Origin: Marinitoga aeolica
GTDB taxonomy: Bacteria > Thermotogota > Thermotogae > Petrotogales > Petrotogaceae
Assembly: GCF_029910535.1 (NCBI RefSeq)
Contig: NZ_CP069362.1
Coordinates: 2,356,001 to 2,420,000 of the forward strand
Direction: 5' to 3'
DNA: 64,000 nucleotides
Part shown: positions 1 to 64,000 of the stretch, piece by piece
Layout: each line of letters begins with the position of its first letter
How positions within the stretch are numbered: the first letter of the stretch is position 1
The notes under the pieces: generated by a model
What the model was told of the DNA's origin: nothing
The model's database searches: none
Seen by the model: the letters and a program-made list of their open reading frames with translations, nothing else
Position numbers and translations under genes: made by a program

Positions 1-746
1 GTCATGTTGAAGCTAAACAAAAAGGTTTAACAACTCCTTATAAATCACCTTTAGCTCAATATACTCCTGCACAATTCAGGGATCCTGAAAATTATTGGAT
101 TGGTTTATATATTGGTGTTTTAGCTTTTGCAACAAATGAACAAAGAGCAAAAGAATTAGGATTAGAAGCACCAACAGGTTGGTTTGATATTATTGATTCA
201 AAGTATGAAAAATTAGTAAGAGTTGCAAATCCTAATACTTCTGGAACAGCATATAACGTAATAACTACAATACTTCATATGTTCCATGAAGACGAAGAAT
301 TAACATTCATGTTCTTACATCACTTAGATAGAAGTATAGATCAATATACAAAATCTGGTTCTGCTGGCGGAAAACAAGCAGCTATAGGTGAAATACCTTT
401 TGCAATTGGTTATGCTCATGATTTATTCAGATTAATAGCAAATGGAGCACCATTAAAAGTAACAGTTCCAAAAGAAGGAACAGGATTTGAGCTTGCATCT
501 ATGTCATTAATAAAAAATGGGCCTAATCCCGTTACAGCAAAAAAATTATATAACTGGATGTTACAAAAAGAAGCACAATCAATGATTGCTGAATGGTATG
601 TTTTACCAGTTTCCAAATTAGCTCCAAAAGATAAAGCACCTTTAAATATTGATGAATTAAGAATAGTAAATCAAAATTTTGTTTGGGATGCAGCTAATAG
701 AGAAAGATTAGTTGATAGATGGAATAGAGAAATAGGTGCAAAATAA
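1..746 (+). CDS. Iron(III)-type ABC transporter substrate-binding protein (5' truncated)
   Basis: The reading frame is open from base 3 to the stop at 746, so the gene begins before the window. An internal ATG at 279 is not the true start, because the upstream codons read as continuous protein containing YWIGLYIGVLAFATN. The visible C-terminal part, about 247 residues, looks like family 1 extracellular solute-binding proteins of the FbpA/AfuA type, which capture ferric iron outside the membrane and hand it to the permease. The next two genes encode an FbpB-like permease and an FbpC-like ATPase on the same strand, which supports the assignment. The ligand is inferred from family and context; related proteins bind phosphonates, thiamine or polyamines. 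Confidence 0.82.
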   Translation, partial: HVEAKQKGLTTPYKSPLAQYTPAQFRDPENYWIGLYIGVLAFATNEQRAKELGLEAPTGWFDIIDSKYEKLVRVANPNTSGTAYNVITTILHMFHEDEELTFMFLHHLDRSIDQYTKSGSAGGKQAAIGEIPFAIGYAHDLFRLIANGAPLKVTVPKEGTGFELASMSLIKNGPNPVTAKKLYNWMLQKEAQSMIAEWYVLPVSKLAPKDKAPLNIDELRIVNQNFVWDAANRERLVDRWNREIGAK

Positions 747-751
747 TTTTA

Positions 752-778
752 TTAGGCGGCAATCTTTTTGCCGCCTAA
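752..778 (+). terminator. Intercistronic GC-rich hairpin between binding-protein and permease genes
   Basis: TTAGGCGGCAA at 752-762 pairs perfectly with TTGCCGCCTAA at 768-778 across a short T-rich loop. No T-tract follows on the plus strand, so it is more likely an mRNA-stabilising or attenuating hairpin than a full terminator. Such a hairpin would keep binding-protein mRNA more abundant than the membrane components, a common pattern in ABC uptake operons. Confidence 0.7.
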
Positions 779-807
779 ATTAAAATACTGTACAGGAGTT
801 GAAAAAT

Positions 808-3006
808 ATGTTTACTAAAAGAAAAGTAGTCTATTTCATTATACTGCTAATTTTTGTCAGTGTATTAGATTTCTGGATATTTTCAAATGTAAAAAAATCC
901 TATAATTCTGTTTTAAATGATAATTTTTTAAAAACAAGTCATATTATATCCAGATCAATTCCTCAAGATGGAGCAGATTATAAAAAATGGATAAAAAAAT
1001 ATGAAGAAGAAAATGAGAATTTAAAGATAATCTATATTAATGGATTGCCTGGATTTTTTGAAACAACTGATTATTATGATGATAATGACTTATATAATTT
1101 TTATAAAGAAAATTATAATTCTGAAGACTTTAAAAAAGGAATTGAAAGTGCCGAATATAGTGAATTTTACTTCTCAAAACAAGATTATGAGTTTAATAAT
1201 TCAAAATATAGAATTATTTTTGCTCCTATCATAAATGATGATTATGATGTTTTAGGAATAGGTGTATTCTTTTTCAAAATGGATGGATATATGAAATTTT
1301 ATAGACTAGTGAATATTTTTATGTATTCTATAATAATTATATTTGCATTGCTATATGGAATAATAAACTTTTCAAGAGATCCTGTAATGAATTTCATAAT
1401 CTTAACTATATTTATTATAGTAGCACTTTTTACAGCTTATCCCTTATTTGAAGCTGTAAGATTGACGTTTATAAAAAACGGAGAATTTTCCTTAGAGATA
1501 TGGAAAAGAATACTTACCACTAAACAATATTTAAGTGCTTTTTGGGGTAGTATTAAATTAGGAATTTCTACAGCAACTTTATCTACTTTAGTAGGATTTT
1601 TATTTGCATTTGTTTTAGCGCGAACAGGAATTAAAGGTAAAAAATTCTTTAGTACTATGGCGACATTACCTGTTATCTCCCCACCATTTTCTTTAACATT
1701 GTCGATATTACTATTATTTGGGAATAATGGTTTAATTACGAAAAAAATATTAGGTTTACATAATTTTAGTATATATGGTTTAACTGGATTAACTTTAGTT
1801 CAAACAATGGGAATGTTTCCGATAGCTTATTTAACCATGGTTGGTGTACTACATTCTATTGATTCTACTTTAGAAGATGCATCGCTTGATTTAAATGCAT
1901 CTAAATTAAAAACATTTTTAAAGGTAACATTACCTCTTTCAATGCCTGGAATATTAAGTGCGTGGTTATTAGTGTTTACCAACTCATTAGCAGATTTTGC
2001 AAATCCCTTGATTTTATCAGGTAATTATAGAGTATTATCTGTTGAAGCGTATTTAGAAGTTACTGGTATGAATAGATTAGGAAATGGTGCAGCTTTGTCT
2101 ATATTGTTGTTATTGCCTACAATAACCGCTTTTTTGGTTCAAAGATTTTGGGTATCAAAAAAGTCATTTGTAACAGTAACAGGAAAACCATCACCAAGAA
2201 TAACAGAATTGGTTTCAAAACCAGTAAAAATAACTTTAGTAACTTTAATGATTTTTATCATAATATTCTTAATTTCATTATATGGAACTATTGTAGCAGG
2301 ATGTTTCGTAAAGAATTGGGGAATTGATTATACATTCACATTAGAGAATATTAAAGAAGCACTTCAAAGAGGAAAAGATGCTATAACAGATACTGTAACT
2401 CTTGCAAGTCTCGCAACGCCTATAGCTGGTATACTTGCTATGATGACTGCATTGATTTTAGTAAGGAAAAGGTTTAGTGGAAAGCGTATTTTTGAAATAT
2501 TGATTATGGCACCTTTTGCTATTCCGGGTACATTAATAGGTATTAGTTATATTTTAGCATTTAATAAGCCACCTATTATTTTAGTCGGCACAGGAGCAAT
2601 TATTGTTATAAACTATATTATTAGGGAATTACCTGTTGGTGTAGAAGGAGGAGTTGCAGCACTAAGACAAATTGATCCTTCAATAGAAGAAGCAGCTCAA
2701 GATTTAGGTGCAGATGTTCCAACTGTATTTAAAACAGTAGTATTACCACTTTTAAGGCCTGCATTTATTTCTAGTTTATCATATACTTTTGTTAGATCAA
2801 TGACTGCTGTTAGTGCTGTTATATTCTTGATTTCAGCTAAATGGTATCATATTACTGTATTAATATATAATTTCTCTGAAAACTTAAGATTTGGATTAGC
2901 AAGTGTTTTAGCTACAACTTTAATAATAATTGTATTAGCTGCATTTGGAATAATGAGATTATTAGTTAGAGAAAGTGAAACTTTAGAAAAAACAGTTTCT
3001 CAGTGA
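808..3006 (+). CDS. FbpB-like iron(III) ABC transporter permease, two fused MetI domains, with extra N-terminal domain
   Basis: This membrane protein of about 732 residues forms the translocation channel of the uptake system. It contains two binding-protein-dependent permease domains in tandem (roughly residues 240-450 and 520-725), as in FbpB. Each has an EAA-type loop, seen as DSTLEDASLDLNASKLKTF and IEEAAQDLGADVPTVFKTV. Unusually, a first membrane segment at about 7-27 is followed by about 135 polar residues before the next membrane segment, predicting an extracytoplasmic domain. AGGAG at 794-798 lies nine bases before ATG 808; a TTG at 799 is in frame but too close. The stop overlaps the region of the ATPase start. 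Confidence 0.85.
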   Translation: MFTKRKVVYFIILLIFVSVLDFWIFSNVKKSYNSVLNDNFLKTSHIISRSIPQDGADYKKWIKKYEEENENLKIIYINGLPGFFETTDYYDDNDLYNFYKENYNSEDFKKGIESAEYSEFYFSKQDYEFNNSKYRIIFAPIINDDYDVLGIGVFFFKMDGYMKFYRLVNIFMYSIIIIFALLYGIINFSRDPVMNFIILTIFIIVALFTAYPLFEAVRLTFIKNGEFSLEIWKRILTTKQYLSAFWGSIKLGISTATLSTLVGFLFAFVLARTGIKGKKFFSTMATLPVISPPFSLTLSILLLFGNNGLITKKILGLHNFSIYGLTGLTLVQTMGMFPIAYLTMVGVLHSIDSTLEDASLDLNASKLKTFLKVTLPLSMPGILSAWLLVFTNSLADFANPLILSGNYRVLSVEAYLEVTGMNRLGNGAALSILLLLPTITAFLVQRFWVSKKSFVTVTGKPSPRITELVSKPVKITLVTLMIFIIIFLISLYGTIVAGCFVKNWGIDYTFTLENIKEALQRGKDAITDTVTLASLATPIAGILAMMTALILVRKRFSGKRIFEILIMAPFAIPGTLIGISYILAFNKPPIILVGTGAIIVINYIIRELPVGVEGGVAALRQIDPSIEEAAQDLGADVPTVFKTVVLPLLRPAFISSLSYTFVRSMTAVSAVIFLISAKWYHITVLIYNFSENLRFGLASVLATTLIIIVLAAFGIMRLLVRESETLEKTVSQ

Positions 3007-3017
3007 GAGGTGGAAAT

Positions 3018-4115
3018 ATGACAAAAAAACAAGTATCTTTAAGATTGGAAAATGTTACTAAAATATTTTACGACAAAAAATACAATACAGAAGTAATTGC
3101 TGTAAATAATTCAAATTTTGAAATAAAACCAGGTGAATTAATTACTTTATTAGGTCCCTCTGGATGTGGAAAAACTACAACATTAAGGATGGTTGCAGGT
3201 TTCGAATTACCCACAAAAGGAAAAATATATATAGGTAATGAAGATGTCACTTATCTTCCACCAAATAAAAGAGATACAGCTACAGTATTTCAAAGTTATG
3301 GATTATTTCCGCATATGACAGTATTTGATAATGTAGCTTATGGCCTTAAACTCAGGAAATTGTCAAAAGAAGAAATTAAAGAAAAAGTTTTAAGCACTTT
3401 AGACATGGTTGGATTAAAAGATCTTGCTAATAGAGCTCCATCAAGATTATCAGGTGGTCAGCAACAAAGGGTAGCATTAGCAAGATCTATTATTGTAGAA
3501 CCTTCCATTTTGTTATTGGATGAACCTTTGTCAAACTTAGATGCGCTTTTAAGGGAACAAATGAGAATAGAGATTAGAAGAATACAAAAATCATTAGGAA
3601 TTACAGCAATTTATGTTACTCATGATAGAGTAGAAGCTATGAGTTTATCAGATAGAATAATTGTTATGAAAGATGGAAAAATTATACAAATAGGAACTCC
3701 TAATACTATTTATGAAAATCCAAATTCAAAATTTGTAGCTGGTTTTGTTGGAAAAGTTGCTTTCTTTGATGTTGAAGTAAAAGATATTGTAGAAAACAAG
3801 TGTATTATTGATTTTCGTGGAAAAATTTTAGAGATTCCAAAATATGAATCAAATGTAGAAATTGGTTCAGGCAACGTATTAATGGCCAGACCAGAATCAT
3901 TAGTTTTAAAAGATCCAAAAAAAGGATTAATAAATGGAAAGGTAAAAATAAATGTTTATCTTGGAAATACAATTGAATCATTTATTGATACCGATTTTGG
4001 AGAAATAATGGTTCAAATAGATAATCCTAGTTTAAAGAAAATTTATGATGAAGGTGAAGAAATTTCAATAGATATAGTTCCTGAATTATGTAAAATTTTA
4101 AAAAATGAAGATTAA
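3018..4115 (+). CDS. FbpC-like ABC transporter ATP-binding protein with TOBE domain
   Basis: This is the cytoplasmic ATPase that powers the uptake system encoded by the two genes before it. It has Walker A GPSGCGKTT, signature LSGGQQQR, Walker B ILLLDEPLSNLD and the switch histidine in YVTHDR. The last 110 or so residues form a TOBE-like domain, typical of CUT1/Fbp/Pot ATPases. GAGGTGG just before ATG 3018 decides the start; an upstream in-frame GTG at 3003 overlaps the permease stop but lacks a proper site. The operon ends with a strong terminator at 4157-4190. Confidence 0.88.
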   Translation: MTKKQVSLRLENVTKIFYDKKYNTEVIAVNNSNFEIKPGELITLLGPSGCGKTTTLRMVAGFELPTKGKIYIGNEDVTYLPPNKRDTATVFQSYGLFPHMTVFDNVAYGLKLRKLSKEEIKEKVLSTLDMVGLKDLANRAPSRLSGGQQQRVALARSIIVEPSILLLDEPLSNLDALLREQMRIEIRRIQKSLGITAIYVTHDRVEAMSLSDRIIVMKDGKIIQIGTPNTIYENPNSKFVAGFVGKVAFFDVEVKDIVENKCIIDFRGKILEIPKYESNVEIGSGNVLMARPESLVLKDPKKGLINGKVKINVYLGNTIESFIDTDFGEIMVQIDNPSLKKIYDEGEEISIDIVPELCKILKNED

Positions 4116-4156
4116 AAATACTGTCTCTCCTTTTTGAATAAATACGAAAAATTTTA

Positions 4157-4190
4157 GGGTATTAGTGTTCTAATACCCATTTTTTATTTT
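4157..4190 (+). terminator. Rho-independent terminator of the iron-uptake operon
   Basis: GGGTATTAG at 4157-4165 pairs with CTAATACCC at 4170-4178 and is followed by a run of T residues. It lies just after the ATPase gene and touches the stop of the convergent gene at 4189. Confidence 0.85.
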
Positions 4191-4491
4191 AAAAAGCAGT
4201 TGAAAATTTATTGCCATTATATGTTATTTTATAGGATATAAGTTTATAATAATCCTTGAATTTTATAGAAATTCCTTCAACAGTTATTTCTTTATTAGGA
4301 ATTAGTAACCCAGTATGCCTTGAATTTACCATTGTTTTATAAATATTATTAAATTTATCTTTGATATAAACATGGAATAAATATTTTGAATTATTTATTT
4401 TCTCTACTTTTTCTATAACTCCTATGATTACATCAAGTTTTTTTGATTTATTATGATATTTTTCAACATTAATTTCATAATTCATATTCAT
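4189..4491 (-). CDS. Hypothetical protein, about 100 residues
   Basis: The family is not recognised. The product is a small soluble protein rich in beta-type residues (DVIIGVIEKVEKI, YLFHVYIKD, KEITVEGISIKF) without signal peptide or membrane segment, suggesting an OB-like or other small beta fold; this is only an impression. GGGGGTG five bases before ATG 4491 sets the start, in preference to an in-frame GTG at 4497. The upstream region carries four TYTAAG hexamers with 11-bp spacing (4542-4580), shared with the DUF2202 and SHOCT genes elsewhere in the window, so all three are probably controlled by the same response regulator. Confidence 0.6.
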   Translation of the reverse strand: MNMNYEINVEKYHNKSKKLDVIIGVIEKVEKINNSKYLFHVYIKDKFNNIYKTMVNSRHTGLLIPNKEITVEGISIKFKDYYKLISYKITYNGNKFSTAF

Positions 4492-4541
4492 AAACACACC
4501 CCCATTTTTTGACTTATCTAATTTAATAATAAAGTATTTTT

Positions 4542-4580
4542 CTTAAAAAAAACTTAGAATATACTTAAAATTTTCTTAGA
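4542..4580 (-). promoter_or_regulatory. Four-fold 11-bp direct repeat (TYTAAG box), site 1
   Basis: On the minus strand TYTAAG hexamers start every 11 bases, four times; on the plus strand they read CTTAAA 4542, CTTAGA 4553, CTTAAA 4564, CTTAGA 4575. Ten bases after the last hexamer in the direction of transcription comes a TATTATTAAAT -10-like stretch. The spacing and alternation match the sites at 44569-44607 and 47925-47963. Tandem 11-bp repeats upstream of a -10 element are typical of OmpR/PhoB-family activators. Confidence 0.72.
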
Positions 4581-4672
4581 AAATACAGCGTAATTTTAGT
4601 CACGCATTTTTGTTTTTTATTTTTGTATAATATCACTATAAATAATCAAAATAAAAGGGGATTTTTTATGAA

Positions 4673-4706
4673 GAAAAAAATTACGCCTTGCAGAAGCAAG
4701 GCGTAA
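4673..4706 (-). terminator. Terminator of the flavodiiron gene
   Basis: Perfect 11-bp arms TTACGCCTTGC (4681-4691) and GCAAGGCGTAA (4696-4706) are followed on the minus strand by a T-tract. It lies just beyond the stop of the gene at 4717-5910. Confidence 0.85.
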
Positions 4707-4716
4707 TATATTTATA

Positions 4717-5910
4717 TTAATTTTCTTTAACTCTTTTTGCCATTTCTTTAGCTAATTGTCTTAATTTTTCATAATGTTCTTCATGAGCAGAGAATTGTAC
4801 TTCTACTGGATCACAAACCATTTCCCATTTATTTTTCTTAATATAATCTACAATACCTTTTACTCCTCCACCACTCCAACCATATGTGCCAAATACTCCA
4901 AATACTCTATTTTTAATTCCTTTATGTTCTAAATTTATAATTAAATTCTCCATTCTTGGGAATATACCATTATTATATGTATTTGTACCTAATAATACGC
5001 CTTTGAATCTCCAAATTTCGTTTATAATAAATGATTCATGAACTTCTGAAGAATTCATAACTCTTATATTTTTAATTCCTTCATCTGCTAAACATCTAGC
5101 GATGAAATCAGCCATTTTTTCTGTGTTTCCATACATTGAACCATATGCAATAACTACACCTTCTTCAGTTTCATATTTACTCCATTTATCATATAATGAA
5201 ATTATTCTTCCAGGATTTGTTCTCCATACCGGGCCATGTGTTGAAGCTATAATTTTAATTTCTAATCCTGATAATTTTGCCATAGCTCTTTGAACCATTG
5301 GTCCAAATTTTCCAACAATATTAGAATAATATCTTCTTATTTCATTTTCATAATATTCTATATCAACTTCATCATCAAAAACTCCACCATCTAATGTCCC
5401 AAATCCACCAAAAGCATCCCCAGCAAATAAAATCTTTTCAGTTTCATCATATGTCATCATTGTTTCAGGCCAGTGAACCATAGGAGTTAAGTAAAATTTT
5501 AGTTTGTGCTTTCCTAAGTCTAATTCATCTCCATCTTTAACTTCGAGTAAATTAGTATCTATCCCATATAATGCTTTTAAGAATTCAAATGTTTTTTTAT
5601 TTCCAACTATTTTAATATCTGGATATGCTCTTAATATTTCAACTATAGATCCAGAATGATCAGGTTCCATATGATTAATAACGAGGTAATCTAACTTTTT
5701 CCCTTCTAATATTTTGTCAACTTTATTTAAAAAAATATGAGTTTTAGTGGTTTTTACTGTATCAAATAATACAGTTTTTTCATCTTTTATTATATAAGAA
5801 TTATATGAAACTCCTTTTGGTAAAGGCCACATATTTTCAAATAAATGGGTGTCTCTATCATTAACCCCAACATAATATACAGAATCAGTGATGTTTAAAA
5901 TATTATCCAT
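4717..5910 (-). CDS. fprA: Flavodiiron protein (oxygen/nitric-oxide reductase, FprA type)
   Basis: The enzyme reduces O2 to water or NO to N2O in the cytoplasm and protects anaerobes. The N-terminal metallo-beta-lactamase domain carries the diiron ligands in NHMEPDHSG (H80, E82, D84), MVHWPETM, FAGDAFGG and ASTHGPVWR. The C-terminal flavodoxin domain starts near residue 250 with the FMN loop YGSMYGNTEKMADF. At 397 residues it has the standard length of the two-domain family, with no fused rubredoxin. AGGAGGG precedes ATG 5910. The gene appears monocistronic with its own terminator. Confidence 0.93.
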   Translation of the reverse strand: MDNILNITDSVYYVGVNDRDTHLFENMWPLPKGVSYNSYIIKDEKTVLFDTVKTTKTHIFLNKVDKILEGKKLDYLVINHMEPDHSGSIVEILRAYPDIKIVGNKKTFEFLKALYGIDTNLLEVKDGDELDLGKHKLKFYLTPMVHWPETMMTYDETEKILFAGDAFGGFGTLDGGVFDDEVDIEYYENEIRRYYSNIVGKFGPMVQRAMAKLSGLEIKIIASTHGPVWRTNPGRIISLYDKWSKYETEEGVVIAYGSMYGNTEKMADFIARCLADEGIKNIRVMNSSEVHESFIINEIWRFKGVLLGTNTYNNGIFPRMENLIINLEHKGIKNRVFGVFGTYGWSGGGVKGIVDYIKKNKWEMVCDPVEVQFSAHEEHYEKLRQLAKEMAKRVKEN

Positions 5911-6044
5911 AATATCCCTCCTAATTGTATTAATTTCATTTTTAATATTATTATATCATATAATGTGAAATAAATAATAAAAATTAAGTTAAAAAACTCT
6001 AATATCATTATATCATGATATAATGAGTTGGAGGAGGTAAAAAA

Positions 6045-6461
6045 ATGAAAATAGAAGCAAAAACTATAGAAGAATTTATTGAAAAATGTGGGGATAGAAA
6101 AGACGACATTATCTTTTTGGATAATTATATTATCAATCGTTTACCAAAAATCAAAAGATATTTATATTCATCAAAAAGTATTACTATGTTATCATATGGT
6201 GAAGTTCCGTATAAGACTACAACATATGAAGGGTTATTCCCATTAATAGGTCTTACTCCTCAAAAAAATAATATTAGTTTGTATATTACTATATGGAAAA
6301 ATGGGAAAACATTACCAGAATTATATGGAAAAAAACTTGGAAAAGTAAATGTTGGTAAAAGTTGTATAAGATTTAAAAAAGTTGAAAATCTTGATTTGGA
6401 TATTTTAAAAGTAGCATTATTAGAAGCATATGATTGGTGTAAGGAGCAAAAAAATGGATAA
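6045..6461 (+). CDS. DUF1801 (YdhG-like) domain protein
   Basis: A small cytoplasmic protein of 138 residues. The segment GEVPYKTTTYEGLFPLIGL followed by ISLYITIW resembles the DUF1801/YdhG fold, whose biochemical role is not established. GGAGGAGG stands directly upstream of ATG 6045 and a TATAAT lies a little further up in the divergent region shared with the flavodiiron gene. The stop overlaps the next gene by eight bases (ATGGATAA), so the two are translationally coupled and probably function together. Confidence 0.7.
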   Translation: MKIEAKTIEEFIEKCGDRKDDIIFLDNYIINRLPKIKRYLYSSKSITMLSYGEVPYKTTTYEGLFPLIGLTPQKNNISLYITIWKNGKTLPELYGKKLGKVNVGKSCIRFKKVENLDLDILKVALLEAYDWCKEQKNG

Positions 6462-7179
6462 TATATTTTTGGATATATTTAATGAAATTCCACGTGAAGG
6501 GCCTGGAGATGATTATTTTACAGAAAAAGCATTTTCATATATAACTATACCTGAAAATCCAGTAACTCTAGATATTGGATGTGGTTCTGGAAGTCAAACT
6601 ATAAAATTATCTAAGTTGTCAAATGGTGTTGTATATGCTATTGATTATTATAATCAGTATTTAGAAAAATTAGAAAAGAAAATAAATACAAATAATATAA
6701 TAATTATTCAAGGAGATATGAAAGAATTAAATTTTAAAAAAGATTTTTTTGATTTAATATGGTCTGAAGGTGCGATTTATATAATAGGTTTAGAAAAAGG
6801 ATATAACAAATACAAAGAGTATTTAAAAAGAGGCGGATATATGGTAGTATCTCATATATCTTGGCTAAAAAGTAGTCCGCCTCAAGAATTACTTGAATAT
6901 TGGAAAAATAATTATCCAGAAATTAATTATATTAGTGAAAATATAAAAATTATTGAAAAACAAGGTTTTAAAGTAAGAAAGACATTTATTTCAGATGAAT
7001 ATGCATGGTGGGATAACTATTATAATCCACTATTAAATAGAATTGAAGGATTAAAAAATAAATATATAAATAATGATAAATTTGAAAATATTATTAATGA
7101 TATAAAACTAGAAATTGAAATGTATAAAAAATATTCTGATTATTATGGATACGTATTTTATATAGCAAGGAAAATTTGA
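6454..7179 (+). CDS. Class I SAM-dependent methyltransferase
   Basis: The Rossmann-type methyltransferase motif I is visible as LDIGCGSGSQTIKLS at about residues 41-55, followed by the acidic end of strand 2 in YAIDYYNQYLE and by GDMKELNF. The product is a soluble protein of 241 residues; the substrate is unknown. AAGGAG at 6441-6446 selects ATG 6454; an in-frame ATG at 6430 lies within the preceding gene without a site. It is cotranscribed with the DUF1801 gene and converges on the MBL gene that ends at 7184. Confidence 0.82.
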   Translation: MDNIFLDIFNEIPREGPGDDYFTEKAFSYITIPENPVTLDIGCGSGSQTIKLSKLSNGVVYAIDYYNQYLEKLEKKINTNNIIIIQGDMKELNFKKDFFDLIWSEGAIYIIGLEKGYNKYKEYLKRGGYMVVSHISWLKSSPPQELLEYWKNNYPEINYISENIKIIEKQGFKVRKTFISDEYAWWDNYYNPLLNRIEGLKNKYINNDKFENIINDIKLEIEMYKKYSDYYGYVFYIARKI

Positions 7180-7183
7180 TTTT

Positions 7184-8089
7184 TTATATTATAGATTTCC
7201 ATAATGCCTTGTTATTTTTGAAAAATAAATCTATCTTTTTTTCATCTTTTAAATAGCTCAAAAATGCCATTATTGTTGTGTTATATAAGTAATATAATAT
7301 AGCATTATTAATGTCTAATTTATATACATAAAGCATATATGAAACTATTTCTTCTGTCGAATGTTCCTTTATGATATAATCAAGAATTTTATTTTCTATA
7401 TCTTCTATTCTTTTTAAATTCGATTTTGCAAGCTCCGATATATTTTCTAATAATGTTCCATGTGATGGGATATAATAAGAATAATTTGATTCCATAAGTT
7501 TTAATAGAGTGTTTTTAGCATTTTTTATATTTACATTGACGGGTATTTTATGTTTTTCAAGTAATTCTTCTGAAATTAAAGCATCTCCACAAAACAAAAC
7601 ATCATCAAATAATATTCCTTTTTGAAATTCTGTATGACCATCTAAATGTATTATGTTTATTAAATTATTTTCTATATTTATTTTATTTTCTTCATCATCA
7701 ATAACATCAGTAACCTTTGAAGATTTAGCAAGTAAAAATTTATTTCTTAAATCTTTAATTGGATAAGCACCAGAATATAAAAAATAAGGCATATAAATGG
7801 GATTTTCTATCATACTGATTTCAGATCTGAAAGCGAAAATTCTTACTTCAGGAAAATGTTTTTGTATATAATGATTACCTCCAATATGATCTGCATGCAT
7901 ATGAGTATTGATAATATATTTTGCATGAAAGCCGTTATCCTTTAAAGTTTTTACTATTCTTCTTCCTTTTGAATCATCGCTTCCACTATCCACAATTAAC
8001 ACATCATTATTGTCATTGATTTTAATAACTCCAATATTTGTATTATCACTAATATAAAATACATTATTTGTAATTTCATGAAATTGCAT
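7184..8089 (-). CDS. Metallo-beta-lactamase fold hydrolase
   Basis: A cytoplasmic hydrolase of about 301 residues with the zinc-binding motif HMHADHIGG, an upstream VDSGSD strand and later metal ligands in LDGHTEFQKG, FCGDALIS and PSHGTLLE. The substrate cannot be told from the sequence; related proteins are glyoxalase II-like or lactonase-like. GGAGGGG before ATG 8089 sets the start, although the frame stays open 33 bases further upstream. The last 80 residues are a helical extension with no obvious match. Confidence 0.85.
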   Translation of the reverse strand: MQFHEITNNVFYISDNTNIGVIKINDNNDVLIVDSGSDDSKGRRIVKTLKDNGFHAKYIINTHMHADHIGGNHYIQKHFPEVRIFAFRSEISMIENPIYMPYFLYSGAYPIKDLRNKFLLAKSSKVTDVIDDEENKINIENNLINIIHLDGHTEFQKGILFDDVLFCGDALISEELLEKHKIPVNVNIKNAKNTLLKLMESNYSYYIPSHGTLLENISELAKSNLKRIEDIENKILDYIIKEHSTEEIVSYMLYVYKLDINNAILYYLYNTTIMAFLSYLKDEKKIDLFFKNNKALWKSII

Positions 8090-8215
8090 ATTTCCCCTCC
8101 TCAGTATAAGATTTTTATACATAATTATAACATGAATTTATTTTATTTTGAGTGAATTTTAATAAACATAATAATATAATATATATATTATAATTTATTT
8201 GAAAGGAGTTATATT

Positions 8216-8416
8216 ATGAAGCAATGCAAATGGTATTTTGTATGTCCTATGAAAAGATATTACGAAAAAGGGTTAATTGATAAAAAATGGATAGAAAATT
8301 ATTGCAAAGGAAATTGGAAAGAATGTATTAGGTATCAGAAAGAGGAAAATGGCGAATATCATGAAGATTGGATGTTACCAGATGGAACATTAGATGAATC
8401 ATTGAAAGGGGATTAA
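8216..8416 (+). CDS. Small conserved cysteine-containing protein (66 aa)
   Basis: The protein has four cysteines arranged as C4-x5-C10 and C30-x7-C38, plus many aromatic and charged residues, ending in DWMLPDGTLDESL. I recall similar short proteins in Firmicutes and Thermotogota but do not know a demonstrated function. The cysteine pattern would suit a zinc or iron-sulfur site. A clear AAAGGAG precedes ATG 8216 and the coding pattern is good, so it is a real gene. It stands alone between two minus-strand genes. Confidence 0.75.
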   Translation: MKQCKWYFVCPMKRYYEKGLIDKKWIENYCKGNWKECIRYQKEENGEYHEDWMLPDGTLDESLKGD

Positions 8417-8449
8417 AAAAGTTTTTTATATTATTTCTATTAATATATC

Positions 8450-9343
8450 TCATTTATAACTTTTTAATGCATTTAAAATTGATCTATAATCAAAAAAATT
8501 TAGCCATATACCTTGTTGTTTTTTTATATTCAACTTTTTTTGTAAGGGTACTAGTAATTGATGATATACTTTTTGAACATGAATTTTCTTAACCTGTACT
8601 TTAATTCCCAAAGGTAATATACCTATAGAAACATCTATACCTAAAACGTCTAATAATCCATCGAGAAAAGCTTGATATTGATTTACATTATTGAAATTAC
8701 CTACAGAAACTATTAGATCCTTTATTTTATAAAATTTTAAATCTTTTAATGAATTAATAAAATCTTTTTGATCTATGTTTTTTGAATATATTATATTGAG
8801 TATATCTTCAAATTTTTTATTTTTTATAAACTTTGAAAAATAATAAAATTCTTTTTCGCGAGCAGTTCTGAACATTAACGTATCAGTATATAAAGCAGTC
8901 GCAAAAGATAATAAAATTTCATCCTTTAAATGGATGGAATTTTTTATTGATAATTCATATAAATTTATAACATTTGCGCTTGCCTTATTGATATATGCAA
9001 AAACAGAATTAGATACAAAATCTTCATTTATTTTACTATGATGGTCAAAAATAACATATTCTTTATTTTCTAAACTTATAAAATCAATATCTTCATAATT
9101 TGAAGTGTCATATATAAAATAAATATCATACGAATCAACGTTTATGTTATTATCAGTTTTTAAATTGAGATAATCTAATAATCCTTCTCCGCTTCTTAAC
9201 TCAGGACGTGGAATATAATAATCTCCTCCATATACGTTTATTCCCCAATATATTGAGGCTATTCCATCACAATCTGATAATTTATGAGTTGTATGCAAAA
9301 CTCTTTTTCCTTTAATATATTCTTTCAAATCTAATATATTCAT
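8450..9343 (-). CDS. DHH-family phosphoesterase
   Basis: The N-terminal half has the DHH-superfamily motifs: THKLSDCDGIASIYWG (motif I aspartates), IYDTSN (motif II) and the namesake VIFDHHSKI (motif III). Family members hydrolyse phosphodiester bonds in nanoRNA, cyclic dinucleotides or polyphosphate. At 297 residues it is near the size of nanoRNase-type proteins, but a glycine-rich DHHA1 motif is not obvious, so the substrate is open. AGGTGA precedes ATG 9343. Confidence 0.82.
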   Translation of the reverse strand: MNILDLKEYIKGKRVLHTTHKLSDCDGIASIYWGINVYGGDYYIPRPELRSGEGLLDYLNLKTDNNINVDSYDIYFIYDTSNYEDIDFISLENKEYVIFDHHSKINEDFVSNSVFAYINKASANVINLYELSIKNSIHLKDEILLSFATALYTDTLMFRTAREKEFYYFSKFIKNKKFEDILNIIYSKNIDQKDFINSLKDLKFYKIKDLIVSVGNFNNVNQYQAFLDGLLDVLGIDVSIGILPLGIKVQVKKIHVQKVYHQLLVPLQKKLNIKKQQGIWLNFFDYRSILNALKSYK

Positions 9344-9399
9344 AATAAATCACCTATATATGATATAATTAATTATCAAGAAAATAGGAGGATATATTA

Positions 9400-9786
9400 A
9401 TGATACCAAAAATAAATTTAATTACAATATGGACAGATAACATTGAAAGTATGAAAGATTTTTATTCAAAAACTATGAAATTTGAAATAAAATTAGATTT
9501 AGGAAATTATGTAGAATTTAATAATGATGGTGTTAGATTTGCATTATGTTCAAGAGAAGTTATGCATGAATTTTCTGATGAATATTTGATAAAACCCAAA
9601 GGACAACAGTTTGAATTAGCATTTGAATGTGATAATTTAGATGATTTAAATAAAGAATTTAGTAGAATCATTTCTATGGGAGGTAAATCTATTAGGCCAC
9701 CAGAAAAAATGCCATGGAATCAAATCACTGCATTTTTTGCAGATCCAGATGGAAATATACACGAGTTATTTTTTGAAATAGATTAA
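9400..9786 (+). CDS. VOC-superfamily (glyoxalase-like) protein
   Basis: A 128-residue single-domain protein with the paired beta-alpha-beta-beta-beta layout of the vicinal oxygen chelate fold. Visible landmarks are WTDNIESMKDFYSKTMKF at the start, FELAFECDNLDD in the middle and FFADPDGNIHELFFEID at the end, where the final glutamate is a usual metal ligand. Enzymatic role and substrate are unknown. A good AGGAGG stands before ATG 9400. It ends in a terminator shared with the convergent AlkD-like gene. Confidence 0.82.
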   Translation: MIPKINLITIWTDNIESMKDFYSKTMKFEIKLDLGNYVEFNNDGVRFALCSREVMHEFSDEYLIKPKGQQFELAFECDNLDDLNKEFSRIISMGGKSIRPPEKMPWNQITAFFADPDGNIHELFFEID

Positions 9787-9812
9787 AAAGTTCCCTGTGA
9801 GGGAACTTTTTT
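9785..9812. terminator. Bidirectional terminator
   Basis: AAAAGTTCCC (9786-9795) and GGGAACTTTT (9801-9810) form a perfect stem with A- and T-rich flanks, so it can stop transcription from either side between the two convergent genes. Confidence 0.85.
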
Positions 9813-10509
9813 ACCATGTACCTTTAAGAATTTTTTGCCTTTCTTCTTCAGGAAATTTTTCAATAGCATATCTAAGCATTGTCCTTGGCATATTTTTATA
9901 ATATTTTTTTAAAAACTCCTCTTCAACTTTTTTATCTCTTTTACCAATTTCTCGTAGCATCCATCCAACAGCTTTATGGATTAAATCGTGTTTGTGGTTT
10001 AATAGCATTTCACTTATTTTTAAAGCATCTTCAAAATCATTATTTTTTATAAAATATAATGTAGTTATAATTGCAATTCTTTGTTTCCAAAGATTATCAG
10101 ATTTAGCTAATTCATACAAAATACTTCTGTCTTTATCTTCTAAATAAGGACCTAATAGATATGGTGCTGAGGAATCTACTAAATCCCAATTATTTACTAT
10201 ATCTAAATTTCTTAAATAAACATCAATTACTTCTTCTTTTAGCTTTTTGAAATTAAGAATTAAAATGTATAAAGCAGTTAATCTATGTTCATGATATTTT
10301 GACTGTAAAAGTTTTTCAACATCTTCTAAAGGTAAATTTTTATATTTTTTTGCTATTTTTCTTTGTATAGGAACAGTTAATCCTAAAAATTCATCACCTT
10401 CACCATATCCTCCAGGATGTGTTTGAAAGAACTTATAATTTCCTTTAGCTTTCTTCTCATTATAATTTTCATTCATTTCTTTAATAATCTCTTCTAACAT
10501 ATTGCTCAT
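9811..10509 (-). CDS. AlkD-like DNA alkylation repair protein
   Basis: A 232-residue all-helical HEAT-like repeat protein of the AlkC/AlkD family, which excises alkylated bases without base flipping. Family landmarks include TVPIQRKIAKKYKNL, IVNNWDLVDSSAPYLLG, LWKQRIAIITTLYFI and LIHKAVGWMLREIGKRD. The conserved tryptophans and aspartate of WDLVDSSA and the KAVGWMLRE helix correspond to the DNA-binding cleft of AlkD. GGAGG precedes ATG 10509. Glycosylase activity is inferred from family resemblance. Confidence 0.88.
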   Translation of the reverse strand: MSNMLEEIIKEMNENYNEKKAKGNYKFFQTHPGGYGEGDEFLGLTVPIQRKIAKKYKNLPLEDVEKLLQSKYHEHRLTALYILILNFKKLKEEVIDVYLRNLDIVNNWDLVDSSAPYLLGPYLEDKDRSILYELAKSDNLWKQRIAIITTLYFIKNNDFEDALKISEMLLNHKHDLIHKAVGWMLREIGKRDKKVEEEFLKKYYKNMPRTMLRYAIEKFPEEERQKILKGTW

Positions 10510-10614
10510 AATATTCCTCCAGATTTTATTTTTCTATATTATATCATATAATGTAATTTTAATTTATACTATTAAATGATATAATAATAAAAAATGCAGA
10601 AAGGAGAATTTACT

Positions 10615-11316
10615 ATGGAAAGAAAATTAAGAAACAATTATGATAAATTAGCAGAACATTATGCAAAGGATGTAGATACAAAAGCTTTTAATGCATATTA
10701 CGAAAGGCCAGCAATGATAAATGCAATTGGAAGTGTAAATGATTTAAGAGTATTAGACGCAGGTTGTGGAGCTGGTTTTTATACTGAATGGCTCATAAAT
10801 AATGGAGCAAAAGAAGTTATTGCTATAGATTTTTCAGAGAAAATGGTTGAATCAACTAAAAGGAGAATTGGTGATAAAGCTAAAGTATATGTCGCAAATT
10901 TAAATGAAAAACTTAATTTTGAAGATAGTTATTTTGAGTTAATTATATCCTCTTTAACTTTACATTATGTGAAAGATTTAGATTTTACTTTAAAAGAATT
11001 AAGTAGAATATTGAAACCAAATGGGAAGTTAATATTTTCCATTCATCATCCTATAATGACATATTTATACTTTAGTTTAGAAAATTATTTTGAAGAAATA
11101 TTACTTGAAGATGTAATAAATAAGATTCCGGTATATTTTTATCATAGATCTTTTAATAAAATTTCTAATAGTATATATAATAATAATTTTTTGATTGAAA
11201 AAATCATAGAACCAAAACCTATAAATGAGTTTAAAAAACAAGATAAAAAAAATTTTAATAAATTAAATAAAAAACCACATTTTATTATTTTTAAAACAAT
11301 AAAATATAATAAATAA
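10615..11316 (+). CDS. Class I SAM-dependent methyltransferase
   Basis: The SAM-binding motif LRVLDAGCGAGFYTEWL at about residues 42-58 is followed by VIAIDFSEKMVE, ANLNEKLNF and IISSLTLHYVKDL, the standard order of motifs I to IV in UbiE/Methyltransf_11 proteins. The C-terminal 60 residues are lysine- and asparagine-rich. AAAGGAG selects ATG 10615 over the in-frame ATG at 10594. A TATAAT lies about 40 bases upstream. Substrate unknown. Confidence 0.83.
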   Translation: MERKLRNNYDKLAEHYAKDVDTKAFNAYYERPAMINAIGSVNDLRVLDAGCGAGFYTEWLINNGAKEVIAIDFSEKMVESTKRRIGDKAKVYVANLNEKLNFEDSYFELIISSLTLHYVKDLDFTLKELSRILKPNGKLIFSIHHPIMTYLYFSLENYFEEILLEDVINKIPVYFYHRSFNKISNSIYNNNFLIEKIIEPKPINEFKKQDKKNFNKLNKKPHFIIFKTIKYNK

Positions 11317-11345
11317 AGAACTTCCAATTTTAGGAAGTTCTTTTA
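11315..11345. terminator. Bidirectional terminator
   Basis: AAAGAACTTCC (11315-11325) pairs with GGAAGTTCTTT (11333-11343), with A/T tracts on both sides, between the methyltransferase and the convergent ATPase gene. Confidence 0.85.
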
Positions 11346-11346
11346 T

Positions 11347-12717
11347 TTATTCGAACATAATATTTCCCATATCTCCTGGAGTAAATAAAAATAAGTTATC
11401 ATTTTTCAAATTCAATAAATCTTGAGTAAACCCACTTTTTGAAAAGATTACATATTTTTTATTTATTAAATTAGTTTTTATAAATTCACTTCTTAATTTT
11501 AATTTATCATATACCTCAATACCTACTTTTTTATTAGTCCATTTGCATTCTCCAAATAGAATATTGTTTTTATCTTTTGCAACTATATCAATATCAAATG
11601 ACTCACTTTTTTCATATGGTACTCTTCCCCAAGTTGATCCAATCTCTTCTGGAATAAATCCAAATGTTTCTGGATTTTCAATAATAAACTTTTTTGAAAT
11701 TTCTTCAAATTGGAACCCCATATATATAAAAAAATTATTATATATTTTTTCTAAAGCTTTTTCTGGAGAAAACTCTAATAGAGAGTAATTTTTGTATATA
11801 TTATTGAAATAAAAGTTATAATAATTATCTATAATAGCATATTTCATGTTTTTCTTTTTTTGATACAATAGAGGAGTTTTTTTAGAAATAATTTCATATA
11901 TCTCAGACAACTCTTTTATATATTTAGAGACATTAGTAATAGGTATTCCTGAAATATCTGCTATTTCTGAACTTGTTTTTATATCACCAGCTAATGTTTC
12001 AAGTATAGAAAAATAAGATTTATGTTCTGATCCAAATTCTGAAATCAATATGTTTTTTGCTTCTTCTCTTAAAGGAGAAAAATCATCAAGAAAAATATCA
12101 TATATAAGTTCCTTTAAACTTTTCTTTTTTTCAAATAACCACAAATATTTTGGTATTCCACCTATCATAGCATAAATTTCAAAAGCTTCTATAATATTAT
12201 ATCCAAAATCTTTTAGCATAATTATTGAATCCTTTAATGGGAATTCTTTTATTTTCATAATGTAATCATTTCTTCCATATAATGGCATTTTTTTATCAGT
12301 AAATATTTTTTTCATCATTCCAACATAAGAACCTAATACTATTAATTTAGTATTGTTTTTATTTTCATCCCAGGCATGTTGAAGTGAATATAATATTTCT
12401 TGATTAACTTTGAAAAAATTTTGAAACTCGTCAAATATTACATAATCATATTTCACAAATAAATCTGAAAAAAGATCATACCAATTAGAATATATAGCTT
12501 TTGAAAAAGATAAGCTAAGATCTATAAGTAATGTTTCTTCTTTTTTTACTTCAACAAAATAATATAAAACATTCTTTTTATTTTTAAATACTTCTTTAAT
12601 TAAAGTTGTTTTACCAATTCGTCTTCTTCCATACATTACAACAAATTTTTTATTTTTTTCATTAATAATATTATTTTCAAAAAAATAAATTTCTTTTTTT
12701 CTATTATAAAATTTCAT
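11347..12717 (-). CDS. DUF234-type AAA ATPase (archaeal-type ATPase family), copy 1
   Basis: The N-terminal P-loop domain has Walker A GRRRIGKTTLI and Walker B YVIFDEFQNF, then a winged-helix-like region (SSEIADISGIPITNVSKYIKEL). The C-terminal DUF234 region contains the nuclease-like FDIDIVAKDKNNILFGECKW, with the D...E-x-K pattern of restriction-endonuclease folds. At 456 residues it has the typical family length. These ATPases are frequent in archaea and thermophilic bacteria and are suspected mobile or toxin-like genes; the role is unproven. GAGGTGA precedes ATG 12717, and a dyad operator lies directly upstream. Confidence 0.85.
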   Translation of the reverse strand: MKFYNRKKEIYFFENNIINEKNKKFVVMYGRRRIGKTTLIKEVFKNKKNVLYYFVEVKKEETLLIDLSLSFSKAIYSNWYDLFSDLFVKYDYVIFDEFQNFFKVNQEILYSLQHAWDENKNNTKLIVLGSYVGMMKKIFTDKKMPLYGRNDYIMKIKEFPLKDSIIMLKDFGYNIIEAFEIYAMIGGIPKYLWLFEKKKSLKELIYDIFLDDFSPLREEAKNILISEFGSEHKSYFSILETLAGDIKTSSEIADISGIPITNVSKYIKELSEIYEIISKKTPLLYQKKKNMKYAIIDNYYNFYFNNIYKNYSLLEFSPEKALEKIYNNFFIYMGFQFEEISKKFIIENPETFGFIPEEIGSTWGRVPYEKSESFDIDIVAKDKNNILFGECKWTNKKVGIEVYDKLKLRSEFIKTNLINKKYVIFSKSGFTQDLLNLKNDNLFLFTPGDMGNIMFE

Positions 12718-12732
12718 AATATCACCTCAAAA

Positions 12733-12782
12733 ATTATACTATCCAGTATTATACCAATCAGTATTATACTGGACAGTATAAT
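12733..12782. promoter_or_regulatory. Large inverted repeat upstream of DUF234 ATPase copy 1
   Basis: A 22-bp segment at 12733-12754 and its near-perfect inverse at 12761-12782 (two mismatches) surround a six-base spacer. The core CAGTATTATAC also recurs as a direct repeat. The position directly before the start codon suggests an operator, possibly autoregulatory. Confidence 0.6.
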
Positions 12783-12818
12783 TATATACTTAATTATTAT
12801 AAATGTCAATATATGGAA

Positions 12819-14186
12819 TTAATCTTTTATTATTTCACTTAATGTATTTAAATCTATTAGTTTAATATTCTTAGACTCGCTAATATTTTCAAATCCTGAT
12901 TTTGAGAATAAATAATATATTATTTCTTTGGGTTCAAATTTGATTTCATCAAGCATTTTATAGGTCTTTAATTGTAATTTCTGGAGTACTCTATCATCAA
13001 CTTTTTTATTAGTATATTTACATTCACCAACAATTAATTTTTCTTCATGTATTGCTACTAAATCTATTTCAATATCTTTATCCCACCATTTTCCTATAAT
13101 TTGAGGAGATTCAATTCTTTCTACATACTGTTTAGCTATTTTTTCAAAGGTGAAAGATATATACATACTTTTTTCGCTATTAATTTTATTTAATATCTTT
13201 TCACCGTGTTCTCTATATATTAGATCAATATTAGGATATATATATTTAAAATAAAATCTAATATATTCATCATCAATATAATATAAAGGCTTTTTCTTCG
13301 CTTTTTTTATAGAAAAAGGTAACTCTTTTTTTATTAGCTCAATTTCAAGAAGCTTTGATAAATAAGTGGATATTTTTCTGTTTTCAACGCCACTAAAATT
13401 GGAAATTTCATTAGGAGTTGTCTTTCCATCCGCAATAGCTTTCATTATAGAAAAATAATTTGATGGATCTTTTTTGAATTCTTCCATTGTTAAAAACTTA
13501 CCTTCTTCTACTAAAAATTCTCCAGGAGTAAAGATTTTATTTTTTAATGCATTGTTAGAATTATTGTATTCTACAAATTCATTTAAATATAATGGAATAC
13601 CTCCTGTGATGCTATAAATAAATATTTTGTCTTCAATAGAATAATTTAATAGGAATTTTGCAGAATCAAAAAAATCCATAGGCATAATCTTATATTGACC
13701 TGTTCTTCTTCCGTATAATGGACTATTATGTTCTAAAGCGATCTTTTCCATCATACCACTATAAGAACCACATAATATTATATTTATATTCTTTTTACTA
13801 AATTCTAAATCCCACCATCTTTGAAAAATTGAAATAAATGCAGGGTCTTGTTGAGGAATATATTGAAATTCATCAAAAATTATAGCATCATATTTTTTTT
13901 GCATTAATAACGCTTTTAATAATCCAAAAAAATCATCCCAAGATGTAACTTTTATATTTGTGGGCAAGGTACCCATTTCAGATATTATCATTTTTGAAAA
14001 TCTATCTATTAAATGTAATGTATTAGAAAGATCAGCAGTAAAAAAAAGAACATTTTTAAATGTATTTTCTAATAAGAATGTTTTTCCAACTCTTCTCCTA
14101 CCATATATTACTATTAATTCACTTTTATTAGTCTTTGCTTTTTTTAATAAGAATTCTTTTTCTTTTTTTCTATTAATCATTTTCAT
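12819..14186 (-). CDS. DUF234-type AAA ATPase, copy 2
   Basis: A paralogue of the preceding ATPase, 455 residues. It has Walker A GRRRVGKTFLLE, Walker B AIIFDEFQYIPQ and the arginine-rich LYGRRTGQYKI segment. A winged-helix-like region follows (TPNEISNFSGVENRKISTY), then the DUF234 nuclease-like core IEIDLVAIHEEKLIVGECKYT. The two copies are clearly diverged, so this is not a recent duplication. GGAGG precedes ATG 14186. A different dyad operator stands upstream, implying separate control of the two genes. Confidence 0.85.
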   Translation of the reverse strand: MKMINRKKEKEFLLKKAKTNKSELIVIYGRRRVGKTFLLENTFKNVLFFTADLSNTLHLIDRFSKMIISEMGTLPTNIKVTSWDDFFGLLKALLMQKKYDAIIFDEFQYIPQQDPAFISIFQRWWDLEFSKKNINIILCGSYSGMMEKIALEHNSPLYGRRTGQYKIMPMDFFDSAKFLLNYSIEDKIFIYSITGGIPLYLNEFVEYNNSNNALKNKIFTPGEFLVEEGKFLTMEEFKKDPSNYFSIMKAIADGKTTPNEISNFSGVENRKISTYLSKLLEIELIKKELPFSIKKAKKKPLYYIDDEYIRFYFKYIYPNIDLIYREHGEKILNKINSEKSMYISFTFEKIAKQYVERIESPQIIGKWWDKDIEIDLVAIHEEKLIVGECKYTNKKVDDRVLQKLQLKTYKMLDEIKFEPKEIIYYLFSKSGFENISESKNIKLIDLNTLSEIIKD

Positions 14187-14216
14187 ATTATTACCTCCAA
14201 AAATACAAAGATAAAT

Positions 14217-14254
14217 TTTGCAAAGTTATATTTAGCAAAGATAACTTTTGCAAA
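14217..14254. promoter_or_regulatory. Inverted repeat upstream of DUF234 ATPase copy 2
   Basis: TTTTGCAAAGTTAT (14217-14230) is repeated in inverse form by ATAACTTTTGCAAA (14241-14254). The repeat lies just before the ATPase ribosome binding site and does not resemble the operator of copy 1. Confidence 0.55.
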
Positions 14255-14514
14255 TTTCAATTATATTATATCATATATAAGAAAAAAATAAAAATAGAGA
14301 TTAATTTAAAAGATAAAACAACTCTTTAAGCTTAAGGTTTTTGTTAAATGTTACGTAATATTTAAGTAATTTATTCTTAAAAAGAATTAGGCGATATAAG
14401 GGGTTTATAATGTTTTTGATGATAAATTAATCGTATTTGATATTTTCTTTTTATTATAAGCGATTTTTTTAGTTTGATAAAAAATATCCTAAATTAATAA
14501 AAATTGTTTTATGT

Positions 14515-14550
14515 CTTAACTTCGGTAAATCAAAATTTACCGAAGTTAAG
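14515..14550. repeat. Perfect 16-bp hairpin, related copy at 15101-15132
   Basis: CTTAACTTCGGTAAAT and its exact inverse are separated by four bases. About 50 bases downstream (AAGCCTTTAATAATGCACAAAATAG) resemble the sequence after the second hairpin. There is no gene end nearby to terminate, so it looks like a dispersed palindromic element or a remnant. Confidence 0.55.
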
Positions 14551-15100
14551 AAAAAGCCTTTAATAATGCACAAAATAGCTATTTTATGAGTATTTTTGCT
14601 ATATTTATTAATTGTTTTTGAGATATAATGTTTGTCATTTCTCCACAAGGACATCTTTTATTTCTTTAATTATTATATATTGTATAATTTATATATAATG
14701 TATATTATTAAATAAAATATATAATAAGAACAATATGGATTTACTTAATGGGATATTAAATTTATAATGTAATATGAAATATATAACACATACTATAATA
14801 TAAATCATAATATGCAAATGATATGTGATATTTCGATGTATATGTTTCGTATATGGATATATAAATTAAAAATAACAATATACAATATAATATATATTTT
14901 ATATGGATATATAAATAAAAATTCAAATAGAAAATTAAACTACATAATTGAAATGATATATACATTATATATGATATATACAATGTATAATATAGTCTGT
15001 ATTAAATATTTCAAAACTTTTATATGAGTTGATAGTAAATAAAGTAAATATCTTTATTTTTATCAAAAACCTTATGAATAAACGTTTTAAGAATATCTCT
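14551..15100. other. Gene-free, extremely AT-rich stretch
   Basis: About 550 bases between the two related hairpins consist mostly of ATATA-type sequence, with a directly repeated ATATGGATATATAAAT. Short open frames on both strands are low-complexity and lack ribosome binding sites, so I see no gene here. It may be a decayed insertion. Confidence 0.5.
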
Positions 15101-15132
15101 TTACTTCGGTAAAGAATGATTTACTGAAGTTA
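15101..15132. repeat. Second, imperfect copy of the hairpin at 14515-14550
   Basis: TTACTTCGGTAAA and TTTACTGAAGTTA pair with two imperfect positions, and the downstream CTTAATATTGCATAAATAG resembles the flank of the first copy. Confidence 0.5.
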
Positions 15133-15168
15133 GACTGCTTAATATTGCATAAATAGACGTTTATATAA

Positions 15169-15208
15169 AAAATTCTCTTCCTGAAAAAATATCAGGAAGA
15201 GATTTTTC
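15169..15208 (-). terminator. Terminator at the end of RiPP operon A
   Basis: TCTCTTCCTGA (15174-15184) pairs with TCAGGAAGAGA (15192-15202). On the minus strand a T-rich run follows, which fits termination after the ABC genes and the adjacent remnant. Confidence 0.75.
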
Positions 15209-15277
15209 ATTTATTCTTTATATACATTGTTAAGACTTTTACATAAAAATTGCATGTTACGATTTTTTACTAAATAA

Positions 15278-15544
15278 TCACCCAATATTTTCTTCTAGTT
15301 GCTTTGCAGCAATTATACCACTTCTTAATACATCCCATATACCCATTGCAGAATACAGCTGCATTTTTATTAAGAAAAAAATATTTACCATAGCATATAA
15401 TGTTCCTGCATCACCAAGTTTAACTCCTCTATAAATAATAAAAAGATAAAATATTGCTGATAACAAATTCCTTGAAATATTAGATAACAATTGATCTATT
15501 AAATATACTTTTTTCGCCTGTTCCAGAAATTTTTTGTATATTTT
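15278..15544 (-). pseudogene. Fragment of an ABC exporter transmembrane domain
   Basis: The open segment of about 88 codons reads YKKFLEQAKKVYLIDQLL, then IYRGVKLGDAGTLYAMVN and ends shortly after GIIAAKQLEENIG. This is the transmembrane helix 5-6 region of a type-1 ABC exporter, cut before the ATP-binding domain; its upstream end is a stop codon at 15545-15547. It lies just after the complete exporter pair of operon A, so it is probably the relic of a third exporter gene or of an older copy. Confidence 0.7.
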
Positions 15545-15573
15545 TCATAGTTCTTCATTTCAAAATAAATTTT

Positions 15574-17379
15574 TTATTTATTCTTTATATATAATTCCGA
15601 TTGAGCATACCATAAATTTCTATAATATTCTGACCTATTAATCAACTCTTTATGAGTTCCTATATCAATTATTTTTCCATTATCCATAATCACTATCTTA
15701 TTACAATACTTTATAGAAGCTAATCTATGTGTTATTATTATTGCTATTTTTCCTTTGCTTATTTCTTCAAATTTTTCGTATAATTCATTTTCAGCTATCG
15801 GATCGAGTGCTGCTGTTGGTTCGTCGAGTATTATAATATCATAATCTTTAAAAATTCCTCTTCCTATTGCTACTTTTTGCCATTGACCACCTGAAAGTTC
15901 TACACCATCAAATTCCTTTGATAATATTGTATTTATGCCATTAATAAATTTTTTATTATTATAATTTATTCCTGCATAATTCAATGTATCTTTTATTTTT
16001 TCTTCATTATTTTCATTTTTCATATCACTAACAGATATATTTTCTTTCAAAGAAATCTTATATTTATTAAAATTCTGAAATACAGCAGTTCCTCTTCTTC
16101 TTATTGAATCTAAAGATAACAAAGAAGAAGCTATTCCATTATAATATATTTCTCCCCTTTGAGGACTATATAATCCCAATATTAATTTTGATAACGTTGT
16201 TTTTCCAGCCCCATTTTTACCTATAATTGCTATTCTATCTCCTTTTTCTATTTTTAAATTAATATTCTCAATTGCCATTTTCCCTGATGGATACATAAAA
16301 AATATATTTTTTAATTCTATATTTGATATTTCATCTATAGCATTTTTCCTATTTTTCAATTTTTCGTCATAATTTAAAAAGTTTATATATTTTTTTACTT
16401 TTACAAATATTTCTACAGCATTTTGCAGCCTATATTCAAATATTTCTTCAAACAATCCAAATAAATTTGAGATAGATGCATATACAGCTGCGAATGCTCC
16501 AACCGTTATTTTATTATTTATTATTAAATATATACTCAACCCTAAAATGCTCATATACCCAATTATATTTATTAATTTTGATAAGGCTTCTATTTTATTT
16601 AACTTTCTTTGATAGATCAATTTTAAATCATAATAATTATAGTTAGTTTTTTTAAATAGATTAATTATATATTTGGTTGCTCCTAATGTACGTGTTTCCT
16701 TTAAATAATTTTTATTTTTTATATATGATGAATATATTTCTTTTTCTCTTCTCAAAGGGGCATGTGTTTCTTCAAGTTTTTCATAATACTTTTTCTTTAT
16801 AATTTGTGAAATTATTGTTGGGACAAATATAAATAATATACTTATACCTAATAAAGGATTTAAGGATATCATGTATAGCTCTATAAATATATAATATGGA
16901 ATATACAAAAATAATATATCCATTATTATATTTAATAAACCCCTTACTGATTTAGCACCGATTATTGCAGAATTAATTATATTTCTATTATATGGAACAT
17001 TAAAATAATTTGGTGAAATTTTTGAAATTTTTAAATTTAAGTTTTTTAATACAGTTTTTAATGTGATATCATGATAATATTCTCCAAAATACTCTGATAT
17101 TCCACTTGAAACTTCTGATAGTATAGCAAAAAACATCAAATATATAAGATTTAATAATATCATTTTGTATTCACTATTATTATTAAAGTATTTAATAGCA
17201 TTATCGAACACCTTTTGCATTTGAACTGTAACCATGCCTAAAGATATCGCATCAACTATTGAAAACATGTATTGCAAAAAAAATCTTATAGGAGATATTT
17301 TAGCAATATCAATAAATACATTGAATAGTTTTGTTGTATTATTCACCATACCATCTTCTTTGTTTTTCGAACATTTCAT
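15574..17379 (-). CDS. ABC exporter, membrane-ATPase half-transporter 2 of RiPP operon A
   Basis: A type-1 exporter of about 601 residues. The transmembrane domain with six helices spans roughly residues 20-330. The ATPase domain has Walker A GKNGAGKTT, signature ELSGGQWQK, Walker B IIILDEPTAALD and switch THRLAS. The LSGGQWQ signature is common in peptide and lantibiotic exporters. There is no C39 leader peptidase domain. ATG 17379 has AGAAGG upstream and overlaps the preceding exporter by 41 bases; ATG 17349 is the alternative. It probably pairs with the upstream half to export peptide A. Confidence 0.87.
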   Translation of the reverse strand: MKCSKNKEDGMVNNTTKLFNVFIDIAKISPIRFFLQYMFSIVDAISLGMVTVQMQKVFDNAIKYFNNNSEYKMILLNLIYLMFFAILSEVSSGISEYFGEYYHDITLKTVLKNLNLKISKISPNYFNVPYNRNIINSAIIGAKSVRGLLNIIMDILFLYIPYYIFIELYMISLNPLLGISILFIFVPTIISQIIKKKYYEKLEETHAPLRREKEIYSSYIKNKNYLKETRTLGATKYIINLFKKTNYNYYDLKLIYQRKLNKIEALSKLINIIGYMSILGLSIYLIINNKITVGAFAAVYASISNLFGLFEEIFEYRLQNAVEIFVKVKKYINFLNYDEKLKNRKNAIDEISNIELKNIFFMYPSGKMAIENINLKIEKGDRIAIIGKNGAGKTTLSKLILGLYSPQRGEIYYNGIASSLLSLDSIRRRGTAVFQNFNKYKISLKENISVSDMKNENNEEKIKDTLNYAGINYNNKKFINGINTILSKEFDGVELSGGQWQKVAIGRGIFKDYDIIILDEPTAALDPIAENELYEKFEEISKGKIAIIITHRLASIKYCNKIVIMDNGKIIDIGTHKELINRSEYYRNLWYAQSELYIKNK

Positions 17380-19120
17380 AATATACACCTTCTTTTCTAA
17401 TTAAATCATCATGAGTTCCCCTTTCGATGATTTTTCCATTTGAAAAAACTATTATTTCGTCTGCATATCTTATTCCACCTAGTCTATGTGTAATTAAAAT
17501 CTTTATCGATTTATATGGTACAGAAAAAAATCTTTCAAATATTTCTCTTTCTGCTATGGGATCAAGTGCCGATGTTGGTTCATCAAATATTTGTATTGGA
17601 GCATCTCTATATAAAGCTCTTGCCATAATTACTTTTTGCCACTGACCTTCTGATAAGTTATAACCTTTCCCATTAATGTATCCCAGTTTAGTTTTTTCTT
17701 TTTCTGGTAATTTTTTCATTATTTTATCTACACCAGTTAAATGAATTATATTATTATATAGTTCATTATTATTCTTTTTTACATCTCCTATTTTTATATT
17801 TTCCTCTAAAGTTAAAGGATATTTTGTATAGTCTTGATAAACAATAGAAAAATATTTATACCATTCTTCTATATTTGTGTTTTTTTGCTTTTTATTGTTA
17901 ATGTATATTTCACCTTCGTATTCTTCATATAGTCCGAGTAATAATTTTATTATTGTTGTTTTTCCTGCTCCATTTTCCCCTACAAACGCATATGTTTTTC
18001 CTTTTTCTAACTTAATATTAATATTATTTAATATCCATTTATTTGAGTTTGGATATTTAAATGACACATTTTTAAATTCTATTGCTTTTATATCTTTAAT
18101 ATTTTTCGTTTTTAAATATATATCTTTTTCTATCTCTGGTAATTTTATATACTTTTGATAATCTTTTATATAATTTATACGTCTTACTAAATCCTTTACT
18201 ATATTTGAAAATGTCCAGGACATTGGATGTATTAAATTAAATACAGCACCTGTTATACTTATAAACATTCCTGAGCTTATTTTGCCAGATTTTAAAACGA
18301 ATAATAAACTTGCCGAAATACCAAAAGCTAATACAGCCATTAATATACTTAATATTTTTACTCTTGCAATATTTTTCATTGTTGCTTTAATATCTATTCT
18401 TCTAGCTTTTTCATATAAATTTTCAAATTTTTTTGCTATATTATCGCCATAATCGAATAATACTCTTTCATCTGCCATTTCACCCGTATTTAACATTAAA
18501 TCATAAACTTTTGCTTTACGAAAATACTTCATAGATTCTGTATATGATTCATATTCGCGTTCTCCACTATAATAACCTATTATCGCCATTAGTATTAATA
18601 ATATAAGCACTATGGTTCCTATTAGTATGCTACTTTTTATTATTATTGCTGATATTGATAATATTTCTACTATTATTTTTATAAATGCACTTATTTCATT
18701 TAATCCAATTGTTATTGCATTTTCAGAATTATCATATATTCTTTCAATTAATTCATAATTTTCATGATTTTCTAATATGTCATATCTTAGTTTTGCATTT
18801 TTCTTTAAAATATCTTTTTCAAATTGATTATCTACTTTTTTAGATATTCTGATATAAATTTGTTTTGATATAAGATTTATAAAATAATTTATTAAGAACA
18901 TCATAAAAAACAAAAAAGATATTAATATGAATTTTTTATCTATGGTTTTATTATTAATAAAAATTTGAACAGCATCAATAAATAATGCTGTAATTATTAT
19001 TCTTATCCATGGCATAGCATAGCTCAATGTTTCTATAATAAAATATCCTATTGATAATAATGGTGATTTTTTAAAAGAGTATATTATAATGTATTTAAAT
19101 AATAATTTTATATTTTCCAT
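17339..19120 (-). CDS. ABC exporter, membrane-ATPase half-transporter 1 of RiPP operon A
   Basis: A type-1 ABC exporter of 593 residues. Six membrane helices occupy about residues 10-330. The ATPase domain has Walker A GENGAGKTT, a slightly altered signature NLSEGQWQK, Walker B IQIFDEPTSALD and THRLGG. LSEGQ instead of LSGGQ suggests one degenerate site in a heterodimer with the next gene. AAAGGA precedes ATG 19120, and a hairpin separates it from the precursor peptide gene upstream, so exporter mRNA may be attenuated relative to precursor mRNA. Confidence 0.87.
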   Translation of the reverse strand: MENIKLLFKYIIIYSFKKSPLLSIGYFIIETLSYAMPWIRIIITALFIDAVQIFINNKTIDKKFILISFLFFMMFLINYFINLISKQIYIRISKKVDNQFEKDILKKNAKLRYDILENHENYELIERIYDNSENAITIGLNEISAFIKIIVEILSISAIIIKSSILIGTIVLILLILMAIIGYYSGEREYESYTESMKYFRKAKVYDLMLNTGEMADERVLFDYGDNIAKKFENLYEKARRIDIKATMKNIARVKILSILMAVLAFGISASLLFVLKSGKISSGMFISITGAVFNLIHPMSWTFSNIVKDLVRRINYIKDYQKYIKLPEIEKDIYLKTKNIKDIKAIEFKNVSFKYPNSNKWILNNINIKLEKGKTYAFVGENGAGKTTIIKLLLGLYEEYEGEIYINNKKQKNTNIEEWYKYFSIVYQDYTKYPLTLEENIKIGDVKKNNNELYNNIIHLTGVDKIMKKLPEKEKTKLGYINGKGYNLSEGQWQKVIMARALYRDAPIQIFDEPTSALDPIAEREIFERFFSVPYKSIKILITHRLGGIRYADEIIVFSNGKIIERGTHDDLIRKEGVYYEMFEKQRRWYGE

Positions 19121-19142
19121 TTTTATATTCCTTTATAAAACT

Positions 19143-19172
19143 AATTCCTACAGGCTATTTGCCTGCAGGATT
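19143..19172 (-). terminator. Attenuator hairpin between precursor A and exporter genes
   Basis: Arms AATTCCTACAGGC and GCCTGCAGGATT pair with one mismatch and a bulge around a five-base loop. No long T-tract follows, so partial termination or RNA processing is likely, leaving extra copies of the precursor message. Confidence 0.6.
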
Positions 19173-19178
19173 CCTAAT

Positions 19179-19283
19179 TTAAAAAAATACACTTCTTGAT
19201 TTTCCGTTACAAGTTCCACCTTTACATCCCTGAGTTTGGACAACTATTTTTGATACTTTTATAATAGGTTTTTTATATTTCAT
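19179..19283 (-). CDS. RiPP precursor peptide A (34 aa)
   Basis: A 34-residue frame starts at ATG 19283 after AGGTG. Its first half is lysine-rich and hydrophobic, as in a leader (KKPIIKVSKIVV). The second half is a small core with two cysteines, QGCKGGTCNGKSRSVFF. It lies directly between the radical SAM maturase and the exporters on the same strand, the usual place for a substrate. Size, position and cysteines make it the likely target of the maturase; the type of cross-link is unknown. I recall a comparable arrangement in Thermotoga maritima at TM1316. Confidence 0.78.
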   Translation of the reverse strand: MKYKKPIIKVSKIVVQTQGCKGGTCNGKSRSVFF

Positions 19284-19287
19284 TTTT

Positions 19288-20325
19288 TCACCTCCCTTCC
19301 TTTTCGCATAAATATTTAAATACTTCTGCATTTCTTTTATCTAGAGACGAACAACCTAAAAAGGTGTTATCTTCAGAGTAAGCGAACCCTGGACATCTAT
19401 TACAAAAATCTTTTAAATAACAAGTTTTACAATCTTTTAAATCATATTTTGTTAAAGAATATATATATTTGAGTTTGTTAGAGTTATACCAAATATCTTT
19501 TAAATTTTGTTTTTTTAAATCTCCAATTTTATATAAAAAAGAATTACAAGGATATACATTTTTATTAGAATCTATATATATACTATATTTTAAATTAGGG
19601 CAAAGATCGTCTGAATTGTTATTTTTAAAAATTCCCTTTTCTATTTGAATTGGAATATCTTTATAAAACTTTAATAAATCATTAAAATCAAGAGAATTTT
19701 TTTTAGGAGTTTCATCACCATTTGTTTTCGATATAATTATTGGATTTGGTGAATATTTAAATCCATTTTTTATACAAAATTCTTGTAACTCTTTGTATGA
19801 ATCTTTATTTTGTTTCATCAAAGGGGTTTTAATTTCTATATTGATACCTTGTTCTTTCATTTTCATAATATTTGATAATATTCTTTTTAAAGATCCTTTT
19901 ACTCCTGTAATCATATCATTAATTTTTTCATTTAATGAAAAAATAGTTGTAGAAAATTCCGTAATAAATAAATCAGAAAGACTTTTAATTTGTTGATCAT
20001 TAATTATTGTAGCATTACTTAGTAAAGTTACACGAAATCCCATAGCCCTAGCCCTTTTTACAATATCTATTATATCTTTCCTAAGAAAAATTTCTCCACC
20101 AGTTAGAACTAATTCAAAAGTTCCCAGCTTTCTTAATTGCTTAAATAAATGAATAATAAATTCATATTCTAATCCCATGTTATTATGTTCTGGAATATAA
20201 CAATGTAAACATTTCAAATTACATAAATTTAATATTTCAATAGTTGCAATTAATGGAATTCTTTCATTATAAGCTTTTTGGACAATATTTTGATAAGAAA
20301 AAGAATTCTCATCATATATCCTCAA
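19288..20325 (-). CDS. Radical SAM/SPASM peptide maturase A
   Basis: The SAM-cluster motif CNLKCLHC (C35, C39, C42) is followed by LTGGEIFLRKDI, and the C-terminus has SPASM-type cysteines (LCPNLKYS, VYPCNSF, DCKTCYLKDFCNRCPG, LGCSS) for auxiliary clusters. Such enzymes form thioether or carbon-carbon links in precursor peptides. At 345 residues it lacks the N-terminal extension of the other maturases in the window, consistent with a separate PqqD-like partner upstream. The start is apparently TTG 20325, overlapping the upstream stop as GTTTGA, with GAGGTGG before it. Confidence 0.88.
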   Translation of the reverse strand: MRIYDENSFSYQNIVQKAYNERIPLIATIEILNLCNLKCLHCYIPEHNNMGLEYEFIIHLFKQLRKLGTFELVLTGGEIFLRKDIIDIVKRARAMGFRVTLLSNATIINDQQIKSLSDLFITEFSTTIFSLNEKINDMITGVKGSLKRILSNIMKMKEQGINIEIKTPLMKQNKDSYKELQEFCIKNGFKYSPNPIIISKTNGDETPKKNSLDFNDLLKFYKDIPIQIEKGIFKNNNSDDLCPNLKYSIYIDSNKNVYPCNSFLYKIGDLKKQNLKDIWYNSNKLKYIYSLTKYDLKDCKTCYLKDFCNRCPGFAYSEDNTFLGCSSLDKRNAEVFKYLCEKEGR

Positions 20326-20606
20326 ACCACCTCTACAATTTCTTGATTTGCAAGAACTTTAACAAAATCTATAAAATCTTTTTGAATAAATTTATCTGAG
20401 ATAAAATTAAATTTGTTTTTTAAATTTATCAAACTCTTTTTTATAGTTTCACACTTTATCAAATAAATCCAAAATTCATATGCTATATCATCTAATAAAA
20501 ATATATATTCAGTTCTTTCATCTATAACATAAACACAATTATCATAAATTTGCCATGAAATCCATTTACATATTTCAATTTTCTTATTTAGTATAAAATC
20601 GTCCAT
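20322..20606 (-). CDS. PqqD-like RiPP recognition element protein
   Basis: A 94-residue protein with the pattern of PqqD-type recognition domains: a beta hairpin (VYVIDERTEYIFLLDDIAYEFW) followed by helices and ending in VKVLANQEIVEVV. Such domains bind the leader peptide and present it to the radical SAM enzyme encoded next. AGGAGGA precedes ATG 20606; the frame stays open further upstream but without a site. Four-base overlap with the maturase gene indicates translational coupling. The assignment rests on size, pattern and position. Confidence 0.72.
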   Translation of the reverse strand: MDDFILNKKIEICKWISWQIYDNCVYVIDERTEYIFLLDDIAYEFWIYLIKCETIKKSLINLKNKFNFISDKFIQKDFIDFVKVLANQEIVEVV

Positions 20607-20739
20607 TATAATCCTCCTTCTACAAAAATAAAAATTTAGAAAATTAGTCAAAAATAATTAATAATAAAATTTAAGTTTTAAATTCACAAAATTTTAAAAA
20701 TAGATAAGAATATAATTAACTTTTTAGTTTATAAACACA

Positions 20740-20768
20740 TTGTATTACAAAAAATCATATGTTATAAT
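20740..20768 (+). promoter_or_regulatory. Promoter facing the P1 gene from its 3' side
   Basis: TTGTAT, 17 bases, TATAAT. The -35 lies in an odd palindrome TTGTATTACAA. The element is kept in all four modules at the same place. RNA from here would be antisense to P1 and could continue as a leader of the TPR gene. Confidence 0.6.
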
Positions 20769-20800
20769 GTTAATAAAACAATTGAGTCTAGAGATGTTTT

Positions 20801-20932
20801 TTATTCATAAATTTCAGTTTGAATTTGAGGATTTGATGAATTGGTTGATGAATAATCATAATCATCTTCAGCATATAGTATATTTGAGAATAGAAAAAGT
20901 ATAATTAATATTGATACTATAATTTTTTTCAT
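20801..20932 (-). CDS. Small secreted peptide P1 (43 aa), candidate pheromone precursor
   Basis: ATG 20932 follows GGGAGGTG. The product begins with a signal sequence, MKKIIVSILIILFLF then SNILYA, and leaves a polar tail EDDYDYSSTNSSNPQIQTE ending in IYE. No cysteine is present, so it is not a substrate like the RiPP precursors. Three paralogues occur in this window, each at the same position before a RiPP operon and opposite a TPR-like gene. Length, signal and variable C-terminus resemble Phr, PapR and AimP precursors, whose C-terminal residues are released as signals; this role is inferred. Confidence 0.72.
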   Translation of the reverse strand: MKKIIVSILIILFLFSNILYAEDDYDYSSTNSSNPQIQTEIYE

Positions 20933-20957
20933 CCCCATCACCTCCCAATTATTATTT

Positions 20958-20985
20958 ATTTTAGCAATTCTAACATGATTTTCAA
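20958..20985 (-). promoter_or_regulatory. Promoter of P1
   Basis: On the minus strand TTGAAA, 16 bases, TAAAAT, then about 25 bases to the ATG. The same boxes and spacing stand before P2, P3 and P4, with a conserved CATG in the spacer. Confidence 0.7.
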
Positions 20986-21209
20986 CTATTACTATAATGT
21001 TAACAAAGCTTTATTTATCAGGGTTTTGTTTTTACGATAAAATTACATTTATGTTATAAAGTTTTTTGTAACATTATTTGTGAATTGCATAATACATTTT
21101 AATAGTATATTTTATATACTAATTCTTTTTATTTCACAATCTAAAAAATAGCAAGAATTATGATTTTAAATTTTTGTAAATTATGTAACTATTTGGTTGG
21201 TGATAATAT

Positions 21210-22807
21210 ATGAAGATTAATAATATGTTTCTAAAAAAGATTATAGATATAGTCGAGTACGGAAGTTTTTCAAAACCAATTGTGAATTATATTGAAAGTA
21301 ATATTAACGATATTTCATTAAAATATTATATTTCTTTATTAAAATCAAAATGGGAGATGGATTTTTCTTCTGCTATTTACTATGCAAATAACTCTATTTC
21401 AACAACAACAACAACAACAATACTAAAGGAACTTTCAAGATATGAACTTGTGTTGTTGTATTCAAGAATGAATAATTTTGATAAATCAAAAAAAGTTTTC
21501 AATACACTAAAAAATAATATAATCAATATTTCACCGTATGCAAGAAGAATAATTATACCTGGGTTAAAAGCCTTATCAGAGAAATTAAATCAAAATTTTG
21601 AGATTTTAAAATGTTATGGTGATTTATATGAGGAAAGTTATGTTCAAAAAGCAATAATAGAATATTCAAAGGCCAGAAGATTATTGTCTGAAAAAAATAT
21701 GATGAAGCTTATAATAATTTTTTAAAAGGTTTTTCATATGCTAAAAAATTTAATCACCCTTCAATGATGTGTGCAGGTTTAAATTCTGCAACGTGGTGGA
21801 TAAGGAATGAAGATAAGAAAAAAGCTTTAATTATTGCTAATTTACTGGAATATTATATTGGTTATTATTTCGATGATTTTAATTATATATCTAATTGGAT
21901 TGATACTATTATAAGTGTAAAAGAATTAAACAATGATATAAGAGTTTTTGGCCTTTTAGAAATTATACATAACGCTTTAATATTATTTCCGGATTTAAAA
22001 ATACTTATTGAAAATATGCAATGCCCAGATTTTAAAATAGAAGAATATACACTAAATAAAAAATTGAATTATTTTATTTATAAAAAAAGTAAAAAAAGAT
22101 TGAAAGGTAAAACATTAAATGTTGTGGAATTAAAAAGATTTATTCAAAAATATGGTTTAACATATAAGAAAACATATCCATATGAAATAAAAAATGAATT
22201 ATATAAAATACATATAAATAAAACTTTTAAAGAAAACATAATCAAATTTAAAAAGAAAAATAAAATAAAAATACAAGAATTATTTTTTGCAACATATTCA
22301 TCATTAATAGAAAAACCATATTTTACAAAAAGTTGCATTTTAAAATTGGTTTTTGAAGGAGATAAAGATAAAATCATTAAATATTTCTCAAGTTATTATG
22401 AGAAAATGTATTTTTTTAACTTAATGCTATCTGAATTTGAGGTTAAAGAATTTGAAAAAAGGATAATGAATCCTGATGATTTTGAAAAGATAAAACCTGA
22501 TGTATCTCCATTTTTCATATCAAGAAAAAAATTAATATTTAATCTTTTAAAAAATGCGAAAAATTTTAAAGAATTTATTCTTAAATATTTCGAACTCAAC
22601 GAGGAAGAAATAAGAACTTTTGATGTGTTTTTAAGAAATTGTGTTCGTTATGATATAATATGGCCTATTATTCCAAAAGTTGATGGTAATTTAAAATCTT
22701 TCGCTTTAAAATATAATATTACTCAAAAACGCGTTGCTTTAGGATATTATTCTTTTGAAGACAATGAAAGACTTTTTCTTGATTCTATTATTGAGAAGTT
22801 TTTATAA
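21210..22807 (+). pseudogene. TPR-like regulator/receptor gene, copy 1 (frameshifted)
   Basis: The reading frame breaks once: after SKARRLLSEK a run of seven A (21691-21697) shifts into a stop at 21723-21725. One extra A would restore EKKYDEAYNNFLKGF and join the N-terminal 162 residues to the 347-residue open frame that continues to 22807. The intact paralogue at 39120 shows the continuous protein. The N-terminal part is a TPR-like helical repeat (YELVLLYSRMNNFDKSKKVF), with a striking STTTTTTIL. The C-terminal 200 residues are nearly shared by all copies. GGTTGGTGAT precedes ATG 21210. It may be dead, or rescued by slippage on the A run. Confidence 0.75.
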
Positions 22808-22900
22808 TGAAATTAGTGGATACTATATAAATAAATATTTAAGAACTGTAAAAGTTAAAATAGAATAGACCATAAAAATTTTGTGTAAATAGAAAAAATA

Positions 22901-22946
22901 AAAACCCTCTTCTTTGTATAGTAGAATACCAAGAAGGGGGTTTTCG
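22901..22946 (+). terminator. Terminator after TPR copy 1
   Basis: AAAACCCTCTTCTT (22901-22914) pairs with AAGAAGGGGGTTTT (22931-22944) with one G-T wobble. A close relative follows TPR copy 2. Confidence 0.8.
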
Positions 22947-23018
22947 ATCTATTATTGGTATGTTATTTCTGAAATTATCAGGTTTTATATATTTTGTTTT
23001 ATTTACTATACATAATTA

Positions 23019-23170
23019 TCATTTTTTAAAACCCATGAATTCCTTGTTTTCTGGATTTGTTTCTAATAATTTAAATGAAATTATTCCTGTTATCAAATAA
23101 GTAAAGGTAAAATTGATAATATTATATATTCCGAATATATAAACCAAGTATTTATTGGTATAAAAAAAAT
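23019..23170 (-). pseudogene. C-terminal remnant of an ABC-2 type permease
   Basis: The minus strand reads FYTNKYLVYIFGIYNIIN, TYLITGIISFKLLET and NKEFMGFKK before a stop at 23019. This looks like the last membrane helices of a permease, without an upstream start. It follows the truncated ATPase at 23190-23342, so a former ATPase/permease pair at the end of operon B has been deleted in the middle. Confidence 0.55.
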
Positions 23171-23189
23171 TCCTCTAAATGTCCTATTT

Positions 23190-23342
23190 TCATATTGCAA
23201 TTTTTAATAATGTGCTTTTTCCACTTCCGTTTTTACCTATAATTACTGTAAAATCACCCTTATTAATGGAAAAGTTTATATCCTTCAAAACTTCTAAATT
23301 TTTAAAATTTTTCTTTAAATTCTTTCCTTCTATTATCTTCAT
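23190..23342 (-). pseudogene. Truncated ABC transporter ATPase (first 50 residues)
   Basis: ATG 23342 follows CAGGTGAT, and the product begins like an ABC ATPase with Walker [18 protein letters not shown], then stops. Everything after the P-loop is missing. It is the counterpart of the intact ATPase genes of operon C and is probably a relic of a self-immunity or export pump. Confidence 0.75.
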
Positions 23343-23454
23343 ATTATCACCTGATTTTTATATTTATAATATAGTTCTAAAATTTCTTCATACTTCAACT
23401 TTTAATTTTTTAAATCATATTATATAAAATTATTTAAACTATCTTTTGATTAAG

Positions 23455-25404
23455 TTACACATTTTTCATTTTCGCAAAGTTTTTGTAGATTTTACTGTAT
23501 AATTTTTGATTTTTGATTAATTCATTATGTTTTCCTTTTTCAATTATTTTCCCCTTATCTATAACAATAATCTCATCTGCCAATTCTTTTATAACATTTA
23601 TTTTGTGCGATATTATTATTCCACTTTTATTTTCAATATATTTTTTCAATATTTTGAGATTTTTACCTTCAGATATTGCATCAAGACTTGTAAATGGTTC
23701 ATCTATTATAAATGGTCCATTATGTTCTGGCAACAAAAATCTTGCCATACACACTCTATTCTTTTCTCCACCAGATATTTTTTTACCTCTTTGCCCTAAC
23801 TTTCTATTTTCCAATTTTTCAAGTTCCAATTTTAATATTATATTTTCATATTTTTCTTTTATGTAGTAATTCCGTGAAAATAGTACTTCAGCTATAAATG
23901 ATATATTAATTTTATTATTTTTAATTTTTTCTGTTATATCATATAGGATTTTCTCCTTTTCTGTATAACAGTCATTAATATTATATATTTCATATATCAT
24001 TTCTATATATTTGTTGTTTAGTGTTTTAATATTCAATGGCTCTTTCATTTTTTTAATTTCTTCCATAAATTTGAATAATTGATTTTTGTAATTTTTCAAT
24101 TTTTTCCTGTAGTCATTCTCAGATAATCCAATTTTTCCAAGAGTCACATTAAAATTTAAATCTTCATCAAATATTTCCATTTCCTGTGAATAATATTTTA
24201 TACTGGAGTAAATAAAAGGTTTATGTATTTTTCTTACATCAATATTTCCTAATTCCACGTATCCTTTAAGAGGAGATATTTCTCCAAAAATCATTTTTAA
24301 TATTGTACTTTTTCCTTCACCAGATAAACCCACAAGACCTATTTTTTTATTTACTTCCAGATTAAGGTTTTCTATTATCTCTGTATTGGAATATGAAAAT
24401 GAACAATTGTTTATTTTTATTGTATTATTTTGAGGTAAATATAATTTGGGTTTTTTTAAAAGATTATCTTCTATTCTCTTATAAAACATTTCAAATTTAT
24501 TTATATTCGAATATATTTCCTGAATTGAATCGATGGGTTTAAATACAATAGGAAAGTAGGATAATATTGCAATAAATGCTGATAATTCCAACTTCCCTTT
24601 CTGTATTTGAAACATTGCAAATATAAAAAATAACGTCAATACTATATTCTTTATGGCGGATATTGCTGAATTGCCAAATATAGATGCATATGATGCTTTT
24701 TTAAAGTAATTATCTCTTTTTTTAAATAGTTCATATATCTTATTTTCAAGTTTTAATATATTACCATATCCACTTATACTTCTTCTATTTTCAATGAACT
24801 CTAGCATTTTTGGATTTGTTTCAAATACCAATTCTCGTGCTTTTGTAAAGTTATTTATGTGTATTTTATTTGTTATCTTTATTATGGCAAATATTAATAT
24901 ATAGGAAACTATAACTAATGTCGGAAAAATCAATGTCCATTTTGCCGAGATTGTCAACGCAACTAAACTTACCATAACCCCTATAATCATGGAAAAATAA
25001 TTCTTTTTTAACAACATTGATATTTGTTCAGAATTTCCAAAAAGGCCTGTCATATATGCCCCCGGTCCTCTTTGATCGATAATTTTATTATCCTGTCTCG
25101 TTATGGAAGTCAATAGTTCATATTGTATCCGTCCTTTTAAATTTCTAAATAGATTTTCCAATAATAATGATTCTATTACATATATTATAGAAATGGTTAA
25201 TCCTGATATAAGAAAGACAAAAATTAATCCATTTTCAATATTATTATTAATAATCGCATCTATTATATTCTTTTGAAGTAATGGCAATATTATAGTGAGA
25301 ATATTCACTATAATTGAAATTAACATTATAAAAAGCACACTTTTTTTAATTTTTTTCCCAAATCTTGAAGATACAAATTTAAAAACAATTTTTATTTTAC
25401 CCAT
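23455..25404 (-). CDS. ABC exporter (membrane plus ATPase) of RiPP operon B
   Basis: A 649-residue type-1 exporter. The membrane domain covers about residues 20-310. The ATPase domain has Walker A GLSGEGKST, signature KISGGEKNR and Walker B PFIIDEPFTSLD, then a switch histidine in ISHKIN. The stretch between Walker A and the signature is about 80 residues longer than usual and very lysine-rich, an insertion in the helical subdomain. No C39 peptidase domain is present. It follows the operon B maturase by 15 bases and presumably exports peptide B. Confidence 0.86.
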   Translation of the reverse strand: MGKIKIVFKFVSSRFGKKIKKSVLFIMLISIIVNILTIILPLLQKNIIDAIINNNIENGLIFVFLISGLTISIIYVIESLLLENLFRNLKGRIQYELLTSITRQDNKIIDQRGPGAYMTGLFGNSEQISMLLKKNYFSMIIGVMVSLVALTISAKWTLIFPTLVIVSYILIFAIIKITNKIHINNFTKARELVFETNPKMLEFIENRRSISGYGNILKLENKIYELFKKRDNYFKKASYASIFGNSAISAIKNIVLTLFFIFAMFQIQKGKLELSAFIAILSYFPIVFKPIDSIQEIYSNINKFEMFYKRIEDNLLKKPKLYLPQNNTIKINNCSFSYSNTEIIENLNLEVNKKIGLVGLSGEGKSTILKMIFGEISPLKGYVELGNIDVRKIHKPFIYSSIKYYSQEMEIFDEDLNFNVTLGKIGLSENDYRKKLKNYKNQLFKFMEEIKKMKEPLNIKTLNNKYIEMIYEIYNINDCYTEKEKILYDITEKIKNNKINISFIAEVLFSRNYYIKEKYENIILKLELEKLENRKLGQRGKKISGGEKNRVCMARFLLPEHNGPFIIDEPFTSLDAISEGKNLKILKKYIENKSGIIISHKINVIKELADEIIVIDKGKIIEKGKHNELIKNQKLYSKIYKNFAKMKNV

Positions 25405-25419
25405 ATTCAGCTCCTTCCA

Positions 25420-26688
25420 TTAGGAAATACCTAAAATCTTTTTTAGATGTTTTTCTTTTAATTTTGGAATTAATCTTAGAGATAATTCTGTCATTTTTTG
25501 AGAATATATGCACCAATATATATTTTTATCATCAGAGGAACCTGTGAGTTTCAAATCGTTATAACTACATCCATGAGAACATGTATATCTATTCCAACAT
25601 TTTTCACATTTTTTAAAACTAAAATTTAAATTAATTTTTTTTATTCCTGAATTTATATTTCCCATTTTATATTCTATTTCTGATGAATATCTATGACAGG
25701 GGTAAATATCACCTTTTATATCTATAGAATAGGTTGTTTCACCTAAACCACAACTAAATGCGTTTCTAATTTTAGGCATAAAAATTCTTCTAATATGGTC
25801 TGTAAACAATCCGAATGGGAAGTCATCATGAACTTTAATATATTCTACTATATATTCATAAAGATTTTCAAGTTGAGACAATAATTTAGGATAAGTATTT
25901 TTTATATTAGGATTTAAAATATCTGGTGGAACGTTAACTTCTCTAAATCCTAATTTAAGCAAATCATCATATATCTTTACTAAAGATATATCAAAATCAA
26001 AATAGGTACCTCTAGCGTGTACTTTTTTTACTTTACGTAATAAATAATCTAAATTTTTTACTATTAAATCATATGAATTTTTTTGATTTATTAAAGGACG
26101 TTGAAAATTTTGAATATTTCTTCCACCGTCAATACTTACAGCAACACCAAAATTATGCTCATAAAAAAAATCAATTTTTTCTCTACTTAGTAAAGTTCCA
26201 TTTGTAACTATATGAAATTGATAAGATTTTTCTCCTAAATATTTTTTATTAGTATATTCTACAGTATTTATAATTTCCTTAAAGGCTAATAAAGGTTCTC
26301 CACCAAAAAAGATAATATATGCTTCAGCATCTTTAGGAATCATTTCCATAAACTTATCAATAGCTTTATAAGCAATTTCTGATGGCATTATTCCTTTTTC
26401 TTTTCCGTAATCTCCATGATTTGCAAAACAATATATACATTTTGCATTACATATATTGGCTATACATAAAAACAATCCATAACGTTTATTTCTAGTATTT
26501 AAATTTTGATATTCATCAATTTTAGTAATCCTATTTTTGTAAAAATTCAATATATTATTTTTTATTTTTTCATCGACAGAACTTTTCAAAGTTTCATATT
26601 CATTTCTATCTAAATAAAACAATTGTTTATAATTTGGTAAATATAAAAAAAAATCAAACTTATCTCTAAAAACATGATATTGAATCAT
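25420..26688 (-). CDS. Radical SAM/SPASM peptide maturase B
   Basis: A 422-residue enzyme with CNAKCIYC (C80, C84, C87), YIIFFGGEPLLAF and a C-terminal SPASM region (FSCGLGETTYSID, YPCHRYSSE, KKCEKCWNRYTCSHGCSYND). The first 70 residues are an extension that may serve as a built-in leader-binding domain, because no separate PqqD-like gene is present in this operon. The precursor gene lies directly upstream across a hairpin. The enzyme probably installs thioether links on the two cysteines of peptide B; the linkage type is not evident. Confidence 0.88.
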   Translation of the reverse strand: MIQYHVFRDKFDFFLYLPNYKQLFYLDRNEYETLKSSVDEKIKNNILNFYKNRITKIDEYQNLNTRNKRYGLFLCIANICNAKCIYCFANHGDYGKEKGIMPSEIAYKAIDKFMEMIPKDAEAYIIFFGGEPLLAFKEIINTVEYTNKKYLGEKSYQFHIVTNGTLLSREKIDFFYEHNFGVAVSIDGGRNIQNFQRPLINQKNSYDLIVKNLDYLLRKVKKVHARGTYFDFDISLVKIYDDLLKLGFREVNVPPDILNPNIKNTYPKLLSQLENLYEYIVEYIKVHDDFPFGLFTDHIRRIFMPKIRNAFSCGLGETTYSIDIKGDIYPCHRYSSEIEYKMGNINSGIKKINLNFSFKKCEKCWNRYTCSHGCSYNDLKLTGSSDDKNIYWCIYSQKMTELSLRLIPKLKEKHLKKILGIS

Positions 26689-26752
26689 TTATTTAGCTCC
26701 TTTCTTCTAAATAATACATATATATATTAAAGTATTAAAAATACTATCCACA

Positions 26753-26776
26753 AGGGATAGCATAATAGCTATCCCT
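26753..26776 (-). terminator. Attenuator hairpin between precursor B and maturase B
   Basis: AGGGATAGC (26753-26761) pairs with GCTATCCCT (26768-26776). It would let most transcripts stop after the precursor gene, with partial read-through into the maturase gene. Confidence 0.6.
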
Positions 26777-26792
26777 ATTTTTTCCCTACTTT

Positions 26793-26930
26793 TTAAGTTG
26801 TAAATTTTGGCCAGCTATCATCTGAACCACATCCAGCATATTCACAAGATAATATAATTTGTGAATCTTTTACCAAATGTTTTAAATAAGGATTAATTAA
26901 AGGTTGTTTAATTTCAATTTTCTGTTTCAT
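26793..26930 (-). CDS. RiPP precursor peptide B (45 aa)
   Basis: ATG 26930 follows AAAGGAGG. The 45-residue product has a charged leader (KQKIEIKQPLINPYLKH), then a core with two cysteines, LSCEYAGCGSDDSWPKFTT. It is the first gene of the operon B maturase-exporter set. Strong ribosome binding site, position and cysteines support a precursor; there is no similarity to precursor A beyond a basic leader with a KxP element. Confidence 0.78.
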   Translation of the reverse strand: MKQKIEIKQPLINPYLKHLVKDSQIILSCEYAGCGSDDSWPKFTT

Positions 26931-26980
26931 TGAAGTATTCCTCCTTTCTAAATTAAAATTACTCAATAATCTTTAGCACT

Positions 26981-27000
26981 AAAAAAAATCAGCCGGCTGA
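26981..27000 (-). terminator. Weak hairpin with T8 after P2
   Basis: The palindrome TCAGCCGGCTGA (26989-27000) is followed on the minus strand by eight T. It could partly end the P2 transcript before operon B. The stem is only about four base pairs once a loop is allowed. Confidence 0.35.
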
Positions 27001-27028
27001 AAAATTTTAATTTTAGTTTATAAACACA

Positions 27029-27057
27029 TCGTATTACAAAAAATCATATGTTATAAT
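27029..27057 (+). promoter_or_regulatory. Promoter facing the P2 gene from its 3' side
   Basis: TCGTAT, 17 bases, TATAAT. It matches the module 1 element except for one base in the -35 box, which may weaken it. Confidence 0.5.
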
Positions 27058-27089
27058 GTTAATAAAACAATTGAGTCTAGAGATGTTTT

Positions 27090-27221
27090 TTATTCATAAA
27101 TTTCAGTTTGAATTTGAGGATTTGATGAATTGGTTGATGAATAATCATAATCATCTTCAGCATATAGTATATTTGAGAATAGAAAAAGTATAATTAATAT
27201 TGATACTATAATTTTTTTCAT
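27090..27221 (-). CDS. Small secreted peptide P2 (43 aa), identical to P1
   Basis: The coding sequence equals that of P1, so the product has the same signal sequence and the same tail ending QIQTEIYE. It stands before operon B as P1 stands before operon A. Identical peptides would put both operons under one signal if the pheromone model holds. Confidence 0.72.
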   Translation of the reverse strand: MKKIIVSILIILFLFSNILYAEDDYDYSSTNSSNPQIQTEIYE

Positions 27222-27246
27222 CCCCATCACCTCCCAATTATTATTT

Positions 27247-27274
27247 ATTTTAGCAATTCTAACATGATTTTCAA
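27247..27274 (-). promoter_or_regulatory. Promoter of P2
   Basis: Minus-strand TTGAAA, 16 bases, TAAAAT, identical to the P1 promoter. Confidence 0.7.
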
Positions 27275-27498
27275 CTATTACTATAATGTTAACAAAGCTT
27301 TATTTATCAGGGTTTTGTTTTTACGATAAAATTACATTTATGTTATAAAGTTTTTTGTAACATTATTTGTGAATTGCATAATACATTTTAATAGTATATT
27401 TTATATACTAATTCTTTTTATTTCACAATCTAAAAAATAGCAAGAATTATGATTTTAAATTTTTGTAAATTATGTAACTATTTGGTTGGTGATAATAT

Positions 27499-29102
27499 AT
27501 GAAGATTAATAATATGTTTCTAAAAAAGATTATAGATATAGTCGAGTACGGAAGTTTTTCAAAACCAATTGTGAATTATATTGAAAGTAATATTAACGAT
27601 ATTTCATTAAAATATTATATTTCTTTATTAAAATCAAAATGGGAGATGGATTTTTCTTCTGCTATTTACTATGCAAATAACTCTATTTCAACAACAACAA
27701 CAACAACAATACTAAAGGAACTTTCAAGATATGAACTTGTGTTGTTGTATTCAAGAATGAATAATTTTGATAAATCAAAAAAAGTTTTCAATACACTAAA
27801 AAATAATATAATCAATATTTCACCGTATGCAAGAAGAATAATTATACCTGGGTTAAAAGCCTTATCAGAGAAATTAAATCAAAATTTTGAGATTTTAAAA
27901 TGTTATGGTGATTTATATGAGGAAAGTTATGTTCAAAAAGCAATAATAGAATATTCAAAGGCCAGAAGATTATTGTCTGAAAAAAATATGATGAAGCTTA
28001 TAATAATTTTTTAAAAGGTTTTTCATATGCTAAAAAATTTAATCACCCTTCAATGATGTGTGCAGGTTTAAATTCTGCAACGTGGTGGATAAGGAATGAA
28101 GATAAGAAAAAAGCTTTAATTATTGCTAATTTACTGGAATATTATATTGGTTATTATTTCGATGATTTTAATTATATATCTAATTGGATTGATACTATTA
28201 TAAGTGTAAAAGAATTAAACAATGATATAAGAGTTTTTGGCCTTTTAGAAATTATACATAACGCTTTAATATTATTTCCGGATTTAAAAATACTTATTGA
28301 AAATATGCAATGCCCAGATTTTAAAATAGAAGAATATACACTAAATAAAAAATTGAATTATTTTATTTATAAAAAAAGTAAAAAAAGATTGAAAGGTAAA
28401 ACATTAAATGTTGTGGAATTAAAAAGATTTATTCAAAAATATGGTTTAACATATAAGAAAACATATCCATATGAAATAAAAAATGAATTATATAAAATAC
28501 ATATAAATAAAACTTTTAAAGAAAACATAATCAAATTTAAAAAGAAAAATAAAATAAAAATACAAGAATTATTTTTTGCAACATATTCATCATTAATAGA
28601 AAAACCATATTTTACAAAAAGTTGCATTTTAAAATTGGTTTTTGAAGGAGATAAAGATAAAATCATTAAATATTTCTCAAGTAATTATGAGAAAATGTAT
28701 TTTTTTAACTTAATGCTATCTGAATTTAAGGTTAAAGAAATTGAGAAAAGGATAATGAATCCTGATGATTTTGAAAAGATAAAACCTAATGTATCTCCAT
28801 TTTTTGTATCAAGAAAAAAACTCATCTTTAATCTTTTAAAAAATGCGAAAAATTTTAAAGAATTTATTCTTAAATATTTCGAACTCAACGAGGAAGAAAT
28901 AAGAACTTTTGATGTGTTTTTAAGAAATTGTGTTCGTTATGATATAATATGGCCAATTACGCCTTATCCTAAAGGAAAGGTTCGTGATTTTGCAATTAAA
29001 TATGGTCTTGGTCAAAAACGCGTTGCTTTAGGATATTATTCTTTTGAAGATGCTGAACGAAAACTTCTTGATTCTATTATTGAGAAGTTTTTAAGATTAT
29101 AA
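27499..29102 (+). pseudogene. TPR-like regulator/receptor gene, copy 2 (frameshifted)
   Basis: It carries the same seven-A run (27980-27986) and the same early stop as copy 1, while the rest is open to 29102. The region up to about residue 395 is identical to copy 1. Afterwards it agrees with copy 3 (SNYEKMYFF, KVKEIEKRIM) and then has its own segment PITPYPKGKVRDFAIKYGL before the shared KRVALGYYSFED. This mosaic shows recombination among copies. Function as for copy 1. Confidence 0.75.
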
Positions 29103-29237
29103 ACTTTATTAAGTTGCCTAAATTTTTTTGTGTAAATATTAATGGTCAAACTATTTTAGTAGATGGTGGATTGTCAAAATCTCCATTATAATAAAGTCCA
29201 TAAAAGAGACCATAAAAAATTTTGTGTAAATAAAAAT

Positions 29238-29276
29238 AAAACCCTTCTTATTTTACAATATCAAGAAGGGTTTTTT
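29238..29276 (+). terminator. Terminator after TPR copy 2
   Basis: AAAACCCTTCTT (29238-29249) pairs with AAGAAGGGTTTT (29263-29274), followed by more T. Confidence 0.85.
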
Positions 29277-29307
29277 CTGTTTTTAACAGCGTATTTATAA
29301 TTTAACT

Positions 29308-29484
29308 TCAATTTTTGTATTTCCATATGTTAATTATTGTTATTTTTAATAAAATATATCCTATAACAAACCAGAATATAGCATTTAATGCTGAAACTGA
29401 TGCTGATATTCCCGATAATGTCATTGTTTGAATTAATAAAAATATAAATATAATTGAGAATTTATACAAAAACGAACTATTCAT
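29308..29484 (-). CDS. Small membrane protein at the end of RiPP operon C2 (58 aa)
   Basis: ATG 29484 overlaps the ATPase stop as ATGA, so translation is coupled. The 58-residue product has two hydrophobic segments (about residues 7-24 and 33-51) and a basic end, NIWKYKN. No family is recognised. As the last gene of the precursor/ABC-2 set it may be an immunity peptide or an accessory of the pump; this is inferred only from position. Confidence 0.6.
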   Translation of the reverse strand: MNSSFLYKFSIIFIFLLIQTMTLSGISASVSALNAIFWFVIGYILLKITIINIWKYKN

Positions 29485-30203
29485 TTTATTAATTCCAGTA
29501 ATCTTTCTTCATTTTTTCTCGTTGTTTTTTCCAGTAATTCTTCTGTTTTTATGTCTGCTGTTATTTCTCCTTTTTTTAATACCACTATTCTATCGGTTTT
29601 CTCTATTTCACTTACATCATGACTTGCTAATATTATTGTTTTTCCATTTTTGGATAATTCTTCCATCATTTCATATATTTTCATCTTTGTTTCTATATCC
29701 ACTCCATTTGTCGGTTCATCTAATAAATATATTTCCGCTTCTTTTATTAATGCTCTTGCTAAATTTAATCTTCTTTTCATTCCTGTTGATGCTTCCATAT
29801 ATTTGATTTTTCTGTTTTCATATAACCCCATCTCTTTTAATCCCTTTTCTACTTTCTTTTTTAATTCTTTTCCTGTTAGATTATTTAACATTCCAAAAAA
29901 ATTTAAATTTTCTTCTAAATTCAATCTATAGTAAAATGACCTTTCATTTGATGTTGCTATTGATATTAATTTTTTTATTTGTTTTGATTCTTTTTTTATG
30001 TCATATTCTTTTATTTTTATTTCACCGTCATCTGGTATTATAAACATCCCTATTGTTTTTATTAATGTTGTTTTTCCTGCTCCATTTGAGCCGAATATTG
30101 TTACTTTTTCTCCTCTGTTTATTGTAAGATTTATGTTTTTTAATGCTTTTATCCCATTTTTGTATATCTTTGTCAGATTTTTTATTTCTATTATTTTTTC
30201 CAT
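29481..30203 (-). CDS. ABC-2 type transporter ATPase of operon C2
   Basis: A 240-residue stand-alone ATPase with Walker A GSNGAGKTT, an unusual signature EASTGMKRRLNLA, Walker B IYLLDEPTNGVD and SHDVSE. The TGMKRR signature is typical of ABC-2 drug and bacteriocin-immunity pumps (DrrA/BcrA type). It pairs with the permease 11 bases upstream. A role in export or self-protection against peptide C2 is likely. Confidence 0.86.
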   Translation of the reverse strand: MEKIIEIKNLTKIYKNGIKALKNINLTINRGEKVTIFGSNGAGKTTLIKTIGMFIIPDDGEIKIKEYDIKKESKQIKKLISIATSNERSFYYRLNLEENLNFFGMLNNLTGKELKKKVEKGLKEMGLYENRKIKYMEASTGMKRRLNLARALIKEAEIYLLDEPTNGVDIETKMKIYEMMEELSKNGKTIILASHDVSEIEKTDRIVVLKKGEITADIKTEELLEKTTRKNEERLLELIK

Positions 30204-30214
30204 TTTTTCACATC

Positions 30215-31027
30215 CTAATATTGCGATATTGTGCCATATTTTCTTGCTTTATCAAAACTGTTTTTAAACCAGTACATTCCTATTGGTAATATTATTATTG
30301 TCATTATAATCAATATTATTATATCCTCTTTTATTTGGTATAAAGTATATCCATTTATTAATGTTTTTCTCAATCCATCCATTGCATATGTTGTTGGTAA
30401 TATATAAGATATACCTCTTAACCATTTTGGTAATATTTCTACTGGATAATATATACCAGAAAACATTCCTGTTAAGAATGAATATACCCAGCTCACAGGA
30501 TCACCTTTTTTTGTTATTACAATAAATCCTGCACTTAATAATCCTATTCCACTTAAACTTATCATTGTTATTATTAATAATATTATTGAAGATATTATAT
30601 TCATTTTTATTTCTACATCAAATGTATATATTAAAAATACAAATACTATTCCAGTATTTAATATTGTAAATATCAATTTTGAGAATATAGTGTATATAAA
30701 CACTTCCCATAATGGTGTTTCAGATAGAAGCAGGTATTCTATTGTCCCCATTACCTGCTCCTGTCTTATTACACTTTTAAATGTTGTTAGAGAGAGAGTA
30801 GTATAACTCATAAATACGCTTCCAGATATGAAATATGCAAGAATATTTCCCCCATATTGTTCAATCATTGGAAAGTAATTACCCTGAGCTATGAACCTTC
30901 CCATGAATCCAAATTGTAATAATCCCAAGAATCCACTGAGTATTCCCAGTACTGCTTGTGTTTTATAACTTTTCCATATGAGTATGTCTCTACCTAAAAA
31001 ATATAGAAATTTTTTTATTGTTTTCAT
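30215..31027 (-). CDS. ABC-2 type permease of operon C2
   Basis: A 270-residue integral membrane protein with about six helices and the ABC-2 family segment SWVYSFLTGMFSGIYYPVEILP followed by LPTTYAMDGLRK, as in DrrB-type permeases. It starts three bases after the stop of precursor C2 and is followed by its ATPase, so precursor and pump form one transcript. Confidence 0.84.
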   Translation of the reverse strand: MKTIKKFLYFLGRDILIWKSYKTQAVLGILSGFLGLLQFGFMGRFIAQGNYFPMIEQYGGNILAYFISGSVFMSYTTLSLTTFKSVIRQEQVMGTIEYLLLSETPLWEVFIYTIFSKLIFTILNTGIVFVFLIYTFDVEIKMNIISSIILLIITMISLSGIGLLSAGFIVITKKGDPVSWVYSFLTGMFSGIYYPVEILPKWLRGISYILPTTYAMDGLRKTLINGYTLYQIKEDIIILIIMTIIILPIGMYWFKNSFDKARKYGTISQY

Positions 31028-31030
31028 GAC

Positions 31031-31192
31031 TTAAGAATCACACCAATCCCAGAACCCTTTATCTTCTCCTTTGCATTTAGCATTTTGTTCACATCCTTGA
31101 TTACTACATTCATCACAGTTTTCTACTTTATCTTTTCCAAAATCACAAAATGAAAATAAACTTTCTTCTTTTGGTTCATTTACGAATTCCAT
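31031..31192 (-). CDS. RiPP precursor peptide C2 (53 aa)
   Basis: ATG 31192 overlaps the end of the upstream maturase gene, with GGGAGGCG before it. The acidic 53-residue product has six cysteines (C16, C26, C29, C34, C40, C51) within SFCDFGKDKVENCDECSN, QGCEQNAKCKGEDK and WDWCDS. Several cysteines are followed within one to three residues by Asp or Glu, compatible with ranthipeptide-type thioether formation. Two radical SAM genes lie directly upstream, and an ABC-2 pump downstream. Confidence 0.78.
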   Translation of the reverse strand: MEFVNEPKEESLFSFCDFGKDKVENCDECSNQGCEQNAKCKGEDKGFWDWCDS

Positions 31193-32516
31193 TTTTTCGC
31201 CTCCCATATGTTTTTTCTGTTAATAATATCATTTCTTCTAAATTATATTTTATTGGAAGACATCTTTCCCTTCCGTATTCTATTACACTATATTTTTCTG
31301 CTAATACTTTACCCAATATACATCCTCCCATACAATACGGTAACACTTTACAACTTTTACATTCTTCATCAAATGGATCTATTGCGAGCCATATGTTTTT
31401 TCTGTAGTTTAATTTCATTTTACCATTTTCTTTTAATTCGCCAATTTCTTTTGAAATACCACCAATTTCTCCCCAACATTTGTATAATTTCCCATCTGCA
31501 TCTATTACTAATGAATTTATACTTGTCGCATCACATCTTGCTTGATTTATTTTTAAAAATGGATTGAAATTATAGTAATCTATCTTTTCTATTATATAAT
31601 TATATAATTCACTTTCTATTTTGGCGAATTCTTTTAATGTGAATGATTTCAATTTTTTATTATCTCCCATTTCACCCTGTCTTAAATCTATTTCCACCTT
31701 TAATCTATCTTCAGATATTTTATCTATTAATCTTTTTATACTTTCTATATTGTGTGGAAATACATTAATTCTTATTTTTACAAAAATTTCTTTTGATGCA
31801 TTTTTTATATTTTCATATATTCTTTTAAATGTTCCTTTTCCATTTTTTAATAATCTTAATTTATTGTGTTCTTCTTCTGTTCCATCCAGCGTTATTATTA
31901 ATTTTTTTATTCCAGAATCTTTCAGTTCTTTTATGGTCATTTTATCAAGTAAATATCCATTTGTTATAATAAATGCATCATATTCCACTTTTTCTTTTTC
32001 ACAAATCTTTTTTATTTTTTCGCTTAATTTTTTAATTTTTTCTTTTTCTAATAGCGGCTCTCCACCCCAAAAAGTTACACTAAATATTTTTGGCTTTTTT
32101 TCTTCTATTTTTTCTTTTACCAGTGTTATTATTGAGTCTATTGTATTTTCCTTTATATTGTTTATCTTAAAAGGTTTTATGCTTATTTCTTTTGCCTGGT
32201 TTTGATAACAATATTTACAATTAAAATTACAATTGGTTGTCATTGTCACTGTTAAATGAAAATAATCGTTTGAAAATTGAAATTTTTTATATTTTGCTAT
32301 TATGTCGCTTAATTCGTCTTTATCATCTTCTATTATAAATCCACCTTTTTTAAGTATTTCTATATCCTTATCAATTTTTATTTTGCCTGATAATATTTTT
32401 TTTATTTTATCGACATTTTTCTTTTCTACTTTCAATATTGCATTGGTCATTCCATTAAAAAGAAGAAGACTACCGTCTTCTTTTTCAATTAACGTATTAT
32501 ACTGAGATGATTTCAT
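31176..32516 (-). CDS. Radical SAM/SPASM peptide maturase C2b
   Basis: A 446-residue enzyme with CNFNCKYC (C96, C100, C103), VTFWGGEPLLEK and SPASM cysteines in RCDATSIN, LYKCWGEIGG, ECKSCKVLPYCMGGCILG and RERCLPI. The first 75 residues (LLLFNGMTNAILKV, LKKGGFIIEDDKDE) form an N-terminal domain shared with maturases C2a and D, probably for leader recognition. It overlaps C2a by four bases and the precursor by 17 bases. Confidence 0.89.
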   Translation of the reverse strand: MKSSQYNTLIEKEDGSLLLFNGMTNAILKVEKKNVDKIKKILSGKIKIDKDIEILKKGGFIIEDDKDELSDIIAKYKKFQFSNDYFHLTVTMTTNCNFNCKYCYQNQAKEISIKPFKINNIKENTIDSIITLVKEKIEEKKPKIFSVTFWGGEPLLEKEKIKKLSEKIKKICEKEKVEYDAFIITNGYLLDKMTIKELKDSGIKKLIITLDGTEEEHNKLRLLKNGKGTFKRIYENIKNASKEIFVKIRINVFPHNIESIKRLIDKISEDRLKVEIDLRQGEMGDNKKLKSFTLKEFAKIESELYNYIIEKIDYYNFNPFLKINQARCDATSINSLVIDADGKLYKCWGEIGGISKEIGELKENGKMKLNYRKNIWLAIDPFDEECKSCKVLPYCMGGCILGKVLAEKYSVIEYGRERCLPIKYNLEEMILLTEKTYGRRKNGIRK

Positions 32517-33817
32517 TTAACCACCATCTTTTTCTCAAATTTTTTTACTCTATACCATAATTTTATAAAACTTTCTGTTTCTTTTTTTTCTTCAGGACAA
32601 CCTTTGCTTCCGCGAAGTGCAGCATTTCTACATCCACCATGACATAAAGGCAATATTTTGCATTCTTTACAATTTTTATCTTCATATCCATTATAACTAT
32701 GCCATTTTAACTGTTTTTTTGTTTCTAATTTTATTTTTCCATTTTCTATTTTCCCCATTTCCATTCCTTCTTCTACTGCAACTGTACATGGATATATTTC
32801 CCCTTCTGGACCAATTACCATATTATATACATTATCAAATTCGCAATACATATCTCCATTTAATATTGGTAACATTACTTTAAATCCTCTATTTATTGCC
32901 ATTTCATATAATTTTGAGAGTTTTGTAAATGAATTTTCTTTTCTGAAATCTCTGACGTGTATATGAAATTCTTCATTCCTTTCTGATGCTTGGAATATCC
33001 ATCTAAAATATATTTTCATTCTTTCTTTTGGAAACTTCTCTAAATAATCAAATAATTTCTCTATTTTTTCATAATTTTCAGGACCTACATTTACTCTTAT
33101 TGATATATTTGTTTCTTTTGTATTTTCAAATAACGTTTCTATTCCTTCTATTATTTTTTTAAATGTTTTTCCTCCACCAACTAATGGTCGATATTTATCG
33201 TGTGTTTCTTCTATTCCATCAAGAGTTATCTGAACATTTTTTATTTTTAATTCATCAAATTTTGATATATCTATATAATTCAATAAATATCCATTTGATG
33301 ACATTGATGAAAACAGTTCTGCTTCACTTTCATCTATTATTTTTTTATTTATATATTCAATGACTTTGAAGTTCATCAATGGTTCTCCACCAAACCAACC
33401 TATTGATATTATTTTTTTATTCTTGCTTATGTTGATAATATAATCTGCTATTTCTTCTGCTTTTTCTATTGTCATTATTTTATTTCTTTTTGTTTCATAA
33501 CAATATACACAATCAAAATTGCATTGGAAAGTTGGAATTATTGTAAACGTCGCTCGAGAATTATCAAATCGCGCTCTATAATTTCTCATTTTTATTTCTT
33601 CATATTCATTATAATCTTTTTCTATAATATATCCACCATATTTTAATTGTTCAAATAATTCATCATCAACTATATTCCCTTTTAATATTTCTTTTATTTT
33701 TTGAACATTTTCACGTTTTACTTCAGCTATTGCTCCTGTTCTTAAGTTAACTAATACCGGAACTTTATCTATTTCTAAAAAGTAATTGTAATATGATTCT
33801 TTATACATTTTTTCCAC
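32513..33817 (-). CDS. Radical SAM/SPASM peptide maturase C2a
   Basis: A 434-residue paralogue of C2b with CNFDCVYC (C99, C103, C106), IGWFGGEPLMNF, and SPASM motifs DMYCEFDN, IYPCTVAVEE, NCKECKILPLCHGGCRNAA and KGCPEEKK. The N-terminal domain (VLVNLRTGAIAEVKRENV, YGGYIIEKD) matches that of C2b. Two different maturases for one precursor may install different links or act in sequence. It is the first gene of operon C2, preceded by a 270-base gap that must hold its promoter. Confidence 0.89.
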   Translation of the reverse strand: MEKMYKESYYNYFLEIDKVPVLVNLRTGAIAEVKRENVQKIKEILKGNIVDDELFEQLKYGGYIIEKDYNEYEEIKMRNYRARFDNSRATFTIIPTFQCNFDCVYCYETKRNKIMTIEKAEEIADYIINISKNKKIISIGWFGGEPLMNFKVIEYINKKIIDESEAELFSSMSSNGYLLNYIDISKFDELKIKNVQITLDGIEETHDKYRPLVGGGKTFKKIIEGIETLFENTKETNISIRVNVGPENYEKIEKLFDYLEKFPKERMKIYFRWIFQASERNEEFHIHVRDFRKENSFTKLSKLYEMAINRGFKVMLPILNGDMYCEFDNVYNMVIGPEGEIYPCTVAVEEGMEMGKIENGKIKLETKKQLKWHSYNGYEDKNCKECKILPLCHGGCRNAALRGSKGCPEEKKETESFIKLWYRVKKFEKKMVVK

Positions 33818-34091
33818 CTGCTATTATAAAGATTTAGTTTTTATTTATTAATTATAATAATTTTAACAAAGAATATATATAATATAAATAACGTTAATGT
33901 AAATTTCTCTTTTCTTAAATTTAATAATTTTACTTATTTATTTTATCAAATGATATGTTTTTATTGTTAATTATTTAATTTATATTATACAATATTTGAT
34001 ATATTCTCTTTGTGAATGAGGTTAAGAAAATTCAGGAACTTTTTTGTGTCCATTTACAAATTCTATATGTTTTTACTAATATCTTTCTAAT
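33818..34091. other. Gap between operons C1 and C2
   Basis: No gene is evident. On the minus strand there are several TATAAT-like boxes (for example within ATTGTATAATATAAAT) that could start operon C2, but I cannot choose among them. A stretch near 34045-34066, TTTTTTGTGTCCATTTACAA, may be a remnant end of an insertion element. Confidence 0.4.
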
Positions 34092-34844
34092 CTAATATTT
34101 TGGTTCATATTTTCTGAAAAATAGATATCCTATTATAAATACTGTTGTTGCCATTAATAATGGTATTATTATTTTCCACAAACTAAGATACATTATAAAT
34201 TCTATTCCTTTTGAAGATATTAATTTTCTTGTCATTATATATACAAAATTTAATGGATGATATATTTTATTTTGAACTGGCAATAGGAAATAACTATATA
34301 TTACAAATAATGATATTATTATTGAAAAGAGGTTATTTTTTACAATTACATATATCATCATTCCTAATAATGCAGTAAATAATATTGCTATTTCATAGTT
34401 TAAGTAGGCTACTATTGTTAATGACATCCCTTTTGTATCGGGTTTTCCAATTACTATCATATAGTAATATGTTAATATTATTAGATTATATATACTATAC
34501 AATGTTGTTATCCAGAATAATGATATTGATTTTTTTATGTAGAATTTTAATCTTGTGTTTTCCATGAATATATATGTGTATAATCTGCTTTCTGTTATTT
34601 CATGTAATATTTTTATTCCAAGTATTATTGCTATTAATTGTATTAATCCCATAAAGTTCCACATTGATCCAAAGTATTTTGCTGCTATTATGGATATTGA
34701 TGGTTTTCCATAATACCCCCTTGCTATCATATAAACTATACCTTTGGCTCTTATTGTTGAAAAGAAATAGTATATTATTAATGATGCTATAAAAAATTTA
34801 TCTTTTTTTATCTTTTGTATTTCTGCTTTAATCATTTTTTCCAT
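34092..34844 (-). CDS. ABC-2 type permease of operon C1
   Basis: A 250-residue integral membrane protein with about six hydrophobic helices; the first begins at FFIASLIIYYFF and later ones include IQLIAIILGIKIL and ILFTALLGMMIYVIV. It overlaps its ATPase gene by 17 bases. It is probably the channel of the pump for peptide C1 or its immunity. Confidence 0.8.
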   Translation of the reverse strand: MEKMIKAEIQKIKKDKFFIASLIIYYFFSTIRAKGIVYMIARGYYGKPSISIIAAKYFGSMWNFMGLIQLIAIILGIKILHEITESRLYTYIFMENTRLKFYIKKSISLFWITTLYSIYNLIILTYYYMIVIGKPDTKGMSLTIVAYLNYEIAILFTALLGMMIYVIVKNNLFSIIISLFVIYSYFLLPVQNKIYHPLNFVYIMTRKLISSKGIEFIMYLSLWKIIIPLLMATTVFIIGYLFFRKYEPKY

Positions 34845-35673
34845 CCCCTGATGATATTTTTATAAATGTTTTTTCCAGGATAGATGTATTTTTTTCTATA
34901 TCTTTTATTCTTACTCCATATTGCGTAAGTTTTTTCAATGTTTGTATTATATTGTTGCTTTTTATTATTGTTTTACCCTCTTCTATTTTGTATTCTAACC
35001 ATTCGGGATATTTCTGTGTTTCTGTATATATTATATATTCATCATTTTTTTTAAATTCATCTTTTGATAAGATTTTTTTTATTTTTCCATCATGTAATAT
35101 ACCTACTCTGTCTGCCATTTCTTTTGCTTCTGATAATACATGAGTGCTTATTATTATACTTTTTCCTCTTTCTTTTAAATCTTCCATTAATTTAATGAAG
35201 TTTTTTCTTTCTATTGGGTCCAATCCTTCTGTTGGTTCATCAAATATGTATATATCTGGATCTATTAATAGTAATATTGAAACCGCAAGCCTTTTTTTCA
35301 TTCCTGTTGAATATTTACCAACTTTCTTTTTTGCATGTTGTTGTATTCCCGTTATTTTTAAATATTTATCCATACTTTCTTTGTTTATTTTTTTATATAT
35401 TGATGATGTTATATATTTTATGTTTTCGTATGCATTCATATTTTTCATAAATTGTGGTTCTTCTACAAAACCCAATAGTTTTTTGCCTTTTTTTATTTTT
35501 ATTTCACCTTCATCTGGATTATATACTTTTGTTAATATATAAAATAGTGTTGATTTCCCTGCTCCATTTTCTCCTAATATTACAAATTTTTCCTCTTCTT
35601 TTACATCAAAGTTTATTCCTTTTAAAACTTCTTTTTCTTTAAACTTCTTTTTTATGTTTTTTATATCTATCAT
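34828..35673 (-). CDS. ABC-2 type transporter ATPase of operon C1
   Basis: A 281-residue ATPase with Walker A GENGAGKST, signature KYSTGMKKRLAVS, Walker B IYIFDEPTEGLD and STHVLSEA. After the ATPase core, a C-terminal extension of about 70 residues follows, as in BcrA/NatA-type ATPases. It is encoded downstream of precursor C1 and directly upstream of its permease. The STGMKKR signature suggests a bacteriocin-type export or immunity pump. Confidence 0.86.
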   Translation of the reverse strand: MIDIKNIKKKFKEKEVLKGINFDVKEEEKFVILGENGAGKSTLFYILTKVYNPDEGEIKIKKGKKLLGFVEEPQFMKNMNAYENIKYITSSIYKKINKESMDKYLKITGIQQHAKKKVGKYSTGMKKRLAVSILLLIDPDIYIFDEPTEGLDPIERKNFIKLMEDLKERGKSIIISTHVLSEAKEMADRVGILHDGKIKKILSKDEFKKNDEYIIYTETQKYPEWLEYKIEEGKTIIKSNNIIQTLKKLTQYGVRIKDIEKNTSILEKTFIKISSGDGKND

Positions 35674-35779
35674 TTTTTCACCACCAATTTCAACACTTTT
35701 TATATTTTGTATTTCTAAATATTTTATGTTAAAATTATAATGTTTTTTAAAGTTTTTAATAAAAAATATCCATAGGGTT

Positions 35780-36055
35780 GTGGCTGGAAAAGTAAGTTTA
35801 TTATTCTGGAATATCTATATTATTACCAGTGCAGTGATCAACAACACACCAATCGGCATCATTACAATCTCCTAAGTCAATAATCGTGCACCAATCAGGT
35901 GCAGGGCTACAATTTCCACCATCATAACCTGAACAATAATCAAAAGGAAGAGTACAATCACTATTCAAAGAATTCTTAGTTGTTCCATTAATAACCTTTA
36001 TATGTTTCATAATATATCAACCTCCATTTAAAACTTGCTTTTCTTTTCCAGCCAC
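35780..36055. repeat. Inverted repeats flanking precursor gene C1
   Basis: GTGGCTGGAAAAGTAAGTTT at 35780-35799 is the inverse of 36031-36055, differing by one base and an extra CTTTT. The arms enclose exactly the precursor gene and its ribosome binding site. In RNA they could pair across the whole gene; in DNA they could be ends of an invertible or exchangeable cassette. Confidence 0.75.
35801..36010 (-). CDS. RiPP precursor peptide C1 (69 aa, seven cysteines)
   Basis: ATG 36010 follows GGAGG. A short basic leader (KHIKVINGTTKN) precedes a core with seven cysteines at 19, 26, 34, 41, 49, 55 and 60, spaced four to seven residues apart. Three fit C-x3-D (CSGYD, CTIID, CNDAD) and the others have Asp two to five residues later. 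C-x3-D repeats are the substrate pattern of freyrasin-type ranthipeptide synthases, which link Cys sulfur to the beta carbon of Asp. The repeats PDWC and ADWC suggest internal duplication. It sits between maturase C1 and an ABC-2 pump. Confidence 0.82.
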   Translation of the reverse strand: MKHIKVINGTTKNSLNSDCTLPFDYCSGYDGGNCSPAPDWCTIIDLGDCNDADWCVVDHCTGNNIDIPE

Positions 36056-36075
36056 AGAATTTAAAATTCATATTT

Positions 36076-37359
36076 TTATTCAAGTTTTAATTCATAAACT
36101 TCAAATATAAAAAGATTTTTATCTTCTTTTTTTTCTATTTCGTTTAATACACCATAATACTTATCTTTCATTTTAAAAAAATGTATTGCTTTATTCAAAA
36201 TTTTATTTATGTTACCTGTTTCAAGATTTATTTTATAAATGTTTCCATTAAAAAGAAATATTTCAAATTGATTTTGTAAGTTCAAACTAACTTTAAAAGG
36301 TGTATTTGAACAGAGAAATGTAGCATAATCGGATTTTTTTAATTCGCTTTCCCATGATATTTTAAATTTATTATCTATTATTTTTCCTAATATTATTTTT
36401 GTTGTACTATCTTCCTGCACTTCTATTAATATTTTTTCATTTTTATAGGTATTATAGTGATAATTTATATTTCCTTCTTTCAAAAATGGATATATTTCTT
36501 CCATATTTATATTTTCTATTTTATTATTATCGAGATTATATCTTTTTATATTTATTTTTCCACCATAATTACCAAAATATACATATTTTTCATCTTGATA
36601 TATATATGTATAATAGTTCATATCTGAAAATATTTTTTCATCTTTCTTTATTAATTCATAGTTTTTTGCATCAAATGTGTGTTTTAACTTTATGTATTTA
36701 CTGTTTGAACCAAAAAAAGATGTCACACTTTTTTCTGGTATTGTTTCGAATAGATATAGTTTATCTTTATACTCTGCCATTTCTAATATCCCTGAAAAAT
36801 CTTTTAATGTTATTAATTCTTTATACCAGTTTAAATCTTTATCCACTATCATTACCGTTCGTTCTGATTCATTTACTCCTACACTCATTATTATTTTATC
36901 TTTCAATTCATAATCAATCATAACTGCAAATGACTTTACTCCTAAATTAAGCTTTTTGTTAAATATATATTTTCCTTCTTTTCTTATATATTCATTTATT
37001 TCCATATCTCCATTTTTTTCATTTCCACATATTATCCAGAATTTATCATCAAAATTGTATACTGTTATTATTGTTGCACCTGTAAGTCCTCCGATCTCAT
37101 ATAATGCTGGAGCACGCATTTTTATTGTTTGTTTTGTATTATTTTTTAAGGAGTATATGCGTGTCTCAAAATCTTTTTCAGTAGTTACAACAAATGGTGT
37201 AATTATTGCTTCATTTTTTGTAAATGTTGCTATTAATTTTGGTGGTTTTTTTTCATTTTCTATTTCTATCTCAATTCTTTTTATCATTTTTAATCTATCA
37301 GAAAATAAAGAAATTGATATTGTTAATATAAATAAAATCATTAATATATTTCTTTTCAT
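36076..37359 (-). CDS. Exported protein of unknown function in RiPP operon C1 (427 aa)
   Basis: The product starts with a signal peptide (KRNILMILFILTISISLFS) without lipobox cysteine. The remainder is beta-rich with repeated blades such as FDDKFWIICGNEKNG, YKDKLYLFETIPEK and DEKYVYFGNYGGKINIKRY, suggesting a beta-propeller facing outward. It starts four bases after the maturase C1 stop, so it belongs to the operon. It could be an extracellular receptor, an immunity protein or a chaperone for the mature peptide. No protease motif is visible. Function not recognised. Confidence 0.75.
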   Translation of the reverse strand: MKRNILMILFILTISISLFSDRLKMIKRIEIEIENEKKPPKLIATFTKNEAIITPFVVTTEKDFETRIYSLKNNTKQTIKMRAPALYEIGGLTGATIITVYNFDDKFWIICGNEKNGDMEINEYIRKEGKYIFNKKLNLGVKSFAVMIDYELKDKIIMSVGVNESERTVMIVDKDLNWYKELITLKDFSGILEMAEYKDKLYLFETIPEKSVTSFFGSNSKYIKLKHTFDAKNYELIKKDEKIFSDMNYYTYIYQDEKYVYFGNYGGKINIKRYNLDNNKIENINMEEIYPFLKEGNINYHYNTYKNEKILIEVQEDSTTKIILGKIIDNKFKISWESELKKSDYATFLCSNTPFKVSLNLQNQFEIFLFNGNIYKINLETGNINKILNKAIHFFKMKDKYYGVLNEIEKKEDKNLFIFEVYELKLE

Positions 37360-37363
37360 TTTA

Positions 37364-38593
37364 TCATCTCCCTACTTTTAATTTTTCTACTCCTATTTTT
37401 GTTAGGTTGCAAGAAATACTTCGGCTTTTACTTTTTGTTAATAATTCATATGGGCATCCACCACCGCATATATTTCTCAATTCGCATAAACCGCAATCTT
37501 CTTCTATTTTTTTAACTACTTTCTTATAAAATTCCTTTTTATAGTTAATAAATTCTTCCCATTGCATCCCCACTTCTCCAAGTTCATAGTCTTTTTCACC
37601 TGTGAATCTCTGGCATGGGTATATTTTTCCATCTATATCTATTGATACTATTCCCAACCCCGCTCCACATGGATATTTTTTAATTTCTCCTTTTTTTATA
37701 GTTTCCCATACTCCACTTATATTTAACGGGATAAACCTTTTATCTTTTTCTTCTATTATTTCTTCAACTTCTTTGTATAATTTTTTCTTTTCTTTTTCTG
37801 TCCATTTTTTTGTGTAAGGGTATGATGCAATCGCAAAAGAATAGCCACCAACATTTAGCTCTTTTATAAAATGTTCTGCTATTTTTTTAATTTCTATTTT
37901 CTGATTTGTTACTGTTGCTCTAACGTTTAACTTTTTCCTTTTTTCCAGTATTAACTCTATATTTTCTGCTATTTTTTCATATGATCCCTTTCCTCCAACA
38001 AATGGCCTTTGAAAATTTTGTATATACTCACAACCATCTATACTTAATGTTAATGAAAAATTTTCTTTGATTAAAAAGTCTATTATTTCTTTATCCATTA
38101 TCGTCCCATTAGTGGTTATTGAATATCCAATCTTTTTGTTATATTTCTTTCCTAATTTTTTTGATAATGCCACGCTTTCTTTTATTTTTTTGAATTCAAG
38201 TAATGGTTCTCCACCAAAAAACGTTATTGTTATTTTTTTCTTTTTTGTATTTGAAAATATATATTCTAAACTTTCTTTTATCAATTTCATATTCATACTT
38301 TCTGGTTTCTCTTTATGAGCATAGCAGTATATACATTCAAGATTACATGCTTTTGTTATATTTAATATAATATTTGATGGTTCAAATATTATGTCTGAAT
38401 TATAGAATTTTTCGCTTTCTTTTATTTTTTTATTGATTATATTTTTTAATGTTTTTATATCTTTTTCAACATCTTTATTTTTTTTATTTTCTGTAAGATG
38501 TGAATAGGCTATTTCATCTAGTTCGACTAATGTTACACTATCAAGGTCCAATAGATACTTTCTTTTATTATTTTGATAGAGTTTATATTTCAT
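37364..38593 (-). CDS. Radical SAM/SPASM peptide maturase C1
   Basis: A 409-residue enzyme with CNLECIYC (C83, C87, C90), ITFFGGEPLLEF and SPASM cysteines in YPCGAGLGIVSID, IYPCQRFTGEKD, DCGLCELRNICGGGCPYE and ISCNLT. The N-terminal 70 residues are a small domain of the type seen in maturase B. It is the first gene of operon C1 and presumably acts on the seven-cysteine precursor two genes downstream. AAAGGAG precedes ATG 38593. Confidence 0.89.
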   Translation of the reverse strand: MKYKLYQNNKRKYLLDLDSVTLVELDEIAYSHLTENKKNKDVEKDIKTLKNIINKKIKESEKFYNSDIIFEPSNIILNITKACNLECIYCYAHKEKPESMNMKLIKESLEYIFSNTKKKKITITFFGGEPLLEFKKIKESVALSKKLGKKYNKKIGYSITTNGTIMDKEIIDFLIKENFSLTLSIDGCEYIQNFQRPFVGGKGSYEKIAENIELILEKRKKLNVRATVTNQKIEIKKIAEHFIKELNVGGYSFAIASYPYTKKWTEKEKKKLYKEVEEIIEEKDKRFIPLNISGVWETIKKGEIKKYPCGAGLGIVSIDIDGKIYPCQRFTGEKDYELGEVGMQWEEFINYKKEFYKKVVKKIEEDCGLCELRNICGGGCPYELLTKSKSRSISCNLTKIGVEKLKVGR

Positions 38594-38627
38594 TTTTTTC
38601 TCCTTTCTTTTTAATATTAAAAATGTA

Positions 38628-38656
38628 TTGTATCATAAAACCTTATATGCTATAAT
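38628..38656 (+). promoter_or_regulatory. Promoter facing the P3 gene from its 3' side
   Basis: TTGTAT, 17 bases, TATAAT, at the same place as in modules 1, 2 and 4 although the surrounding sequence has diverged. Transcripts would be antisense to P3. Confidence 0.6.
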
Positions 38657-38714
38657 TTAAATGTATTTTACAAATAACTGAGTATAAAGCTTTTAGTTTT
38701 CATATGATATCTTA

Positions 38715-38849
38715 TTATCCTCTGGAATTTTCAATTTGAACTTGAGGATTAGTTGAATCAGTTTTATATTTATCCTCATTATCTCCTGCAAAAATAATAT
38801 TTGTTAACATTAATAAAAAAATAATAAATAAAATTAATATTTTTTTCAT
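38715..38849 (-). CDS. Small secreted peptide P3 (44 aa)
   Basis: ATG 38849 follows GGAGGTGATAGG. The signal sequence is MKKILILFIIFLLMLTN followed by IIFA, and the tail GDNEDKYKTDSTNPQVQIE ends in NSRG. Compared with P1, the NPQxQ core is kept but the C-terminal residues differ completely. The neighbouring TPR gene also differs from copies 1 and 2 in its N-terminal two thirds, so peptide and partner vary together. Confidence 0.72.
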   Translation of the reverse strand: MKKILILFIIFLLMLTNIIFAGDNEDKYKTDSTNPQVQIENSRG

Positions 38850-38867
38850 CCTATCACCTCCGTTATT

Positions 38868-38895
38868 ATTTTACTATTTCTAACATGGTTTTCAA
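38868..38895 (-). promoter_or_regulatory. Promoter of P3
   Basis: Minus-strand TTGAAA, 16 bases, TAAAAT, as for P1, P2 and P4. Confidence 0.7.
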
Positions 38896-39119
38896 GCATT
38901 TTTGGCTATTTTATAATTCTTTATTTATGGTATTTTTAATTTTTATATTTTCTCATTTTTTTATTAACTCCATCTTGTTACTTTATGTTAATATTAGCTA
39001 TTTCCTTTTTCTTAATATTTTTAATTTAATCTTCTTCATTTTGTTTTTGTAAAAAATTACAAAATAAATCAGAGATTTTTAAGTAAAAATATGATTACAA
39101 ATTTATTGAGGTGTTTTTA

Positions 39120-40718
39120 ATGAAAAATAATATTTCTTTAAAATCCTTGATTGATATCATAAGTTTTGGATATTATTCTTATCCAATTATTAATTTCTTA
39201 TATTTAAATATAAATGATATTTCTTTAAAATATTATCTTTTGTTATTAAAATCCAAATGGAAAAAAGATTATTATTTAGCTATTGATTATTCTAAAAAAA
39301 CTATTTCAACAACAACAACAACAACAATATTAAGAGAACTTGCAAGATTTGAACTTGTTTCTTTATACAATAAAGTTGGGAAATATGATTTAGCAAAAAA
39401 AGAAATTAATATTTTAAAAAATAATTTTGATAAACTTCCATCATATGCAAGATATTTAATGGTACCAGGGTTAAACTTGCTCAATAAATCATATAACATA
39501 ACTGATAATTTTAAAGTTTATTCAGACAATTATATTGAAAATGATTTAGATAAAGCTATTTTGATTTATTCAAAAGCAAGAGATTTCATTAAAGAGAAAG
39601 AATATTCTAAAGCATATAAAAGATTTATTGAGGGATTTTTTCTTTCTAAAAATTTCCCTCATCCTACTATGATTTGTAATGGTTTAAATGGTGCTGCGTG
39701 GTGGATAAGAGAAGTAGATAAGAAGAAAGCGTTAGTTGTAGCTGATTTATTAGAGTATTATGTTGGTTATTATTTTGAAGATTTACCTAAGATATATAAT
39801 TGGTTTGATACTATTTTTGAAGTAAAGAAAATTAATAATGATATAACAATATTTGATATATCGAGTATTGTTATTAAGCTAAATAAATTAAATAAGGTTA
39901 AAATAAAAAAACAGTTTTTCCATTTTATTCCTGATATTTCTTCATCAACGTATAATATAACCAATGAATTAAAAAATTATATTTTAAAATATGTTGATTT
40001 AATGGTTAAAAAAGGAATAATAAATTCCAAAAGTATATTAAAAATCATAAATTCAAAAAAAATAAGTTATACCTCTAGAAAACCATATGCTATAAAAAAT
40101 GAATTGTATAAAATGTATATAAATAAAACTTTTAAAGAAAACATAATCAAATTTAAAAAGAAAAATAAAATAAAAATACAAGAATTATTTTTTGCAACAT
40201 ATTCATCATTAATAGAAAAACCATATTTTACAAAAAGTTGCATTTTAAAATTGTTTTTTGAAGGAGATAAAGATAAAATCATTAAATATTTCTCAAGTAA
40301 TTATGAGAAAATGTATTTTTTTAACTTAATGCTATCTGAATTTAAGGTTAAAGAAATTGAGAAAAGGATAATGAATCCTGATGATTTTGAAAAGATAAAA
40401 CCTGATGTATCTCCATTTTTCATATCAAGAAAAAAATTAATATTTAATCTTTTAAAAAATGCGAAAAATTTTAAAGAGTTTATTCTTAAATATTTCGAAC
40501 TCAATGAGGAAGAAATGAGAACTTTTGATATGTTTTTAAGAAATGGTGTTCGTTATGATATAATATGGCCTATTATTCCAAAAGTTGATGGTAATTTGAA
40601 ATCTTTCGCTTTAAAATATAATATTACTCAAAAACGAGTTGCTTTAGGATATTATTCTTTTGAAGATGCTGAACGAAAACTTCTTGATTCTATTATTGAG
40701 AATTTTGTGAAAATATAG
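39120..40718 (+). CDS. TPR-like regulator/receptor, intact copy 3 (about 532 aa)
   Basis: The only complete copy of the family in this window. The first 330 residues are an alpha solenoid with TPR-like helices (LARFELVSLYNKVGKYDLAK, AKRF-type segments such as KEYSKAYKRFIEGFF) and the conserved STTTTTTIL encoded by seven CAA repeats. From about residue 335 the DNA is nearly identical to copies 1 and 2 and ends in KYNITQKRVALGYYSFED, which could be a small helical effector or DNA-binding part. GAGGTG selects ATG 39120. No HTH is recognised at the N-terminus, unlike classical RRNPP proteins. A role as receptor for peptide P3 is inferred. Confidence 0.72.
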   Translation: MKNNISLKSLIDIISFGYYSYPIINFLYLNINDISLKYYLLLLKSKWKKDYYLAIDYSKKTISTTTTTTILRELARFELVSLYNKVGKYDLAKKEINILKNNFDKLPSYARYLMVPGLNLLNKSYNITDNFKVYSDNYIENDLDKAILIYSKARDFIKEKEYSKAYKRFIEGFFLSKNFPHPTMICNGLNGAAWWIREVDKKKALVVADLLEYYVGYYFEDLPKIYNWFDTIFEVKKINNDITIFDISSIVIKLNKLNKVKIKKQFFHFIPDISSSTYNITNELKNYILKYVDLMVKKGIINSKSILKIINSKKISYTSRKPYAIKNELYKMYINKTFKENIIKFKKKNKIKIQELFFATYSSLIEKPYFTKSCILKLFFEGDKDKIIKYFSSNYEKMYFFNLMLSEFKVKEIEKRIMNPDDFEKIKPDVSPFFISRKKLIFNLLKNAKNFKEFILKYFELNEEEMRTFDMFLRNGVRYDIIWPIIPKVDGNLKSFALKYNITQKRVALGYYSFEDAERKLLDSIIENFVKI

Positions 40719-40794
40719 AGTTTATATATTATTTGTAATTTTTTTACAAATTCAATGATAATTATATAAATTTACAAATCCTTTGATACTTCAT

Positions 40795-40821
40795 AAAAAG
40801 TAGAAGGGCGAACCCTTCTAC
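40795..40821 (-). terminator. Terminator of RiPP operon D
   Basis: GTAGAAGGG (40800-40808) pairs with CCCTTCTAC (40813-40821), and T residues follow on the minus strand. It lies just after precursor D. Confidence 0.82.
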
Positions 40822-40826
40822 AAGTT

Positions 40827-40937
40827 TTAGTTTAATTTAGAAGATGTGCCATTACAACAATTTGAAACTCCACCTACGCCACATTCTGCGGTATATCCTA
40901 TTTTTTTAACTTTTAATGGTTTTAAAATTTCTCTCAT
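40827..40937 (-). CDS. RiPP precursor peptide D (36 aa)
   Basis: ATG 40937 overlaps the exporter stop as ATGA, with GGAGGTGG before it. The product has a basic leader (REILKPLKVKKIGY) and a core TAECGVGGVSNCCNGTSSK with three cysteines. The leader resembles that of precursor A (K-P-x-x-K-V-x-K-I). It is the last gene before the operon terminator, opposite to operon B where the precursor comes first. Confidence 0.77.
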   Translation of the reverse strand: MREILKPLKVKKIGYTAECGVGGVSNCCNGTSSKLN

Positions 40938-42514
40938 TCTACCACCTCCTTCCTTTCCTCAAGAAATTTATTATCAATTATGTTATAAATTTTATCAGCA
41001 ATATCATCAAATAGATTTTCATGGGATACAACCAATATTATTTTTTCCTTTTTTATTTTACTCAAATATTTTTTAATATTTTCTTTAGTTTTATAATCAA
41101 GGTTTGAAAGAGGTTCATCTAATAATAAAATACTTTTATTTTTTGAAAAATACAAAACTCTTGCCATATGTATTTTTTGTTTTTCACCTAATGAAATATT
41201 TAAATTTTGAAAATCTACTTTTTTATCTAAATTGTTTATATTTAGCATAGAGATTATCTCTTCTAAATAGTTAGAATCTTCTGCATTATTAAATATAATA
41301 TTTGTTTTAACATCTCCCTCAAAAAGATATATTGGATTATATAAATACGAACAATTCTTAATAAAGTCTTTAGAAAAATAAAATACAGAATTCTTATTAT
41401 TTTTTTTGATCATTTCAGGTGAAGATATTTGAGTTAATAAATTAAAAATAGTTGTTTTTCCAGCTCCATTTTTTCCTTTTATAATATATAATCCATTCCT
41501 TTTATTTAATATAAAGTTTTCTATTTCTAATAATTTTTCTTTATTTTCCGTATATATTGAGCAATTCTTTATTTCTATAATATTATCTTTATTCTCATTC
41601 TCTAAGTTAATATTTTCTTTTTCTTTATAATTATAGAAATCATTTATTCTATTCAATATACCTTTGTTTGAATGTTTTTCCACAATCGCTTGAGCAATTT
41701 GACTTAATGGTTCAAAAAGCATACTTAAATATTGAGAAAACATTATTAAACTACCTAATGTCATTTTTTGTGAAATTACGTAATATGCACCAATACCCAT
41801 TATTGTAAAAGAAGATAATGTATTTACAAACATCGGTACTTCTTTTCCAAAATTATACCAATAAGAATATTTTAATCTAATATTTTTCCATTCTTCTAAT
41901 TTTTTTTCAAATATCTTTTCAAAGTATTGTTCTTTCTGATATAGATTAATATGAATTTTTCCTTCTATATTCTTATTTGCATTTGTAATAAATTCATCAG
42001 CTTTAATTCTTTCTAACTTTGAATATTGTTCTAATTTTTTCTTATTTATTCCCATTGAAAATACATATAAAGGTATAAATATTGCACTTATCAAAGATAA
42101 AATTGGATTTATAAAAAATAATATTATATATCCTGAAATTACTCTAAGTATTCCAATAGTTAAAGTTCCTAAATAAGTAACTACCACATTAGCATATGTT
42201 CCGCTATCTGAAATAAGATAATTTAATAATTGTCCTTTATCAAAATTTTTGTAATTATATTTTTTTATTTTAAAAATTTTTTTCAGTAATATTTTTTTTA
42301 ATTTCACTGAAAAATATAACGGTATTTTATCCCATTGATACTTTAAGAAATAAAAAATATATGAATGTAAGAATACTGAAAATCCCAATCCCAAAAATAA
42401 CCAAATTTTTAATTCTTTAATATTATTAGCACTTATAATATTATCAATTAAATATTTAGTGAATATCGGAAAGATATAATATAAACATATACCAATAAAC
42501 GAAAAAAATACCAA
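40934..42514 (-). CDS. ABC exporter (membrane plus ATPase) of RiPP operon D
   Basis: A 526-residue type-1 exporter, shorter than the others. The membrane domain covers about residues 1-300. The ATPase domain has Walker A GKNGAGKTT, a weak signature NISLGEKQK, Walker B ILLLDEPLSNLD and VSHENL. No C39 domain is present. Both the membrane domain and the segment after Walker A are short. It is translationally coupled to precursor D and follows maturase D by 30 bases. Confidence 0.85.
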   Translation of the reverse strand: MVFFSFIGICLYYIFPIFTKYLIDNIISANNIKELKIWLFLGLGFSVFLHSYIFYFLKYQWDKIPLYFSVKLKKILLKKIFKIKKYNYKNFDKGQLLNYLISDSGTYANVVVTYLGTLTIGILRVISGYIILFFINPILSLISAIFIPLYVFSMGINKKKLEQYSKLERIKADEFITNANKNIEGKIHINLYQKEQYFEKIFEKKLEEWKNIRLKYSYWYNFGKEVPMFVNTLSSFTIMGIGAYYVISQKMTLGSLIMFSQYLSMLFEPLSQIAQAIVEKHSNKGILNRINDFYNYKEKENINLENENKDNIIEIKNCSIYTENKEKLLEIENFILNKRNGLYIIKGKNGAGKTTIFNLLTQISSPEMIKKNNKNSVFYFSKDFIKNCSYLYNPIYLFEGDVKTNIIFNNAEDSNYLEEIISMLNINNLDKKVDFQNLNISLGEKQKIHMARVLYFSKNKSILLLDEPLSNLDYKTKENIKKYLSKIKKEKIILVVSHENLFDDIADKIYNIIDNKFLEERKEVVE

Positions 42515-42544
42515 TTGTATTATTTTAATTAAATTTTTTTTTCT

Positions 42545-43867
42545 TTAAAATCTAGAATTTTTCTCATTATTTATTGCCTCCTCATAATACAACTTTATCA
42601 AGTCATTCAAAATATATTTTTCTGGTATACATTTTTTAAGTTTTTTCGTTTCTAGTAAAAAACATCCACCCATACACCATGGTAACACTTTACAATTTAA
42701 ACATTCTCCTGAAAATGGATTTCTTAATATTTTTTTATAATAATTCTTTTCATTCAAATTCAAATCTCCATTATTATCAATATATCCCATTTCAAAAGTC
42801 TTGTCATTTTCACTAGACGTACAATGATATAGTGTACCGTTTGTTTCAACTAGAAAGGTATTTATTCTATCAAAACCACAATTATAACCTTTTATATCAT
42901 AAAATGGAACTTTTTTTCCATATTTTAATAAAGTTTTATATATTTTTAATAACACTTTGGAATACTCTTTAATATCCTTATAAAAAATATCTTCATTGGT
43001 ATAATTTATATCAAATTTTTTTGCTTCATTAAAATGTAGCATTACATTTTCTTTAGATAAAATTTTATATTTTTTTAACTCATAAAGATAATTTTCTATA
43101 TTTTCATTATTTTTATTTATATTTAATCTTAAAATTATATCTACTTCAGGCCATATATCAAGAAGTAATAAAATATTTTTTATAATTTGGTCATATGTAC
43201 CTTCTTTATTTCTTAATATTCTGCTCTTATTATGTTGCTTTTTATCCCCATCTAAAGTGATCTGGATTGTTTTTATTTTGGTATTTTTTAGTTTTAATAT
43301 ATTGTTTTTAGTTAGTAAAAAACCATTTGTTGTTAAATTACTAAAAAAATTTATATCTTTATAGTTGTCTTGGATATAATTTTCTATTTCAATTATTGCA
43401 TTAAGATTTAATAATGGTTCTCCACCAAACCAATGGATATTGAGAATATCTATATTATTTTCTAATACTGTTTTATCTATCCATTTCTTTATAGAGTTTA
43501 TTGTGTTATCTTCCATCATTTTTTTATTATGACTTTGATAACAATAACTACATAAAAAATTACAATCATTTGTAGTTTTAATTGTTAGAGAATATATTTT
43601 ATTATCAAATTTATTTTTATTATGTATATAATGCAATCTATCCATTTCATCTAATTCTTTGTTTATCCACATACCATATTCTATAAATTTTTCCTCTATT
43701 TCTGAATTTTCAATAAAAAAATTTTTGTAATTCTCATAATATTCCTCATTTAATTCAAGCATTCCATGGGTGTATGTATTAAAAATAATCCAATTATCAT
43801 CTTTTTTTATTTCAACATTAAATTTTGAATGTTTATATTTTTGAGATTTATTTTTTATCTTATCCAT
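42545..43867 (-). CDS. Radical SAM/SPASM peptide maturase D
   Basis: A 440-residue enzyme with CNFLCSYC (C102, C106, C109), IHWFGGEPLLNL, and SPASM cysteines in YNCGFDRIN, LYHCTSSEND, ECLNCKVLPWCMGGCFLL and KKCIPEK. Its N-terminal domain (WIIFNTYTHGMLELNEE, EYGMWINKELDE) is of the same type as in C2a and C2b. GAGGTGA precedes ATG 43867. Its probable substrate is precursor D. Confidence 0.88.
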   Translation of the reverse strand: MDKIKNKSQKYKHSKFNVEIKKDDNWIIFNTYTHGMLELNEEYYENYKNFFIENSEIEEKFIEYGMWINKELDEMDRLHYIHNKNKFDNKIYSLTIKTTNDCNFLCSYCYQSHNKKMMEDNTINSIKKWIDKTVLENNIDILNIHWFGGEPLLNLNAIIEIENYIQDNYKDINFFSNLTTNGFLLTKNNILKLKNTKIKTIQITLDGDKKQHNKSRILRNKEGTYDQIIKNILLLLDIWPEVDIILRLNINKNNENIENYLYELKKYKILSKENVMLHFNEAKKFDINYTNEDIFYKDIKEYSKVLLKIYKTLLKYGKKVPFYDIKGYNCGFDRINTFLVETNGTLYHCTSSENDKTFEMGYIDNNGDLNLNEKNYYKKILRNPFSGECLNCKVLPWCMGGCFLLETKKLKKCIPEKYILNDLIKLYYEEAINNEKNSRF

Positions 43868-43906
43868 AATGTCACCTCACTAACCTAATTTTATATATAA
43901 TATATA

Positions 43907-43936
43907 TTGTATTATAAAACCTCATATTGCTATAAT
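43907..43936 (+). promoter_or_regulatory. Promoter facing the P4 gene from its 3' side
   Basis: TTGTAT, 18 bases, TATAAT; fourth copy of the conserved element. RNA would be antisense to P4. Confidence 0.55.
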
Positions 43937-43994
43937 TTAAATATATTCCACAAATAACTGAGTATAAATATTTTTTGGTATTCATAAGTTATTT

Positions 43995-44126
43995 TTACTC
44001 TGAAAATTCATGTTGAATTTGAGAATTGATTGAATCAGTTTTATATTTATCTTCATTATCACCTGCTAAAATAATATTTGTTGAGATTAATAAAAAGATA
44101 ATAAGTAAAATCACTATTTTTTTCAT
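43995..44126 (-). CDS. Small secreted peptide P4 (43 aa)
   Basis: ATG 44126 follows GGAGGTGATGGG. The signal sequence is MKKIVILLIIFLLISTN then IILA; the tail GDNEDKYKTDSINSQIQHE ends in FSE. It is close to P3 in the signal and linker but has its own C-terminus. Its TPR partner is deleted, so if signalling occurs it would need another copy. Confidence 0.7.
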   Translation of the reverse strand: MKKIVILLIIFLLISTNIILAGDNEDKYKTDSINSQIQHEFSE

Positions 44127-44144
44127 CCCATCACCTCCACTGTT

Positions 44145-44172
44145 ATTTTACTATTTCTAACATGGTTTTCAA
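44145..44172 (-). promoter_or_regulatory. Promoter of P4
   Basis: Minus-strand TTGAAA, 16 bases, TAAAAT, same boxes and spacing as the other P genes. Confidence 0.7.
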
Positions 44173-44397
44173 CCATTACTGTAATGTTAACAAAGCTCTA
44201 TTTATAAGGGTTTTCTTTTTGCGATAAAATTACATTTCTGTTATAAAATTCATGTAACATTATTTTGTGAATTATATAATACTTTTTAATAGTTTATTTT
44301 ATATACTAATTCTTTTTGTTTCACATTGTAAAAAATAGCAAAAATTTTGGTTTTAAATTTTTGTGAAGTATGTAACTATTTGGTTGGTGATAATATA

Positions 44398-44511
44398 TGA
44401 AGATTAATAATATGTTTCTTAAAAAGATTATATATAGTCGAATACGGAAGTTTTTCATAACCAATTATGAATTATATTGATTCTATTATTGAGAAGTTTT
44501 TAAGATTATAA
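44398..44511 (+). pseudogene. TPR gene copy 4, internal deletion remnant
   Basis: The first 75 or so bases match the 5' end of copies 1 and 2 (ATGAAGATTAATAATATG), then the sequence jumps to the last 35 bases (GATTCTATTATTGAGAAG) of copy 2. About 1.5 kb is missing. The join is at a short TTGA shared by both ends. The upstream promoter region is still conserved. Confidence 0.8.
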
Positions 44512-44552
44512 AATAATACCCTGGCAATTCAGTTTGCCAGGGTATTATTTAT
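44511..44552 (+). terminator. Strong hairpin after TPR remnant
   Basis: A perfect 17-bp stem, AAATAATACCCTGGCAA (44511-44527) with its inverse at 44534-44550, with T-rich flank. Confidence 0.8.
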
Positions 44553-44568
44553 AATTTACAGATTATTT

Positions 44569-44607
44569 TCTAAGGAAACTCTAAGGTTATTTTAAGGGGA
44601 TTCTAAG
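44569..44607 (+). promoter_or_regulatory. Four-fold 11-bp direct repeat (TYTAAG box), site 2
   Basis: TCTAAG 44569, TCTAAG 44580, TTTAAG 44591 and TCTAAG 44602 start exactly 11 bases apart. Ten bases after the last comes TATTATATAG as -10 region. The downstream gene at 44680 is the DUF2202 protein. Confidence 0.78.
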
Positions 44608-44679
44608 TATAATAAGTTATTATATAGATGTCGAAAGAAAAATATAAAAAAATAACTTAAATTTTAGGAGGCGGTTTAT

Positions 44680-45354
44680 ATGAAAAAAAGTTTATTAGTA
44701 GGAATAGTGGCATTGATTTTAGTAGTAGTATCATTTGCAGGTGGTTTTTTTAATAATCCAAGCGCAGCAGTATCTACTTTACCAGTTGAAACATTATCAG
44801 CAAGTGAGACTGAAGGATTATTATTAATGAGAGAGGAAGAAAAATTAGCAAGGGATGTTTATTTAACATTGTATGATACATGGGGTATTCAAACATTTTA
44901 CAATATAGCGCAAGCAGAACAAACACATATGAATGCAGTAAAAAGTATTTTGGATAAATATGATTTACAAGACCCAATAACAGATTATACAGTTGGAGTT
45001 TTTAATAATGAAGAATTACAAAAATTATATTATGATTTAGTAGCAGAAGGTCAAAAATCAGTTATAGATGCTTTAAAGGTAGGAGCAACAATAGAAGATT
45101 TGGATATATATGATTTAAATAAATTATTAAAAGAAACAGACAATCAAGATATAAAATTAGTATATGAAAATTTAATATCCGGATCAGAAAGTCACATGAG
45201 AGCATTTGCGGGTCAATTAGATAGATATAATGTAACATATTCAGCCCAATACATAACCAATGAAGAATTACAAGAAATTTTAAATGGAAACAATGGCTCA
45301 TCTTCTAATAATTCTAGTTCAAAAGGCTATGGAAATAAAGGTAGAAGAAGATAA
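44680..45354 (+). CDS. DUF2202 ferritin-like secreted protein
   Basis: A 224-residue protein with an N-terminal signal (KKSLLVGIVALILVVVSFAG). It then has the DUF2202 signature ETEGLLLMREEEKLARDVY, with E-x-x-H-type helices in AQAEQTHMNAVKSIL and SGSESHMRAFAG that match a four-helix ferritin-like bundle with possible metal ligands. The C-terminus is Ser/Asn-rich. The family role is unknown; metal or envelope stress is likely. AGGAGG precedes ATG 44680. It is preceded by TYTAAG site 2. Confidence 0.87.
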   Translation: MKKSLLVGIVALILVVVSFAGGFFNNPSAAVSTLPVETLSASETEGLLLMREEEKLARDVYLTLYDTWGIQTFYNIAQAEQTHMNAVKSILDKYDLQDPITDYTVGVFNNEELQKLYYDLVAEGQKSVIDALKVGATIEDLDIYDLNKLLKETDNQDIKLVYENLISGSESHMRAFAGQLDRYNVTYSAQYITNEELQEILNGNNGSSSNNSSSKGYGNKGRRR

Positions 45355-45378
45355 AAATATTATAGAAAATAATAAAAG

Positions 45379-45406
45379 AGGTTTCGGAATATCCGAAACC
45401 TTTTTT
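45379..45406 (+). terminator. Terminator of the DUF2202 gene
   Basis: AGGTTTCGGA (45379-45388) pairs with TCCGAAACCT (45392-45401), then six T. It also serves the convergent gene ending at 45409. Confidence 0.9.
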
Positions 45407-45408
45407 AA

Positions 45409-45684
45409 TTAATATATATATTTTAATCTATAATAATTTTCTCCAGAGATTACATATAATGTATCTTCTTTATTTAATTTATATGGGTTTTCATTAACTT
45501 TAACTTCTGTGCCTAATAATTCGCTTATTTCTTTTGCTTTTTCTTCACATCCTATATGACTTTCAAAACCTTCTTTAATTCCATGTTTTAATTCTTCCAA
45601 AGAAATTCTTTCAACTCTTAAATCTTCAACTGGTTTTACTAATATCAAATCTAAATCAACCTTATCTGAAATGTATTTAGCCAT
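45409..45684 (-). CDS. DUF1874 / B116-like small protein
   Basis: A 91-residue protein whose middle, RISLEELKHGIKEGFESHIG followed by ELLGTEVKVNENPYKL, matches the pattern of the DUF1874 family, named after the STIV viral protein B116. Family members occur in archaeal viruses and bacteria; DNA binding has been proposed. An AGGGA-type site precedes ATG 45684. It is monocistronic between the terminator and an upstream gap. Confidence 0.7.
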   Translation of the reverse strand: MAKYISDKVDLDLILVKPVEDLRVERISLEELKHGIKEGFESHIGCEEKAKEISELLGTEVKVNENPYKLNKEDTLYVISGENYYRLKYIY

Positions 45685-45841
45685 AATATCCCTCCCTGAT
45701 TTGGTATTTTACAATTCTATTATACCATAGTTAAAACTTTAAATCAAATTAGATAAATCAAATTCTAACTGTATATCTAACGGTTCTCTCTCATAAATCT
45801 CTCTAATTATTACTTTTGAATATAAATATCAAAATCTATTT

Positions 45842-46750
45842 TTATAGATACTTTGCTATTTGTGCAGCTAATTTTGCATTATTATATACCAGCTGTATAT
45901 TTGAAGCTAAACTTTCACCACCAGTAATTTCTTTAATTTTAGCTAATAAGAAAGGTGTTGTTTCTTTTCCTTTTATTCCTAACTTTTCAGCTTCTTTTAA
46001 TGCTTCTTCAATTGCCTTGGTTATGACTTCATAATCCATTTGATATTCTTCAGGTATTGGATTAGCTATAACAGCTCCACCTTTTAAATTAAGATCCCAT
46101 TTTACTTTTAAAAAATTTGCAATTTCTTCTGGTGAATCTAATCTGAAGTTTACATTAAATCCGCTTTTTCTTGTATAAAATGCCGGCAGTTCAACTGTTT
46201 GATATCCGATAACAGGAACACCAAAAGTTTCTAAATATTCTAAAGTTAATCCAAGATCTAATATAGATTTTGCTCCAGCACAAACTACAGCTACGTTTGT
46301 ATTTGCTAATTCTTGAAGATCTGCTGAAATATCAAAAGTTTCCTGTGCATTTCTATGAACTCCACCTATACCTCCTGTAGCAAAAACTTTTATTCCAGCT
46401 AATGCTGCTATGATCATTGTACCAGCAACAGTTGTTGCACCATCTAGTTTTTTTGAAACAACATATGGAATATCTCTTCTACTAACCTTTATAACTTCTC
46501 TTCCTTTTTTTCCTAAATATTCTATTTCTTCCTTATTTAAACCTGCTTTTAATTTTCCGTTTATAATAGCAATAGTTGCAGGAACTGCACCATTTTCTCT
46601 AACAATTTGTTCTACATTTAATGCAGTTTCAACATTTTGAGGATAAGGCATTCCATGTGAAATGATGGTTGACTCTAAAGCAACAACTGGCTTTTTTGAT
46701 TCTAATGCTTCTTTTACTTCTTCAGAAATAACTAAATATTCATTTAACAT
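45842..46750 (-). CDS. psuG: Pseudouridine-5'-phosphate glycosidase
   Basis: A 302-residue cytoplasmic enzyme that splits pseudouridine 5'-phosphate into uracil and ribose 5-phosphate. Characteristic segments are ALESTIISHGMPYPQN, FATGGIGGVHRNAQETFDIS, VVCAGAKSILDLGLTLEYLE and GGAVIANPIP, including the catalytic lysine of AGAKS. The gene overlaps psuK by seven bases, so kinase and glycosidase form the two-step salvage pathway. Confidence 0.95.
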   Translation of the reverse strand: MLNEYLVISEEVKEALESKKPVVALESTIISHGMPYPQNVETALNVEQIVRENGAVPATIAIINGKLKAGLNKEEIEYLGKKGREVIKVSRRDIPYVVSKKLDGATTVAGTMIIAALAGIKVFATGGIGGVHRNAQETFDISADLQELANTNVAVVCAGAKSILDLGLTLEYLETFGVPVIGYQTVELPAFYTRKSGFNVNFRLDSPEEIANFLKVKWDLNLKGGAVIANPIPEEYQMDYEVITKAIEEALKEAEKLGIKGKETTPFLLAKIKEITGGESLASNIQLVYNNAKLAAQIAKYL

Positions 46751-47835
46751 ATTTCCATCTCCTTTATTATTTTTTTTATATTTTCAACATTTAAATCTTC
46801 AGATATTGTATTTTTAGATTGCAAAGCTATTATAGAAGCACCTATTGCAAAAGAACCAGAATATTTTAAATCATAATCATTCAAATAAGAATAAACTAAT
46901 GCTGCGGTAAAAGCATCTCCTGCACCAGTTGCATTAGTTACTTTAATTTTCGGAGACTCTATCTTTATTATTTCTTTTTCATTTGCACAAATTATCCCAT
47001 TTTCTCCCATAGTTAAAAACACCTGTTTTACACCTTTATCGATTAATACTTCACATGCTTTTTGAGCATCATTTTCATCATTAATTTTTATATTTGTTAA
47101 AATTTCGGCTTCTAACTTATTAGGTTTTATTGTATGAAATCTTCCTATAATATCTTTTACTTTTTCTGTTTTAGTAGTTGAAACTGTATCTAAGAAAATA
47201 GGATTTTTATATGTTTCTAATAAGTATTCAATACTTTCTTTAGGTAAATTTGTATCCAATATCAGAACTTCACTATTTAGTATTATACCCTTTCTTGATT
47301 TAAAAAAATCAATTGTTAGTTCATCGCAAATATCCATATGGGATATAGCAACTTCCATATCTCTGTCATTATTTAATATGGCTAAATATATAGATGTTTG
47401 ATTTTTTGAAGATATTAGAGAATTTCCTATATCGATACCAATTTCTTTAGAATGTTTTATAATTTTTTCTCCATATATATCGTTACCAATAGCTGTAATA
47501 AATTTTACATTTAAATCTAATTTCGCCAAATTTTCTGCAATATTTCTTCCAACCCCGCCTAATGACATATTTACAACACCTGGATTAGAATCTTTTGATA
47601 TAAGATCATTCTTTGGAAAGCCAGTTATATCGATATTTGATCCACCTATTACAAGAACATAATTATTTTTATTTACAATATAACCTCTTCCAAGTATATA
47701 CCCTTTTTTAATTAAATTAGTTATATGTATTGCTACAGAAGATCTTGCAATATTTAAAATGGATGCTATTTCTTCTTGAGAAATAAAAGGATTATCTTTT
47801 ATAAGCTTTAAAATTTCTTTTTCTCTATCCGTCAT
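46744..47835 (-). CDS. psuK: Pseudouridine kinase-type PfkB protein with N-terminal winged helix
   Basis: Residues 1-55 form a winged-helix domain (REKEILKLIKDNPFISQEE, SSVAIHITNLIKKGYILGRG). A PfkB kinase follows, with IGGSNIDITGFPK, MSLGGVGRNIAENLAKL and the anion-hole motif NATGAGDAFTAALV. With psuG next to it, the substrate is most likely pseudouridine. The fused DNA-binding domain suggests autoregulation through the palindrome at 47851-47869. AGGTGA precedes ATG 47835. Confidence 0.9.
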   Translation of the reverse strand: MTDREKEILKLIKDNPFISQEEIASILNIARSSVAIHITNLIKKGYILGRGYIVNKNNYVLVIGGSNIDITGFPKNDLISKDSNPGVVNMSLGGVGRNIAENLAKLDLNVKFITAIGNDIYGEKIIKHSKEIGIDIGNSLISSKNQTSIYLAILNNDRDMEVAISHMDICDELTIDFFKSRKGIILNSEVLILDTNLPKESIEYLLETYKNPIFLDTVSTTKTEKVKDIIGRFHTIKPNKLEAEILTNIKINDENDAQKACEVLIDKGVKQVFLTMGENGIICANEKEIIKIESPKIKVTNATGAGDAFTAALVYSYLNDYDLKYSGSFAIGASIIALQSKNTISEDLNVENIKKIIKEMEIC

Positions 47836-47850
47836 TTTATCACCTAACTT

Positions 47851-47902
47851 TTGTTTAATTTATAAACAATTTTATAATATCACAAATAGAATAATTTTTC
47901 AA
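47851..47902 (-). promoter_or_regulatory. psuK-psuG promoter and operator
   Basis: On the minus strand TTGAAA (47897-47902), 17 bases, TATTAT (47874-47879). Just downstream is the palindrome TTGTTTA-N5-TAAACAA (47851-47869), well placed for repression by the winged helix of PsuK. Confidence 0.65.
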
Positions 47903-47924
47903 GTAGTTCAAATAAATTATTATT

Positions 47925-47963
47925 TCTAAGGATTTTTTAAGTATATTCTAAGTTTATTTTAAG
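47925..47963 (+). promoter_or_regulatory. Four-fold 11-bp direct repeat (TYTAAG box), site 3
   Basis: TCTAAG 47925, TTTAAG 47936, TCTAAG 47947 and TTTAAG 47958 start exactly 11 bases apart. Ten bases later TTATTATATCAG forms the -10 region, nearly the same as in site 2. The SHOCT gene follows at 48020. Confidence 0.78.
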
Positions 47964-48019
47964 GGTTAAAGGTTATTATATCAGTGTCATAAAAAGATAA
48001 AATGAATGGAGGAGATATT

Positions 48020-48286
48020 ATGAGAGGTTATTATCCAGGTTATCATACATTTGGCAGTTTTTTCGGAATTGGTTATGGTTGGATAGGAATGATTGTTATA
48101 GGTGTAATAATATTTATAGTTTTGTATTTATTATTTAAAGGTAGTTCTAGAAGAAATAAAGATTATTATTTTTCAGAAATGCAAGAAAAAAAAGACAAAG
48201 CATTAGAAATATTAAATGAAAAATTTGTAAAAGGCGAAATTGATGAAGAAGAATATTTAAGAAAAAAGAAATTAATAAAAGATTAG
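48020..48286 (+). CDS. Small membrane protein with SHOCT domain
   Basis: An 88-residue protein: a glycine- and aromatic-rich start (RGYYPGYHTFGSFFG), one membrane helix (about residues 19-40), a basic stretch and a C-terminal SHOCT motif (ALEILNEKFVKGEIDEEEY). SHOCT domains are short oligomerisation segments, often found in stress-induced membrane proteins. GGAGGAG selects ATG 48020 over the in-frame ATG at 48002. Control by TYTAAG site 3 is likely. Confidence 0.85.
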   Translation: MRGYYPGYHTFGSFFGIGYGWIGMIVIGVIIFIVLYLLFKGSSRRNKDYYFSEMQEKKDKALEILNEKFVKGEIDEEEYLRKKKLIKD

Positions 48287-48310
48287 GAGATGATTATTTC
48301 ATTAATATAT

Positions 48311-48341
48311 AAAATAAAGCCCTTTAACAGGGCTTTATTTT
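48311..48341. terminator. Bidirectional terminator
   Basis: AAAATAAAGCCCT (48311-48323) pairs with AGGGCTTTATTTT (48329-48341), between the SHOCT gene and a convergent radical SAM gene. Confidence 0.88.
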
Positions 48342-49270
48342 ATAATTTCTAGATATTTTTCATTATCATATGATACAATATTAAGCTTTTCTTTTAATTT
48401 ATCCAATACTTTCTCTTTATCCTCATTAAATTCAGATATTATTTTCATTGCTTGTTCAAGACGTAAGGGATGTTTTTCTGTAATATCCAAAATTGCTTCT
48501 ATTGAATTTTTATATCTACTAATATCAAATTCTCCTTCCTCTCTAAAAGCTATTGATGAAGAATTTGGGATTATTTTTAATGCATAAGCTAAAGATTCTT
48601 GATCAGGAATTTTTACCCATTTTTCAACAGGTGGCCTTACTGGTACATTAATAAACACTTTTTCAGGAATTGGATTTATTGATTTTATAATTTCAGCAAT
48701 TTTTTCAATATCTTCTTTTGAATCATTAACATCTTTTATTAACATTATTTCAACCCATATTTTTCCTTTAAAATTTTTTGCGAATATTTTCAAACCATTT
48801 ATTATTTCATTATATTCTACATTCATAATAGGTCTATTTATCAACTTATATTTTTTCTCATCTGGTGCATCAATACTTGGTAGAATCAAATCAACATCCA
48901 TTAATTCCTCTCGGACTTCTTCAAGATAAAATAAAGAGCCATTAGTAACAACTGCAATTTTATACTTGTTTTGGTAAGTATCTCTAATCCATTTTATAAT
49001 ATCTCCTATTCCTGAATGTAAAGTTGGCTCTCCATCACCTACAAAAGTTATATAATCTATAGGTATATTACTAGTTTTAATTGCATAATTCAATTCTTCA
49101 ATAATACTTTTTGTTGGTATATATTCTTTCCTTTCATTTGTAAAATTAGTTGTTTTACCTAATTGACAATAGATACAAGAATAATTACATGTTTTTAATG
49201 GTGTTAAATTTATTCCTAATGAATTTCCCAATCTTCTTGAAGGTACTGGCCCAAATACATTACCCATCAT
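48335..49270 (-). CDS. COG0731-type radical SAM protein
   Basis: A 311-residue radical SAM protein starting with FGPVPSRRLGNSLGINLTP, then the cluster motif CNYSCIYCQLG and FVGDGEPTLH, as in the COG0731 group related to TYW1-like and other tRNA- or activase-type enzymes. No SPASM domain and no peptide substrate nearby, so it is unrelated to the RiPP clusters. The C-terminal 70 residues look winged-helix-like (ISEFNEDKEKVLDKL). Either of two adjacent ATGs (49270 or 49267) may be used. Function unknown. Confidence 0.85.
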   Translation of the reverse strand: MMGNVFGPVPSRRLGNSLGINLTPLKTCNYSCIYCQLGKTTNFTNERKEYIPTKSIIEELNYAIKTSNIPIDYITFVGDGEPTLHSGIGDIIKWIRDTYQNKYKIAVVTNGSLFYLEEVREELMDVDLILPSIDAPDEKKYKLINRPIMNVEYNEIINGLKIFAKNFKGKIWVEIMLIKDVNDSKEDIEKIAEIIKSINPIPEKVFINVPVRPPVEKWVKIPDQESLAYALKIIPNSSSIAFREEGEFDISRYKNSIEAILDITEKHPLRLEQAMKIISEFNEDKEKVLDKLKEKLNIVSYDNEKYLEIIK

Positions 49271-49361
49271 TTCACCTCATTCACAATATATATTTAATAC
49301 ATATATATTATATCATAATTTTTATGCTATAATAAATTAAAATATGTAATTAGGTGATATT

Positions 49362-50183
49362 ATGAAAAAATCCATTATTTATATTTTACTGGCTTCTATA
49401 CTCATGGGAAGCACATTTCCCATACAAAAAATTGGTTTATTAAATGTTGATCCTTTAACTTATATTTTTCTAAGATTTTTAATTGCCACATTTTTATCTT
49501 TTCTTATTTTTAAAAAGAATGATATCTTTCATTCTTTTATTTTAGGATTAGTTCTTTCTGTGGGATATATTTCTCAAATTATTGGGATCAAATATACAAC
49601 TGCATCGAAATCTGGTTTTATTGTTTCGCAATACATCATTTTTATCCCTATATTTTCCTACATTATAGAAAAGGAAAAAATAACTAAATATCAATCTGTA
49701 GGATTTCTTTTTTCCATAATAGGTTCTTATTTATTATCTGGTGGAATAAGCGGTTTCAATTTTGGTGATTTATTAATGTTTATTTGTGCAATAAGTTTTG
49801 CTTTACATATTGTTTTGATTACTAAGTTTAGTAAAATAGTTGATGAAAAACATTTATTGAGTTTTCAATTTTTGACTGTAACTGTTATTAGTTTTATAGC
49901 TCTTCTTATTTTCAAAAAAAGCATCTATGTAACTCCTGTATCATTTCTTACAATTTTTTATACAGCAATCGTTGGAAGTATTATAGTAATCTATTTGCAG
50001 CTAAAATATCAAAAAAATATAGGAAGCAATCTAACTGCAATATTATTTTTATCACAACCTATTTTTTCTGCACTTCTATCTTTTATCTTATTAAAAGAAT
50101 CATTTACATTTAAACAAATAATTGGTTCTTCTATTTTGTTATTTGGAATTATAATATCTAATTTTTCAAATAAAAAAAACTAA
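49362..50183 (+). CDS. EamA/DMT-family transporter
   Basis: A 273-residue membrane protein with about ten helices in two EamA repeats; the first begins with ILLASILMGSTFPIQKIGLL and the second with GDLLMFICAISFALHIVLIT. Members export amino acids or metabolites; the substrate is unknown. AGGTGA-type site before ATG 49362. It ends at a hairpin that has been duplicated by the element at 50205-50448. Confidence 0.86.
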   Translation: MKKSIIYILLASILMGSTFPIQKIGLLNVDPLTYIFLRFLIATFLSFLIFKKNDIFHSFILGLVLSVGYISQIIGIKYTTASKSGFIVSQYIIFIPIFSYIIEKEKITKYQSVGFLFSIIGSYLLSGGISGFNFGDLLMFICAISFALHIVLITKFSKIVDEKHLLSFQFLTVTVISFIALLIFKKSIYVTPVSFLTIFYTAIVGSIIVIYLQLKYQKNIGSNLTAILFLSQPIFSALLSFILLKESFTFKQIIGSSILLFGIIISNFSNKKN

Positions 50184-50470
50184 TCATGCAGATACATGAT
50201 TAGTCAGACTGTTGATAAAGTATTTTCTAAAAAAATAATATGAACGAATACTTGAAAATTCCCGAAAAAATATGAATGAAGGCGGATAAAATCACATGGA
50301 TGTGATTTTAAGAGAAATCAATCAGGATGTGCGTTTGAGCGACCGCCGAGAATGAATATTTTTGAGGATTTAGAATTTTCCGTATGAGTGAATATTATTT
50401 TTGAAAATACTTTGTATTTAATTATAAAGTTTGTCTACAAACTAACTGATCATGCAGATACATGATTAGT
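50183..50470. mobile_element. MITE-like palindromic element flanked by 22-bp direct repeats
   Basis: A 22-bp sequence at 50183-50204, itself a hairpin, recurs at 50449-50470. Between them is an imperfect palindrome: AAAGTATTTTC opens at 50217 and its inverse closes at 50413; AATATGAATGAAGGCGG is mirrored by CCGCCGAGAATGAATATT. A perfect internal hairpin TAAAATCACAT/ATGTGATTTTA lies at 50287-50310. It has no coding capacity. The flanking repeat looks like a duplicated transcription terminator or target site. Confidence 0.6.
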
Positions 50471-50482
50471 TTTTATTAGTTT

Positions 50483-51763
50483 TTAATTGTTTAACTGTTT
50501 TTTCAGAATTTTATTTAAATAATTTTCTTTAGCTAATATTTCAATTTCATATCCATTTTCCAATTGTTTTTGTTTTCTAATACCTATATCATTCTTTAGT
50601 TTTTCAATCTTCCACATATTATTGAATTCAATAAAGACTTTAGTTGACTTTATAACATTAAACTCTAATAACTTATCTTCTAGTTTTAAAAGAAACTCAT
50701 GAACACTTTCTTTAGATTTTGCACTTACCAACAAAGCATTTGGATATAATGTTTTTATATGTTGTATTTTCTCAAAGGAGAGTTTGTCAATTTTATTAAA
50801 AACGACAATTCTGGGAATCTCTTCTTTTAATATATCATTTATTATGTTATCTACAACTCGCATCTTATCTTCAAAATTTTCTTCACTAATATCTATTAAT
50901 TCTATTATTACATCTGCATAATTAATTTCATCTAATGTGGATTTAAATGATTCTACTAATTCTACAGGTAATTTTCTAATAAATCCAACTGTATCAGAAA
51001 ATATTGCTGACAATCCTGAAGGGAAATGAATTTTTCTTGAGAGTGTAGAAAGTGTAGAAAATAATTTTTGTGAAACCAAAATTTTCTCATCTTCAGATAA
51101 TGCTTTTAATAACGTAGATTTACCTGCACTTGTATAACCTAATATTGAAATTTGTGGGATATATGATTCATTTCTTTTTTTATTTTTAACTTCTCTAACT
51201 TGTTCTAAAGATTTTAATTGCTTTTTTAAATAATTAATTCTATCTTTTATATTACGTCTTCTATATTCTAATAATGTTTCACCAGAACCTCTGGTTCCAG
51301 TTCCTGTACCTCTTGCACCTCCACCTATTCTTGAAAGTTCTTTACCTAAACCTATTAATTTTGGTAATTCATATGTCAATGTAGCTAATTCTACTTGCAA
51401 TTTTGATTCTGCAGTTCGAGCATTTCTTTTAAAAATTTCAAGTATTACCTCATTTCTATCTACAATCTTAATTTCTTCTCCTAATTGTTCTTGAATATTT
51501 TTTCTTTGAGAGTTAAAAAGAGAATCATTAAAAACAATTACATCTGCGTTATATGCTTTAACGATCTCTAACATTTCTTGGAATTTACCTTTACCCAAAT
51601 AAAACTTTTTGTCTATATGATTCCTATTTTGATATATCTCAGTCAATATTTTAATACCTATATTTTCACATAATAATTTTAATTCTTCGATTTGCTTATC
51701 AAAGTCTTTTTCACCTATATTAACAGCTACTATTATTCCATTTAAAAATTCGTTCGTATTAAT
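50483..51763 (-). CDS. hflX: GTPase HflX
   Basis: A ribosome-associated GTPase that splits or rescues stalled ribosomes. Family landmarks are YLGKGKFQEM, ERRRN-like LLEYRRRNIKDRI, the glycine-rich loop GGGARGTGTGTRGSGE, the P-loop GYTSAGKST, DTVGFIRKLP and NKID. The conserved N-terminal domain (GIIVAVNIGEKDFDKQIEEL) is open upstream of the first standard start, TTG 51646, but contains no ATG, GTG or TTG. GAGGAGGAG at 51764-51772 indicates initiation at ATT 51763 or ACG 51757. I extend the gene to 51763; an ordinary start at 51646 would remove the N-terminal domain. Confidence 0.88.
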   Translation of the reverse strand: MNTNEFLNGIIVAVNIGEKDFDKQIEELKLLCENIGIKILTEIYQNRNHIDKKFYLGKGKFQEMLEIVKAYNADVIVFNDSLFNSQRKNIQEQLGEEIKIVDRNEVILEIFKRNARTAESKLQVELATLTYELPKLIGLGKELSRIGGGARGTGTGTRGSGETLLEYRRRNIKDRINYLKKQLKSLEQVREVKNKKRNESYIPQISILGYTSAGKSTLLKALSEDEKILVSQKLFSTLSTLSRKIHFPSGLSAIFSDTVGFIRKLPVELVESFKSTLDEINYADVIIELIDISEENFEDKMRVVDNIINDILKEEIPRIVVFNKIDKLSFEKIQHIKTLYPNALLVSAKSKESVHEFLLKLEDKLLEFNVIKSTKVFIEFNNMWKIEKLKNDIGIRKQKQLENGYEIEILAKENYLNKILKKQLNN

Positions 51764-51818
51764 CTCCTCCTCTAACTTTTATATAATTTATTATACCAGA
51801 AAACATAATATATTATGC

Positions 51819-51847
51819 TTGAATTTTATAATATAAAGGAGTATAAT
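51819..51847 (+). promoter_or_regulatory. Promoter of the DUF4382 lipoprotein gene
   Basis: TTGAAT (51819-51824), 17 bases, TATAAT (51842-51847), about 50 bases before the start codon. Confidence 0.65.
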
Positions 51848-51898
51848 TTATATGTAAATAAAATAATCAAATTTATAATTCCTATAGGAGGGAAAAAT

Positions 51899-52753
51899 AT
51901 GAGTAAAAAAAGAATATTTTTTATATCATTTTTATTATTAATCTTATCTTTTAGTTTAGTAGGATGTTTCTCTGAGAAAGTCCCTTCTGCTACAAAAAAT
52001 GTTTCTTTAGATGTATTATTAACGGATAGACCTGTTAGTGACATTGATGAACTTCATGTATTTATTAAAGATATATACTTTACTTATGAATTAAATGGAG
52101 AAAGTTTTGAGTCAACTCCAGTAACTATAAACAAGGATTATGATATTTTGAGTTTAGCAGGAACAGAAGTAACTTTGTTTTCACTGGATATTCCAGAAGG
52201 ATCTGAATTAGGTACTATACATATGGATGTTGAACAGGAAGCTACAGTTATAATAACAAATAATAATTATACCGCAACTGTTGCAGCTAATGGGAAATTG
52301 GTTATTCCAAATGCTGGAATAGATGTTAATGCTGATGGTGAATTAGTAATTGATTTTGATGCAGCTAGTTCTTTAAAACAAATTGGTAATACAAACAATT
52401 ACAAACTTATTCCTGTATTAAAACCATCATTCCGAAGGAAGAATTCTACTGATATATTTGCTATAAAAGGAAAAGTTTTAGATGTTTCTGAAAATCCTGT
52501 TAGCAAAGCCATAATTACTTTGTCCGCTACAATAACAAATGAGCCGACCATTATAAGAGTAAGTTTAACAAATAAAGATGGAGAATTTTATTTAGGAAAA
52601 CATGAAAACGGAAAATATGATATAAATCTTTATACAAACGTAATTTTACCAGAAGATGGAGAAATTAATTTTGATTCTTTGGCTTCAGATTATTCTACAA
52701 CTTTATATATAAACAGTGAAGATGTGAATATAACCATAAATTTAAATCAATAA
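51899..52753 (+). CDS. DUF4382 lipoprotein
   Basis: A 284-residue lipoprotein with a lipobox in LSFSLVGC and a mature domain that begins SLDVLLTDRPVSDIDELHVF, typical of DUF4382. Residues from about 185 onwards (FAIKGKVLDVSENPVSKAII) resemble a carboxypeptidase-regulatory-like beta sandwich. It is anchored on the outer side of the membrane; the role is unknown. AGGAGGG selects ATG 51899; an in-frame upstream ATG at 51815 lacks a site and precedes the -10 box. Confidence 0.85.
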   Translation: MSKKRIFFISFLLLILSFSLVGCFSEKVPSATKNVSLDVLLTDRPVSDIDELHVFIKDIYFTYELNGESFESTPVTINKDYDILSLAGTEVTLFSLDIPEGSELGTIHMDVEQEATVIITNNNYTATVAANGKLVIPNAGIDVNADGELVIDFDAASSLKQIGNTNNYKLIPVLKPSFRRKNSTDIFAIKGKVLDVSENPVSKAIITLSATITNEPTIIRVSLTNKDGEFYLGKHENGKYDINLYTNVILPEDGEINFDSLASDYSTTLYINSEDVNITINLNQ

Positions 52754-52760
52754 TAAAGTT

Positions 52761-52788
52761 TAAAAGACTGGCTCCAGCCAGTCTTTTA
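52761..52788. terminator. Bidirectional terminator
   Basis: TAAAAGACTGGCT (52761-52773) and AGCCAGTCTTTTA (52776-52788) form a 13-bp stem with a two-base gap, between the lipoprotein gene and the convergent ggt gene. Confidence 0.85.
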
Positions 52789-52790
52789 AT

Positions 52791-54383
52791 TTAATAAACA
52801 GCTATATATCCATCTGCTCTTTTTTCAGTTCCTGCTACATAACTTTTACCATTTTTAATTATTATTTGACCTCTTCCGAATGGCCCGGAACTTAAAGAAA
52901 TTTTTATGTCGTGGCCTTTTCTTTCTAAATTTTCAGCAACATATGTTGGAAAATCTTTTTCTATTAATATCGTTTTTTTCTCAATCCATTGCCATCTTGG
53001 AGCATCTAACGCAGCTTGAGGATTTAAGTTTTTATCAATCATATTTAATATAACCTGTAAATGTCCCTGTGGTTGCATAAATCCCCCCATTACTCCAAAT
53101 GGTCCAATTGGTTGATTATCTTTAGTGATAAATCCAGGTATAATTGTATGATATGGCTTTTTTCTTGGTTCTAAATAATTTATATGATTTTTATTCAATG
53201 AAAAACTATGTCCTCTATTTTGAAGAGCAATGCCTGTTTCAGGAACTACAATACCAGAACCAAATCCCATATAATTACTTTGGATAAAAGAAACCATATT
53301 TCCCCATTTGTCTGCTGTTGCTAAATAAACAGTGTTAGACGCTGGTATCTTTCCAGGTGTTGGAATTATAGCATTATTAGAAATCAATTTTGCTCTTTCT
53401 TTAGCATAATTTTCTGATAACATTTCTTCTAATTTTACCTTCATTTTAGTTATATCAGTTATATATTCTTTTCCATCTATAAAAGCTAATTTTAAAGCTT
53501 CTATTGATTTATGATAAAATTCATAATCAGAATTTATCTCTAAGTTTTTATAAATGTTCAACGCCATTAAAGTGATTATTCCTTGGACATTTGGTGGTAA
53601 TTCCCATATATCATATCCTTTATAATTTACACTTATTGGTTCTACTAAATTATTTTTAAATTCAGCGAAATCATTATAATTAAAATATCCACCATATTTT
53701 TTAGAAAATTCAATGATCTTTTTAGTTATTGAACCATTATAAAACTCTTCAGCATTAGACTCTGCAATTAATTCTAATGTTTTTGCATGGTAAGGAAGTC
53801 TTACTATTTCTCCAGGTTTAGGCGCATCATCTCCAAATGTTTCAAACCAATATTTAAAAACTTCTCCTTTTAATTTTTCCTTATAAATTTTATTTGCTCT
53901 ATTCCAGTAATAAGAAACTGTTGGTGAAACTGGATACCCTTCTAAAGCATATTTTATAGCTGGTTCAAAAATTTCCCTAAATTCTAAATTCCCAAATTTA
54001 TTCCACAATAAATTCCAACCTGCTGGTGTTCCTGGTACAGTTACTGCCTCCCAACTATGTGGTTTTATTTCATTGATTCTTCTTTTTCTTAATTCTTCAA
54101 GTGATAATTTTTGTGGAGCATATCCGCTTGAATTCATTCCATATAGTTTTCCTTTGTACCAAATAATTGCAAAATTATCTGAACCAATGCCATTAGAAGT
54201 AGGTTCAACAACTGTAAGAACTGCAGCTGTTGCTATCGCAGCATCAATTGCATTACCGCCTTTTTTCAATATTTCTAATCCAGCTTGTGCAGCTAATGGT
54301 TCGCTTGTAGCTACTACCCCATTTTTTGCAAATACACATGTTCTCTTTGAATTAAATGGATATTCCAAAAAATCAAATTCCAT
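52791..54383 (-). CDS. ggt: Gamma-glutamyltransferase family protein
   Basis: A 530-residue Ntn-hydrolase precursor. Landmarks are VVATSEPLAAQAGLEILKKG near the start, EPTSNGIGSDNFAI, NTVYLATADKWGNMVSFIQS with the Thr that would become the new N-terminal nucleophile, and LNRGHSF-like ALQNRGHSFSLN. No signal peptide is evident, unlike secreted GGT, so a cytoplasmic acylase-type role is possible. Neighbouring D-aminopeptidase and racemase genes fit a peptide or amino-acid recycling group. Confidence 0.88.
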   Translation of the reverse strand: MEFDFLEYPFNSKRTCVFAKNGVVATSEPLAAQAGLEILKKGGNAIDAAIATAAVLTVVEPTSNGIGSDNFAIIWYKGKLYGMNSSGYAPQKLSLEELRKRRINEIKPHSWEAVTVPGTPAGWNLLWNKFGNLEFREIFEPAIKYALEGYPVSPTVSYYWNRANKIYKEKLKGEVFKYWFETFGDDAPKPGEIVRLPYHAKTLELIAESNAEEFYNGSITKKIIEFSKKYGGYFNYNDFAEFKNNLVEPISVNYKGYDIWELPPNVQGIITLMALNIYKNLEINSDYEFYHKSIEALKLAFIDGKEYITDITKMKVKLEEMLSENYAKERAKLISNNAIIPTPGKIPASNTVYLATADKWGNMVSFIQSNYMGFGSGIVVPETGIALQNRGHSFSLNKNHINYLEPRKKPYHTIIPGFITKDNQPIGPFGVMGGFMQPQGHLQVILNMIDKNLNPQAALDAPRWQWIEKKTILIEKDFPTYVAENLERKGHDIKISLSSGPFGRGQIIIKNGKSYVAGTEKRADGYIAVY

Positions 54384-54394
54384 AATTTCACCCC

Positions 54395-55138
54395 TTATTT
54401 TGTAAGAGCATTATAAATATAATAAATACCTATAATGATCAACACAATAAATAATACTCTTTGTATCCATTTAGCACCTTTCTTAATTGAAAATGTACTT
54501 CCCAAATATCCACCTGAAATACTTCCTAAAGCCAATACAAAACCAGCTATATAATTAACCTGATCATTTACCGCAAATACTATAAATGCAAATAATGTAT
54601 ATATTAAAACTAAAAATACCTTTATTGCATTTGTTTTTACTAAATCATATCCTTCTAATAATACTAATGCAGACATTAAAAAGAATCCTACACCTGCTTG
54701 TATAAACCCACCATATATACCGATTAAAAAGAATACCACAAAACTTATAATATTGTTCCTTTTTACTTTTCTTTCTTTTGTCCATAAATCAGGTTTTTTT
54801 ACTAAAAAAATACTCATAATAATTAATATAAATCCAACAATACTTTTTAATAATGCTTTATCTATATTAACGACAATATTTGCACCAACCAATGCACCTA
54901 AGGTAGCTGGTATTGCTAAAAATATTGCTCTTTTTAAATCTAAAACATCATTTTTTCTGAATTTGGTAGTTGCTGTAATATTTTGAAAAATTATTCCAAT
55001 CCTATTTGTACCATTTGCTACATCAATAGGTAATCCTAATAAATTTAATACAGGTAATGTTATTAAAGATCCTCCTCCGGCTATAACATTAATAAATCCA
55101 CTAAATAATCCAGCTAAAAATACCAAAATATATAACAT
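54395..55138 (-). CDS. TSUP (TauE/SafE) family permease
   Basis: A 247-residue membrane protein with about seven or eight helices. It begins LFSGFINVIAGGGSLITLPVL and contains GIYGGFIQAGVGFFLMSALVL, the two family signatures. Members export sulfite, sulfoacetate or other organosulfur anions. It lies 11 bases upstream of ggt on the same strand and is probably cotranscribed. A second TSUP gene lies at 58107. Confidence 0.86.
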   Translation of the reverse strand: MLYILVFLAGLFSGFINVIAGGGSLITLPVLNLLGLPIDVANGTNRIGIIFQNITATTKFRKNDVLDLKRAIFLAIPATLGALVGANIVVNIDKALLKSIVGFILIIMSIFLVKKPDLWTKERKVKRNNIISFVVFFLIGIYGGFIQAGVGFFLMSALVLLEGYDLVKTNAIKVFLVLIYTLFAFIVFAVNDQVNYIAGFVLALGSISGGYLGSTFSIKKGAKWIQRVLFIVLIIIGIYYIYNALTK

Positions 55139-55211
55139 ATTATCCCTCCCAAAAATTTGCTAAGCTAATTATTCTTATTATATTGAAATTTACATATTTT
55201 GTCAACAAAAA

Positions 55212-55232
55212 AATTCCCCATTACCGGGGAAT
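55212..55232 (-). terminator. Terminator of the DegV-like gene
   Basis: ATTCCCC and GGGGAAT arms flank a short loop, followed on the minus strand by seven T. The hairpin touches the stop codon of the gene at 55232. Confidence 0.8.
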
Positions 55233-56065
55233 TAAAAGGAGATTATTATACCTTTATTTCCTGCATATGTTGCAAGTGTCGAGCCCATATAATTTATATA
55301 TATTTCTTTAGGTTTATATTTTTCCTGAATTATATTTTTAAAATATTCTGCATCTTCTCTATTATTTACATGAGTTATACCTACTATTTTTTCACGAAAA
55401 TCCACTTTGCTTTTTTCTATTAACTCCAAGACTTTTAAATGAAATTTCTTTCTGCCTCTAACTCTTTCAAGCATTTCTACTGCGCCTTCATTATTATGTA
55501 AAATAATCTTGAAATTTAATATCTTGGCTATTGTACCACGAAATTTACTTAATCTTCCACCTTTTACTATATTTTCAAGTGTATCCAACAATATTAGTAT
55601 AGTAATTTCATCTCTAAGTTTTTTTAGTTCATTAATTATCTCTTCTAGAGAATATCCTTCAGAAGCCATTTCTGCAGCTTTAATAACCTGAACTCCTTCT
55701 CCTGATGAAGCTCCAAGAGTATCAAAAATATGAATTTTATTGTTTTCTCCAATTAAATTTTTGGCCAAATTAGCCGCTTGAACAGTTCCACTTAATTTCG
55801 AAGAAATTGTTAAACACAACACTTCATCCCCATCATTTATAATTTTTTCAAAAGCCTCTCTAAATAACTCTGGAGATGGCTGTGAAGTTTTTGGAAGTTT
55901 CTCAGTACGTAACATTTTATTTTGAAACTCTTCAGCTGAAATTGAAACTCCATCTTGATAACTAACTCCATCAATTTCAACATTTAAAGGAATAACTATA
56001 ATATTATACTTTTCAATTATTTCTTTAGGTAAATCAGCCGCACTGTCAGTTACTATCTTTACCAT
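55232..56065 (-). CDS. DegV family fatty-acid-binding protein
   Basis: A 277-residue protein with the two-domain DegV fold: VKIVTDSAADLPKEI at the N-terminus, TSQPSPELF (fatty-acid head-group loop), LTISSKLSGTVQAAN and GTLGASSGEG-like FDTLGASSGEGVQV. DegV/FakB proteins bind a fatty acid for phosphorylation by FakA. GGAGGAG selects ATG 56065 over ATG 56080. FakA is not in the window. Confidence 0.92.
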   Translation of the reverse strand: MVKIVTDSAADLPKEIIEKYNIIVIPLNVEIDGVSYQDGVSISAEEFQNKMLRTEKLPKTSQPSPELFREAFEKIINDGDEVLCLTISSKLSGTVQAANLAKNLIGENNKIHIFDTLGASSGEGVQVIKAAEMASEGYSLEEIINELKKLRDEITILILLDTLENIVKGGRLSKFRGTIAKILNFKIILHNNEGAVEMLERVRGRKKFHLKVLELIEKSKVDFREKIVGITHVNNREDAEYFKNIIQEKYKPKEIYINYMGSTLATYAGNKGIIISF

Positions 56066-56189
56066 ATTCTCCTCCTGCATGATTAATATTATAGTATATT
56101 ATTGTTAGTTATACCTATTATATCATATTTGTTTGTATAATAAAAAAGTGGTGGTCAATTATTTAGAGATATAAATTTATTATTTATAT

Positions 56190-56218
56190 TTTACTAATTT
56201 GATTATATATTGTATAAT
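56190..56218 (+). promoter_or_regulatory. Promoter of the DppA-like gene
   Basis: TTTACT (56190-56195), 17 bases, TATAAT (56213-56218), about 30 bases before the start codon. Confidence 0.55.
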
Positions 56219-56248
56219 TTAATTACAAATAAATCGGGAGGTGATTAC

Positions 56249-57067
56249 ATGAAAATTTACATATCCTTTGATTTTGAGGGGTTAGCTGGAGTTACTCAAT
56301 GGAGTGATGTTACTAAAGGTAAGGATTTTAAACAGTATTATGCTATGGAACAATTAAAGGCTTTATTAAAACCTTTAAAAGAACATGATATTGTTATTTC
56401 CGATTCTCATGCAATGGGAGATAATATTCTCTGGGAAATATCTAAAGAATTTCCAAATGTTGAATTAATAAGTGGGGGTATTAGAAAATATTATATGATG
56501 TCAGGAATAGATAAATCTTTTGATAGAATGATATTTTTTGGTTACCATTCTGGTGTTGGAGAATTATATTCAACAATGGATCATACCTATTCAAGCTCTT
56601 CTATACACAATATCTGGATAAATGGGAAATATATGAATGAAACTTTGATAAACGCAGCTTTTGGTGGTTTGTTTAATGTACCTTTAGCTATGGTTATTGG
56701 TGATGATAAATTAAAAAAACAATTAAATGGATATTTTAATAATCTAATTTATGTATCAACCAAAGAATCTATAGGTAGATTCTCAGCTAAATTTAAACCT
56801 ATGAAAAAATTATTAGAAGAAATTGAAAATGCTACTCAAGTAATGCTTAATTATAAAAAAGAAGACTTTACAATATTTACTTTTGAAAAGCCAATTGAAA
56901 TGATTGTAGAATTTTCTGATACTTTAAGGGCAGATATGGTGGAATCAATGCCATTAGTAGAAAGAATAGATGGAAGAAAGGTAAAACTGGTTCATGATGA
57001 TTACAAAGTTGTTTTTGAAGGATTATTAGCTATGACTTATATAACAATGGCTGCTAAATATTTATAA
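56249..57067 (+). CDS. dppA: M55 family D-aminopeptidase (DppA-like)
   Basis: A 272-residue zinc peptidase that removes D-amino acids from peptides. The zinc ligands D8 and E10 are in YISFDFEGLAGVT, with further family residues in SDSHAMGDN, FGYHSGVG and DHTYSSSSIHNIWING. GGGAGGTGAT selects ATG 56249. It overlaps the convergent racemase gene by six bases. The context (racemase, gamma-glutamyltransferase) suggests turnover of cell-wall or D-amino-acid peptides. Confidence 0.9.
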   Translation: MKIYISFDFEGLAGVTQWSDVTKGKDFKQYYAMEQLKALLKPLKEHDIVISDSHAMGDNILWEISKEFPNVELISGGIRKYYMMSGIDKSFDRMIFFGYHSGVGELYSTMDHTYSSSSIHNIWINGKYMNETLINAAFGGLFNVPLAMVIGDDKLKKQLNGYFNNLIYVSTKESIGRFSAKFKPMKKLLEEIENATQVMLNYKKEDFTIFTFEKPIEMIVEFSDTLRADMVESMPLVERIDGRKVKLVHDDYKVVFEGLLAMTYITMAAKYL

Positions 57068-58084
57068 ATTATTCAAATAAACTTTTCTTACATAGGGAGA
57101 ATTCATTGAAAGAAGTAATCCTCCGTATGAAAGATTAAAAAAAATTTCATCATTTAAATTATGTTTTTTTTCTGATTCGGTTAAATCAAGAATTATATAA
57201 TCATTATTTATATCAATTATCTTTATTTTTTTATCTGTTGGTATAAAATATTCTTTTTTCATTCCCGGAGTATTAATAATACATACTCCGATTTTTTTTA
57301 TTTTATTATTTAAAATCTTCTTTTTTATTTCAACTAATTCAACAGCAAATTCGCATGTGTTTTGATGCAAATATTCAAACGGCATATCATTAAGACCTAT
57401 TCCCAAAGCAATAGATGCCCCACATCTTAATTGATTTACATCTTTTGGAATATTTATTTCATCAATTAAAGATAGCGTCCCAGAACTTCCTCCGGAAATT
57501 TCTTTTATTTTTATGTTTAAATCCTTCTCTAACCTATTTTTTATATTTATTAATATATTATATTTTTCCTCTGAGGGTATTACTCCACCAAAACATGAAA
57601 AATTTGTTCCTAATCCTTTTAGTTTTATATTTTTTAATTTAATAACATTTTTTACAGTATTATATATTTCATTATAATTTTCAAAGAAAATACCTTCTCT
57701 TAAATCTCCAACATCTATCATTAACATTATTTCATATATTTTATTCCTTATTTTAGCATATTTATTAATCTCAAAAATAGTTTCTAATTCTGAATTCAAA
57801 GAAATGTCCGTATATTTTACTACTTCTTCTATTTCGCTTTTCATAGGTATTCTTATCAACATTTTTTTAATTTTTAAATCATTAAATTTTTTTAAATTCT
57901 TCAATCTAGAATCAGCTAATATATTTATACCACTATCGATAATGCTTTTAATTATATATTTATCTCCAGCAAAAACTTTGGTTACAGCAGCAACCTCACT
58001 ATTTTTCTCTCTACATTTTTCAATTACTTTTTTTGTATTTTCTCTAATTTTTTTCAAATCAATTCTTAAAATAGGAAAATATAT
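57062..58084 (-). CDS. PLP-dependent amino-acid racemase (alanine racemase N-terminal family)
   Basis: A fold-type III PLP enzyme. The PLP lysine is in EVAAVTKVFAGD, followed by ADSRLKNLKK, LMIDVGDLREG, LGTNFSCFGG and EISGGSSGTLSLID, as in the ornithine-racemase-like branch without the C-terminal Alr domain. The conserved opening FPILRIDLKKIRENT lies upstream of TTG 58057, and no ATG, GTG or TTG is available there. GGAGAAGGTG points to ATA 58084 as start. I annotate from 58084. The TSUP gene ends 23 bases upstream. Confidence 0.82.
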   Translation of the reverse strand: MYFPILRIDLKKIRENTKKVIEKCREKNSEVAAVTKVFAGDKYIIKSIIDSGINILADSRLKNLKKFNDLKIKKMLIRIPMKSEIEEVVKYTDISLNSELETIFEINKYAKIRNKIYEIMLMIDVGDLREGIFFENYNEIYNTVKNVIKLKNIKLKGLGTNFSCFGGVIPSEEKYNILINIKNRLEKDLNIKIKEISGGSSGTLSLIDEINIPKDVNQLRCGASIALGIGLNDMPFEYLHQNTCEFAVELVEIKKKILNNKIKKIGVCIINTPGMKKEYFIPTDKKIKIIDINNDYIILDLTESEKKHNLNDEIFFNLSYGGLLLSMNSPYVRKVYLNNL

Positions 58085-58106
58085 AACAGCACCTTCTCCG
58101 AATAAA

Positions 58107-58874
58107 TTAGATTATATCAAATAATATTTTTATAAACAATATGGTTAATACTACTATTATAATAGGTTTTATTATTTTACTCCCTTTTTTTAACGCTAAA
58201 CCCGAACCAATCCAATGTCCTGCTATTCCAAATATTGCAGCTGGTAATCCTATTGAAAATATTACTTTTCCTCCTATTATAAATGCTGTTAATGCACTTA
58301 CATTGGAAGCTAAATTTACAATTTTAGCTGTTCCTGAAGCTTTCACATGATCAATAGATAATATAGATACATAAGCTATTATTAAAAAGGTTCCTGTTCC
58401 AGGTCCAAAGAATCCATCATACGCACCAATAAAAAATCCTATTATCGAAGATAAAACAATTACCTTCATTCTTGAAAAATTAATGCTATTATCTTCTTTA
58501 TGCATACTATTATGTCTAAACAAAATAAATAACGTCGCTATTGGAATCAATATGGCTAACACTATTTTCAATATATTATCTGGAATAAACATTGCAATCC
58601 TTGCTCCCAAAAAAGATCCGATAAAAGAAAATATTGCTGAAAATACTCCTATTTCAAAAATAATAGCTTTTCCATGATTATATCTCAAAACACTTACAAT
58701 AGTTCCTATGGAAGAAGAGAGTTTATTTGTAGCTAAAGCATTATGACTTGGAAGACCTATAAATAAATAGGCCGGCAATGAAATCAATCCACCTCCACCG
58801 GCTATTGAATCAACAAAACCAGCTAAAAATATTAGTGGGAATAATATGAGTTTATCGATTAAATTTATATTCAT
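58107..58874 (-). CDS. TSUP (TauE/SafE) family permease, second copy
   Basis: A 255-residue membrane protein with LAGFVDSIAGGGGLISLPAY and GAYDGFFGPGTGTFLIIAYV, the repeated TSUP signatures. It is only distantly related to the one at 54395. It precedes the racemase gene and follows the DUF1905 gene by one base, so it is in the middle of an operon. The transported anion is unknown. Confidence 0.86.
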   Translation of the reverse strand: MNINLIDKLILFPLIFLAGFVDSIAGGGGLISLPAYLFIGLPSHNALATNKLSSSIGTIVSVLRYNHGKAIIFEIGVFSAIFSFIGSFLGARIAMFIPDNILKIVLAILIPIATLFILFRHNSMHKEDNSINFSRMKVIVLSSIIGFFIGAYDGFFGPGTGTFLIIAYVSILSIDHVKASGTAKIVNLASNVSALTAFIIGGKVIFSIGLPAAIFGIAGHWIGSGLALKKGSKIIKPIIIVVLTILFIKILFDII

Positions 58875-58875
58875 A

Positions 58876-59331
58876 TTAACCCCTCTTTAATTCAGAAATT
58901 ATTTTTTTTAGTCTTTTTAATTTTGTTTCTTCTTTCTTTGCATTTTCAATTAAATTATTATATTCTTTTTTCCTTGAATAAGATAATTTTTCAAAAACTT
59001 CAATTAGATTATTTTCTTTTAATTTGTTTTCTAATAATTTATTTAAAATTATTTTTCTTTCTTCAGTATCTTCGTATAAAGTTATTTCAACTTTATCTCC
59101 AATATCTTTATTAATTTTTTTTCTTATAGCCTTTTGAATACCTAAAATATGACAATCAGTCCCCATTTTTACTAGTGATCCTCTATATTCAACTCCATCA
59201 AAAAAAGCTACAACCTTTATTCTTCCTTTTTTTCCAAACTCTTTTTCCACATCATATGGGAATTCAATATATGCTCCGCCTTTTCCTATTTTAGATTCTT
59301 TTATTTCAGCAATAAAATTATATTTTTTCAT
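58876..59331 (-). CDS. DUF1905/YdeI-like protein
   Basis: A 151-residue protein. Residues 1-90 show the DUF1905 beta barrel (GKGGAYIEFPYDVEKEFGKK, GRIKVVAFFDGVEYRGSL), and the C-terminus is a lysine-rich helix with SYSRKKEYNNLIENAKKEET like the YdeI/OmpD-associated family. Some relatives are named bacteriocin-protection proteins, a label I would not transfer. It overlaps the upstream gene by 14 bases. Confidence 0.8.
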   Translation of the reverse strand: MKKYNFIAEIKESKIGKGGAYIEFPYDVEKEFGKKGRIKVVAFFDGVEYRGSLVKMGTDCHILGIQKAIRKKINKDIGDKVEITLYEDTEERKIILNKLLENKLKENNLIEVFEKLSYSRKKEYNNLIENAKKEETKLKRLKKIISELKRG

Positions 59332-59602
59332 TTTTATCCTCCAACTGTATATTTAATTTCAAATATTTATTAATAAAATTAAATATAATACCAACAAATA
59401 AACCTAATAAAAAACCAAAAATTGAAAATATTAAAGGCATTCCTATTAAAGCAAGAAAAGCTAATAGTGTTCCATAACCAACTGAATTGTGGATTATATC
59501 ATAAATTAATCCACCAAATGAATATAGAATGCCTAAAACCATCCCTATAAAACCTAATACAATAAAATGTATTTTTGAAAAATCAAATATTTTTATTTTC
59601 AT
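59318..59602 (-). CDS. Small membrane protein, unknown
   Basis: A 94-residue protein with two or three hydrophobic segments (IHFIVLGFIGMVLGILYSF, LLAFLALIGMPLIFSIFGFL and GLFVGIIFNFI) and a charged C-terminus. The family is not certain, possibly a DUF3566-like membrane protein. It overlaps both neighbours, indicating an operon with the DUF1905 protein and the 206-residue protein. Confidence 0.72.
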   Translation of the reverse strand: MKIKIFDFSKIHFIVLGFIGMVLGILYSFGGLIYDIIHNSVGYGTLLAFLALIGMPLIFSIFGFLLGLFVGIIFNFINKYLKLNIQLEDKNEKI

Positions 59603-60219
59603 AGTTCTGTTGCCATCATTAAAAATCCAGTAAAGGCTGCATTATCAATATCTAAAGACTTATCTACATATTTTTTCATTTCTAAAATATAATTTCTATA
59701 TTTTTCATAGAAATCATATGTTGGTTTTGGTGAATATTTGATATCTTCTAATTCATAATATTTTATTATTAACTTAGTAGTGTTTGGTTTTACAAATACT
59801 TCTTCCCTAGGACTATAATAATATGGAACTATTGTTAATAATGTCCATTTTGCTAATTTATAACTTCCTAAAATTTCTAAAGTTAAATTAAAACCTAATT
59901 CTTTATCTCCATGAATTAATTGTTTAATTCCTTCAGATAATTGTTTCTTTTCTTCTTCAGTCATAGCTTTAACAGCATCTCTGAATTTAGGTTTTTCAAA
60001 TAATGAAACTAAAGATGCTTTGGAAACAATTTTAATTAAATTATCTGTTACTTTGTTTATATCCTCAAAAGCATCTAAATTAAAAAATTCTAATGCCATA
60101 TTATGCATTTTTTCTGGAATATGTTTTTTTGCTAATTTTAGTAATTCGGGATTTGAAAAACCCCCAGGATAAACACTTAAGAATTTTTTTGATGCTTCTT
60201 CAATCTTATTAATATTCAT
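59599..60219 (-). CDS. Conserved hypothetical protein (206 aa)
   Basis: A mostly helical soluble protein with ASKKFLSVYPGGFSNPELL, FRDAVKAMTEEEKKQLSEG and IVPYYYSPREEVFVKPNTTK. I do not recognise the family with certainty. The last bases overlap the next gene (ATGA). AGGAGG precedes ATG 60219; it is the first gene of the group 60219-57062. Confidence 0.75.
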   Translation of the reverse strand: MNINKIEEASKKFLSVYPGGFSNPELLKLAKKHIPEKMHNMALEFFNLDAFEDINKVTDNLIKIVSKASLVSLFEKPKFRDAVKAMTEEEKKQLSEGIKQLIHGDKELGFNLTLEILGSYKLAKWTLLTIVPYYYSPREEVFVKPNTTKLIIKYYELEDIKYSPKPTYDFYEKYRNYILEMKKYVDKSLDIDNAAFTGFLMMATEL

Positions 60220-60333
60220 TATTCTTCCTCCTTTTTAAATAATAAAATTCTAATTTTTCTTCATTATAATACAGGTTTAAATTTTAATATTTCTAGATAA
60301 TACATATTATTCTCCCATTTAACAATAATAAAA

Positions 60334-61029
60334 TTAATAATAATAAGTATAATAATTTTTTTCTTTATACTTTTTAGCAATATATGCACCAAATATAAAT
60401 CCACCTATATGAGCCCACCAGGCTACTCCTGCACCATAATATGGACCCACTAACGATAATATACCATTAAATATTTGAGATAAAAACCATATTCCAATAA
60501 ATATAAATGAAGGAATATTCACAAATATTGGAATCCATAATAGTAAAAATAATGTTTGAATTTTAGCCAATGGAAACAGGACAAAATAGATACCAATTAC
60601 ACCGGCAATTGCTCCAGATGCTCCAATAGTAACAATAGGCGAATTTAAATTAAAAATATAATGCGTAAAAGATGCAATAAATCCACTCGATAAATATATT
60701 AGTAAAAATTTAAAATGTCCTAATTTATCTTCTACATTATCTCCAAATAACCAAAGAGACCACATATTTCCTAAAATATGCATAAAACTACCATGTAAAA
60801 ACATACTGGTAAATATTGTAAAAATATTTATTCCAATATATCCCATATCCCCATACGCAATAGCCTTCGTCAGTTCTGATGGCATAAAACCATAATATTG
60901 TATAAAAGATTCTCTTAAATGAGAAGGTAAAATCATTTCAAAAACAAATACTATAACATTTATAATTATAAGAGTTATAGTTACTACAGGTTTTTTACTA
61001 CTTGGATTAATATCTCTTAATGGAAACAT
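60334..61029 (-). CDS. Rhomboid family intramembrane serine protease
   Basis: A 231-residue protein with six membrane helices. The catalytic serine is in GASGAIAG and the histidine in AHIGGFIFGAYIA; FLHGSFMHILGNMWSLWLFG is the conserved helix-2 region with the oxyanion asparagine. Substrates are unknown. It begins RDINPSSKKPVVT on the cytoplasmic side, as usual for short bacterial rhomboids. Confidence 0.92.
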   Translation of the reverse strand: MFPLRDINPSSKKPVVTITLIIINVIVFVFEMILPSHLRESFIQYYGFMPSELTKAIAYGDMGYIGINIFTIFTSMFLHGSFMHILGNMWSLWLFGDNVEDKLGHFKFLLIYLSSGFIASFTHYIFNLNSPIVTIGASGAIAGVIGIYFVLFPLAKIQTLFLLLWIPIFVNIPSFIFIGIWFLSQIFNGILSLVGPYYGAGVAWWAHIGGFIFGAYIAKKYKEKNYYTYYY

Positions 61030-61088
61030 ATACTTTCACCACTTTCAAATATTGTTTTTATTATATTATATATTATTATATTATTAAA

Positions 61089-61116
61089 TAAACCCCATCC
61101 AAAAGATGGAGTTTAA
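61089..61116 (-). terminator. Terminator of the RlmD-like gene
   Basis: AAACCCCATC (61090-61099) and GATGGAGTTT (61105-61114) form a stem with one mismatch just after the stop at 61118, with an AT-rich flank. Confidence 0.7.
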
Positions 61117-61117
61117 A

Positions 61118-62266
61118 TTATTTTCTTACAAGTTTCGCTACAGATTCAAGGTGTTTAGTATGTGGGAACATATCAACAAATACGAATTTTTCGATTTCAT
61201 ACATATCTTTTAAATAAATCATATCTCTTGCAAAATTAGCTGGATTACAAGACACATATACTACATTGTCAAATTTATTATCCATAATAAAATTAATGAC
61301 ATTCTTATGTAATCCCGCTCTTGGTGGATCAACTACTATTGTATCTAATTTCTCATCTAATAGTTTTACAATATCTTTTGCATCTCCTAAATAAAATTCA
61401 ACATTATTTGCATTATTATCTTTAGCATTTTCTTTTGCTGCTTCAACAGCTTCTTTTACAATTTCAACTCCAATTACTTTTTCAAGTTTTTTAGCCATTA
61501 ATAATGTTATAGTACCAGCACCACAATATAAATCAAATCCAGTTTTAGCATTTTCATCAATATAATCTAAGACCTTAGAATATAATACTTCAGATCCTAA
61601 TGTATTTGTCTGTAGAAATGAAAATGGGCCTACCTTAAATTTAATTCCTAATATTTCTTCTTCAAAATAATCTTTACCATATAATTTTTTTAACTCATCT
61701 GGTTTAACTACTGTGGATTTAGCATCTGTTATAGTATGATATATACTTACTATTTTTCCTTCTAATTCTAATTTTAAAACTTCATTTACCCATTTTTCTA
61801 CATGAGAATGATAATCTTCTGATGAAGTTGATATATTTAATAATATTTCATTTGTTTTAAATCCTTTTCTCATAACAAGATGTCTTAAATAACCACTATG
61901 TTTCTTATAATTTCTAAATGGCAAATCTTTAAAAAACATTTCTGAAAATTCAATTATTTTCCCAAAATCTTTTGGCGCAATTTTACATGTTTTTGCAGAA
62001 TATACGTCATAAAATTTCCCTTTACCTCTTAATCCTATAGTTAATGGTCCATCTTTCATTTCATTTCCAAAAGAATACTCCATTTTGTTTCTATAATGAT
62101 AAATTTCTGGTGAGCTTAATACACCTTCATAATTTTTTATTTCTATTTGACTATCTTCTAATATTTTAAGAATATTTTCTGTTTTTTCTTTTAATTGAAC
62201 ATCATAGTCTATATCTAAATAAGTACATCCTCCACATTTTCCAAAAACATCACATATATTAGACAT
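61118..62266 (-). CDS. rlmD: 23S rRNA (uracil-5-)-methyltransferase, RlmD/RumA family
   Basis: A 382-residue RNA m5U methyltransferase. The N-terminus has the iron-sulfur cysteines in CDVFGKCGGC, with a fourth in AKTCKIAP; the TRAM domain of RumA is absent, which shortens the protein. The catalytic core shows DLYCGAGTITLLMA, VVDPPRAGLHKNV and the nucleophile in VYVSCNPANFARD. The exact uracil is uncertain because RlmCD-type enzymes modify two sites. Confidence 0.9.
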   Translation of the reverse strand: MSNICDVFGKCGGCTYLDIDYDVQLKEKTENILKILEDSQIEIKNYEGVLSSPEIYHYRNKMEYSFGNEMKDGPLTIGLRGKGKFYDVYSAKTCKIAPKDFGKIIEFSEMFFKDLPFRNYKKHSGYLRHLVMRKGFKTNEILLNISTSSEDYHSHVEKWVNEVLKLELEGKIVSIYHTITDAKSTVVKPDELKKLYGKDYFEEEILGIKFKVGPFSFLQTNTLGSEVLYSKVLDYIDENAKTGFDLYCGAGTITLLMAKKLEKVIGVEIVKEAVEAAKENAKDNNANNVEFYLGDAKDIVKLLDEKLDTIVVDPPRAGLHKNVINFIMDNKFDNVVYVSCNPANFARDMIYLKDMYEIEKFVFVDMFPHTKHLESVAKLVRK

Positions 62267-62278
62267 TAGATACCTCCA

Positions 62279-62755
62279 TTATTTTTGTAATTGTTTTATT
62301 TTATTTAATACATCTTCTGCATGACCTTTTACTTTTACTTTTTCCCATAGATAGGCTATTTTTCCTTCTGGATCTATTAATATGGTTGTTCTCACGACAC
62401 CATAATATTCTTTTCCAAAATTCTTTTTTAGTTGCCAAACCCCAAATTTTTCTAATAATTCTTTGTTTTCATCTGAACCCAACTTTACTTTTAAATCATG
62501 TTTAGAAATAAATTTTTTATGTTTATCAATACTATCAGGACTAACTCCTATTACTTCTGCATTTAGTTTATGAAACTCATCAATTAATGATGTAAAATCT
62601 TTAGCTTCAGTTGTACATCCTGGAGTGTTATCTTTAGGATAAAAATATAACACTATCCATTTACCCTTTAAATCTTCACTTTTTATTATTTCACCATTTG
62701 TTTCTACAATTTCAAAGTCAACCTTATCACCAATATTATATTTTACATAACCCAT
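62279..62755 (-). CDS. bcp: Peroxiredoxin, Bcp/PrxQ family
   Basis: A 158-residue thiol peroxidase. The peroxidatic cysteine is C47 in YFYPKDNTPGCTTEAKDF. The usual resolving cysteine five residues later is replaced by lysine (K52), and no other cysteine is present, so it acts as a 1-Cys enzyme that needs an external thiol. It reduces hydroperoxides in the cytoplasm. It lies 12 bases before the methyltransferase gene. Confidence 0.93.
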   Translation of the reverse strand: MGYVKYNIGDKVDFEIVETNGEIIKSEDLKGKWIVLYFYPKDNTPGCTTEAKDFTSLIDEFHKLNAEVIGVSPDSIDKHKKFISKHDLKVKLGSDENKELLEKFGVWQLKKNFGKEYYGVVRTTILIDPEGKIAYLWEKVKVKGHAEDVLNKIKQLQK

Positions 62756-62770
62756 TATACGGCCCCCTTA

Positions 62771-63694
62771 CTAAAGCTTTTCAATTTTAATTTTAGGTAA
62801 TAATTCCAAAACATCTTTTTTCCTACATAACTCTGTACCGGGAGTTAATACTGCAGCATTACCTGCCGCATTAGCTAATCTAAATGCCTCTAATTTATCT
62901 TCTTCATATTTCATTACATATCCTGCTAAAAAAGAATCTCCAGCACCTACAGCGCTTTTTACTTCTAATTTAACAGGATAGGCGTAATATGCTTCATCCC
63001 AATTTGCATAAACGCTACCGTATTTTCCCATTGAAACCAAAATTTCATTTAATTTATATTTTTCTAATGTTTCTTTTGCATATTTAGATATAGATATTTT
63101 ATCTTTTTCGTCAATGTCTTTATCTAATAATCTAGATAATTCATGTGTATTTGGTTTTATACAATGTGGTTCTGCTTCTAATCCTGCTTTTAAATTTTTT
63201 CCATCCGCATCAAAAAATACTGTTGCTCCCCATTGTTTTAATGAGAAAATCAATCCAGTGTAATAATCTGGATCAACACCTTTTGGCAAACTTCCGGAAA
63301 TTACAATTGTGTCTCCTTCTCTTACAAGAGAATGCAATATATCAAAAACTTTTTGCAGCTTTTCTCTTTTCACAGATGCACCAGGCATGCTCATCCTATA
63401 TTGTGTTTTTTCTTCTAAAATAATATTCATACGAGTTTCATGTTCAATTCTAACAGAAGAATATATAACACCTTCTTCATCAAGCATTTCTTCTATTTTC
63501 CGGCCATTATAACCTCCAAGTAAAGCTACAGCAACTGATACTCCTCCTAATTCTTTAATTACTCTTGAAACATCTATCCCTTTACCTGCAGGATAATCAA
63601 CCAATTTTTTTGCCCTATTCGTGTCATCTGGAATTAATTGATCAATATAGATATATCTATCAAGACTTGGATTCATTGTTAATGTAAAAATCAC
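62771..63694 (-). CDS. PfkB-family sugar kinase, 1-phosphofructokinase type
   Basis: A 307-residue kinase of the FruK/LacC/PfkB group. It shows MNPSLDRYIYIDQL at the start, YPAGKGIDVSRVIKELGG, ISGSLPKGVDPDYY and the catalytic SAVGAGDSFLAGYVM. Fructose 1-phosphate, tagatose 6-phosphate or fructose 6-phosphate are possible substrates. The start is GTG 63694 with GGGGGGAT upstream; the previous stop lies two bases before it, so they are one operon. Confidence 0.88.
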   Translation of the reverse strand: MIFTLTMNPSLDRYIYIDQLIPDDTNRAKKLVDYPAGKGIDVSRVIKELGGVSVAVALLGGYNGRKIEEMLDEEGVIYSSVRIEHETRMNIILEEKTQYRMSMPGASVKREKLQKVFDILHSLVREGDTIVISGSLPKGVDPDYYTGLIFSLKQWGATVFFDADGKNLKAGLEAEPHCIKPNTHELSRLLDKDIDEKDKISISKYAKETLEKYKLNEILVSMGKYGSVYANWDEAYYAYPVKLEVKSAVGAGDSFLAGYVMKYEEDKLEAFRLANAAGNAAVLTPGTELCRKKDVLELLPKIKIEKL

Positions 63695-63696
63695 AT

Positions 63697-64000
63697 TTAT
63701 CCCCCCAATGTTTTAATATATTCATTCAATTTTTTCAAATACCTATTTAACGCTTTATCCAATTCCTCAAGTTTTTCATTTTCAGTTATTATATTTGCTT
63801 CAAACTCAGAAAATAATGTAGCTATATCATTATAAATCAATTCAACAACACCATATAAATTTGATTCTAAATTATTCTTTATTAATTCTTCACCTTCATC
63901 AAACTTTTTTTCTATCTTTTTTACTATCTTATTTTTCTTGAATGCAGCAAAAAGTGTTCCAGTCGCAACACCAAGACCAGTTATAATTCCTCCAGTTATA
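63697..64000 (-). CDS. C-terminal part of a dynamin-like or similar protein (5' truncated)
   Basis: The minus strand is open from the window end to the stop at 63697-63699. The visible 100 residues contain a glycine-rich hydrophobic hairpin, ITGGIITGLGVATGTLFAA, followed by a charged coiled-coil (IEKKFDEGEELIKNNLES, ENEKLEELDKALNRYL). This resembles the end of bacterial dynamin-like GTPases, but no GTPase motif is in the window. Confidence 0.55.
   Translation of the reverse strand, partial: ITGGIITGLGVATGTLFAAFKKNKIVKKIEKKFDEGEELIKNNLESNLYGVVELIYNDIATLFSEFEANIITENEKLEELDKALNRYLKKLNEYIKTLGG

Follow-up and report, generated by a model that had tools for sequence, protein, structure and literature searches.

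We conclude that a 34-codon gene on the minus strand of the window, i.e. the whole 64,000-nucleotide stretch of Marinitoga aeolica DNA analysed here, very probably encodes a peptide that is cross-linked and exported by the enzymes encoded next to it. Our best explanation, which we consider likely, is that the predicted product of this locus (operon A) is a PqqD-assisted thioether RiPP, with sactionine bonds favoured, that would be exported by a two-gene ABC system and whose operon lies behind a cassette consisting of a short peptide gene and a regulator gene.

The gene for precursor A occupies positions 19179 to 19283 on the minus strand and, translated from 19283 to 19179, reads MKYKKPIIKVSKIVVQTQGCKGGTCNGKSRSVFF; the plus-strand reading of the same positions contains stops and was rejected. 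The sequence-only reading had described, without giving the strand, a very short gene of 34 aa in a gap between maturase and exporter genes, with two cysteines four residues apart. This description agrees with the DNA: the frame is exact, the gene is flanked by the maturase gene (19288-20325) on one side and ABC gene 1 (17339-19120) on the other, and the cysteines, C20 and C25, are separated by four residues. The ATG lies 4 bases after the maturase stop, and the Shine-Dalgarno sequence (GGGAGGTG) is located within the final maturase codons; the layout is nearly identical in a homologous operon of another genus of the family (genome G018).

The gene order of the G018 operon is that of operon A, and the encoded proteins are 48% (PqqD-like protein), 68% (maturase), 68% (ABC gene 1) and 71% (ABC gene 2) identical to those of the window, while the precursors are 68-70% identical (E 3.9e-12). 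The stretch GTCNGKSRSVF is unchanged between the two precursors, yet 6 of its 11 codons carry a difference, every one of them silent; a serine switch between TCA and AGT is among these. Over codons 2-33, pS is 0.35 and pN is 0.24; because the serine switch inflates pN, the whole-gene ratio of pS to pN taken alone is weak evidence. A chance ORF was nevertheless rejected because the homologue is found at the same place and the changes in the core are silent. The core had been given as GCKGGTC; this segment is not the whole core, since GTCNGKSRSVF is best conserved and KG is GK in the homologue.

In reading order, operon A consists of the PqqD-like gene (20606-20322), the maturase gene (20325-19288), the precursor gene, an RNA hairpin (19170-19146) and two ABC genes (19120-17339 and 17388-15574), all on the minus strand. 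The assignment of a maturase of its own to the precursor is supported by the homologous operon and by Pfam, in which the 345 aa protein matches Radical_SAM (2.2e-21) and SPASM (7.6e-9). It has a CxxxCxxC motif at residue 35 and a SPASM-type Cys cluster from residue 299. As had been proposed, it lacks an N-terminal extension: in the window's five other maturases, this motif begins only at residues 80-102, and Pfam detected no PqqD domain in any of the five, N-terminal extensions included. The separate PqqD-like gene (20322-20606, minus strand, 94 aa), also proposed from the letters alone, holds up as well, and none was noticed in the ORF listings beside the other five maturases. Its stop overlaps the maturase start by 4 bases (TTGA in the window, ATGA in G018). 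The window's protein had no match in a Pfam search; the G018 orthologue matched Pfam PqqD with E 2.5e-4 and 21.7 bits (cut-off 23.4), and a profile of the two proteins matched a Macrococcoides PqqD protein in hhalign (E 2e-5, probability 77%). Two features of radical SAM RiPPs are found together, i.e. a short conserved precursor gene that adjoins a radical SAM/SPASM maturase gene and, as recognised via the orthologue and hhalign, a leader-binding RRE in the form of a separate PqqD-like gene.

A terminator-like scan placed a terminator- or attenuator-like hairpin 3' of the precursor stop (19146-19170, minus strand) with a z of -4.36 in the window and -4.26 at the same place in G018; 0 of 200 shuffles were as stable in either case, and the stem sequence differs between the two. 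ABC gene 1 (17339-19120, minus strand) encodes 593 aa with a match to ABC_tran (4.4e-29), and ABC gene 2 (15574-17388, minus strand), which overlaps gene 1, encodes 604 aa with matches to ABC_tran (4.8e-28) and ABC_membrane (4e-5). A hydrophobic 70 aa ORF without a Pfam match directly follows the second ABC gene (15278-15490, minus strand); it was considered as an ABC remnant and dropped, as BLAST against ABC proteins gave nothing at E<=1e-3.

We infer the following course for the binding step, the type of bond and its acceptors, the removal of the leader and the signalling. The PqqD-like protein would hold a leader of approximately residues 1-18 and offer a core of approximately residues 19-33 to the radical SAM/SPASM maturase, which would abstract hydrogen from acceptors that probably lie in the conserved NGKSRSVF half; these acceptors would then be joined to C20 and C25 by thioethers, with the sactionine linkage (sulphur to alpha-carbon) favoured. 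The products of the two ABC genes would export the peptide and, because Pfam detected no peptidase domain in either ABC protein, the leader would be cut off by a protease encoded outside of the operon. The hairpin after the precursor stop probably allows an excess of the upstream genes over the exporter. Finally, operon A would most likely be switched by signalling through a secreted peptide and a TPR-type regulator.

In the window, each of the four RiPP loci (A, B, the C/D block and E; the C/D block was counted as one locus by our own grouping) is preceded, on its own strand, by an ORF of 43-44 aa with a signal-type N terminus (20932-20801, 27221-27090, 38849-38715 and 44126-43995). The ORF in front of operon A (20801-20932, minus strand) encodes a short peptide of the secreted type, MKKIIVSILIILFLFSNILYAEDDYDYSSTNSSNPQIQTEIYE, which is a candidate signal propeptide and belongs to a family of the genus in which 20 distinct sequences share the C-terminal motif SxNPQIQxE with the S, the N and the second Q invariant; this set comprised the 16 of 20 fetched peptide genes of the genus that had a readable frame under a rule of our own (4 were dropped) and five from the window's genome. 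Divergent from the peptide genes are regulator ORFs, which are broken at 21210-22807 and 27499-29102 and intact at 39111-40718 (535 aa), while a short ORF at 44397-44480, divergent from the peptide of locus E, resembles an N-terminal regulator remnant. The TPR-type regulator gene beside operon A (21210-22807, plus strand) is divided into two ORFs by a frameshift at an A7 run (positions ~21691-21697), as judged from the reading frames and the intact homologue, and the copy at locus B has the same frameshift. Over 2085 bases, the cassettes of loci A and B (~20722-22804 and 27011-29093) share 97.8% identity, suggesting that one regulatory block was copied in front of two different RiPP operons. 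The frameshifted regulator copy beside operon A counts against our best explanation; slippage or phase variation is possible at the A7 run or at a Thr run (STTTTTT) in the regulator, the length of which varies among relatives.

Relatives of the regulator are present in 54 of 103 genomes and 29 of 38 genera of the phylum (E<=1e-6), and a profile built from four peptide sequences has matches, which include signal sequences of longer proteins, in 34 of the 103 genomes (E<=0.01). Among the matches listed, 65 peptide matches lie outside of the genus, 42 of them in open frames no longer than 95 aa. At least 31 of these 42 have a listed regulator match that is divergent from them and no more than 1 kb away (16 genomes), and some of the 11 unpaired ones may also have regulator partners; in longer frames, 1 of 23 peptide matches was paired with a listed regulator match. 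We also examined the flanks of 40 N-terminally complete regulator matches that were picked by hand, with most of those near contig ends and the surplus beyond 40 left out; three flanks were too short and were dropped, and the remaining 37 overlap in part. A divergent small ORF of the signal type was present within 800 bases in 17 of these 37 flanks and on the same strand in none of the 37; the strict home-made signal rule used was positive in 5 of 400 control tests of a window and strand. Radical SAM genes were found in 17 of the 34 flanks of at least 7 kb, always on the side of the peptide, whereas 20 control regions of 8.2 kb contained none. Similarly, at 20 annotated loci, whose selection rested in part on a peptide already seen there, regulators of at least 370 aa had a peptide beside them in 23 of 28 cases and a radical SAM gene within 8 kb in 17 of 28, and no radical SAM gene was found on the strand of the regulator. 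At L069, L072 and L073, there are regulators without nearby radical SAM genes, with or without a peptide, and the cassette may therefore control other loci too.

In G090, which was taken as Thermotoga maritima, one stretch (L068) contains, in a row, a gene for a regulator, an ORF of the signal type (5104-5277), an ORF encoding a Cys peptide of 31 aa (MQKMPKPVVPNDYLNPGKGCGGAGLVCGWCG, 5354-5449), a gene for a radical SAM protein and ABC genes. We take this locus to be TM1315-TM1319, with the 31 aa Cys peptide presumably being TM1316. It resembles operon A in phylum, in combining a radical SAM gene with a Cys peptide and ABC genes, and in its divergent regulator of the same family; it differs in that the maturase is of another type (G090 contained no match to maturase A at 1e-35) and in that the precursor lies upstream of the maturase and is, by eye, unrelated in sequence.

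Among 19 aligned regulator relatives, Pfam detected TPR_12 in 9 (best 1.3e-4) and the Cro/C1-type HTH_26 in 3 (best 4.5e-7). The window copy matched no Pfam family, and the HTH segment is partly missing in the window's genus according to the alignment. The second PDB match of the regulator profile was the HipB HTH over 279-334 (E 0.071), and none of the 7 PDB matches at E<=10 was an RRNPP protein. In a structure model of the regulator (mean pLDDT 45.9), approximately the first 130 residues only were mostly above 50, and a fold search gave no match at E<=0.001, with NprR as an insignificant match (E 0.13-0.27). Because of low pLDDT or the lack of a significant fold match, neither this model nor that of the PqqD-like protein (mean pLDDT 40.5) was used as evidence.

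The criteria for RRNPP systems include a propeptide gene of 10-100 aa that neighbours the receptor gene, secretion via Sec, and a receptor of ~250-500 aa with TPRs (PMC10075063). The 43-44 aa ORFs provide such a small propeptide gene beside the receptor gene at all four loci of the window. Like Rgg/SHP and RRNPP systems, the cassette has a small propeptide gene of the secreted type that adjoins a gene for a TPR-type regulator, and radical SAM RiPP operons lie beside it. Unlike them, it is found outside of the Firmicutes, and its regulator has ~530 aa and an HTH that is located in the middle and, within the window's genus, degenerate; sequence kinship to solved RRNPP receptors, which is not among the five criteria, is not detectable. 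The pair of secreted-type peptide and regulator looks like a switch for cell-to-cell signalling that would act on radical SAM peptides. More broadly, and with chances that we consider even, the Thermotogota may have a peptide quorum-sensing family of their own, in which a propeptide divergent from a TPR/HTH regulator, with an RRNPP-like build and without detectable kinship, would switch on radical SAM peptide loci including operon A and TM1316; this family would be an independent counterpart of the Rgg/SHP control of RaS-RiPPs in streptococci and would have spread by copying of cassettes within genomes.

The chief competitor of such signalling, to which we give somewhat less than even chances, is that the short peptide and the TPR protein divergent from it do not signal as a pair; the peptide could instead be a small protein with a role in the envelope or in immunity, and the TPR protein could have another target. 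The signal-type N-termini were called by the home-made rule and export is a prediction; this, together with the degenerate HTH, the Pfam result for the window copy and the lack of a radical SAM gene within 8 kb of some cassettes, speaks for the competitor. It accounts less well for the recurrence of the divergent pairing across genera, for the conservation of the peptide in its C-terminal motif rather than in its hydrophobic part, and for the relatives of the regulator with matches to both TPR and Cro/C1-type HTH families.

With respect to the product of operon A, both precursors had a single NCBIfam match, at thresholds of E<=0.1 for that of the window and E<=10 for that of G018; this was the KIS RaS-RiPP model (NF050044), with E 0.0011 and 18.6 bits in the window and E 0.00054 and 19.5 bits in G018; residues 13-30 of each precursor align to model positions 18-35. 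None of 10 shuffled precursors matched any NCBIfam model. Because both scores are far below the curated cut-off of 70, precursor A was not filed as KIS. At genome scale the model is useless, because at E<=1 it matched 3 of 7 genomes of the genus but also 6 of 14 control genomes. The SSH RaS-RiPP model (NF050043, cut-off 45 bits) was matched by neither precursor. The closest named relatives found for maturase A are the two maturases of a plasmid locus of Macrococcoides bohemicum (39% and 37%, BLAST E ~1e-64 to 1e-65), which also contains a PqqD gene and an ABC gene; by contrast, these two match the other five maturases of the window with E 4e-9 to 0.07. The 40 aa peptide of that locus passes the SSH RaS-RiPP model with 86.4 bits against the cut-off of 45. 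Operon A resembles SSH/KIS RaS-RiPPs in maturase kinship, a separate PqqD gene, an ABC exporter and a short precursor, and differs from them in that its precursor scores below the KIS cut-off and does not match SSH and that its host is outside of the Firmicutes. Moreover, the Macrococcoides SSH locus has two maturases and operon A has one, and, unlike at streptococcal RaS-RiPP loci, no Rgg/SHP gene was recognised at operon A. The interpretation given in the sequence-only reading is partly supported: it was right in outline and incomplete, having missed the kinship to RaS-RiPPs of the streptococcal type and the upstream cassette.

The best PDB sequence match of maturase A is the sactipeptide maturase SkfB (E 1.9e-14), and the StsB sactipeptide-maturase model aligns to its residues 31-309; because of this enzyme kinship, sactionine is our best guess for the bond. 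The best NCBIfam scores were to heme and other non-RiPP enzymes over the radical SAM half and are silent on bond type. Sactipeptides whose RRE is stand-alone or fused (SkfB/SKF, streptosactin GggB, subtilosin AlbA) share with operon A a radical SAM/SPASM maturase, a core with Cys and ABC export; operon A differs in having only two Cys, a small Gly/Thr-rich Cys loop and a separate RRE, and its sactionine bond is a prediction from sequence. A sactipeptide-type locus has been noted in the Thermotogae, i.e. Tmel_0409 of Thermosipho melanesiensis (PMC4289311).

A product modified by the radical SAM enzyme without sactionine, with thioethers to beta- or gamma-carbons (ranthipeptide type) or with one of the carbon-carbon or ether links that other RaS-RiPP subfamilies have, is possible and in our view rather unlikely. 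The second PDB match of maturase A, SuiB (5v1q, E 6.5e-8), which is a radical SAM enzyme and which we take to be a Lys-Trp enzyme, fits such a product. Links also differ across RaS-RiPP subfamilies, with sactionine, beta-thioether, Lys-Trp, Arg-Tyr and ether links described, and the KIS and SSH products are listed as uncharacterised (PMC13361665). However, both Cys are conserved in the G018 homologue, and maturases of the PapB ranthipeptide type are absent from the 25 best models for maturase A while they are present for maturases B and D. Elsewhere in the window, a Cys/Asp-rich ORF of 69 aa in which the spacing Cys-x3-Asp occurs several times (35801-36010, minus strand) lies near a PapB-like maturase gene (37364-38593, minus strand; 262 bits against the PapB model, cut-off 340), and the two likely represent a locus of the ranthipeptide type.

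The precursor and maturase A were each found in 2 of 21 genomes of the family, in both cases the window's own and G018. At 1e-35, maturase A matched one further genome among the 103 of the phylum (a longer protein, 35%), and we conclude from this distribution that operon A is rare and patchy. In the stretch of G018 that was read upstream of the operon, there was no peptide/regulator cassette, which counts against our best explanation. A decaying or silent mobile acquisition, neither expressed nor regulated in this strain, is improbable: while the genus's 6 other genomes contain no maturase A relative at E<=1e-40 and the adjacent regulator copy is frameshifted, every frame of operon A is open and conserved and the conserved core is rich in silent changes.

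A contig scan for wider relatives of maturase A gave 10 loci, the one with the best E-value being in Treponema putidum at 29%; the others were 21-39% identical over all or part of the protein and were not used for the core. The Treponema putidum relative (L019 4451-7754) is longer, possibly RRE-fused, and follows a Cys-containing ORF that ends in MKYEKPEVVAQNSSNGSFAAGCPANDNGGPISCKNCERTE. A plasmid search gave 9 records with maturase A matches and no match to precursor A or the regulator; E. coli, Salmonella and Photobacterium plasmids have a radical SAM gene that is longer than that of maturase A and 28-29% identical to it, and in 2 of the 3 plasmids recombinase genes are close to this gene. 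Viral contigs contained one partial match to maturase A and no relative of the regulator, and phages contained no maturase A match. Another 34 aa Cys peptide, MQGVKVIKKPKSKLSSIFTNNDGCTNTNCNCNGK, is encoded in G000:C1 near 1734804-1734906 (L002 ~1501-1605, minus strand); its gene is followed by a hairpin-like repeat and preceded by a gene for a peptide of the secreted type.

Judged by its sequence, precursor A adds a new member to the radical SAM RiPPs, a known kind of product, from a phylum that is mostly thermophilic, and its core scores below every curated family cut-off that we tried. The placement of such a precursor behind a phylum-wide peptide/regulator cassette is a new arrangement. Frock et al. 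in 2013 reportedly linked the TM1315-TM1319 locus with its peptide TM1316 to stationary phase. Density-dependent peptide signalling has also been described in T. maritima (Johnson 2005, cited in PMC6022435). These growth-phase and density reports fit a density signal, and neither proves the cassette. Quorum sensing by receptor and propeptide is treated as a trait of Firmicutes (PMC10075063, PMC9765709); among the literature titles covered, a scope that mostly left out subscription papers, none described such a peptide/regulator system in the Thermotogota, and RRNPP literature with Thermotogota terms was, by its listing, a phage-plasmid paper only. If the cassette is a signalling system, quorum sensing by receptor and propeptide would extend to another phylum. 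In that case, the cassette regulator would also be a candidate for the sensor of the peptide signals that reflect population density in T. maritima, and the cassette could account for the growth-phase response of the RiPP locus in this species.
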